This document shows, one piece after another, positions 1-64,000 of a DNA stretch of 64,000 nt. The first letter of the stretch is position 1; every line of letters starts with the position of its first letter. This stretch comes from Branchiostoma lanceolatum. Lineage: Eukaryota; Chordata; Leptocardii; Amphioxiformes; Branchiostomatidae. The stretch is taken from positions 14,172,552-14,236,551 of the forward strand of contig NC_089740.1 of NCBI RefSeq assembly GCF_035083965.1, read 5' to 3'. Below the pieces are notes generated by a model, which was not told where the DNA came from, made no database searches, and saw nothing but the letters and a program-made list of their open reading frames with translations. The translations under genes were made by a program, and so were the position numbers.

Positions 1-139
1 ACATTGGTAGGGAACTGGTTTCCAAGAAAACCACATATGAGAACCAAACAAGCACCCGCTGGCACAAAAAAACACAACTTGCAACGGCAAGAACAATTCA
101 CTATGGCAAAAAAGACACCATTTAATAAAAACAAAATTT

Positions 140-610
140 CATGGAGATTTCGCGACGTAAGACTCTTATTAACGCACTGGGAAATGAAGCTATACCAAGG
201 ATGTGTCATAATTCTATGACATCGGGAGAACCTGAACTAACTATCAGAAGGGTGTGTCATTTCAAAGACATAGGGGGAAACTCAACTATACCAAGGGTGT
301 GTCAGTCACATAATATAGGGGGAAACTGAGCTATCAGAAGGGTGCTTTGTCATTCCAATTGCGTACGGAGAAATCATGAAGTGGTCATTCTAATGACATA
401 CGTGGAAAATCAACAATACCAAGGGTGTGTCATTCCATCGACATAGGGAGAAACTCAGCTATACAAAGGGTGTGTCATTCCTCAGGTCGTGTCAGTCCAA
501 TACTAATGACAGGTGAAGACCAAGCTTTCATGAGAGTATGTCATTCTCTGTGTCGTGACACAAACGAAACTTGTATTATGTTTCTGTCTTTGAGCGGCGT
601 TGCAAAATGA
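140..610 (-). repeat. 45-bp minisatellite, left arm (inverted orientation)
   Basis: Degenerate copies of a roughly 45-bp unit read on the minus strand. On the plus strand they appear as the motif GGGTGTGTCATTCC followed by a GACATAGGGGGAAACTCA-type stretch. The same unit runs in the opposite direction from about 700 onward, so the two arrays face each other. Short ORFs here (MCHS.. repeats) are by-products of the repeat. Confidence 0.85.
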
Positions 611-699
611 CGACAGGTGAAGTCCCTATATACTTAAGCAGCGCAACGGTACCTGTAGTAATACTAGCCGTTTAATCTCTTAGATTGCAGCATAGACTC

Positions 700-2060
700 C
701 TGATACACCCTCGGAAGAACACACCCTTGTTATAAGCTGAGTTTCCCCCTATGTCATTGGAATGACACACCCTTGGTTAGCTGGATTTTCCCTATGTAAT
801 GAGAATGACACACCATTGGTATTGCTGAGTTTCCCCCTAAGTCATTGGAATGACACACCCTTGGCAAAGCTGAGTTCTTGCCTATGTCATTGGAATGACG
901 CACCCTCGTTATAGCTGAGTTGCCACCTATGTCATTGGAAAGTACACCCTTGGCACAGCTGAGTTCCCCGCTATGTCATGAGAATGACAGAGCCTTGGTT
1001 AGCTGGATTTCCTCAATTGTCATGAGAATGACACACCCCTGGTAAAGCTGAGTTTACCCCTAAGTCATTGGAATGACACACCCTTGGCAAAGCTGAGTTC
1101 TTACCTATGTCATTGGAATGACACACCCTTGGTATAGCCGGATTTCCCCCTATGTCATTGGAATGACACACCCTTGGCAAAGCTAAGTTCTTGCCTTTGT
1201 CATTGGAAGGACTCACACTAGGTATAGCTGAGTTTTCCCATATATCATTGGAATGACACGCCCTTGATATCGCTGGATTTCTCCCTATATCATCGGAATG
1301 ACACACTCTCGGTATGGCTGGATTTCAGGCTATGTCATTGGAACGACACGCCTATGACAGAGCTGAGGTTTCCCCTCTGTCTTCTGATAGCTGAGTTCCT
1401 TATGCCATCGGAATGACGCACATTTGTTATAGCTGATTCTTTGCCTTTATCATTGGAATGACTGGATTTCCCCCTATGTCATGAGAATGACACACCCTTG
1501 GTATAGCTGAGTTTCCCATTGTCATTGGAATAACACATCCTTAGTATAGCTGGATTACCCTCGAAGTCATCGGAATGGAACACCATCGGAGTCTTTGCCT
1601 TATCATTGGAATGACGCACCCATGACACAGCTGAGATTTCCCCATATGTCATTGGAATGAAAGCACCTTGGTATAGCCGGATTTCCCCCTATGTCATTGG
1701 AATGACACGCCCTTGGTATAGCCGAGTTTTTGCCTATGTCATTGGAATGACGCACCCGTGGTATATCTGATTTTTTTGCCTACATTATTGGAACGACACA
1801 CCTATGGCACAGCTTAGTTTCCCTGAATATGTCATTGGAATGACACTCCCTTAGTATAGCTTAGTTTCTTCCGATGTCATTAGAATGAGACACAATTGGT
1901 ATAGCTGAGTTTCTCTTGTGTCATTAAAATGACACACCCTTAGGTCATCATAGAAGGCACAGTACACGATTCATTTTCGACTTTATCCAGGCTACACATG
2001 GTTGTTACCGTCCCAGAATGACACACACTTACGATTAGGGCACACTCATATCACTGGAAG
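700..2060 (+). repeat. 45-bp minisatellite, right arm
   Basis: About 30 head-to-tail degenerate copies of a 45-46-bp unit built around GTCATTGGAATGACACACCC, followed by TTGGTATAGCTGAGTTTCCC and a short CCTAT. Each unit contains the small inverted repeat GTCATT..AATGAC. Copies vary by point changes and small indels. There are no leader or spacer features and no unique spacers. Confidence 0.9.
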
Positions 2061-3567
2061 GACGGAATTACACGCCCTTGGGATACCTCAATTGCTCCCT
2101 ATGTCTATGATGATCCATCAAGTGTCAATGACAATGATTTGGTGATCTGGATTATAAGTTTTAAATAACATGTAACGCTATTAGAGGGAGAATACAAAAG
2201 AATGGGGGTCAAAAACTCATTCAAAGTCCTTTATCTCAAGGATTCTGGTCAAAATACATAATGGTAGATCTTTAATATGTTTATATATGCTTCTAGTGAG
2301 TTCTACGCTTCATATTTATTTCGGCCAAACTTTCCTTATAGTGTTAACGTTAGTTACATTAGTTTCGCGATAGAATGACTCGATTTGAAGTAGGTTTCAT
2401 TTTGGTAATGAGTTAACCTTTGTTGACATATACAAAATTCACATACGGATCTCTAAACTGAAGGTACAATATCGGCGATCACTCTGTTTGTTTGGCTCTG
2501 GGTGCTTCCTTTGACCCGGAAGTAGACTGGATCATGATATACATCGGCCGTCTGGAAACCCCCATGCAGACCGTAAAACCTCGCCAAAATGAGTACTTAG
2601 AAGGTCAACTTTGAAGGGACAAACCTCGTGTTCAAATACTTTTTGAATTCTCAACTGACCTACACGAGGTTGTCAGACGTGTTGAGATCACAGGGACACA
2701 TAAACCAGCCTGATTCAACGTATCGTGACTGTACTACGACTGATTGTATGGAGGGTTCGAAGGACTCATTTCGGCGCGTAACACAGCAGCGCGTAAGTTC
2801 AACCAAAGTTTTCTCCTTATTCCTCGTTCCCGCGTTTATTCCCGGCAATGACATTTATTGGTCACTTCAAACAGAACGTCTGTAAAGTAGATATCACTGT
2901 ATTGGTCTCTTAAAATGTTGTTAAAGGTTAGAAAGTGCTGAACTAGCGGAGTAGCGCTGGACACAGCATGCAGAAACGTGGAACTGAGCTAAAGGGGGAG
3001 GGGGGCTACTGCTAAACGCACGGATTTTGCGCTTTCACATGTAAACTATGTTATAAACACCTCGTTAACGGTATTCGAGGGGCGGGGGAAGTAGATGGGG
3101 TGATAATTGCAGCTTTTCACGCCTATTGTCCGTCTTGAATTGGTTTTTAACAAACATAAAACAAGGAGCTCGTTTTATAAACAAAGGCAGTTTTCGTAAA
3201 TGTGTACTAGTGTTTGTCAAGTTTCTAGCTTGTATTTTGTTTTCTGAAGCAACGACCACGCCCCCCCCCTACAACCCCGCCCCCAGTGATGGCCATCATA
3301 GGGTTTTAGGGAGTACAGATATTGAGAAATGCTAATAGTACAAGATACTAGTAGTAAGTAGTGACCAGTACTGTAATGTACTACTAGTAAATGAACACGA
3401 AATGAACATGAAATGTTGAACTGTCTATCTCAAAACATTGTACTGTCTTCTGATCATTTTGAACTGATTCTCGAACTTCGAACTGTATTTCTTTGTACGC
3501 AGTCCTACTTTGTTCTAGACTAACAGTTCATTGAAATAATGCTGTTGATGTTTTGTTTTTACTCCAG
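2061..3567. other. Unassigned region upstream of LSM7 exon 2
   Basis: No exon is supported here. It should contain the LSM7 promoter and a tiny first coding exon (an initiator Met plus perhaps a few residues, ending in phase 0). No convincing ATG followed by a phase-compatible GT donor was found. A run of C's and AT-rich DNA is all that is visible. The first exon could also lie left of the window. Confidence 0.4.
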
Positions 3568-4757
3568 GGCGGCACCAAAGGGCAGGGAGACCAGGAGAGG
3601 AAGAAGAAGGAGACCATCTTAGACCTGTCCAAGTACCTGGACAAACCCATCAGGGTCAAGTTCCATGGAGGGAGGGAAGGTATCATGCTTTTTACCAGCT
3701 TTGTATAACTACAAGCCCGTGGCGCAAGCGGTAACACAACCCCGCTGCTTTGCCATCTGGATCAAAGTCCGTGGATCCTGGGGCCCGAGTTCAATTCTAG
3801 GGGCGGCTCAGCTCGGACATGTTGTAAGGGATTGCATTCATCATTTCGGATGGTGATGTAAAGCCAGTGGCCCCGTGTATGAGGGAGCTCCGGGCATAAG
3901 CCCCTAGCGTCAAACTTCTGCACGTAAAAGAACCCAACATACTTCTCGAGGAGAGTAGGGGTGACCCGGTGTACTTGGTCAAAAAAATGGGTGCCTTGGC
4001 AAAGCCGCATTGCACTACCAGCAGCTACTTGAAAAAGTGTCATGCTTCACCTAAATTGAGGATGACTGCTTTACTTTTTAAGTAAAGTAATGGTTTGAAC
4101 TGTGCATGCATAAGGTAAAAGTAAAAAAGTTAAAGGTAGTCTTGTATCCTTTTTGAGGCTGTAGCGGCAGTGGGTTGTTATCCACTGTGTCTAGGACACG
4201 GTATTGGAAGGTGGAGCCCAACCCCTCTCCTTCTACCGACTTTTACCTCCCCAACCAAAGTCAGGTAGCTGTTAGCAAACTAACAAACGAATATTCTGAC
4301 GCAAACCCAATGTTCTTTGTTTCTTCTTCAGCAAGTGGCGTTTTGAAGGGATATGACCCACTACTCAACTTGGTGTTGGACAACACAACAGAATACCAAA
4401 GAGGTAAGTAAAGTCTAATCCATAGACTCCTAAAATGGTAACAGATGTAAACTTTCTTAAAGTGCCATTTGCAATGACACAATGTCTAGCCAGGAATGCA
4501 CCCATAACCTCTAGATGTTCATGTCTTCTAGCTTAGCCCCACAGCTTTTTGACGCCACCAAAATGATTTAAGGCCTTTTTTTTACCTATACCTTTTGACT
4601 CTTCCCTCTCCCCCCAGACCCAGACGACCCGTTCAAGCTGACAGAAGACACGCGGCAGCTCGGGCTGGTGGTGTGTCGCGGCACGTCGGTGGTCCTCATC
4701 TGTCCTCAGGATGGCATGGAGGCCATCCCCAACCCTTTTGTACAACAGGAGGGATAG
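3568..4757 (+). CDS. LSM7: LSM7, U6 snRNA-associated Sm-like protein (exons 2-4)
   Basis: LSm7 is a subunit of the heptameric LSm1-7 (cytoplasmic mRNA decapping) and LSm2-8 (nuclear U6 snRNA 3'-end binding) rings. Three coding exons are visible, 3568-3679, 4332-4403 and 4618-4757. All have good AG/GT borders, and phases 0, 1 and 1 join in frame to 107 codons plus TAG. The product has a KKKETILDLSKYLDK N-terminal helix, the Sm1 motif with KFHGGRE and DPLLNLVLD, a loop, and the Sm2 motif with GLVVCRGTSVVLICPQDG. It ends at the family-typical IPNPFVQQEG. Length matches animal LSM7 once a tiny first exon is added; that exon was not located. The first intron contains a tRNA-derived SINE. The last exon's final codons have been tandemly amplified downstream. 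Confidence 0.95.
3712..4075 (+). mobile_element. tRNA-derived SINE in LSM7 intron
   Basis: The 5' end looks like a degenerate tRNA gene: an A-box-like TGGCGCAAGCGGTAAC and a B-box-like CGAGTTCAATTC about 60 bp later. A non-tRNA body follows, ending in a simple tail. It lies entirely within the intron between LSM7 exons at 3679 and 4332. It is not a functional tRNA because the acceptor and anticodon stems do not close. Confidence 0.65.
4117..4275 (+). mobile_element. Dispersed repeat, AAGGTAGTC family (copy 1)
   Basis: A segment beginning AAAGGTAGTCTTGTATCC, with TTTTTGAGGC, ATTGGAAGGTGGA and related blocks. It recurs at 50787-50960 in the Arkadia gene, and its first 30 bases recur directly before the 5S-like SINE at 24713. 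Probably a SINE family; no RNA-gene head was recognised. Confidence 0.5.
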
Positions 4758-5900
4758 AGCTAGGGGCAATCTCTGTTTATTGTGAAAGTAATATCTTTAA
4801 TGTATTCTTGCAAGTCTGATACTTTGCAAGAGTCATAGTAGGTAAGACTAGCAGCAGTTTTATTACATTATTGTTTCTTCTTTGCGAAAGTACAACAGGA
4901 GGGATAGAACTAGGAGCAGTATCTGTTTATACGTTTGTGAAGGTTAGACATCCAGGTAACCAATATATAAAGAGAATTCAAACTCTACAACTGGATAAAA
5001 ATTCGGAGATTTATAGAAATAAATCTCCGAATTTTTATCCAGTTGTAGAGTTTGAATTCTCTTTATATAGTATCTGTTTATATTATCATGGAAGTCTTTT
5101 CTTTAATGTAACCTGCAAATCTGATACTTTGCAACAGTCATAGGAGGTAAGACTAGCAGCAGTTTTATTACATTATTATTTCTTCTCTCTGAAAGTATAA
5201 TAGGAGGGGTAGAACTAGGGACAACTTCTGTTTATTGTGAAAGTAATATCTTTAATGTATACTTGCAAGTCTGATACTTTGCAACAGTCATGGGAGATAA
5301 GACTAGCAGCAGTTTTGTTACATTATTGTTTCTTCTCTGTGAAAGTATAGTAGGAGGGGTAGAACTAGGGGCCATCTTTGTTTATATTATGAATATATTT
5401 TCTTTAATGTAAAGTTGCAAGTCTGATGTTTTTCAACAGGAGGGATGGAACTAGGAGCAGTATTTGTTTATATTATCAGGGAAGTCTTTTCTATAATGTA
5501 AACTTGCAAGTCTGAGACTTTCAACAGAAGGGAAAGAATTAGGGGCTATCTCTGTTTATATTATTGTGAAAGTATTTTCTTTAATGTAAACCTGCAGGCC
5601 TGATGTTTTCCAACAGGAGCTAGGGGCAACTTCTGTTTATGTTAATGTGAAGGTATTTTCTTTAATATAAACTTGCAGGCCTGATGCTTTCCAACAGGAG
5701 GGATAGAACTAGGGGCAATCTCTGTTTATATTATTGTGAAAGCATTTTCTTTAATGTATACTTGTATTCCTGATTTGTTGGAAAGAAGAGTACCATATTG
5801 TCATGTGGAGGTTGAACTGAGTGGCAATTTCTGTTTACTTTTTTGTTTTCTACCTTCTGAAAGTCTTTTCTATAATGTGTACTTGCAAGCCTGATATTTT
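4741..5900 (+). repeat. About 105-bp tandem array derived from LSM7 3' end
   Basis: Roughly ten copies of a unit starting with CAACAGGAGGGATAGAACTA, which is the last LSM7 codons (Gln-Gln-Glu-Gly-stop) plus the first 3'UTR bases. The unit continues through CTGTTTATATTATTGTGAAAG and a TTGCAAGTCTGATACTTT block. The array is interrupted by a foldback insertion at 4932-5068 and resumes at 7576-7700 after the 6040-7575 insertion. Confidence 0.85.
4932..5068. mobile_element. Foldback element with 14-bp target-site duplication
   Basis: A perfect 51-bp-arm palindrome with a 4-nt loop (4964-5069) is preceded by a single-copy shoulder containing GGTTAGACATCCAGG. The insertion is flanked by the 14-bp direct repeat AGTATCTGTTTATA at 4918-4931 and 5069-5082. 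It sits inside the 105-bp array. The same shoulder and stem sequence family occurs at 8977-9095, 28321-28690, 53775-53965 and 62455-62515. Confidence 0.85.
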
Positions 5901-5967
5901 GCAACAGAAGAAAATCATATGGTCATAAGAAAGAAGCAGCAGTTTTTGTTGTTATTGTTCTCTTTTT

Positions 5968-5997
5968 ATGTTGAGCCCATAGGTATGGGCTCAACAT
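5968..5997. repeat. Perfect 14-bp hairpin
   Basis: ATGTTGAGCCCATA is followed by GG and its exact reverse complement. Degenerate half copies (GCCATAC..GTATGGCTCAACAT) follow at 6009-6035. Short inverted repeat of unknown role. Confidence 0.8.
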
Positions 5998-6039
5998 ATT
6001 GTTATGTTTAGCCATACCTAGTATGGCTCAACATATTGT

Positions 6040-7575
6040 TTTTGTTCACGTTCTTCTTCTCCTTCTTCTGCCAAATCTTCCAATTGATTCAACTCTGCCA
6101 TTTTTTAATCAACCGACCTGAAATTTGGCATGGAGGTAAAGAAGGCAAATACCCTCATGTGATTTTTTCATTTTTTTGAAACAGGCCTGAAAATCATTTT
6201 TATGGAGTTTTTTGGGGGCATTTTTAGGCAAAAATTACATTTTGGTCTCCTGTGGCCTGGTTTTACAAGCAAATGACCTGACATTCGGTACAAGGGCGCC
6301 TTGAACATGTCCCTACAGGATTTCAATCACAATTCTGGTGTACATCACTTCAAAATGCTTCATTTTGGGGACTTTTGGACCCATTTCAGACCAAAAACAG
6401 GCCAAAAGTGGTATCCCCGTTCCATGTTCTATTTGCTGCTGGCCAAAGAATCCATGTTCTATCTAAGGATCCCCGCGTTCCATTTGCTACTGGCCAAAGA
6501 ACACGTGTTCTATTTAGGTTACCTGAGGTCATATTGCAGGAACACACGCAAGCCTTTGCAGTAAGAAGCTCTTGGGGTCTCGCAGAACTTGTAGAGAGAA
6601 TTGTCTTGCACGGGTGATTTTGGAACAGTCAATTTATGCATCGGGAGGGAGATTGGCGAAGTATGATGCTTTCGCAAATATTGACTTTCTACATGCAGGT
6701 AACATTTCGATTTGCCAAGGTGTTATTTTGGGACAGCACACTTCTTGCATGGGGAGGAGTATGGCTAAACATGCTGTATTTGCTCAGGGGCAAATGGCGG
6801 CCTTTCTAGTTTTTGTTCACGTTCTTCTTCTTCTCCTCCTGCCATATCTTCAAATGGATTCAACTCCGCCATTTTTTAACCAACTGACCTGAAATTTGGC
6901 ATGGAGGTAAAGATGGCAAATACCCTCAGGCGATTTTTCATTTTTTTCGAAACAGGCCTTAAAAACATTTTTATGGAGGTTTTTTGGGGCATTTCTAGGC
7001 AAAAATTACATTTTGGGCTCCTGTGCCCTGGTATTACAAGCAAATGACATGGAATTCGGCACAAGGGTGCCTTGAACATGTCCCTACAGGAATTCAATGA
7101 CATTTCTGGTGTACATCACTTCAAAATGCTTCGTTTGGGGGACTTTTGGACCCATTTTCAGACCAAAAACGGGTCAAAGGTGTTGTCCCCTTTCCATGTT
7201 CTATCTAAGAATCGATGTTCTCTCCAAGGTTCCGGGTGTTCCATTTGCTGCTGGCCAAAGAACATGTGTTCTTTTCAGGTTACCTGAGGTCATGTAGCAG
7301 GTAAACACGCAAGCCTTTGCAGTAAGAAGCTCTTGGCGTCTCGCAGAACTTGTAGAGAGAATTTTTTTGCACGGGTGATTTTGGAACAGTCAATTTATGC
7401 ATCGGGAGGGAGATTGGCAAAAGTATGATGCTCTCGCAAATGTTGCCTTCTTACATGCAGTTAATATTTCCATTTGCCCAGGGATTATTTTGGGACAGCC
7501 CACTTATTGCATGAGGAGGAGTATGGGCGAAACATGCTGTATTTGCTCAGGGGCAAATGACGGCCTTTCTAGTTC
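6040..7575 (+). repeat. 772-bp tandem duplication (two copies)
   Basis: The stretch starting TTGTTCACGTTCTTCTTCT at about 6042 recurs at about 6814 and stays alignable to about 7575. Shared blocks include CCTGAAATTTGGCATGGAGG and CTTGAACATGTCCCTACAGG. Copies differ by scattered substitutions and small indels. No conserved long ORF runs through both, so this is probably a duplicated non-autonomous repeat inserted into the 105-bp array. Confidence 0.85.
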
Positions 7576-7700
7576 CATATTGTCTTTACTGTAGAGCTGG
7601 TGGCAATTTCGGTTCATGTTATTGTTCTCTACTTTATGAAAGTATTTTCTATAATGTATACATGCAAGCCTAAAAAGTCATGGAACAGTACGACATGGTC

Positions 7701-8962
7701 ATATGGAGGTATAATAGCAGTTTTTGTTATGTTATATTTGTACTTTTCTGTTATCTGACAGTCTTCACTGTTATGTATTGATCAAAGATGATGTTTTGTA
7801 CCCATAAGTAGTAAGAGTACAATGAAATAGGTATAACCAGTAAGAGGATTGTCACCTTTCATTTTTTTTGTTACCTGACAGTCAGGGACTGGACATGCAG
7901 GTTATCTTAGTGCACATAACCTGCACTGGTTCATAGTTGCATGTTAACCAGTGTATACATATGCAGTAAAGGCTAGTTTGAACCTTAGTACTGGAAAGTT
8001 TTGCCCAGATTTAGTCCATGCGAGTTTCCTAAAGTAACAACAGTGTGAACAAATGTCTTATTTCAGCAGCTGTTAGTGCAAGACTGACAAATACAAAGTT
8101 TTAAGTACTTGTTGTTTGACGCTGTTTCTATATGAAGAAACAAACCCAACTCCTCAACTTGAGAAGTAAAATATTGACTAGGTAAGTCTCTACCATGCAT
8201 AGTCTAAGTGAATTGTTTACCTCTAACACCATGGTCTTCATACTAAGTATGTGAAAGCAAACTTATTTTTTGTCTACTTCAAAATACATATAAGTAGAAT
8301 CTGGAAAATACACATGATACGCATTCCATCAAATGTGTGCTGTTTTTTAGGTCTCTTATCTTTTTTATACTTTTTTGAATATGCATATGATGCTATACAC
8401 AAATGTAGCAAAAGACATCCCTTTTTGTGGGGACATAGTAAAATAGTAAGGACTGCATTTATTCAAGAAGTGTACAAATAGGTGTAAAGAACATGTGATA
8501 GCAAAGCAGGAAACAAACCCTCTTATCCTAATCTCCAAACGGTTGAATAGAAAGTTGTAACGTTTTGTGACCTGCTGTTTTTTGTTCATTTTTTCCTAAC
8601 AGTACTCTCTCCCAAAATCAGACAACGCTATGATTTTGTACCTAACATCTGCTTGAAGATTATCGTTTCCACCTCCTAACCCAGATATGCAACCACTGCC
8701 ATGGTAATGTTTTTAACACCAGCCCAGAGTTATCTTAAGTCTATCTAGAGTTGATATTCCCTAGGTTTGCTCAACCCCCAGTGCTGTGTGTAGGGACGGG
8801 TTTTAAGTGGTTTGTGTAGAAAAGCTGAAAGTTTGTGTAGACTTCCTCATTACACCAACTCCCATTTATATTTATCAAGATGTCAGAAAAATTCAAAACT
8901 AAGCTCTGCGATTTCTTTTGTTCCAGAGAGTGTGCATTTTTTATAATTTTTATTTGGGACTG
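7701..8962. other. Intergenic, no supported feature
   Basis: AT-rich unique-looking DNA between the LSM7-derived array and a foldback element. Short ORFs (for example 8251-8481) show no splice signals, domain or compositional support. Confidence 0.5.
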
Positions 8963-8976
8963 TAAAATCGTATTTG

Positions 8977-9095
8977 TTAATGAAAGTCAGACATCCAGGT
9001 AGTAGGATACGCCAAAAATAATTACTCAAGCAACTGGATAAAATTTTGAAATTTTCAAAATTCTATCCAGTTGCTTGAGTAATTATTTTTTGGCC
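8977..9095. mobile_element. Foldback element with 14-bp target-site duplication (copy 2)
   Basis: The shoulder GAAAGTCAGACATCCAGGTA is followed by near-perfect inverted arms beginning GCCAAAAATAATTACTCAAG around a TTTTGAAATTTTCAAAA centre. It is bounded by the 14-bp direct repeat TAAAATCGTATTTG at 8963-8976 and 9096-9109. Same family as 4932-5068. Confidence 0.85.
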
Positions 9096-9725
9096 TAAAA
9101 TCGTATTTGATTTTCTACAAGCTTGTCAGTTTAATAGTCGTCACTTCCAGTGAGTGGCTTTTCTCAATCATGATATTTCTGACTTCGTAACAAGACATCC
9201 CTTTGTAAGACGTAACCTTGACCTTGTTATGTCATGACCATTGAGTAGAACTAAGCTAAAGAGAGACCAAGGACGGTGTAGGTATGTCAGTGTGAAAATT
9301 TTAGTTAAATGTTACAAACAACAGCCCAAGTGCTAAGATGAGGATTGGGAACACGCATAGAAAACCAGTGTTAAAAAGTTTTAGAAATATTACAAATCAT
9401 AGATCTTTACTTGTGACTGGATGTACAGAAAAGCATATGGAGGATAACAATCAACTATGCATTTTGATGTCTGCATTTCTCAGTAACATAATGCATTGAT
9501 TTCTCTAGAAATATAAAACTTAAAAAGAATTGCTAGATATTTAGATTTCTGATGTCTTTCTAGATTTGAAGCCTCATCTATGACGTACCAATTTGCTTTG
9601 AAAGTTGGTTACACCTAACTACCTACCCATGGAACCTGATATGTGGCCATGTAGCGCACTTTCACTAATCCCCTGAAAGATGGGTGTTTTGGCGCGAACG
9701 GAGTGCCGCCCTACTGTTTACCGCG

Positions 9726-9739
9726 GTTGCCGTGGTAAC
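9726..9739. promoter_or_regulatory. RFX X-box motif
   Basis: GTTGCCGTGGTAAC is an almost perfectly palindromic X-box of the form GTTGCC-NN-GGTAAC, the RFX-family site found at many cilium gene promoters. It lies in a GC-rich stretch (about 9655-9780) roughly 600 bp before the start codon of the CaaX protein gene. Function is inferred from the motif and position only. Confidence 0.6.
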
Positions 9740-10338
9740 GGTGTCAACCGCAGGTCAACGTCCGTCCATGCGCAGATGGATTTGTGTAAGTTTGTGTGGC
9801 TGTTTCTGGTGTTTGGGCCGCTCTACGAACTAACATCGATTAACGGGACTTGTTAACCGCGGAATTGTGGAATTCATGGGGTAAAAAGATTTTCGGGAAC
9901 TGTTTGCGGAACTGTTTGCGGGAAAACCTGAATGCAAAATGTACCAAAAATGACAATCCACGCATTATGTTCGTTTTTACCTTAACAAGACGTGACAAAC
10001 GTAAACTTTTCAACAAGTTACACGCAGTCATATAGGTGCTATTGAATAGTAGGACGGTTTGACACCCCTATTTTCACACAGATCTGTGGTATCGTCCAAA
10101 GAAAGCGCAAACCGCCTTTGGCAGATAAAACAGCGAAGTGAGTTATCTGATGTTCGACCGACATTCTTCTTCCACGCTCTGGGTTTATTTGATCGGCTTA
10201 CCACGTGAACGAGACGTGTGGAACATTTTACCAAACGCTCTGCAACAAGAACACGTCGTGACGAAGTTGACGTTCTTCCTTGACGTTTTGAGAGAACGTC
10301 TTGACTTTATCCTTCTTAAAGATTAGCAGACGCCAGCA

Positions 10339-10980
10339 ATGGGTGATGAGAAGTTTGAAGACGAAAGTGGCGGCCGTTTAGAAGAGTCGGAAAAGGAGTT
10401 ACCATCTACGACAGAAGCCCTGGAAGACCAGTTCCGAGTGTGGGAAGAATCGCCCAGAGACGATCTCGACGATGCGGCGACGGAAAATCAAGAAGCCGAG
10501 ACAGACCGAAGTGTCCCCGACGATAACCGAGCGGGCTCTGGTGACGTTCGGCATGAGTCGGAAGCAGGTCGGCAAGACAAGATGATGCTACAACCGGAGG
10601 AGAGAACCCCGTCAAATCTCTCCGACGACGTCTTCGAAAGGCGGCGGCGATCCTCCTCCACCGGCCCGGTCATCTTCACCACACCGCCGAGCCAGGACGA
10701 CCTGCGGGTGGAACCGGAGGTTTTCTACGAGCCCGGGCGGGAGAGGGACGACAGCATCCCGACCAACGAGGCCGGCGCCTCGCTGTCCACCCTCGGCGAG
10801 AACGTGGAGGACCCGAACAAGACCACGAACTCTCCTGGCGAAAACGGTCGTCATACCGGACTTAACGGAAAGGACGAAGTCGCTAATGGCACGAAAGGAT
10901 CGGACACGAACTCTGCTGCAGATGCGAAGGCAGGGAAAGAAAAAAAGAAGAGAAAGTCTCGGCTGTGCACCCTGCTGTGA
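10339..10980 (+). CDS. Single-exon acidic, intrinsically disordered protein with CaaX box
   Basis: A 213-codon uninterrupted ORF with a good start context (AGCAATGG) and no close family recognised. The first 100 residues are rich in Glu/Asp and Ser/Thr. A basophilic-kinase-like patch ERRRRSSSTGP lies near residue 100, followed by more acidic disordered sequence. The tail is EKKKRKSRLCTLL, a polybasic stretch directly before a C-T-L-L CaaX box at 210-213. By the general CaaX rule, a terminal Leu predicts geranylgeranylation by GGTase-I, and the basic stretch predicts plasma or ciliary membrane attachment. No GTPase, coiled coil or transmembrane segment is visible. GC and third-position bias stand out from the flanks, supporting real coding. 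An X-box sits upstream and a poly(A) signal about 660 bp after the stop. The antisense ORF at 10612-11007 is judged a shadow. Confidence 0.8.
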   Translation: MGDEKFEDESGGRLEESEKELPSTTEALEDQFRVWEESPRDDLDDAATENQEAETDRSVPDDNRAGSGDVRHESEAGRQDKMMLQPEERTPSNLSDDVFERRRRSSSTGPVIFTTPPSQDDLRVEPEVFYEPGRERDDSIPTNEAGASLSTLGENVEDPNKTTNSPGENGRHTGLNGKDEVANGTKGSDTNSAADAKAGKEKKKRKSRLCTLL

Positions 10981-11641
10981 TTCAGAACAAGGAAACACCG
11001 TTAACATTCCCCGGCGTGCGCTAGTTGAGACCTCGGCGGGTGGGCATCACTCCCTGCACCGAAGAGCTCCCGGGGAGGTCCCGATGGAATTGTAACCAGG
11101 CTACCACAATGCACGAGACCGAGGAAGTATTTCTAGACAGATTGAACTCACAAACGAACTCTACAGATTGCTATGTCATAATATTGTATTTTGGAGGACC
11201 TGACAACCTTTGAATGTTCATGCAGTGTTTCCAAACATGATGAAATAGAGGCAATGTTGTATGTTTGACAATGTTGTTTCGGGGCTCTCATTCAGTAGTG
11301 GCAACTAAAATATGTTTCTTGACAAAGAGAGAAAGTTGTGCAATGCGTTGTCAACGTACACCAGATGTGACCGTAGTTAGTGCCTTTACAAAAGAATGTT
11401 ATCTACAATATCTGTTATATCTATAATTTGTACAGCAATAATGTTATCTATTACTCGATCAACGAGCTAAAATACGCGATGACTTGAATTGGCTCAAATG
11501 CAGCATGTACTAGTATGTGGAAGAGATTTCTCTCATTCATGTTTATTGAATCTGAGATCAACTAAGAGTGGAAGAAGATTTGTTGTAAAGTCATGTCTTA
11601 TATGCTATTGAAAACTTAGTAAAGGACGTATTCATCAAAGG

Positions 11642-11647
11642 AATAAA
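11642..11647 (+). terminator. Poly(A) signal AATAAA
   Basis: First canonical AATAAA downstream of the CaaX gene stop codon. It would give a 3'UTR of roughly 680 bp (10981 to about 11665), which is AT-rich and lacks splice signals. Confidence 0.55.
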
Positions 11648-11660
11648 TGATGATATTTTA

Positions 11661-12375
11661 TTTGTAATGGTGTATTGAAGTTTCGGCTTCTTCTCGCTTC
11701 TTATTGTAGGCAAACGTTATTCCCTAGACATCTATGTAGACTTGAAACATATAGCAGAAATTAGCCAATATGTAAGGAATTTTTTATTTGCCAGTTCATA
11801 TTCCTATACTTTGGCAAATTTCAATGCATAAAAGAACAAACTTTTTTAAACGTTCTAGAAATGTGAATTTTTCTGTGTCACTAGGTGAGTACGTATCGGG
11901 ACGTTGCCTACGTAACCTATATTCTACGACTAAATATCGATTGCTGACCAGGCTGACCTTTTGTACCGACAGCTACGCGTCTCCCCATTGGCTGTTCCCG
12001 GCGGTACTTTCTGTCCGTACGTCAAAGGTACAATGTAGCCAATGCAAATCAGCGCTCCCCTCAAACTAAACGCCGGACCCTTTTTTGGCTTATAATACAA
12101 CTTTTGCTAATGACTTATTTTCGTAATGGGTCGTTTGTGCAGCCAACCCGTAAACATTAGTCCCAGTACAAGAGAAGCCATCAGCAAAAAGTGTAACTTG
12201 GAGGCCAAATAAAGGCCCATAGCGCCTGCTATGGAGGCTATGCAAAGGAGGCTACGACAGAGGTTACTGACCTGCTCTCCTCTGACCTGGATCTGTCAGG
12301 ACCATTGTCCGGGACAGACGGATCGAACCGCTCTTCACAAAATCCTTTGTGATGTGAAAAAAAGTAGTAAAAATC
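11661..12375. other. Intergenic, no supported feature
   Basis: Contains short ORFs only. CGCCTGCTATGGAGGCTATG near 12224 resembles small palindromic repeat ends. No exon or RNA gene is visible. Confidence 0.4.
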
Positions 12376-12555
12376 TACTCTCCAAGCAGAGCAGGGGTTT
12401 CGGCTGGTTTTTGACGTGTTTTTAGGCGTTTTTGTCGGGCTTTCTACTTTGTCATCTTTTGTCAACAAAAAAAAGATGACAAAGTAGAAAGCCCGACAAA
12501 AACGCCTAAAAACACGCCAAAAACCAGCCGAAACCCATGCCCTGCTTGGAGAGTA
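12376..12555. mobile_element. Foldback MITE, TACTCTCCAAGCAGAG family
   Basis: A 180-bp near-perfect inverted repeat whose ends are TACTCTCCAAGCAGAG and its complement. It is flanked by 9-bp near-identical direct repeats GTAAAAATC (12367-12375) and GTAAGAATC (12556-12564). Internal arms share a TTTAGGCGTTTTTGTC block with the copy at 17506-17656. Long terminal inverted repeats and 9-bp target duplications resemble Mutator-like elements; the class is inferred. Confidence 0.85.
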
Positions 12556-12594
12556 GTAAGAATCGACCACACAGGGAGAATAATTCGAATATTT

Positions 12595-12770
12595 ATTCGT
12601 TTATTTATTCATTCTTGAATTAATTTGCTCGCTCGACCATTCATTCATGCCTTGATTCATCAATTCATTCGTTCGTTCATCCATTCATTCATTCATTCAT
12701 TCATTCATTCATTCATTAATCATTCGTTCATTCCATCCTTCATTCATTCGGTTATTCATTCATAATCATC
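12595..12770 (+). repeat. (ATTC)n tetranucleotide microsatellite
   Basis: Imperfect ATTC/ATTT/GTTC repeats with a clean run of CATT repeats around 12680-12716. Simple-sequence DNA. Confidence 0.9.
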
Positions 12771-13159
12771 AATTCCTTGTACTTCATCTAGAGGCATATG
12801 TGTGGCCCTATCCTTCCTTAATCCAAGAAATACGGAAAAGTGATTCTTTGATAAACACTACTTGGAAACAGAGTGTCGCCATACTTGTTGTGCAGTCGTC
12901 CACAGAACGCTTGGAATGCCACACAGCGGATCTAATGTGAAATGCACTTTATCGTATTAGCGTTGTATTGTTATTAGCACACTATTACAAGTCAACGCAA
13001 AGAATGAATGGATCAAATAAAAGAAAAGCAGCTGCGACGGGTTTTGCGAACAACTAGTTTGTCGAGAATACGGAATGCTTGTAGAAAGCTGGCTGCGAGC
13101 TGCGCGAGAATTTGATAAAGGCGAACATACAAATATAATGGTAGCGGGGATGAAAGTAC

Positions 13160-13280
13160 AGCGATAAGGCCACAGCAAGTAATTTTTGTGGATGACATCA
13201 GCGCGCTCATTAATTTTCGCCTGATTTCGAAATAAAAAACAAGAAATTTCATTGCCCTCCGACGGTGGTCAACATGCCAA
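13160..13280 (+). repeat. Dispersed repeat with GGATGACATCAGCGCGC (copy 1)
   Basis: A 120-bp block (GGCCACAGCAAGTAA, TGGATGACATCAGCGCGC, CGCCTGATTT, ATGGTCAACAT-like end). It recurs in the same orientation at 16434-16550, with a shorter relic at 25565-25605 inside a HypX intron. Probably a non-autonomous transposon fragment. Confidence 0.7.
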
Positions 13281-13316
13281 AAATTTGCAAATATGTCGTA
13301 AACGTTGACAGTCTAA

Positions 13317-13545
13317 GGTGTTTCATTGCATATGAATACCCAGTGTAGTTCCTGCCCATGATGGTATGATAACAAGCTGTTTTCTGCATTTGTTCTAGCA
13401 AGGACATTATATAAATAATGGGGAGAGGGGTCTAGTTGATTGAGCTGTATACACAAGGTGTTTCATCGCATATGAATACCCAGTGTAGTTGCTTCAGATG
13501 GTGGTACTGTAGGTACAACAAGCTCTTTTCTGCATTTGTTATAGT
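13317..13545 (+). repeat. Tandem duplication, about 139-bp offset
   Basis: GGTGTTTCATTGCATATGAA at 13317 recurs as GGTGTTTCATCGCATATGAA at 13457. The match continues through TACCCAGTGTAGTT and TTTTCTGCATTTGTT, giving two copies of a roughly 90-bp block. Confidence 0.75.
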
Positions 13546-13999
13546 TAGTCTATTAAGATGTATACACATCTACAAGGACATGTTTACTGTTGAATCAAGG
13601 AGGTTTTATATTATATATGAATGAATACAGGACTAATACATTCGTTGAATACAGGACTAAAAGACCTGTTGGTCATGATATCATATTTCGTCGCCTCCAT
13701 TCTTGTTTGACGAGAATTATGATCTCAAAATGTGAAAATATAGGAATCTTGTTTTTTTTGGCCCGCCTTGTTTTTTTTTCGCCCTATCTCATTAATTTTG
13801 GAGTCTGCGGAGGATGTCATCCATAAAATTTACTTGCTGTGGCCTAAGTAAGAGTAAAAGAAGAAGGTGCATGGCAAACGAGAGAATATTTGCCTTGTCT
13901 ACAGCGCCTCTTGGATAGGTGGGGGTCTCTACATAGTTGAGCAATTCATCTAAAATCAAAAGCTATTCTACCCTATCTTGTAAAATATGTTATGTCATG

Positions 14000-14690
14000 C
14001 CTGGGCCTGATACGGGTGTTCCGGACCGTGTGATAACTATCCGGATCACATAGGGTTCGGGAGTGTTATCACACAGGCTTCCATAGAATATTTCGAATGC
14101 ATTTCGAGCGCGCCGGTTGAGTCGCCTCCGAAAATTCGAATACCGGATTTGGAGGTTAGAATCAATGTTGTTGCAGTTTTGTGTTCGAGGACACAAAACT
14201 CCCTCAACTTCTGGCGCATTTTGCATTAAAATATGTATTTTCTCGGGTGGGTGTGACCAAGGTATGACATAAATAAAATACAACACGTTGTATTCCGCAT
14301 CACCCTCGGTCCCAGCCCTCCCGCGGGTCGGATCGCCCTCCGGCCTACGGCCGTCGGGCGATCCGACCCGCGGTCGGGCTGGTACCTCGGGTGATACGGA
14401 ATACCCCGTGTTGTATTCTATATATACAACACCGTGTAATCCGTATCGCCCGGGGTACCCACCTAAAAAAAAAACAAAAAAACATTTCAATGCGAAATGG
14501 ACCAGAAGTTGAAAGAGTTTTGTGTGTCCTCGAACGAAAAAAATAGTAACAACATCGATTCCAACGTCCAAATCTGATATTCGAATTTTCAACAGCGGCG
14601 CAACCGGCACAGTCGAAGCGAGTTCGAAGTAGGAAAGAACGGATCGTACCTAAAAGTACGGACCAGTCCTAACACCCGTATCGAAGTTTA
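14000..14690. mobile_element. Large interrupted foldback element (about 690 bp)
   Basis: Left-arm blocks (GATACGGGTGTT, TTCGAATACCGGATTTGGA, TTTTGTGTTCGAGGACACAA, TTCTGGCGCATTTTGCATT) reappear in inverted order on the right (AATGCGAAATGGACCAGAAG, GTGTCCTCGAACG, TTCGAATTTTC, AACACCCGTATC). The centre, about 14290-14450, is a second GC-rich palindrome around CGGATCGCCCTCCGGCC. Mirror-image ORFs across it are artefacts of the palindrome. Confidence 0.7.
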
Positions 14691-14796
14691 TTGCGGCAAG
14701 TGTAAGACATACATATAGACTACTTGAAAACCTACCTAAACACGTTATGGAAAGTGCCCCCCCCCCCGGTAATCGGCTGGCATAAATCGTGCATTG

Positions 14797-14967
14797 CAGG
14801 TAGGAGATGCCAAGGATCTTCCGTAGGCATCTCATCTCGAAGGCTTCTATGCGGCGCTCTGTTTCGGCCGTTGTGGTCCAGCTTTCGCAGCCATAGAGAA
14901 AGATGGAGACAACAAGTGACTGGTAGAGGTTGATCTTAACTGGCAGGCTGATGTTCTTGCTCTGCAG
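14797..14967 (-). pseudogene. LINE reverse-transcriptase C-terminal relic
   Basis: The minus strand reads LQSKNISLPVKINLYQSLV, then VSIFLYGCESWTTTAETERR, then IEAFEMRCLRKILGISY. This is the well-known end of the RT region and start of the C-terminal domain of many animal non-LTR retrotransposons (YG.ESW...ERRI.AFE...R..L.I). Only this fragment remains; neither the endonuclease nor the catalytic YADD block is present. Confidence 0.75.
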
Positions 14968-16050
14968 GATGGGCCTGAGTTAGGGGTATGTGTGTGTTGT
15001 GACACTTCCGACGTAGTAGAACTTGGGCGCTTATATGTGCGTCACAGCATGTAATGATGACAAAAATAATAATGGTTTATTGGTCAGAAATTACCCGTGC
15101 TATCACATAATACACATGGGGGACAGATATATATATATCGATACATATTTACTTGCACATTGTGAAACTGTCGCAAGGGTCAGGGCGACTGCCATTCGGC
15201 GCCAACAGGTGACCTCCATACGACCTTCCCCAACCGAAGTCAGGTTGATTTCACCCTTGACGTCATCATGATCCGGTTTCGGGTGACGTACCGTTAGTAG
15301 GGCGCTGTGATAAGTTGGGCAAAGGTTGGGTTAATGAATTAGTTAGTCACTTAACTATGCACTCATAACTCAGTCATTTATATCCTTGAGCGAGCAGATA
15401 GGCGTCCGGGTCTTTTAAACTTGACTTGTCCCAGCGCCCCACTAACGGTACGTCACCCGGGGTCGAACGGAAGTCTCGCCATCTTTGCTGGGAAAGTCTA
15501 GGCGACTGTCAAAATCATCATGTTTGAATAGATCAATTGAAGGCATGGGGGAAAAGGTTGTGTTTCTGGTTACGATCCAGGAGAAATTACGGTCGGCATA
15601 TGCAAATGTGCTGTGATGTTACATTTATTTAGTACATAGCATCCCAAAACGTTTAAATATATCGACCCTAATTTCTTCAGGGCCGTAACTAAAAACCCTA
15701 CCTTCCAACGACCCGGTCACTCTGAACTCAGGAATGTTTTCCGAATTGTGAATGTAAATGATTCATCTACTGCGTTGCATCGTATATCATTGGAAAACGT
15801 ATTCAGTTACCGTTACAATGATTTTGACGTTTTTTATGATCGTACATTCGTGGGTTAAGCACCTGGGCTACTTATGTGAGCAGGTCGTGAAGAAAAAGTG
15901 CCGAATGTTCGTTGTTTTTCAGTCATTAGCATAACGCGTTATATATTGAAAAGCCTGTATTCAGTAATTTCCTTTACGATGCCTATTTTGTTATCACGCT
16001 TTTGTGCAACAAGCACCAAAACTGAGGTTGTTGGTGAGTTGCCCCCAAAA
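14968..16050. other. Gene-poor interval
   Basis: No exon was recognised. It contains a short inverted pair: GACGTACCGTTAGTAGGGCGC near 15285 versus GCGCCCCACTAACGGTACGTC near 15434. That implies a roughly 170-bp element with inverted ends. No coding ORF has support. Confidence 0.45.
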
Positions 16051-16111
16051 GTGCCAAAATTCCCCCGCCAACGTCAAACACTAGTACTGTTGGCAGGGGG
16101 AATTTCGGCAC
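16051..16111. repeat. Inverted repeat hairpin
   Basis: GTGCCAAAATTCCCCCGCCAAC and its near-exact reverse complement GTTGGCAGGGGGAATTTCGGCAC are separated by about 16 bp. Probably a small foldback or the core of a MITE. Confidence 0.75.
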
Positions 16112-16433
16112 ATTTGTTTTGTGACTCACTCGCATAGTCAGCTCTGTAGTGAATAGAATAATTGATCAAATTCAAGCTTAAGTCTCCGAGCTTTTTGTGC
16201 TAACTGAAGATTAGTTTGTTTTGTGCCAGTATTGAGTGCTCTGCTCTACTGTCTCTATTCCGCGAAGTCACTGTGCAGTGGACGATTTATTATTGCTTTT
16301 TTGCCATGTTCATACAGATGACTCATTGTATGCAGAACAAGCGGCAAACACAGCGTGGTGTAACACATTAATTCAAAGACCATGTGTAAGCCACGTGCAC
16401 ATTGCATCAGTGACCTGTCAGTTTATTTGCTTT

Positions 16434-16550
16434 AGGCCACAGCAAGTTAATCGTATGGATGACATCAGGGCGCACATTGATTTTAGCCTGATTTTGAAAA
16501 AACAAACAAGATTTACCCTCTAGCAATGGTCGACATACCGAAAATGGGGT
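16434..16550 (+). repeat. Dispersed repeat with GGATGACATCAGGGCGC (copy 2)
   Basis: Second copy of the block described at 13160-13280, same orientation, with about 80 percent visible similarity. The rest of 16112-17290 shows no gene. Confidence 0.7.
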
Positions 16551-17298
16551 AAACTACAACTTCCGCATGACATTTGACAAGTATGCATGTTAAATGTAGC
16601 CACTAACTGATCATAACATGCACTCATATTCCAAACACACCGCAAAATATGGATATAAGTAGCCAGTAGCATTTTGCCTTCAAGGTTCCAGATTGATATA
16701 AGCAGCCAGAAGAATTTTGCCTTACTTTGTACGTGTTAGAATTGTTATGCAATAAGCTTTGACTTGACTATGCGTCAGAATTAATCAACAACTCTTTCTT
16801 AGATATGGCCAGGGGGAATAGGGTGCCTTGTTCTCGTACTACTGGCAAAAATTCAAGAGCTACATGTACACGTTTCCCACGTGTTCGATAAAAAGAAAAG
16901 GCGTGTCTCTGCCATATATAGACGACAGTTAACAGTGATTGGTAGATACTTGGTAGCGTCAACAAGCATACGCAAGACGGGTATGGCCTAAAGTATACTT
17001 ATTCGAGAGTGTGCACACAGCACACCGGTGAGTCAAGTTAACTTTTGGAAAAGAACTGCCTCTTGATTGAACTGAGAATCGACACCAAGTCACGGTAAGT
17101 TGTGAAGTCAGTTCTAAGTACCTTTTTCTCTCATCTGTCGTGTGTCGTCTTCTTTACTGCTTAGACTTTCATGGCATGAGTCCACTGCTGAAATGTGTAC
17201 GTGACAACCTTCACGCCATTGTTAAAGTTACCGCCCTATTGCTTTTTGCCGCTAGAACCCCGTTCATACTACTAGTATCTGGATATATGCGGATTTAG

Positions 17299-17365
17299 GG
17301 TAGAGTAGAGTAGAATAGAGTAGAGTAGAGCAGGGCAGAGCAGAGCAGAGCAGAGTAGAGTAGAG
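17299..17365 (+). repeat. (TAGAG)n pentanucleotide microsatellite
   Basis: Repeated TAGAG/CAGAG units beginning at GGGTAGAGTAGAG. Simple repeat. Confidence 0.9.
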
Positions 17366-17505
17366 AGAAAAAGGTAGATTAGTGGAATAGAGTAGATTGT
17401 TTCGGTCAGGTAGGAGTCTTTAGAGCAGTTATAAAACGTCTAAAAGTTTATAAAGTCCTTTAGAATAGCGCGTCCCGTGTCGCGGCGCGTTGCGTCATCT
17501 TCCCC

Positions 17506-17656
17506 TACTCTCCAAGCAGAGCTAGGGTTTCGGCTGTTTTTTTACGTGTTTTAGGCGTTTTTGTCATGCTTTCTACGATGACAAAGTAGAAGGCATGACA
17601 AAAACGCCTAAAACACGTAAAAAAACAGCCGAAACCCTAGCTCTGCTTGGAGAGTA
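17506..17656. mobile_element. Foldback MITE, TACTCTCCAAGCAGAG family (copy 2)
   Basis: A 151-bp near-perfect palindrome with the same 16-bp ends and TTTAGGCGTTTTTGTCATGC arm as the element at 12376-12555, but a shorter loop. Flanks ATCTTCCCC and ATCTTTTTC agree only partly, so the target duplication has decayed or is absent. Confidence 0.8.
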
Positions 17657-17767
17657 ATCTTTTTCATCAACACAGGCACTCCTGTTACTTGTTAAGAGTT
17701 GAGGTCAGACCCGACAGCAGTTTTCTTTCAAAGTGGCAGATTTATGTAACCCGGTTGATTGATGTTA

Positions 17768-18075
17768 ATCGCTTCTCGGCCTTTTGGCTAAGGTCAAGGC
17801 TTGACTCGAGAGGGTCATCCTTGAGTCTTGCAATGTTTGGCAGTGCGTGAGGGGGTTGCTGTTGCAATTTTACGCTGATGAGGGTTTTCCGAGGCGTAAA
17901 CTTTGCACGCAACTCTCGTTGAAACGTAGGCCTTACGTTGTTGGGATGTTGATCACTGGCTCTTGAAGTCTTGGTGTGCGGGTTGATCTTCGGATCAATG
18001 CCGGTTGGATTTTGTGCTGATTCTAGGGGGGCTTTCGGGCCTGCTCTGTTTTTATCTCCATGAAAAATGGAGATA
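17768..18075 (+). mobile_element. U2-snRNA-headed repeat (snRNA-derived retroposon candidate)
   Basis: Positions 17768-17798 match the first 31 nt of U2 snRNA (starting ATCGCTTCTCGGCCTTTTGG) with a single mismatch. The Sm site, branch-recognition loop and 3' stem-loops of U2 are absent. The following roughly 250 bp is unrelated, includes a hairpin TTTACGC..GCGTAAA at 17869-17900, and ends near the 23-bp hairpin TATCTCCATGAAAAATGGAG (18053-18075). Not a functional U2 gene; best read as a retroposon or chimeric retrocopy with a U2 5' head. Confidence 0.6.
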
Positions 18076-18992
18076 TAGTTTTGGGTGTGTCTGTGTGTGT
18101 GTTTGTCTGTTTGTTTGTCTGTTTGTGTTTCCGCACTACTGTAGTCAGCATAACTCAAGAACCTCTTGATGGATTACAATGATATTTGGTATGTGGGCAG
18201 GTGTTGTGAAGCCAAAGTTCAAGGTCGATTTTGGGCCCCCTGGTATGTGACCTTGGTACTGCAGCAGAACTTCAATTTTTGTATCTTTTGACCTGGACGT
18301 GCTGTGGTCTTGGTTTTTGGGTGGCAGATAGCTTGTGATGTAATAAAGAAGTGGTGTAGGTTTGGGCCCCCTAGCAGCTTCCTCTGGAACTGCAGGGGCG
18401 TTTTTGTGAAAATCTTCTAAGGAGAATAACTGAACAAAGGACCAACGGATTTCCATGATATTTAGTATGCAGGTAGCTTAGATAGAGATATAAACAATGA
18501 AGTGCAAATTATGCCAATTCGGACTTAATTTGCATAGCTAATGTGGAAAATCTATATTTGCAGTGTTTTCCATTATCACACTCAAATACATGTAACGTAA
18601 TGTAGTTTATGGAAAGTGGAGCATCAACAGATACTAATTATACAAATGAATTCCTAATTTGCATAATTAATGCAAAAACACCATAATTCATCTAATTGGA
18701 AAATTATAGGACTGTCAATATTGCATCATGTGTAAGTTAGAGTTTATGACCAAGCATATATTATGCTTGCAAATGTGTAAGTCATTTGCATGAATAGAAT
18801 TGTTCATGGAGATATGAGGTCGTGGAACTCTTGTTGTATTTGCTTCAGTTCGAAGTCTGGCTTATGGTACATCTGCGGAACCTCGTGCCGTAGATTTCGC
18901 TTGAGTCTCGGGACGGGGGCTTGCGCTCGGCGCTAACCTCCGGTCTCAGTTTGTGTCTCTATATTTGCGGGGGGCTTTCGGGCCTGCTCGGT
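18026..18992 (+). repeat. Direct repeats bounding an AT-rich dispersed repeat
   Basis: GGGGGGCTTTCGGGCCTGCT occurs at about 18026 and again at about 18968. The interval begins with the ATCTCCAT..ATGGAGAT hairpin and TTTGTCTG-type simple sequence. Its CAAGAACCTCTTGATGGATT and GATATTTGGTATGTGGGCAG blocks look like an old dispersed element. No gene is visible from 18076 to 19490. Confidence 0.5.
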
Positions 18993-20187
18993 TTGGTCTA
19001 AGGGCCTTTGCCAATGACCATTACTCCTCTCTGAAGTGTGGAGTCTTCGGACTCTCTCTACCTTTCTGAAATGTTGAGTCTTCGCACTCTTTCTACCTTT
19101 GCATAGTGCCGACTCATGCCGCTCTGTTACATCGGGATGAGAGTCTCTATATCGGTAAAGTACCCTCTCATGCCGATACTCATCATGTCGGGATGAGAGG
19201 TTCTAGATACCTGTTATGTTGGTGAACTTGTTTGGGAGGCGGGTTCGTAACCCGGCGTGCATGGCGTGGCGTGGTCACCCTTCCATGGAGGCAAGTTTAC
19301 CTTTCTAAAAACGAACTGTTTGGTCCGCATTTGCCAAAACTCTTGTTTGAATTGTTTTACTCCAAAAAGAAAATGTTAATGGAGGTTATAACAACTATTT
19401 GCATAGGTTTAACTATTTCTAATCCAGCGACAGGGTAGTTTACATAGTCTGCTGAAGACCGTCATATTTCAGAAAAATGGCAAGTAGCTCTAGTAAGTAT
19501 AGCACTTGTGGTACTTGTAATTGTAAGGCCGAACGTTTTCTGGTATCAACGATGCAGATTGTGAACTGAAGTGATCCCAATAAGCCATATGACTCCCTCC
19601 TAGACCCAGCGCTGGCGGTGCGTTGTCCGTGTATGATGCCCGAGCCATGCGACAGGAAATCTCGCCCTCTTTTCTTCGAAAGTGTAGCCTAGGCGACTGG
19701 CCAAACCACCATAGTACAGTAAACACCGGCTTTGATTTATTTGGCTGTAAATAAACACCGGCGTTCTGCATCAACGATTCGTCAGTGAATTCTACCTGGA
19801 GAGGGTCAAATTGGCAACCCTCTCTCCGTAGCCGACTCCCTTCAAACATTTGACTCTATTTGGCCAATTTCTACTATTTTCCCAGCGACCCTTGGAGACT
19901 GGTAGAGTCTAAGTCCTCCGCACGATCGGTAAGGGGGGGGGGGGGGGCTCAGGTGGTTACGGGTGACACTGGGGAACCAGTTGAAACAGCCACACACACA
20001 CACGTCAAAACTTGTATTATACACTCTATCTTAATCGCAGCATACATGTATCATGTACAGCATTAACAATAGAGTTTGCATTGCTTCAGTTCACGTTTAC
20101 AATTAAGTATCCCTGTAGCTCTATTGGTAGCGGCTTCACAGTTGAGCTCCTGGTTCCAATATACCGATCCCAAAGCCATGCACGCCC

Positions 20188-21150
20188 CCTGTTCTATTTC
20201 GAACACCTCCCTCAAAAACAGGGCTTGACGGACACAAAAATGGCCGTCGCGGCTAGGTCGTCAATAATGCCACTGACTTCGGTTTAGCTTTTAGACTCTG
20301 AAACCCTTTCAGAGCGGGCCAAATAAGAATGCTTTGGCTTCTTTGTTGACGACTGTATCCACCGAGTAGAGCTGTTTGACAGTTTGTGTCGGGAGCGGAT
20401 GTAGTTATGGTTAGAGCGTTATGTTTTCGGTCAATGTTGAAGCGGTAGGCGCCGTGTAGCATTACCTTGTCGATGGGCATCAGCGTTCGGGTTTTGACAA
20501 CCAGCCCATGCACGTGTAAAACAGGGTGCGTATATCTGTGACAGGGTTAGCCTCCGTTGCAGTCCTTTTCCCCGCAGCGTGTTTTTTTTTCAATTTTTTT
20601 TGGGGGGGGGGGGCGCCACGTATCTGCTTGGGATCCCGTATCCGCCGTGCCTCTGTGTCCGCTATAGACCCTGTGTCCGCTGCTGGGTCTATAGCGGACA
20701 CAGAGGCACGGCGGATACGGGATCCCAAGCAGATACGTGGCGCCCCCCCCCCCCCCAAAAAAAATTGAAAAAAAAACACGCTGCGGGGAAAAGGACTGCA
20801 ACGGAGGCTAGACAGGGTTCCCACTGTATTGGCTGCATGCATAACAGCTGCATGATCTTTAGTAACAGAATTAAAATGCCCTTCTTTTACTTAACCAGTA
20901 TCACACACCAGTAATGAAAGAGGCGAAACTCTACGCTAGCGTAGTAGTTGACAATGTGGTACAGGCTTCCTCTGCTTGAGTGTCCGAGCTATTTTCTGTT
21001 TCAATTCTATTTTGTCCTGAGCATGCATGCAACCAATACAGTGGAAAACCTGTCACAGATATACGTAATCTGCTTTACACGTGCCATTTCTGTCCTACCA
21101 GCGCGGTTTTTTTGACGGAGGTGTTCTAAATAGAACAGGGGGTTCTATAC
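20188..21150. mobile_element. Candidate DNA transposon bounded by inverted CCCCCTGTTCTATTT ends
   Basis: CCCCCTGTTCTATTTCGAAC plus ACCTCC at about 20189 is mirrored by GGAGGTGTTCTAAATAGAAC plus AGGGGG at about 21117-21143. The roughly 950 bp between carries no intact transposase ORF and contains a nested foldback at 20549-20810. Boundaries and class are inferred. Confidence 0.5.
20549..20810. mobile_element. Foldback MITE with AGCCTCCGTTGCAGTCC ends
   Basis: Long near-perfect palindrome of 262 bp with homopolymer T/G and C/A tracts in the arms and GTGTCCGCTATAGACCC near the centre. It is flanked by direct repeats GACAGGGTT at 20540-20548 and 20811-20819. ORFs reading the same peptide on both strands are palindrome artefacts. 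The same terminal sequence CTGCAACGGAGGCTA occurs alone at 63766-63780. Confidence 0.85.
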
Positions 21151-21169
21151 GTTCGATATGGTGTTCGAC

Positions 21170-21357
21170 AGGATCGGTCTATTTATAGGTGGAGACCCCG
21201 GTTCGAATCCGGGAAGAATATCCTAGTTGGAGCTGCATCGTCTTTCAGAAGAGACGTAAAAGGTCTTGTGTTCGAGGAGGTGCCTTGAGCACGTTACAAC
21301 AGCCTCATCTGAGTACCATCTGGTACCCACTGGTAATACTACCACCTGGTGAATTAT
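21170..21357 (+). mobile_element. tRNA-headed SINE with GAGGTGCC core
   Basis: The head has a clear TpsiC arm/B box, CCCCGGTTCGAATCCGGG at about 21197. The body has GACGTAAAAGGTCTTGTG, GAGGAGGTGCCTTGAGCACG and ACAACAGCCTCAT. That body is shared with the 5S-headed SINE at 24760 and the minus-strand SINE at 57915, so different RNA-gene heads carry the same core. Confidence 0.75.
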
Positions 21358-21881
21358 TATCTCCATGAAAAATGGAGATATAGGCCCCGTTCATGATTGA
21401 AAATGTAAACCGGTTCGAACCGTTTCAGCAATGTAAACCGTTTTACTTGTGAACAAGAACGCTCCAAAACGGGTTCGTTCCGGTTTACTCTTGTAAGGTC
21501 AACGTTACAGTGTTTTCATAGAAAGTTGACTTACATTAGCAAGTAGCAGGCGTTAAATGGAGTCTGAAATTCACTACGACATGCATGACTGACTTTGTTT
21601 GGTCACATATGCTCAGGCTATTATATATCAATGCAAGGCCCCACGGACAGCCACCAAACAAACGTGCCGCGTGCCTGGCAGGAAATGACGTAATAACCCG
21701 GCCCTTCCCTCCAATACAGGAAATGTCAAAGGCAATGTCCCGTGCACCGTGACGAAACAAACGTTTCCCATGATGACTGGCACAAAATGCAGACTTTTCA
21801 CATGTAAATATCTATGAAGTCTATGACCCCTGCCATCCATCTCCTATCTAAACCCATCCACTTCTTGATCTTCTTCTTTAT

Positions 21882-21942
21882 CCGACCGCCATGAAACCTT
21901 TGAACACAAGGACAGGCTTCACAAAGGTTTCATGGCGGTCGG
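21882..21942. repeat. 21-bp-arm inverted repeat
   Basis: CCGACCGCCATGAAACCTTTG and its exact complement are separated by 19 bp, about 350 bp upstream of the HypX-like start codon. Foldback-like; no known regulatory motif. Confidence 0.85.
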
Positions 21943-22290
21943 CTTGTATCATTTCCAAATTGCTATAATTGTGAATCTGAAAACATCCTTTAAAAGCTGA
22001 CACTTTCCCACATCCGATTGGCGAGTTTCATTTGCCAGATTTAGTCGTTAAGGCAAACTATAGAAAGCGATTTGTCGAGCATGGCTGATTCGAATCTAAG
22101 TTTCAGAGAGGTCGATTGGTCGGGGTGCTACAGTACTTGGTGGTAGCGAGTTCCACTCTACGATAGTTCCAGGGAAAGGTCCCATAGTTCTAGGTAACAT
22201 AATGAACTTATATGCGCTCCGCCAAAATATTCGCTGTTAAGCTTTACCCGTTTAACTGCCGCTACAGCCCTGATTTCTCTCTTGAACAAG

Positions 22291-23039
22291 ATGATTAGAA
22301 GCGCCACCATGATAAACCGCGTCGCCTGGCGGTCCATGATGTCCCTGCAGAAAGCTCCTCGTGCAGTGACGTCATCTCACCAAGGATCACAGAAGCACGG
22401 ATCATCTTCCCAGCAACCATTTCGGCCGGTTTCCCAGCATCCATCTCAACAGGCGTCCCAGCAGCCACTGCAGCAGGTATCCCAGCTGCCTCAGGAGTTC
22501 TCCCCTCTGCCGTGGGTCGACTTTGCCGCCCCTGGCCCGGCAAAAATGGCGGGAAACCCGCTGAAGGTCACCTTCCTGTGCGACTCGTTCAACGGGCTGT
22601 CCCAGCGGCTGTACCTGGAGCTGACGTCACGCGGCCATCACGTGACCGTGCACGAGGACGCACGTGGCGAGGCGATGACGCGGGCGGTGGAGGCGGACCG
22701 GCCGGACCTGGTGCTGTGCCCGTTCCAGACCCGCCGGGTCCCGGCCGGGCTCTACAACAACCCCGCCCGGCCTGTTCTCATCGTACATCCGGGCATCCCG
22801 GGGGACCGGGGACCCTCATCCATCGACTGGGCGCTGAAGGTTGGGCTTGTTTACTTTCGACAGACATACAAACAAACAAACAAACAAAAATAGAAAACAA
22901 ACTAACATGTGAAACCCTCCTCTCTCTCTCTCTCTCTGTGAGAGAGACAGGGACCGAGCAAGGTGGAAAGAGTAATGCGTTTGTGTGTTTGTTTGTGTGT
23001 TTTTTGTGAGTGTTTGTGCGTGCGTGCGTGCGTGTGTGA

Positions 23040-23081
<42 letters not shown>

Positions 23082-26000
23082 GTGTGTGTATGTGTGTGTG
23101 CGTGTGCGTGTGTATGTGCATGTGTGCGCGTTCATGCTAGAGTGGCGCAAGAAATAAAAGTGAAAAATGTCCGGTCAGAATTCTGTGTCCATATGATGAT
23201 GATGTTGACCTCAACTTAACTTTACATCCAACACTGAAGAATACTTACCATTCCGTTGTCTCCGTTTCTACAATGTAGGAGGGCGCCACCGAGTGGGGAG
23301 TGACGGTACTGCAAGCTGACGATGAAATGGACGCAGGGGACATTTGGGCCACCTGCAAGTTTCCTGTGAACCGCCAGGCGGCCAAGTCCAGCCTGTACAG
23401 CAAGGAGGTGACACAAGCGGCGGTTCTCTCTGTTCTGAAGGCCATAGACGCCTGGGATCAAGGCGTACCGCCAACACCGCTGGACTATGGCCACCCTGAC
23501 GTATGTACAACATTAGGGGAGGGACCACCAAGTAAGGCTACCATTGGCTAATCTCCAAGCAGATCCACACCGGGCGAGAAAATCGTATGTGCTAGCCAGA
23601 GAAGGTCCATTCAGCTAGAGAGGGTCCAATAAGCCCGGGCTTATTCGACCCTCTCTGGCTGACTGGACCTTCTCTGGCTAGCACATACGATTTTCGCGCC
23701 CGGTGTGGATCTGCTTGGAGATTAACCATTGGCTAGTGCCATCATAAAAACACACATAAAATTATAGATACAGTTACGGTAAATTACTTCACACTTCCAG
23801 CAACACGCAAGCACAAGTCACCAAGAGTTAGATACCTAGAGAGACAATCGACTCTTACAACTGAACCAAGCGTAACTCAGCACCAAGAGACCACGTCTAG
23901 CGATATAATAGTTAAACAAGGACAAGAAGGACAACAACAACAAATTACAAAAGCTTACTTTTGCCTTACAGAATAGGAACATTCACCCCCCTCTTATTCA
24001 AGGTAGAACTCTATCAGTAACAGCCATTTGTATTTCTTCCAGGTGTGCGGCGAGCTGAAGCGGAAGCTGACGGCGGCGGACCGGCAGGTGGACTGGGCGC
24101 AGCCGGCGGAGGACGTGGCGCGGGCCGTGAGGGCCTGCGACTCCCAGCCGGGCGCGCTGGGCGGGCTCCGGGTAGCCGTGCAAGGTAAGGAACAGTCTTC
24201 TGTACACATTGTCATACAAAGTCAGAGAGTGATGATAGACTCAGCCAATCAGATACTCCTCCTCCTGTTGTTGTTGGGAAAACTACCAGCCAATCAGGTC
24301 GCTTCCTACGGTCAGGAGGCAACATGATTGGCCTTCAAGAACAGGCCTAGGTGCGCGAAAGGACATCAGAAAAAAAGGCAACATCGTCTTGCTGATTATC
24401 ATCTGTTTTCTGTAGTCAATAAATTTTTTTAACAAAACAAATCTAATGACAGGGCACCTGCAGAAGCGCGAGTTTGTGCTGTTCGGCGCATGCGTGGAAG
24501 GCGATCCTGACATGGTGCGGCGCCTGAAGAAGGAGCAGGCGTATGACGTCATCCCTGGTGACGTCATCGGGCGGAGGAACGGCGCTGTCCTGGTGGCCTG
24601 TGGAAAAGACACCGCCGCCTGGATCTCTCATCTTAAGGTGAGGGATTGTTCATTGTTGCTCTAGTTTGGGGAGGGGGCATTGGATCCAGCGTAAACTAAT
24701 AAAGATGGTAAAAAGGGTAAAGGTAGTCCCATGGCCTTTTTGAGAATTCAAAGAATGAAGCTACGGCCGCGTGGCGCGTTGGATACACCCGATCCCTCGA
24801 TCTCGGAAGTTAAGCAACGCGCGGTCCGGACAGTGCTTGGATGGGGGACCAACCAAGGACGTCCGGATTGCTGTAGCCTCACGAAAGCTTTCCACGAAAT
24901 CGTCTTCCGGGAGGGACGTAAAACGGGGGTCCCGTGCTCGTGGAGGTGCCTCGAACACGTTAAACAGCCTCATTACCCTACACATTGGGTACCTGCCTGT
25001 GGCACTGGCTGCAAATACACCTGATATTATTATTATTATTATTATAAGTGAAACTAAACATAGACACAAAGATTTGCACACAAGTTAACAACTAATTATA
25101 CATATATATATAGTGGTCTCTTCCTGAAAATGTTTCATTTGCACAACACTCCCCGTGTGTATCAATGTACCCCCAATGCTGTTGAGTGTTGCCGTAACCC
25201 CTACAACCCCCATTTTTTTTTCCAGGCCTCCCCCAAGAAATCCAGTCTGAAGCTTCCCGCCACGTCTATCCTGCCTTCAGGTGACGTCACAGCCCTTCCC
25301 ATCACCCCCTGCGAGCCGCTTCCTTACGGCGCCAGGCCCAAGACGTTCCAAGACGTCTGGACGACGCGCCAAGACGGCGTCTGCTACGTGCACTTCGACT
25401 TCTACAACGGCGCGATGAGCACGGATCAGTGCCGGCGGCTGGAGCAGGTTCTCTTGTCTGTCGACAAGTATCCCGACTGCTCAGTTGTCGTATTGATGGG
25501 CGGGTAAGCATTAAACTTATCATCTAACTTATAAACTTCACTAAGTCCATGTTGATTTGATTATATGGATGACATCCACGCGCGCATCAATTTTCGTCAA
25601 TTCCCCCCCCCCCCAAAATGCGACAGTTCCACAAGTGCAGGTGTGGAGCAAGTATGTATCTGTTGTGTATTATGTGATTGTAAACCGTGCAGCAATTCAG
25701 CAGTGGCTGCCATTACACGGGTAAATTCTGACAAATAAACAATACACTTTCATTTACCAACATCTTAACACAGATTGAAGCACGTTGAGAATGCCTTGAA
25801 ATTGCCATCAAATGAGAACTTGTCTAACTTGCCCATGTACAGGTATAACTTCTTCAGCAACGGCATTCACCTCAACGTCATCGAGAACTCCGAATGTGCC
25901 GCCACCGAATCCTGGGCTAACATCACCGCCATCGATGACGTAGTGAAGGCGATATTCCGCATGCGCAGTAAGGTGACGGTGGCGGCGCTTCAGGGGAACG

Positions 26001-27498
26001 CGGGAGCGGGAGGGGTCATGATGGCGCTCGCTGCAGACCAGGTTCAGTAACGTGAAAGCTAATCCTTGTCAGTACTGAACATTCTGGAAAAAAAAGCAAC
26101 TTTCGAAAATTTAATTTACATCATAGGAGGTAGGTATCGGAATTCGTTGAACCGGGTTGAACCGTCTTGTGGCCAAAGTTTAGTCCGAGCGTGACCCGAA
26201 AATTACATTGATACACACTGGATGTGCAGTGCAAATGAGCGGTAGCCGAAGAAACCAGCTGCAGACCGTCCGTCGGCGAAGCCAATGAGCGAGCTCTTCG
26301 CGGATCTAAGGAGTGCTAACTGACAGCTATCAAAAGGATGACCGGAAGTACAGTCCGCGCTCACGGGGCATTTCAGGGTAGCTTGGTCCCTTGCTCAACA
26401 ACAATTCCGATGCCTATCGCCCATGGTTACACACATGGTTACACACATGGTTACACACATGGTCTATGCATTCTTCAGACTATTGACCAGACCCAAGTCG
26501 AATTGAATCGGGAATTTGATACACCCACACTGTAAATTGATCTTTGTGGGGACTTAATTTTGAAGAGGGAAAGGAAAAATTTGCAATGTTCTAAGTTCGC
26601 GGTTGAAACAGCTACACGTGTTGAGCATAACGATATAACAAATATTTAACAATTGACATTCCTGGTATGGTACTTCTCCCCTTCCAGGTTTGGAGCCACG
26701 CAGGCGTGGTGCTGAACCCGCACTATCGCAAGATGGCGCTTTTCGGGTCCGAGTACTGGACATACTCCCTGCCCCGCAGGGTGGGAAACCCCGCAGCAGA
26801 GGAACTGACCAATGGGCTGCAGCCGCTGCTGGCTACGGAGGCCCGGGATATTGGTGAGTTTGCTTTGTTTCCTCCATGGAAATGGGTTGGTCTTAGGCAT
26901 GGATTGGTCTTGGCATGGGTTGGTCTTGGCATGGGTTGGTCTTGGGCATGGGTTGGTCTAGATCTTGGCATGGGTTGGTCTGCAGCTGCATGGGTTGGTC
27001 TGGGGTATGGGTTGGTCTGGGGTATTGGTCTTCTGTATGGGTTGGTCTTGGGCATGGGTGTGTCTGCAGCACGGGTGTGTTTGGGGCATGGGTGTGTCTG
27101 GAGAATGGGTGTGAGGGCGCATGGGTGTGTTTGGGACATGGGTGTGTCATGGGGCATGGGTATTTTTGGAACATGGGTTAGTCTGGGACATGGGTTGGTC
27201 GGGGATGGGAAAAAGGCAAACCCATGTGGTTAAACACTCCTCGCCTTCGATTCTTCTTACTCTAGGAATGATAGATGACGTCATTGGGTACAATGCGGAA
27301 GAGCTGAACGCGCAGATCCGACTGAAGTGTCTGCGCCTGCAGGCCGACTCTCGCGAGATTCTCCGAGGGAAGAAATCATCGGCGTCATCCCTCTGGACCA
27401 CGCTGGAAAATCACCGTCGCAAAGAGCTCGCAAACATGCAGCAGTGCTTCAACAACAACGTGTACCATGACCTGAGGCAGAAGTTCGTGTACCACTAG
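22291..27498 (+). CDS. HypX/HoxX-like protein: formyltransferase + enoyl-CoA hydratase fold, probable mitochondrial presequence
   Basis: Eight exons join in frame to 657 residues: 22291-22839, 23279-23500, 24043-24184, 24453-24637, 25226-25503, 25843-26041, 26688-26853, 27266-27498. Residues 1-85 are Arg/Ser/Gln-rich, almost free of acids at the start (MIRSATMINRVAWRSMMS), and look like a mitochondrial presequence. From about 88 comes an N-terminal formyltransferase-like domain with HPGIPGDRGPSSIDWA (166-181, catalytic-type His) and DEMDAGDIWA (Asp201). From about 367 comes a crotonase-fold domain with GNAGAGG (510-516), VLNPHY and GSEYWTY (545-551). These are bacterial HypX hallmarks; HypX makes CO from formyl-tetrahydrofolate via formyl-CoA for [NiFe]-hydrogenase maturation. 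Animal function is unknown. Two in-frame ATGs exist (22291, 22309); the second has a perfect GCCACC context. One donor (after 26041, GTTCAG) is weak. Confidence 0.92.
22979..23125 (+). repeat. (GT)n microsatellite in HypX intron 1
   Basis: GT/GTTT/GTGC-rich simple sequence preceded by a (CT)n run at 22920. His/Thr-repeat ORFs on the minus strand are artefacts. Confidence 0.95.
23550..23724. mobile_element. Foldback MITE, TAATCTCCAAGCAGAT family
   Basis: A 175-bp palindrome in HypX intron 2 with ends AATCTCCAAGCAGATCCAC and complement. It is flanked by an exact 10-bp direct repeat ACCATTGGCT (23540-23549 and 23725-23734). It shares the TCTCCAAGCAGA terminus with 12376, 17506 and 57541. Internal arms differ between copies, so the family is united by its ends and target duplication. 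Confidence 0.9.
24760..25048 (+). mobile_element. 5S rRNA-headed SINE in HypX intron 4
   Basis: Positions 24760-24878 align end to end with 5S rRNA (119 nt): GCTACGGCC start, CCCGAT..CTCGATCTCGGAAGTTAAG, box-C-like GTGCTTGGATGGGGGACC, and GCTGTAGCC end. Several stem positions have diverged. The body (GAGGGACGTAAAACGGGGGT, GAGGTGCCTCGAACACGTTA, CAGCCTCATTACC) and an (ATT)n tail follow. Matches the SINE3-type architecture; not a functional 5S gene. Confidence 0.85.
26424..26462 (+). repeat. 13-bp tandem repeat
   Basis: Three-plus copies of CATGGTTACACA(CA), in the HypX intron before exon 7. Creates a YTHGYTHG ORF that is not coding. Confidence 0.85.
26884..27212 (+). repeat. GGCATGGGTTGGTCT minisatellite in last HypX intron
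   Basis: About 20 variants of a 15-18-bp unit (GCATGGGTTGGTCTTG, later GGCATGGGTGTGTCTG), filling most of the intron between exons ending 26853 and starting 27266. Long open frames on both strands (Gly/Trp/Val-rich and Pro/His/Thr-rich) come from the repeat period. Confidence 0.9.
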
Positions 27499-28320
27499 CT
27501 GAAGAAGGATCAGTGAATATTGTATAGATCTGTTAGTAGAAGATGCAGATTATTATATATATCTCTTCAAGCTGCTAAATGAGATTTAAGCTGCTACATT
27601 GTAATGCTGATTAAGAGTCTTTAAAGGCCTAGCTCTATTTTCTTGAAATCATTTCATTTATTTCCATATGCAAGTAAGCCTTCTCCCTGCTGCCCAAGCC
27701 AAGCCCGTAAATGATAGAGAATTGGGAGAGGGCTACTTCAGTGTGCTGAGGGCTGACAGCAGGAGGGTTAGAGATTTAGGACGGCCACTCTCTTAGACCA
27801 ATAATGTCCTTGCTTAGACCTTCAAGCTCTGAGGATCAAGTACAACTGACTCCGCCATGGAGAAAGCTGTGAAATGTTAGTTATTGTTTAGTTATTTTGA
27901 GTTCCTCCTTTTTTCGGTCAATAGACAGATAGTTTGGACATTCCACAAGATGCACATACTGCCCTTCCATCCTATTCTGTTTTGAGTATCCCATCTTTTC
28001 TCCATTTTGGCTAATGTTGCAGGGCTCACTAACCCTAGGTCCTGGAGAAGGAAAACTCTGAAACACCCAGCTAGTCTCTGAATGCAGTTAAACGTTAGAG
28101 TTTGTGTTAGGAAGGCCATCCAATGGTAAGACTTGCACAAGATTCCCAGATCAGCTATTTATGTTACAATCTAATTGTATTTCAAAACTGATTTCCACTG
28201 CTTTGAGAACAGGAGGTGAAAAAGTTTTTTTTGTCATTGGTAAAAGCTTACTAAAATAGGTCTTTTATACATCAGGTCTAGAGGCAGGGATTCTCACCTT
28301 GAGAACATTCATGTTATTCT
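27499..28320 (+). other. HypX-like gene 3' flank
   Basis: Probable 3'UTR and flank. No AATAAA occurs before the repeat at 28321; the nearest is at 28953-28958. No further exon is visible. Confidence 0.4.
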
Positions 28321-28690
28321 AAATGACTCAAGCAACTGGATACAATTTTGAAACAGACGTTTCAGACAGCCTCCACTATGTTATCTTTCTTTCGTCAGTG
28401 ACTAATGGCAAGAACTGGAGAACCACCAGGTTTTATACCAGAGCTCTGAATTGATATGTTAACGAGGTGAAGAGAATTTTAAGATGGTTCAACAGAAAAC
28501 GAAGTTAAGACAAAGTTGTATGCTAATGTGTCAATCAGCTCCTGTTTTGTTGAAGGATCATCGGTATTGCCCATTGTAGTAAACATGTATATGGAGAAGT
28601 TTGAGAACTTCAGTGCTTTCAATGACACTTCTGTCATTTGGCGTATCTTATTACCTGGATGTCTAACTTTCATCGACATACATGTTGTTG
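28321..28690. mobile_element. Long member of the CTCAAGCAACTGGATA / CCTGGATGTCTAAC family
   Basis: Begins GACTCAAGCAACTGGATACA and ends ACCTGGATGTCTAACTTTCA with about 340 bp of internal sequence. The foldback copies at 4932 and 8977 carry the same end motifs but a palindromic interior. Related segments lie at 53775-53965 and 62455-62515. Confidence 0.6.
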
Positions 28691-31623
28691 TTAACATCAG
28701 CTAAACAATCAATTCTTTGCTGACAGAAAGTTATTCTGATATTAATCCTATTCCAACTCCAGACCCAGTTACTCCTCTGCTCGCTTCTCTGCCAAAACAA
28801 ATATTTCAGAATTCAACCTCCTTGGTTGTACAGGTAGATGGGGTGGTCAAAGTCAAGTCACTCACGCAAAAGGCTCATGTAAAACTATTCATTGTTTTGA
28901 TCAATACAGTAGCTGCCAAACACCCCACATAACAATGCTGAATACATCTGACAATAAAGACCTGGTGAATTCCTATACATTGTTGTTGTTTTGAGTAAGT
29001 ATACAAGGGCGTACAGAGATATTACAAAATAACAGTGTAACCTTCTCGATGCTGCCTGACATGTTGACCAAATACGCTTTAGGTGCCAAGTGGCTACCTT
29101 AGCAAGCTGAATCTGTATCTGTATCTATATAGCCGGTACAACCGCCATTAGGCGTAACACACCAGCTTCGAAGAGTAACACGCTAGTGTTGTTGTTGTTG
29201 TTTTCAGTGTCCAAGCAGATGTCTAGTTCGGGCAATATTTCTTTCACATCAGAGAAATAAAACAGCATCAAGTAAAAGAAAGAAATGAGCAAAAGGAGAA
29301 AAAAAAAAAAAAAAAACACATTGACTTGAAGATCAGATAAGAGCAGAGAGTTTGGGTACTTAAAGACTTCAGCTTTCTGAAAAAGGGAATTTTGTAGAAT
29401 ATGCCCAATTTTACTTTAACACTTTTTGATAAATGCAATATTCTCCAAATACCACATAGGCTAACAGACTACTGACTTCTCAATATGGAATACCAGTAAC
29501 GCAGGGTGTTAGCATTGTCACCTCGAGGTGTAACACAAAATCTCATTGTGTTTGGTCCAATGGGAGCTCAGGATTCTCTGTTACCATGGAGACCAGTCAT
29601 CATGGCTGCCAACACCATGGTAACAGACAGTTGTCAGTCTGACAATGATTAGTCGATGTTGGCACAAATGCATAAAATGGTAGTTTTGGGACGTTCCAAA
29701 TTCTCCTGATTTAGAGGTGTTGGCCATCGAGCTTCAAGGGGCCTGACCAGGGCTGCTAGAAGTGTGATCTAGCCAGGCTACACTGTCCTCTGCCCTTGCC
29801 TATTGTTAGAGGGAATGAAATTTCTTTTTCATACAATAAAATCCAGTATGTGTGACATAACATAACACAACATCGAACAATGCAGAGTATTTGACAACCA
29901 GATAACGTTTCTCACATAAAAATCAAGCCATCCATTGGTATAACTTAAGTTTCAACATGATCTGTAATGTTGATTTATTAAAAAATGAAAGACGTATGAA
30001 TATCATTTACTAACTGCTTAAATCTATGCACTAATCACCCAAACCAAAGGTGTTAGAATACTAAAAGTTACATTACAATTGCATGACATTAAATTTTCCT
30101 GACCCCTTACATTGCAACTACAGTAATATGGCACTGCAAGTGAGGGGCTGCACATTTGACTGCTGAATTATAAATAGGGTAAGTAAGAAGACTTCGGGTA
30201 TACTTCTATATATATACTACTAAAACTAGCTGCAACTTGACTGGTTGCTGGTTGTAATGTACAGAACAGCTAAAATTGATAAAATCTATCAACTTGATCA
30301 CTGGAAGCTATCAATCTACACAAATGTTTGTCTTCAAATTCAAATTGCACATATTTCGCTGACATAAATCTATGAGTATGAAAAATTACTGACTTTCAGG
30401 TCGTGTAACTTAGCATAACTTACTCTCAATCACAAAATTTGTTCCACTCCAGGCAGAATTTGGTGCTCTTTTGACTATCTCCAGATTAAGAATGAATTTT
30501 TCATGAAACTTTGCATCAGTGACAGGGCTGTGGATGTCCCCTTTGCACAAGTACCATGCATTCAGTCCCACACAAAGCACACTGTGCTCATTGCAGAATG
30601 ACTAGTCAAACATAGTTGTGGGTTAGTCATTTCCGTTTCTTGAGCTGGATACAAATTTCACCTTCAATCAAGAAGAAGAATCAGTTGTAAAAGTAGCACA
30701 CATTGTAATCATAACTATCATATTCACTTCCAAAATGTATCTCTGTTGGTAGGAGTCATTGTACAATGTAGAAACTAAAAGTTGACCCAAGTGTAAAGGA
30801 CTCATATCTATCTCTACAAGCACTGGAATAACACAGTCATAAACTTAATAAAATCAGCAATTTCTTTTCAGTGTTGAATCAATGTTCTATCTTTTCAGTG
30901 TTCTATTTCAGTTTTTGTTTGAAAAGTCTAAATCTAAGAAAATGAGCACCTAATTCTGCCCTGAGTGTGCTCTGTATTCACACTGACAGGGCGGACAGCA
31001 CTTTGAGTTGCCGCTATTTTTTTTTACCCTGGAAGCCAGAGTACCCCACATGGCTTCTGAAGTCTTTCCTCCAAACTCTTTCTGCCTGTCTCTAAATGCT
31101 ACCTGCATTGGGTCAACCAATTTCACCCTGTCTGTCCAAAAAATCTGAACTTCATGACATGAAATTGATGAAAATATATTTTTGTAAGCTTAAAATTACA
31201 GATTAACAATGAAAATTAACAAATTTGCTTCCAAAAAGGCATGCATTTCAGAGGTTGGAATTTTCAAAATTTTCACAGACCACTTTATCAGTTTGTGAGA
31301 GTGTTGTTTGTACTGGCCTTTGGCCTCTGGTCCTTAAAATGAGAGGGACAGACACCAAGTCACACCTGGAAACAGTCTTGGTCTTGACTCTAGGTCAGTT
31401 TGCCTCCGGCCCCCCAGCAGCTTGGAGTTAAGTATGGGACTCAAGAGCTAATTATAATGGGGCCCAGTAACTAACTGAAGCCACACGGTACTCAGGCTTC
31501 CAGGGTGGATATTTCATCGTCTACCAGAATTCTTCATGTCCAGCAAAAAGAATGCTGCAGCGGCCCTGCTGACTTCAGACACAGACGACGCCTACGGAAT
31601 GTTGCGTGGTAGTCATGGCAAGG
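28691..31623. other. Non-coding interval, includes 3' side of the minus-strand small membrane protein gene
   Basis: No exon found. Contains a repeat fragment at 29095-29185 (GGCGTAACACACCAGCTTCG) whose inverse occurs near 41507-41570. Also holds a poly-A tract at 29299 and the X-box-like pair at 29580-29624. The right part is probably the 3'UTR of the gene at 31624-33032. Confidence 0.4.
29580..29624. promoter_or_regulatory. Inverted pair of X-box-like motifs
   Basis: GTTACCATGGAGAC (29580-29593, plus) faces GTTACCATGGTGTT (29624-29611, minus). Both resemble RFX X-boxes, and together they form a 12-bp-arm inverted repeat. No promoter or start codon is recognised close by, so this may be a chance feature or a MITE end. 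Confidence 0.3.
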
Positions 31624-33032
31624 TTATTTCTTCTTCTTGTCCGTCGTCTTGACGTCTTTCCGCTCCTTTCGGCGTTGGCGTTTCTCCTCCCGCGCACGCT
31701 CTCTTGACGAGACTGAAGAGTAGAGCTTGTAGCCAGCAAGACCTGAGGACGGGAATAGACATGATATACATTTCAACTTTATTGCATGACAATCGTACGT
31801 TTTACATTGTCTGGCAACGAGTATTAAACATAGTACAATTTACATGTAGAAGTAAATAAATAAATGATAATAGAAGTATAGAATAAAACTTAACATCCTA
31901 ATTTACTAAAACAATAAGGGTTAGCATAAATCCTTGATATACTGTTACAATCAAGTGGGGATAATCATGAGTTTCCATATTTTTCTAACAAAGCAGTCTT
32001 TAAAACATTCAACTATTTTTGCATTGTGGGAGTTGTTGCATCTAAAGATATATTCAAATCTGTCACACATTAGATCAGAGTCAAAGTTCTCAAGCGCATT
32101 TAAAGCGTGGCTCTCCTCAAACACAGACCCTCCACTATGTTTCATCTGAGAGGATGGCCTTAGCTAAAACTTAAAGTACTCATTTTTACCTGTGTGGAGC
32201 AATATTTATGGTTGTCTTTCCTAAACTAAAGGTACAACATAGGGACCTACTATAGTCTAGGGATTCAAACCCAGAATTTCTAGATTCCTGATTAACAACC
32301 CAAACCATGAGGCCATTTACCAATACAATGTACTCAGAGTAGAACTAGAAGTTTGGTCGGGGGAAAGTAGAGGCTGTGACAGCCGGCAACAAGGGAGGCA
32401 GCGATTAGAAATTGCGTCTACAGTACTTGGACCCCCCAACCAAAACCTCTGCTTAGAGAATAGCCAACCATGGCCAGTAGTACCACTTACCTATAATGAG
32501 CATGATGATGGCTGCTGGTATAATAAATAGCCTGTTGTCGAAGGCATGCTCCAGCGGTGCATCGGGGCCGGAACCGCTGAGATCTACCATCTTCTGTAGG
32601 GGTGCTGTGTTCTGCCACTCACGGGACTCCACTGATTCTGTCAGGAAAATAAGATTCTTTGTTAGATTAAAAAAGGTCCAGTGCAAAACTAAAAGGCAGT
32701 CTTAGAATTTGCATGCTTAATGACTGTTCTGGTTGTATGTACAAAGAGCCTGAGGATGGGTATTGTTTTTCTTTACTGATGAAAGACTGAGTTTGTTGAT
32801 TATATATGTCGGGGGGGGGGGGGTGAACACTGTTCAAAATTATGTTAAACAAGGTAAAGTAGTCATGTTCAACTAAGGTGAAGCACAACTGTTTTTTCTA
32901 CTAACGTTACAACACTTATTTGGCAATTAATGAAAACAAACAGACAATCAGACAACAAGGACGCACCTGTACAAGGTGAGCTCCACCCAACTTACCTGCA
33001 ACAGCTGTTAAACTTAAAGTTTCCGCCCACAT
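31624..33032 (-). CDS. Small single-pass membrane protein with dilysine tail
   Basis: Three exons on the minus strand: 33032-32996 (ATG), 32637-32491 and 31742-31624 (TAA). Phases 1 and 1 agree and give 100 residues. The order is a short N-terminus (MWAETLSLTAVAESVESREW), a polar segment with LSGSGPDAPLEHAFD, one hydrophobic helix (about 49-69, LFIIPAAIIMLIIGLAGY), then a strongly basic helical tail ending KTTDKKKK. The last four Lys satisfy the K(K)XX ER-retrieval pattern for a type I protein. The family was not recognised; it is the size of an SMIM-type microprotein. Donors and acceptors are canonical. An alternative, phase-compatible first coding exon exists at 33209-33167 and would give 102 residues. 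Confidence 0.75.
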
Positions 33033-33166
33033 TCACGGGTGACCTAACAGTTTCTTCTACTCTCAAGTAAGACAACATATAACACTTGTCTTTAGAAAAC
33101 CAAAACAGCGAGCAAATATGCTAATAAATTACCTTGTAAGGAAGGACAAAGTAACCTCGACTTGAC

Positions 33167-33209
33167 CTGTAACAGCTTGTATTAAAGACTTGAACAGTTC
33201 CGCCCACAT
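33167..33209 (-). CDS. Alternative first coding exon (copy 2) of the small membrane protein
   Basis: The minus strand reads MWAELFKSLIQAVT followed by a single G in phase 1 before a GTCAAG donor. That is exactly the phase needed by the exon at 32637. The upstream sequence (GGTCACCTGTGAATGTGGGC) is nearly identical to that before copy 1, so this is a tandem duplicate. Use is inferred; the donor is weaker than copy 1's GTAAGT. Confidence 0.5.
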
Positions 33210-33617
33210 TCACAGGTGACCTAAACAGTTTGTTTGTTTGTTTGTTTGAACCTTTGTTTATTCATGATAAGCTCAAATCGGCACGCAGGCCGCTTTTCAT
33301 TGAGGTCATGAGGGAAGAGGTAAGGGTCAGATACAATATAACAGAGATACACAGTCATTTGAGTCCTAATAACTCTATCAACATATATCATTACATATTT
33401 ATGGTACAACAATATACAATTTCTACAACATACAACATAAAGTAGGGCGAAAGCTGGTTCATGGTCCGTGTCCGTGTCGTTGGTGTCTTCTACTGAGATC
33501 TAGCTCTGTCACAAGATCAATACTACAACATATCATCTTAAGAAAAAGTTCAATACAAGCTGGCAAAGACTTTAACAGGTCACCCTGTAGGGACAAGGTG
33601 ACTTCGTCCCAACCCAC

Positions 33618-33660
33618 CTGTAACAGCTGGGACGACTTCAAAGGTTCCGCCCACAGGTAT
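33618..33660 (-). pseudogene. Third copy of the duplicated first exon (ATG lost)
   Basis: CTGTGGGCGGAACCTTTGAA..CTGTTACAG followed by GTGGGT resembles copies 1 and 2. Here the ATG reads CTG, and the exon end is in phase 0, which would not splice in frame to 32637. Either a decayed duplicate or a non-coding 5' exon. Confidence 0.45.
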
Positions 33661-34518
33661 CGCTCCTTCTCCGACAAAAACAGAGATCGGGCACTTGGCT
33701 GTCTTGAAATTGAAGATCGCCGAATGAGCTCAGTTGAACAGTAAGACGATTGTTCTTGTGTCTAAGAAATTCTGAGAAAAGTTAAGATGTTGTAAGGTGT
33801 GTGGACGCCGGCCGGCCACGTCAGGTGAGAACCGCAGGTGAGACAGGTGGGCTTCGAACTCTGAACCCTGAAGGAGCCACCGCATCAAACCGTAACTAAA
33901 TCAGTACAAATTAAAATAAAAATCATCTTATCATTATGTAAAATGCTAATAATTTTCATACTTTCTAACGTTGAAATAATATATTATACAAACGTTAGGA
34001 ATTTATAGGTTTATAACTATTCTGTTATATTTATTGCTGTACGTATGCGTTTAGTTGATAAAAGGAATCGAGCATCCTGGGTAAGGAATAATTCACTATC
34101 TTTATAGGGGAACCAATTTTCATAAATTCATCAAATGCGTCAAATTAGCAAAGTGACATACACACAAACATCCATCAAAATATGTCTATTGATCTTGGAA
34201 AAAATTATTACGTGTTATTTTTATGAATCTATCCCTTCTCTTAATGAATTCATATTAAAACTCCAACGCCCCCAATTTAGAAATGTATGCAGCCGATCCA
34301 ATTACCAGCTGGGCACGAGAGAAAAAGAGGTATTTTCTGCGAATTCGGTCAAATTTCTCATCCCTAAAGCAAAATCGTGGTACAAACGCAATAGCAAACT
34401 CGAGTTAAGTCTATAGTGAAGAGTTCTGTGGGTTAGGCTTGTCTTCTTTTCCCGTTTTTAAGGCTTGAGAAGCGAATTTCTGCGATGTCGCCATGTCGTA
34501 TTTAGGTTAGCCTCGGCG

Positions 34519-34527
34519 CACTTCCGG
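34519..34527. promoter_or_regulatory. ETS/GABP-type site CACTTCCGG at candidate Arkadia promoter
   Basis: CACTTCCGG lies about 100 bp before a GATAAG/GTAAGAA donor (34626), in a stretch without TATA. Such sites mark many TATA-less animal promoters. Suggests transcription of the Arkadia 5'UTR exon starts near 34530. Confidence 0.4.
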
Positions 34528-34529
34528 CT

Positions 34530-34626
34530 GGCTGACTCAGTCTTTGTACACAAAAACTGACGAGCAAAAATTCAGACTCAGAACCTCGAATTTCCGCCAA
34601 TACTTAGAGCAGAGATCGCAGATAAG
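34530..34626 (+). other. RNF111: Candidate 5'UTR exon of Arkadia/RNF111
   Basis: Non-coding stretch ending in a strong donor (AG/GTAAGAACG) after the ETS-type site. It could splice to the acceptor at 35588-35589 (TTCACATTGCAG). The start of transcription is guessed from the promoter-like motif. Confidence 0.4.
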
Positions 34627-35589
34627 GTAAGAACGTTCCGATGTTAGCATTAAGTAGCGCCATTGTCCCAGCGGTGTTGTTTTTGTGGGGGTTTTCTGGA
34701 CTAATCGTGTGTATTTGTTGGTGTAATCAGGCTGTCTTTGTGCGGCTGACAGCGCTGCTTTGATGTGCCGCTCAGCTTCTTCTCTCGTTCTGGACACGAA
34801 TTTGGCTTTTCTTTGAGATTGAAGCTGTCTTAAAGGCAATATAAGAACATGGATATCTCTTCCTAACACTGTGATGATCACAGTTTCCATATTTAAGTAT
34901 GTCACCGCTTCGTTACCTTTCAATACGATTCTAAGTAGTCGCGGGAATGCCTGTACTAAAGGCTTTAAAAGCTTAATATTGTTGTTCGTACGTATTTAGT
35001 TTGACGTTTATCACGATGTACAAAAAGGCAATAGTTTATTTGAAAATTAGATACGTGATGAGCACTGCGTAGCGCTGTGATAGATGTATAACGTTAACAT
35101 ATTTGAATTATATGACTGAATTAATAATCATACATACATATACTTTATGTTGTTTATATTTGTTTACTTTCCTTATATCAATGAATAAACAACACATTCT
35201 TGTTCATTTATCAAGGTTGACAGTTTTGAGCAAAAACTATTGCTTTTTACTGTGACAGGCAGACAAAAATGACAAATTACAGTAATCAGTAAAAATTACT
35301 AAAATCGTTTAACCAAAAAACTGGCTTAAGGCACTTTGACTGCACCCGGTTAGCTTAGTATAACACTCTTGTCTGCTATGTTTGTTCAACTCCTGTATTG
35401 TTGTTTATACCTTCTGTATACATGTACATGTTTGTTAAATATTAAATCATACAATTCACAACCTGTACCTAGCCCTTCCAGGCATGAATGTAAAATTAAT
35501 GTCTTTCATTCATTCATTCGATAACACACCAGTTTGGTACTAGTACATTCACAGACAAAATAAATGATAGTGTTTTTTTCACATTGCAG

Positions 35590-51321
<15,732 letters not shown>

Positions 51322-53360
51322 AGATACGTGTGATATAGGGGGGGTGTATATTCGGTACGTGTATATGTTTGTATGATGGGGACGGCCTTTTGCAATAACG
51401 TGAAATGGTGAAATGTATTATTTTGTCTGTTTGTAGATTTGGAGAGCCTATTGGTATATAAGAAGCATTTACCACATTGTATCCTTGCCACACTTCACGC
51501 CAAAAGCCACATCCATAATACTGTAAATGTCAATGTATGTAAAATGATAGAATAGAGCTTGAATGGAATGTTAGGTCGCACCACTTTCTTTCCTTGGTTT
51601 TCAGACATTTGAAATATAAATTTCAACAAGAGGACAAGATGATAATAGGGGGCCTGGAGGAAAATTTGCACCTGACTATATCCACTCCCTTAAAGGTGCC
51701 CTAAGCGATTTCAGGGGGTAAAACTTGAAATATTCTGGGGAAAACAATTCTGTTTGGTGAAGTTGAAATTGACATTTACTTCCCCATATTAGCACATCTG
51801 CATCATTATTTCATACTTTGGACAGAATCGTGCATGTTCGGAAGATTTGAAATGATGGCTGGCCTCCAATTGCTTAGATTTTCAATGACTTCCCATCACA
51901 CAACGACATTGCATTCTAGCTCCATGATGGTCGATACGCGATGGGATAGTGTTATCTAAAATTACTATGGATAGAAATCAGATTTTGAATATGTGACTTT
52001 CAGTGCCCTAATATTGCTTAGGGCGCCTTTAAACTGTGTGTACAAAGGTACAGACTTTCCCCTCAGACTCTGTTTTCATGCGGATCTTCCAGTTCCAAAA
52101 TATTTTCAATATCCTAAGAACCAACAAATTAAGTTGGTGGGTTTCGGTTCCGTCATACAATTCAATTATGTGGATAACATCCTCTGACATCTTATTAACT
52201 GGAAATATTTCTGCCCTCAATAGTTGTGAGTATGGGTCCCTGCCAAAATATTCAGTTACAGAAAATCTATGATTTTCTTTCTCTAAACCTTACTATATTC
52301 TAGTGTATCCCCTCATAGAGAGTTGACCAGATAATTATAATGTGCAAAAGTCTGGACTTTTGGCCCACTGGTGAAGAGAAGGTAAAACACACCTATAACG
52401 TTTCTATAATTGCTTTCTCTCACCATATAACCTATAAATGTATGATGTTGAATTCTGTTATATATATTAATCTATGGCTATGTAAAAAGAATAGGATGAA
52501 ATACTTGTATTTAATGTATTATTTCTTCATATATCAGAGAAGAGTGTTTGGTGCTTCCAGCAAGACTGATTTATGCACATATTTGTTTCTTTAGAAATCA
52601 GGATTTTTGGGAAAAAAGATTGATGGCCTAATGTATGGAGTATTGTGTAACCTGTGTGGCATAGTCTAGTATACTAATTATAAAGAGATTGTTGGAACTG
52701 TATTGACACGAGGAAAGTGCAGGACTTTTTTGCTTTGCAGTATAACCTGTTAGTTATTCAGTTTTGAAGTTAACAAAAAAGCATTTTTACAAGAACGAAG
52801 TTGCTTGTTCAATTATATCAGTGACAAGGTTGCTTGTAAATTGATGATAAATTGACCTTTGACCCTTCAATGATGTCATACTGGACTAAACCATTCCTCA
52901 GTGTGCATAGGGATGTAATGATTTGGTCACGAAAAAAATAAAGTATTGTCTGTTTTTTTTTCATACCAAATTTAACCAGGCTGTGCCATTGTTATACTAC
53001 AGAAGCTGAAGGTATGGAAGCCATGTTTGTTTCCTGTTTACACCTTGTTTTGTTTCATTTTAATTTTCACCTCCCCGACTTCATTCCAACAGTCCCAGTG
53101 TTTTGAGTGTTTTTGGAACCATGTCTCTAATCATGCATTCTAGACTTAAGCTTTGCAAAGAACAGATTTTGTATCCACATTGTAATGAGTATACTGGTCC
53201 TGTTGTGGACTGTATAACGGTGTTCATATTGTATCCTAGAAGTACAGAATATCATGGCAACATGTTGATTGTGTGTATGCATAATGTAGCCATATGTAAA
53301 CAGTGGTAACTATTGGTTAGGAAAAGTGCAGTGTGGGGTAATTGGTGCCTGTTTGGTAAT
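51322..53360 (+). other. Arkadia 3'UTR region
   Basis: AT-rich non-coding DNA after the stop. AATAAA signals occur at about 52937, 54217 and 55403, so the 3'UTR could be long. No other exon is seen. Confidence 0.5.
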
Positions 53361-53590
53361 GTTTGAGGAGAAGGGCTGTTTAAGGGGTTTAATAGAATAC
53401 TTGTATACAGGAAGACTGTGGAAGGGGTTTAACAGAATACTTGTATACAGGAAGCCTGTGGAAGGGGTTTAACAGAATACTTGTCTTGTATACAGGAGGA
53501 CTATGGAAGGGGTTTAACAGAATACCTCTCCTATATACAGAAGGGACTGTGTAAGGGGTTTAACAAAATACTTGTCTTCTATACAGGCTT
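53360..53590 (+). repeat. About 50-bp tandem repeat in probable Arkadia 3'UTR
   Basis: Five degenerate units of AAGGGGTTTAACAGAATACT plus TGTATACAGGAAG and a CTGTGG linker. Unit lengths vary from 50 to 60 bp. Confidence 0.85.
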
Positions 53591-53774
53591 TTTGTTTATG
53601 TCGTATAGGCCATACTTTTAACCCCCTTGGCATGGGTTTGTTTTTGTTATGTTACATTTATAAAGAAGCCCCCACCCTTACAGCTTACCTTGGAAAGTGT
53701 GTATATTTGCCAGCATATAGGGTTTGTGCAATGTGAAGCTAGATCCATAACTTAGATCTTAACACAAAATACAA

Positions 53775-53965
53775 AAATTATTCAAGCAACTGAATAGATT
53801 TTGTAAATGATTAGATGTTTTAAAGCACCCACTATCTTTGGTCAGTCAGTTTTCTCAATCACTCAGAGAAAAAAAGATATCTGAAACTTCTGATCGTTTA
53901 TAAAACCTATCGAACCGTTTGAGTACTTTTTCTTACTACCTGGATGTCTAACGTTTGTCAGCGTT
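53775..53965. mobile_element. Member of the CTCAAGCAACTGGATA / CCTGGATGTCTAAC family
   Basis: Starts AAATTATTCAAGCAACTGAA and ends CTACCTGGATGTCTAACGTT, like 28321-28690 but shorter and without a perfect palindrome. Confidence 0.55.
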
Positions 53966-56115
53966 TAGAGCTTAACAGTTATGTTGCTGTTCTAATATCT
54001 TGAGTTTGTGAGTTTCTTTGTTACAGCATTTTGGCTCGACTTTCATTTGTTTGATTTCTTACCTATTCTGTGTTACCAAATATGGTATTGTTACCAAATA
54101 TGGTTATGGCTTACATTTTGTTACAGTGTGTCAGGTTTATGTTGAAAATGAGCTGAAGAAAACCATTTGCATTCAGCTACTCTACTTTGTATGATTCATC
54201 CTTGTAATGTATTCATCAAATAAATATGGTCACTTAAATTTGGAAGTGCCCTTTTTAAGTGCCCCATCTTTGAGGCCCCGGGTTTCAACTTGTAACGTTC
54301 AGTAAAAGATTTATCTATAGAGGGCTCCACAAAGACCAAGGCAGGGAGAGACTGTGCTACACAGAAGTGACAGAACATTCCTTGCTTTATAATTTTATGA
54401 TCATGTACTGAACAGAAGCTGTTTGTAATAGTGGAGAAATGATCTTTCTTTTTTTCACTTACACAGTACTGTTTGAGTGTCACTACATTTGCTCACATAT
54501 CTTGTTCATAAGAATTATGTGAACCTAAAATATACACATGTATGATGTATACTGTAGCGACAAAATCATTAGCTACTGCATGTGCATAAGGCTTCAACAC
54601 TGAAATTGTACAATATTGTGCATAATTTCTCAACACAACCTCATACACTTTCCTCATACCCTAGTATGTACATGGAGTCTAGTGAAAAGGATGTTGGACT
54701 TCTTTCATGCAATGTTTCAAACTGCGATTGCAAAGAAAATTTAAGCTTTAGGCCTTTTTATCATCCAAAATAATGAAGCAAAAACGCAAGTCACTGCTGT
54801 TACCTGCTAGAATGAACTCCATTGGTGCAATACAACAGATATTTCAAAGCAGTGCCACAGAATGGTCAAAGCGCAATAAAGTAACAAAGACATTTTATCG
54901 GACTGTTTTAAAAGGATTTGTACATGAACGTGTTATTTCTTCGAAGCCCTAATATTGATGAAGATGACACTTAGGAACTACATGTATGTCACATTGAACA
55001 ACTTTATTTCACACAAGCCCTGCATTTTAACTCAAAATGTAATAGAGATTGGTATGAAGATGTACATGTATACAATATGTTAACTTGCAACTTTGTGTAT
55101 TTAACTCAGTCAGAAATTTTTCTCATGTCCTGTATTTTTTTCTGTATGCCTGATGTATGTGTAAAAGGGAGTAATGATTAATCTGACATACGGTTTGTAC
55201 TAAGGCTTGTTTGATTATCTGGGGAGCTACAGTGTTGTAATGTGTTAGTGGGAGGAAAGAACCATGCAGGTGTGTAGGAAGTGCCTGTTATATTGTGGAG
55301 AAAAGAAAGATATGCTCTTCATGTATTCTGCAAGGAAACGTTTTGATTATTGTTGCGTTGTTTTATTCATTTGTCGTTATTTGCTAAAGGGACGTTTGCT
55401 GAATAAACTGAGGAGGCATTTGTAATAAAAGAAAACTTTCACTTTAAAACTAAAATCGAGGCATGATTTGAGTTGTCTAGACCATTGAATAACTTAGGTT
55501 TTTGTTAATTCTTCAGAATGAATATGATAAAAGAAAAAATGTTTTAGATTTTCAGTAAAAATGTATAGGTGACTATTAGGTGAAGCATTCTTTTAAGCCG
55601 GCGCTACAATTCATGCGAGCGTCGGCCGACTTTGTAGATCGCCCACGAAGCTCGCCCAATTTCAAAATCGCCCAAGCGTCGACCGTTCGGTCTTCCTTCA
55701 ATGATTAGCACTAGTTGTTCTGTGTTGTATACCACATTCAATCCTGTTAATTTGCCTTTTGGCTGATAATGTGAATACCTTTAACAGAGAAAAACCATTG
55801 CAAGGTGCTTAACGAGTTTAGCTTTATCTACTGTATATATTCAACAGTTTTGCGCGTCTATATCTATCTAGGAGGTCACACCTGTACCCTGATAAGTTGA
55901 TGTGAACCATACAGCTGTGATTGCAGACGCTAAAGTTTACTCTTAAAGAATGTAAAGAACACGCACTACTGTGTAATCTTGACATATAATCGTTACACTA
56001 TTATAGAAATAGAAAAATTAACGGTTCTTGGTGGATGTCAATGTGCAAATGTTGGCATATTGACGCACCAAATCCGTGGTGTTTTTTTTAATTTTGGCAC
56101 TCATTTTGACAGATT
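53966..56115. other. AT-rich interval with poly(A) signals
   Basis: No exon recognised. AATAAA occurs at about 54217 and 55403. A long Arkadia 3'UTR or plain intergenic DNA are both possible. Confidence 0.4.
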
Positions 56116-56119
56116 AGCC

Positions 56120-56275
56120 AAGGTGGCTCGATGGGCGTCACACCACCGCCAGGGACCGTCAAGGTCGTGTGAAGTACCTTTCTCAAGGGCACAACGTCGG
56201 GGCATGGTGAGTATCGAACCCGGACCTATTGGTCCTGGGTCCAATGCTCTAACCGTTACGCCACGCCGACGCCAT
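56120..56275 (-). mobile_element. tRNA-derived SINE (minus strand)
   Basis: The minus strand reads GCGTGGCGTAACGGTTAGAG (A box) and GTCCGGGTTCGATACTCACC (B box), then TGTGCCCTTGAGAAAGGTAC. Good tRNA-like head with a SINE body related to 48064-48300. Confidence 0.8.
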
Positions 56276-56709
56276 CATTATTGATTCGATTGTTCCATTA
56301 AAAACTTGTAATTTACAAAACATTTTGCCGTGCCGTGTTAGTTACAATGCATCCGTAGTTTAGAAAACACACCTAGCATCTACTAATTCCACTTGTAGCC
56401 GTCAAAAAAGTGCTAGTATCATATACTTAGCTATAGGTAATAGAAAGAAATAGAAAAATACTTTTTGGAAAAACAAGTCACTACTCTCTTAGGGAGTAAT
56501 TGCAGATGTCTGAAAATCTCTTGTTTTAGATTCTTCTTTAGAAATATTTTAGGAATAACGCAATTTTTTTTCTCCATTATTAAAAAAGACAAGTTTGTAA
56601 TTAATAGATATGCTAATGCTTTGAAAATTACATGAAATAACATAAGGTACCATACAGAAGTATACATTTGTATTCTGCTTTAGAAACATCTTAGGGATAA
56701 TGCCAAATG

Positions 56710-56921
56710 TACTGTAAATGCATTTAAGTTCACATGGTTTTTATTTCGCGCTAAGGCGAAAATGGAGTGTTCACGGTGGTTTTAAGTTTGCGGCAGCGCC
56801 ATAGTCACATCCTGCTACTGTATTGGACAAAAATGTTCGCGGTGGTTTTAAGTTCGCGGTGAAACGCTCGCCGCGAAACCGCGAACATAAAACCACCGCG
56901 AACATTTCTGCATTTACAGTA
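56710..56921. mobile_element. TACTGTAAATGCATTTAAG MITE, copy 1
   Basis: About 212 bp with inverted ends TACTGTAAATGCA/TGCATTTACAGTA and internal GTTCGCGGTGGTTTTAAGTT and complement. The TA at both ends suggests TA target duplication (mariner-like); class inferred. Confidence 0.85.
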
Positions 56922-57208
56922 TTCTCCTTCAACATGAACAAATTAAGTACGTAAATTCCGAATACGCTTATGTTTAGAAAAAAACCACGTAGACAGAAGT
57001 ATAAATGGCGCAAAAGCGCATGAGACTTGACAAATATCTAATAGATAACATACTATTTTTGCGCAAACATCGGAAGTTTGAACACCTGTTCGCAAACATC
57101 CTACCCTGGATGTCCTGTCACCACGAGATCTAGGCTATAACGTTCAGTCACGCTGTGCGCACTCCCGCTTTGTACCACACAGGAAACGGACCACACTTAC
57201 AACTCAAC

Positions 57209-59509
57209 ATGAGGTGAGCCTTTCTTCTTCAAACTTTTTTTAACGAACTCGCTCAGTGCAAGGCCGTGTGTGTGTGTGGGGGGGGGGGGGGCGCTCATCG
57301 AAGCACTGAACTAATTCTTACTGAAGCAGCATCTCTTCACCCTAGGCTAGAAACATCAATCCTCAAGACAAGCATGACTTCACTGACCTATTAGAAGAAG
57401 CAGGGGCTACGGATGCTGCTCGCGATCGGGAAATTCCCTACCACATATGGGCTGTTTCTTATTTATGTCAACTCTCTTCTCAACGTTGCCAGAGAGACAT
57501 TTGATCATTGACAGTCCTTGAAAACTTTTGGTATATCTTTCATCTCCAAGTAGATCTACCGGCTGCAAAGACTGTATCCAACTGGCAAAAGGCGATTAAA
57601 ACCCATTTTGCCAGTTGGATACGGTCTTTGCCACCGATAGATCTGCTTGGAGATTAGTATATCTTTACTTCTACCATGACGTGTAGACTGAAGGTAAACG
57701 ACATACCACTAACTCCAATGTAACTTTTTTGATATTTAGCCATCCGCTAAATGTATTCTAAGCCGCAAGTCATGTAGGCCGTCCGCGGTCGGTATTGTAC
57801 GAAGGCCCAGAACGACACCAGTGTGACTGGCGAGAAACATTTTCCGTATTGGAAATTAGGGCAGCTACCACCATTCACACCTGCTTTCTATAGCATATTT
57901 CTTCACCGTGTTGTATTATCACAGCCAGGAGGCACCCAATCTGAGTAATGAGGCTGTTGTAACGTACTCGAGGCACCTCCTCGAAAACGGGACCCCCATT
58001 TTACGTCTCTAGTTGTCGACCAGGATACCCTTCCCGGATTCTAGCCTGGGTCTCCAGTTACCAAATACTGTAAATGCATTTAAGTTCGTGTGATTTTTAT
58101 TTCGCGGTAGGGAGAAAATTGGGTGTTTGCGGTGGCTTTAAGTTCGCCTTTGAAAGAATAGTAGCGCTACAGTCATAGGTGGGCAAAAATGTTCGCGGTG
58201 GTTTTAAGTTCGCGTGGAAAGCTCACCGCGAAAACCGCCAACATAAAACCATCGCGAACATTTCTGCATTTACAGTAAGTGGAAACCATATATTATAAAT
58301 CACCATGACTCCCCATGAAACCTATACCTTCGTACAACCCCGCCGCTTCTTTTTCTGAGCCGTTCTCTTTAAAAACTGTTCGTTCTTTTTCCCCCCCGCC
58401 CGACCAGGGTTTTCGCAGTCTTTGCTCTGCTGGCGGTTGTCTCCGCACGGCCTGAGAGGAACGATATGAACGGCGGCACCGGAGGCATGACGGGAGGGAT
58501 GACGTATGGTGCGTTACCGCTCCCCATTGGCTAAGAAAACTTGATTGACAGTTCGTTTATCGAATGTAGAGTTTATTTCAGGTCTTATCGTTAATAAAAA
58601 AAGGAGATAATTATGAATAATAGCAAACAAAAAATACAACAAACAAGTTACAAAACTCTAAGTTGAAGGGATAACCAAGTTGTCTTGAGACGAATCAAAT
58701 TAATAAACATATAAATAAAAAAATTGAAGCCATTTGTGAATGGCACATGCCCACCATGCAGCATACTGAAAATCTATACCTACTTTATCTATGAACCACA
58801 GATAAGTTTCCTGGCACCTTGCAAAAACTACTTTACAGAAATGTACAAAAAGTAGTATTTTCTTACGTCAAAGTTTAATTAGTAATTCCCGTTTCTGGAC
58901 AGCCACACGTACCTGCTTATCAAGGTGTAAAAAAAAACACCGATAGACTTTGATTCCAGACTAACTATACATACTATCTAACAAAAGGCGAGGATGATTA
59001 TCAAAATTATTTAACAAAGAAAAATGCCAAGTTCATTCTCTTTAAGAAATAGCAATATATTAGCAATCCACACATGTGTATTACTAATCTATTGATGTTT
59101 CTTAAATAACTGATTGTAGCTGCAGGTTGTTCAGACCACTGCAGCAGCAGACAACATACAGTGTACACATAGCTCTTTAAAATTCATCGCCTGTTCTTTA
59201 TCAGACGGCTGCATCCACAACGGCAACTGTCCTTACTATCTAACAAAAGGCAAAGACACTTTTTAAAAGAATCAAACAAAGATAAATGCCATTCTCTTAA
59301 AGAAATAGCAATACATCAGTAATCTACATATGCATGCTCATACATACAGCTTGAACTTTTTAACTCTTTTGATTCATTTCTTTTTCTTTACCAGACGGCT
59401 GCATCCACAACGGCAACTCGTACAACGTCGGGGACACGTTTGAAGAGGGGTGCTACCTGTGCGAGTGCCGCGGGGAGGGAACTGGCTTCGTCTCATGCAC
59501 GAGCAAACC
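57209..59509 (+). CDS. Secreted VWC-domain protein (3' end not certain)
   Basis: Exons 57209-57213 (ATGAG), 58408-58508 and 59395-59509 join in phase. The product begins MRVFAVFALLAVVSARP, a clear signal peptide, then a Gly/Met-rich linker (GGTGGMTGGMTY). A von Willebrand factor C-type module follows: DGCIHNGNSYNVGDTFEEGC, then YLCECRGEGTGFVSCTSKP. VWC modules in extracellular proteins often bind BMPs or matrix. The reading frame leaves the last exon in phase 2 at a GTACGT donor, so at least one more exon must supply the remaining cysteines. A weak candidate lies at 59819. A 27-bp piece of exon 3 is duplicated at 59203-59229. Splice signals are canonical. Confidence 0.7.
57541..57656. mobile_element. 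Foldback MITE, ATCTCCAAG family (copy in VWC intron)
   Basis: A 116-bp palindrome with CATCTCCAAGTAGATCTACC at the left and GATAGATCTGCTTGGAGATTA at the right, flanked by exact GTATATCTTT (57531-57540, 57657-57666). Same ends as 23550-23724. Confidence 0.88.
57915..58062 (-). mobile_element. tRNA-headed SINE with GAGGTGCC core (minus strand)
   Basis: The minus strand reads CTAGAATCCGGGAAGGGTAT, AGAGACGTAAAATGGGGGTC, GAGGAGGTGCCTCGAGTACG, ACAACAGCCTCATTACTCAG, matching the core of 21170 and of the 5S-headed element at 24760. It abuts a MITE at 58066. Confidence 0.75.
58066..58277. mobile_element. TACTGTAAATGCATTTAAG MITE, copy 2
   Basis: Same 212-bp structure as 56710-56921, with ends TACTGTAAATGCATTTAAG and TGCATTTACAGTA. 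Lies in the VWC gene intron. Confidence 0.85.
58960..59394 (+). repeat. Tandem duplication carrying a fragment of VWC exon 3
   Basis: TATCTAACAAAAGGCGAGGA..GAAATAGCAATAT at about 58975-59060 is repeated at about 59237-59320. The 27 bp CAGACGGCTGCATCCACAAC plus GGCAACT of the acceptor and exon 3 start also occurs at 59203-59229. The intron and exon border were duplicated together. Confidence 0.75.
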
Positions 59510-59574
59510 GTACGTACTTATCTATCTCTTGAAATCATGTTAAAGGTAGAGAATGTACATGATGTCTCTCTGTG

Positions 59575-59576
59575 TA

Positions 59577-59629
<53 letters not shown>

Positions 59630-59711
59630 ATATGTGTGTGAGTGTGTGTGTGTGTGAGTGTGTGTGTGTGTGTGTGTGTGAGTGTGTGTGTGTGAGTGTG
59701 TATGTGTGTGT

Positions 59712-59788
<77 letters not shown>
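59575..59788 (+). repeat. Long (GT)n microsatellite
   Basis: About 210 bp of GT with interspersed GTGTGA, starting just after the VWC exon 3 donor. Cys/Val and His/Thr ORFs here are artefacts. Confidence 0.97.
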
Positions 59789-59789
<1 letters not shown>

Positions 59790-59818
59790 GTAAACTGTAT
59801 GTTCTTTGACACTTGTAG

Positions 59819-59960
59819 GTATAATTTTCGATCGAATCTTATCACTATATCATACGATTGCAGTTCGCTATCAAAATGTCCTTCAGTGGGCACGTTCATG
59901 CGTCCACGGTTAGACTTCTCGCCACGGCGATCCTCCGCTGAATGGACCAGTCCAAGTTGA
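59819..59960 (+). CDS. Weak candidate terminal exon of the VWC gene
   Basis: After an ACTTGTAG acceptor, the phase-2 reading continues 46 codons (PYNFRSNLITISYDCSSLSK then CPSVGTF) to TGA at 59958-59960. The DCSSLSKC spacing could supply late VWC cysteines. But the acceptor has a poor pyrimidine tract (a GT repeat precedes it), and the segment overlaps, antisense, the last coding exon of the KAP NTPase gene. Equally likely a chance ORF. Confidence 0.2.
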
Positions 59961-62900
59961 TGGTGCAGGGGAGCAAGGTCATCATATCCTGCAAAAGATC
60001 ATCATAAAAGAGCGTTGGTTTTAAAACTTTCAGAATCCCACCGTGTACATAGGAATGGTTTATTGTGAGGGCTTTCTGACGGGTCAATGTTTTGTATACT
60101 GACTTCTTTTCGTTTTCCCAAGCATTTGGACCACACAATTGTGCAAACACCGATGGTACTAAATGTAGCTGAGGTTGTTCAACTTCCATACCCTTTCGTG
60201 TATGTGTTTAGTGCTAAGCAGAGAAGCAGTATGCATTTAGTATGAATTTGTCGAGGAATTGAACTCACCGCAAGACCAAAGCGCGCGCGGGCTCTCTACG
60301 TACCCACTAGGCTATCTGCGCTGGAATATGTCCAATCCTTCAATGGAATGGCTATGGGTAGTTGAACTAGTAGAAATTGGACTTATGGGTTGAGTTATCT
60401 GCGAAGAAGTTGGTAGCAAATGATAAACCCGCTGGCCGGCTAACTTTCTCTGGCAAATTGTTCAACCTACTGTAAATGCATTTAAGTTCTCGTGGTTTTA
60501 CCTTCGCGGTAGTTTTCAGTTTGCGTTTTGGACAATAGTAGACAAGAGGGTAGGAGGGCAAAAACTTCGCTATGGTTTCAAGTTCACGGCAAAGAGCTTA
60601 CCGCAAAACCCGCGAACATAAAAGTTTTAAAACCACCGCGAACATTTCTGAATTTACAGTATTTGGACAATTTTTACTATTTTCAGCTACACATGGAGTC
60701 CAGTAGAGACTAAAAAAAGGGGGGCAAGTCATAAAGGTAACGATGTCCCCATCCAAGCCATGCTTGAAAAGTATGAAGACGTCTTGAGAAACGTGTCCCA
60801 CCTGTACGGTGAACCTTGACTCGAGGAGCAGGAGCTCGAACATCTCGGGGTCTCCGTCCAGGTTGTTGAGACGGGCGAACTCCTTCCCGTCCACTCGGGA
60901 CATTTCTCCCTTCACCATTTGGAACACTTCGAACAGACGGGCGTTCCTGTGACAATAGACCGGACAAATGTGTAAGAAGTGGTAAATGTACAGTCAAATC
61001 CATCTATCTAGTGACCACTCAAGGGACTGGTCACAGTGGAGAGCTCGAGACGGCCACTATGTAGACAGAATTGGTAAAACCGCAAGTTGTGTCAATGGAA
61101 AAACAAAATATCACTAAGGACCCCGAAAGTGGCCACAATGGACAAGTGGTCTTAATGCAGAGGTAGTTACTAGTACATCTTTGCATTACATAGTTTGTAT
61201 TGCAGTGAATATACTGCGAGTACAAATAAAATTATCACTTAATGCACGACCGTAAAAAATTCGTGTCGTATAAACTGCTTGAAATGAGGCAAAAACTACT
61301 AAAGATCTACTAAAAAAGACACATTTGATAGAAAAACTTTACTCACCCTGATACGGCAGAAGTGGGCTCTAGTAGGCTGAGCCTTCGGTTCAGTTCGTTG
61401 TCAGAAGTCACCATACGCGAGCGCTGTATTATCCTCTCGTTCTGTTGGCTGTCCTCCACGAACTGCAGTACCCAGCTCAACCGGTAGGGCCACTGCTCGG
61501 CCAGAACCACCCACGACGCCACCTGTCGTGGGCTGAGGAACTGCAGATGTCTTCTGTGCTTCAGAACTTGGACGGTCATTCTCAGCACGTGGTAGATGCT
61601 GGCGATGTGATGCGCGTTGCCCTTGACGTAAAACATGATGTCATTGAAGTCGTCATCATCGTCATCTTGAACTATGATCTGAATGACGTCACCGAGGAAG
61701 TCAATGTTGAGCTCTCCGTTTACTTTCTTTGTTCCCACGTTCTTTGGTAACAATCCATTCATAGCCTTGGCAAGGTCGTCAGGGCCGCCATCTTTGAATT
61801 TATAGGCGCCATCTTGGATCTGCTGACCGCCATCTCGGATCTGGTGGCCGCCATCTTGGATCTGGTGGCTGCCATCTTGGATCTGGTGGCCGCCATCTTG
61901 GATCTGGTGGCCGCCATCTTGGATCTGGTGGCCGCCATCTTGGATCCCGTGGACGCCATTTTGGATCTGAAGGTCACGCGGCGCATCCGGTAGCGCTGAC
62001 AGGCACTTCCTAGACCATCGCCCTTGACTGTCGATCAGGAGCCTCTGACGCGCCTTGCTCCCCGCGTAGAAGGAGATCTTGCCAGGTGCCCTGGAGGAGG
62101 GGTACTCGCTGGTGATGATCCCGGCCGGGTTCCCCCGCACCACCGTGCGGAGCAGTTCCCTCCGGTTCCCCACGCTCGGCTCGGGCAGACACACGGGGAC
62201 GTCAACAATCCTCTTCAAGTACTCGTATCTACAACAGAAGCAGTCATGGTTACAAACTATTGTTATCAACTTATGGTCCAGCAAGGGATCAGAACATAAT
62301 CGAAAAGACGTGAAAGAACAAGCATTACAGCAAAGTGGAAAGGGTTCGGGTATTCAAAACTTCCCGTGCAAATGTCTTTTGTCATTGTCACTGAACAATA
62401 CAGACGCATACGTCGACGAAAATGGAACTTTAGGTCAAAAGATACAGAATACAAAAGTTACTCAAGCAACGGGATACATTTTGTAACGGTCAGATGTTTC
62501 AGTTTGCATAGTTACTGTTAGTTGATACTTTTATACAAAACATACCCGCTTGAATTGTTGATCATGATGTCCGTGAGGCGGCTCTCCAGGCAGTTCACCA
62601 CGATCTTCGGGTCCATGGCGACGATGGAGACGAAGTTCGCCCCCTTGTCCGACAGCAGGATGTTCATGGCCTCTAGAACACCCACCACGCGGTCGCCAGG
62701 GCAACAGTCCAGGTCGTCCACCACGATGATGACTCGGTATTGGACCCCGGTCACGTGTTCCAAGAACCGCAGGAGTGACGTCACTGTCTGGACCTCCGCC
62801 TTGACCTCTGACATGAAGCCCAGCTGATCGGCGAAGTCCGGTTTCTTCATCTGACTCTGCAGGGCGTCCTTCTGAGACTTGACCAGATTCTTGGCGACGT

Positions 62901-63111
62901 TGAAGAAGTTCTTGATATTGACGACGACGCCCAGTCCCATGACCTGCGATACCGTAGCGATGAGTGCGGTAATCTGCTGCGTTCCGTCCACCAAGACGAA
63001 GATGCCGACGAGCGAAGAAAGAATGACTACTAGTACCGCAGCCAGAAGAAACTTGAACCAGGCACATTGAAGAAGGGACTTCTTCCCACCACCCCAACCC
63101 TCGACTTGGCC
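59896..63111 (-). CDS. KAP-family P-loop NTPase, NKPD1-like (5' part outside window)
   Basis: Minus-strand exons 63111-62546, 62228-61347, 60946-60802 and 59988-59896 (TGA) join in phase to 561 residues. The first exon has two hydrophobic stretches (FKFLLAAVLVVILSSLVGIF; then ALIATVSQVMGLGVVV). The Walker B segment YRVIIVVDDLDCCPGDRVVG and NFVSIVAMDPKIVVNCLESR follow, then YLKRIVDVPVCLPEPS. KAP NTPases (Kidins220, NKPD1, bacterial PifA) insert membrane helices between Walker A and B, so Walker A should lie upstream, beyond 63111 and probably outside the window. They are thought to organise membrane-associated complexes. The second exon carries an in-frame GGHQIQD repeat and an acidic QDDDDDDFND run. 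The C-terminal exon reads DMMTLLPCTINLDWSIQRRI. Which KAP paralogue this is cannot be settled here. Confidence 0.85.
60251..60324 (-). mobile_element. tRNA-like SINE head (minus strand)
   Basis: The minus strand reads GCGCAGATAGCCTAGTGGGT (A-box-like) and GCGGTGAGTTCAATTCCTCG (B-box-like), in an intron of the KAP gene. The body is poorly defined. Confidence 0.55.
60468..60661. mobile_element. TACTGTAAATGCATTTAAG MITE, copy 3
   Basis: About 194 bp, ends TACTGTAAATGCATTTAAG and GAATTTACAGTA, internal ACCACCGCGAACATTTCTG. Lies in the KAP gene intron. More diverged than copies 1 and 2. Confidence 0.8.
60990..61160. mobile_element. Degraded AGTCAAAC-type element
   Basis: CAGTCAAATCCATCTATCTA, GTGACCACTCAAGG, GGCCACAATGGACAAGTGGTC resemble a decayed version of the AGTCAAACCTG/GGTGGTCGCC element at 36001. 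Confidence 0.4.
61795..61970 (-). repeat. 21-bp coding minisatellite in the KAP gene
   Basis: About eight copies of a 21-bp unit, plus-strand consensus CCGCCATCTTGGATCTGGTGG, inside exon 62228-61347. On the coding strand it encodes GGHQIQD heptads, the last ones degenerate (GGQQIQD, GAYKFKDGG). The period keeps the frame open in more than one frame. Confidence 0.95.
62455..62515. mobile_element. End fragment of the CTCAAGCAACTGGATA family
   Basis: AAGTTACTCAAGCAACGGGA, TACATTTTGTAACGGTCAGA then TGTTTCAG match the first 60 bp of 28321-28690. The opposite end is absent. Confidence 0.5.
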
Positions 63112-63650
63112 CTGGAATGAAAGGATAGAACTTATGAAAATCAGAACAGACAGAAAGCTACAGCAGCCTGGAAGTTTCGGTGACCGTTTGTCACCTTACT
63201 CAAGGCAATGGTAAATTATTCTACCTCACACTGCAGCTAGGTGTCGCTGCTGCAATGTTAAGAATGCGATCCTAGATGTGACTGAATCAATATCCACCCT
63301 CATCAGAATTCATGGCTGAATGGATTGTCAGATCAATACTGCCTCCTTAATCCATAGAGTGCATCTTGATCTACTGTCATCTCTTTCTATCACCTTGGCC
63401 CCGTCCCAGTCTTATACACCGTTGTTTCTTGCAAATCAGGCCACAATTGGTGATTTTAACACACTTCACCAAAAGTTGTATAACATAGACAAGAATTTAA
63501 CAGCGGTGTTCCCAAAAGACAGTGCTAGTATCTTGGTATGCAGCAATCTATAAATGGAGACATCGGTGACGAGGTCCACGTAACGTCTACACATCTACAC
63601 AAGCTGCTGACGAGTACACAAAAACCCGTGACGTGTACGCACCTTGATGA
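63112..63650. other. Intron of the KAP gene, no supported exon
   Basis: No minus-strand segment here encodes a Walker A (GxxGxGKT/S) motif. An ORF at 63320-63553 (plus) has no support. Confidence 0.4.
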
Positions 63651-63782
63651 CTATCAGCCATCCTGTAACTATCTAGGCGGCTGATAGTTACAGGATAGCT
63701 GATAGTTACGGGGTGGCTGCAAAAAGTGTATTATTTAGCCCCCCAAAAAAGCCGCTTCAGAGCCTGCAACGGAGGCTAGCCT
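63651..63782. repeat. Inverted repeat plus terminal CTGCAACGGAGGCTAG motif
   Basis: CTATCAGCCATCCTGTAACTATC and its near-exact complement sit at 63650-63706. CTGCAACGGAGGCTA (63766-63780) then equals the right terminus of the foldback at 20549-20810. Probably a fragment of the same element family. Confidence 0.6.
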
Positions 63783-64000
63783 GGGTGTACCTTTTTCGGA
63801 AAGAAGAAGTGGATTCAGCTCTTCGGAAAGCTTACATTATAAGTCTAAAAGCTGCTGTTTCGAATCTAGACCAAGTTCATGTATAGTAACAGGCTTGAGT
63901 TGTGTTGAAATTGTTAAAAATCAGTCAAAAAGTCAAGAATTGTGACTTGCGATTGGTCGAAATTCGTCAAAATCATGGGGCATTTAGATCCTCCTATTTT

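Follow-up and report, generated by a model that had tools for sequence, protein, structure and literature searches.

A stretch of 64,000 nucleotides of Branchiostoma lanceolatum DNA (hereafter the window) carries a HypX-type gene on the forward strand at 22291-27498. To our knowledge, animals have no [NiFe]-hydrogenase. As judged from sequence comparison, the protein is probably a hydrogenase-independent enzyme that would convert 10-formyl-THF by way of formyl-CoA into CO, perhaps in mitochondria, and the CO may act as a signal or local effector.

The exon joins were set by splice rules and homology. Eight exons give 657 codons followed by TAG without any internal stop, and the seven introns, of 268-646 bp, are all GT-AG with compatible exon phases. 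All exons lie on the forward strand. Exon 1 (22291..22839) holds the leader and the start of the formyltransferase module, with Met1 at 22291, Met7 at 22309 and the His166 codon at 22786-22788. The Asp201 codon (23330-23332) falls in exon 2 (23279..23500). Exon 3 (24043..24184) encodes part of the C-terminal region of the formyltransferase and exon 4 (24453..24637) its C-terminal, OB-like region, and exon 5 (25226..25503) covers the linker and then the start of the crotonase-fold module. The crotonase module continues through exon 6 (25843..26041), which contains GNAGAGG, and exon 7 (26688..26853), with the codons of Tyr538 (26724-26726), Glu547 (26751-26753) and Leu569 at the place of Arg448 (26817-26819). 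It ends in exon 8 (27266..27498) with the stop codon. The preliminary description had proposed eight in-phase exons bearing the HypX signature motifs. The exon borders, phases and open frame bear this out, and every motif quoted there was found in the translation, namely HPGIPGDRGPSSIDWA, DAGDIWA, GNAGAGG, VLNPHY and GSEYWTY.

The genes flanking HypX in the 64-kb window are LSM7 and Arkadia, not hyp or hydrogenase genes. Upstream, an LSM7 exon (4599..4754, forward strand) was matched by phmmer to the LSm7 chain 3jcr_7 at E 6.3e-25, the best of the LSm7 matches, and three further LSm7 sequences match it at E 1.5e-11 to 1.9e-11; we take 3jcr to be a human complex. Downstream, an Arkadia/RNF111-like RING exon (51175..51318, forward strand) matches Arkadia 2kiz_A (phmmer, E 9.8e-19), which is presumably an animal gene. 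Intron 4 contains a 5S-rRNA-like element (24759..24879, forward strand; Rfam RF00001, 60.3 bits, E 3.7e-10), probably a 5S-derived SINE. These features bear on the idea that the gene is bacterial contamination or a dead copy, which is barely credible. It is true that the closest relatives found are bacterial, with a best identity of 46.5%, and that the exon GC of the gene is 62% against 43% for the whole window. However, the gene has seven GT-AG introns, and contamination is very unlikely because the LSM7 and Arkadia exons flank the gene and one intron holds the 5S-like element. The argument against contamination first made from the introns is thus upheld. A dead copy is opposed by the 657 codons without a stop and by the conserved catalytic residues. 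Both contamination and a pseudogene were therefore rejected on the introns, the intronic element, the flanking genes and the open frame. Among other features of the window, inverted repeats were seen by eye at about 20590-20790, 21885-21943 and 23560-23730, one of them about 350 bp ahead of the first ATG, another inside intron 2. A degenerate tandem repeat around 'gcatgggttggtct' was likewise seen by eye in intron 7 (about 26880-27200). A partial gene on the reverse strand (62521-63195) encodes a KAP-family P-loop NTPase domain (E 7.3e-10).

The Pfam domains of the protein are, in one chain, PF00551 and PF02911 (formyltransferase N and C), then PF00378 (enoyl-CoA hydratase). Its closest solved relative is Aquifex aeolicus HypX (6J0P), with a phmmer match over both modules (residues 88-655, E 3.6e-116), so that the two-module HypX gene initially described is confirmed. 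The next family, 10-formyl-THF dehydrogenase, matches the first module only (phmmer, E 3.9e-14). An identity as ALDH1L was discarded: the hydrolase module is followed by a crotonase domain and gives way to no aldehyde dehydrogenase Pfam match. ALDH1L1 and ALDH1L2 share with animal HypX the formyltransferase-fold first module, at that same E value, and the same folate. They continue with an acyl-carrier domain and a C-terminal aldehyde dehydrogenase domain, whereas the last domain of animal HypX is the crotonase domain. An identity as Fmt was discarded as well, TIGR00460 scoring 60.5 bits against an NCBIfam cut-off of 201.5.

A scan of bacterial and archaeal genomes gave 269 relatives, and the best 80 of them were analysed. 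Because only the best 80 of 269 were kept, this 80-locus set is biased to animal-like HypX. The tree has 93 rows, made up of these 80 loci (best 80 of 269), 11 plasmid rows, Aquifex and the animal protein. The animal protein keeps 96 of 103 near-invariant columns, meaning those identical in 97% or more of the 80 bacterial loci (best 80 of 269). In the available text of PMC6802093, formyl transfer is proposed to depend on His74, Asp80 and Asp109 (Aquifex numbering) and decarbonylation on Tyr416 and Glu426, and mutating the matches of the latter two abolished the function of Ralstonia HypX. All five residues are present in 92 of 92 bacterial rows. Loss of catalytic residues, raised in the preliminary description, was looked for in the alignment and none is lost: the animal counterparts are His166, Asp172, Asp201, Tyr538 and Glu547. 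Aquifex Asn306, Ser194, Gln195, Gln15 and Ala392 are likewise matched. The CoA contact Arg131 is replaced by Ser in the animal protein, whereas 86 of 92 bacterial rows have Arg there; a HypX variant lacking Arg131 and three other contacts retained CoA binding, according to the same part of PMC6802093. Compared with the HypX/HoxX proteins that serve the maturation of [NiFe]-hydrogenases (Aquifex 6J0P, Cupriavidus pHG1), the animal protein is alike in module order, the five catalytic residues and most CoA contacts. It differs in having no Arg448 and a Tyr416-Glu426 loop one residue shorter, and in its N-terminal extension, its introns and a gene context free of hydrogenase genes.

The N-terminal extension (residues 1-85, 22291..22545, forward strand) is missing from most bacterial HypX, and the HypX phmmer match starts at residue 88. 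It was first described as Arg/Ser-rich and acid-free. The second part stands, as residues 1-68 contain no Asp or Glu, but residues 1-80, with 5 Arg, 2 Lys, 14 Ser and 14 Gln, are Ser/Gln-rich with a cationic start rather than Arg-rich. The Met7 ATG at 22309 reads GCCACCATG, which we take to be the Kozak consensus, and Met7 may be the true start. The 24 residues from Met7 have a charge of +4, no acid and a hydrophobic moment of 0.58, which 112 of 5000 shuffles reach; from Met1, the charge is +5 and the moment is reached in 243 of 5000. An equally cationic, acid-free N-terminus was found in only one of the 80 bacterial HypX (best 80 of 269). On modest statistics, the cationic, amphipathic and acid-free N-terminus suggests a possible mitochondrial presequence and import.

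A result that is new here is that the bacterial HypX rows analysed split into a hyp-linked clade with Arg448 (54 rows) and 38 other rows that, like the animal protein, have no Arg448. In the 93-row tree, the hydrogenase clade of 54 rows has an SH-aLRT of 100; leaving out four rows that were long or odd (two Nocardia, Kitasatospora and Sulfurimonas) gave 99. Among the best 80 of 269, hyp genes are in view at 44 of the 48 genome loci of this clade and none of the 48 genomes is without HypD. At the other 32 genome loci of the same best 80, hyp genes are in view at one and out of view at 31, and 19 of the 32 are in genomes without HypD. HypD was present in 26 of 40 and 35 of 40 genomes, which leaves 19 of 80 without a HypD match (best 80 of 269); judged by their titles, six of these are MAGs, possibly incomplete, and the other 13 are not MAGs. 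Neighbours were called from the longest ORFs, which is weak in high-GC Lysobacter, where three such ORFs have no Pfam match; HypX itself was missed at 5 of 80 loci and recovered by tblastn.

At the position of Arg448, all 54 hydrogenase-clade rows have Arg and none of the 38 other bacterial rows does; the animal has Leu569. The beta7-beta8 loop (Tyr416-Glu426) has its full length in all 54 hydrogenase-clade rows and is one residue shorter in the animal. In the 38 non-hydrogenase rows, it is one residue shorter in 25, of full length in 12 and two residues shorter in one; a short loop peculiar to the animal was thus ruled out. In the simulations described in the available part of PMC6802093, the loop (419-423) pushes Arg448 outward while the cavity widens, and CO is expected to exit through the opening neighbouring Arg448. 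Because Arg448 and this loop differ between the two sides of the family, we infer that the CO exit differs as well. Arg448 with a full loop as a mark of hydrogenase HypX was found here and is not a published definition. As a strict mark it was weakened, since Sulfurimonas and Kitasatospora plasmid HypX adjoin hydrogenase genes without having Arg448, and Arg448 occurs, with no hyp match within 18-19 kb, in 8 of another 20 regions, these eight coming from Methylococcales genomes. Five of these eight regions were placed in a tree, all outside the hydrogenase clade. The animal protein resembles the non-hydrogenase bacterial HypX (Paenibacillus, Peribacillus, Lysobacter, Methylococcales, Coleofasciculus, gammaproteobacteria) in its lack of Arg448 and its short loop. 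These two features fit the non-hydrogenase side, and either could arise more than once.

Several further neighbourhoods were observed on the bacterial side. In Bacillus sp. V3B (L045 8406-9977), HypX is preceded by a methyl-accepting chemotaxis gene, with 23 bp between the two. On a plasmid of the endofungal Mycetohabitans (L085 6013-12425), the genes that come after HypX encode an acyltransferase, an acyl carrier protein, an acyl-CoA dehydrogenase and an amino acid-ACP ligase. A single Nocardia strain carries divergent HypX genes on two plasmids (L086 5995-7668 and L092 4992-6692), and the stretches shown contain no annotated hydrogenase gene. Three Methylococcales HypX (L128 9477-11636, L132 8513-10675, L147 8429-10591) are about 720 aa long with a C-terminal extension, which matches hemerythrin in L128 (E 1.9e-6) and no Pfam family in L132. 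A DJ-1/PfpI-AraC regulator lies just 5' of HypX in L005 (383-1393), L077 (2849-3901), L128 (8247-9314), L136 (10211-11299) and L147 (7246-8292), and both domains were found in 5 of 5 such upstream genes scanned. A search of viral contigs for HypX with six peptide patterns matched no stretch.

The preliminary description had called for a phylogeny, and this was done with bacterial rows and one animal row. The animal row falls outside the hydrogenase clade in 3 of 3 trees. However, joining that clade was not rejected by the AU test, either with all 54 hydrogenase-clade rows (p 0.473) or, in the third tree, with 32 of 38 hydrogenase-side rows (p 0.313). The animal branch is long and its neighbours shift with the row set, from Nocardia to Lysobacter and then to marine gammaproteobacteria. 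Naming a bacterial donor by phylogeny was abandoned, as the neighbours change and the AU tests reject neither placement. The long branch also speaks for a rival reading, in which the animal protein is a changed acyl- or formyl-transfer enzyme whose product is formyl-CoA or some other formylated thiol or amine, and which no longer releases CO. The replacement of Arg131 and Arg448, the shortened loop and the acyl-carrier-protein genes adjoining Mycetohabitans HypX point the same way. Such a change is nevertheless quite improbable: the matches of Tyr416 and Glu426, whose mutation is fatal to the Ralstonia enzyme in the available text of PMC6802093, are kept, and the short loop is common to 25 of the 38 bacterial non-hydrogenase rows. 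A hydrogenase-independent CO-making enzyme is the reading that we prefer.

The neighbours of non-hydrogenase HypX bear on the use of the CO. The membrane domain MHYT is CO-responsive in the regulator CoxC, according to the available part of PMC11347149, which also describes O2 as competing with CO at this domain, discusses NO for other MHYT proteins and names bacteria and fungi, and no others, as its bearers. An MHYT gene is in view at 10 of the 32 non-hydrogenase loci and at 0 of 48 on the hydrogenase side (best 80 of 269), leaving 22 of the 32 non-hydrogenase loci without one; the Fisher p of 4e-5 is only a rough guide because the rows are related. No MHYT gene was found in the 11 plasmid regions, which are shorter, nor among the 10 ORFs scanned in the animal window. 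MHYT sensor genes of several domain forms adjoin HypX or are at most one gene away, both in this set and in the further sampling described below (L001 11852-13861, L003 11736-14159, L008 12785-14911, L014 2828-5326, L032 3234-6029, L036 473-3193, L046 167-925, L077 6905-8842, L080 9146-9916 and L135 11287-13305). In Paenibacillus, Peribacillus and Bacillus, an MHYT-(PAS)-GGDEF-EAL gene lies 36-55 bp downstream of HypX. In Methylococcales, a response-regulator-like gene (below the Pfam cut-off) is followed by an MHYT-PAS-histidine kinase (3 of 4 kinases scanned). Coleofasciculus has an MHYT-PAS-GAF-kinase upstream of HypX, and in two gammaproteobacteria the upstream gene, 51-75 bp away, encodes a stand-alone MHYT protein. 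In six genomes (G008, G014, G026, G032, G036 and G080), all whole-genome MHYT matches are the HypX-neighbour gene itself. In whole-genome searches, MHYT turned up in 19 of the 32 non-hydrogenase genomes against 3 of the 18 hydrogenase-side genomes searched (18 of 48).

The pairing was followed into related genomes. HypX was found at E 1e-100 or better in 66 of 251 Methylococcales genomes. Pro stands at 448 in 12 of the 30 best of these 66 loci, and 11 of these carry MHYT in the 1.5-kb flank; three of the 11 (G008, G026, G032) were in the first set and eight are new genomes. The twelfth keeps the response-regulator-like gene and has no MHYT within 18 kb. The other 18 of the 30 best showed no MHYT in their short flanks. 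In the Paenibacillaceae-like family of G001, HypX occurs in 3 of 104 genomes: besides G001 itself, a second has an HD-domain gene between HypX and MHYT-GGDEF-EAL, and the third has no MHYT within 18 kb of HypX. In the order of G003, HypX occurs in 1 of 299 genomes, which is G003 itself. In the phylum of G036, it occurs in 2 of 339, the second with HypD and HypE adjoining.

HypX and the neighbouring MHYT gene are thus likely, from their gene order, to be a pair of CO maker and CO sensor without hydrogenase genes. As some bacterial HypX stands beside CO-sensor-type genes and in genomes without HypD, the neighbourhood is a precedent, on the genomic evidence, for HypX-made CO as a useful product outside hydrogenase maturation. 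The preliminary description held that the animal enzyme must serve another use than hydrogenase maturation. This has gained weight because 19 of 80 relatives' genomes have no HypD match and 10 of 80 loci have an MHYT gene (best 80 of 269).

The CO might also have no signalling role. ALDH1L1 and ALDH1L2 are 10-formyl-THF dehydrogenases that release CO2, and beside them HypX could act as a one-carbon overflow valve, freeing THF from 10-formyl-THF without NADP+ and giving off CO as a by-product. The same active sites would support this, as would the resemblance of the first module to 10-formyl-THF dehydrogenase (E 3.9e-14). We consider it unlikely, however, since sensor or regulator genes lie near bacterial HypX at many loci and animals already possess enzymes regenerating THF from 10-formyl-THF.

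For the preferred CO-making enzyme, the following mechanism is proposed. The first module would move the formyl group of 10-formyl-THF onto a protein-held CoA with the help of His166, Asp172 and Asp201. The formyl-CoA arm would then swing over to the crotonase-fold module, whose Tyr538 and Glu547 would break formyl-CoA down to CO and CoA. CO may leave through the gap between the domains, and THF would be recycled. The presumed site of action is the mitochondria, and the bacterial HypX-MHYT neighbours suggest that the CO may serve as a signal or local effector. The chemistry is taken from papers on bacterial HypX, and we infer that the animal protein does the same. Direct proof of the HypX reaction was still missing at the time of PMC6802093, as far as its available text goes; later work, as covered in the available part of the review PMC12134894, has bacterial HypX transferring formyl to CoA and releasing CO. 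Counting for the proposal are the HypX match over both modules, the five catalytic residues, the 96 of 103 columns and the absence of Arg448. Counting against it are the change of Arg131 to Ser, the long branch, the AU tests that did not reject the hydrogenase clade, the 22 of 32 loci without MHYT and the link of MHYT to NO and O2.

The HypX family itself is already known as a hydrogenase maturation factor (PMC6802093 and PMC12134894, in their available parts), and only in this role was HypX met in the literature surveyed. No report of an animal HypX or of a HypX-MHYT pair was found by title and abstract start among the non-subscription papers surveyed, and database entries for animal HypX may well exist. 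A wider proposal is tentative, though well worth considering: some animals may make CO purposely from folate one-carbon units in mitochondria through HypX and without haem oxygenase, and in several bacterial lineages HypX may be the CO-making half of a maker-MHYT sensor pair, hydrogenase maturation being one of the family's branches. Haem oxygenase is an enzymatic CO source in animals, and its substrate and fold differ from those of HypX. Animal HypX would be another such source. If the proposal is true, a conserved animal HypX would give animals a second enzymatic source of CO, one linked to folate instead of haem. The occurrence of HypX beside MHYT kinases, MHYT c-di-GMP enzymes or stand-alone MHYT proteins likewise yields the testable claim that some bacteria use CO as an internal signal. 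Purified proteins and simple gene deletions would allow both the animal and the bacterial claim to be put to the test.
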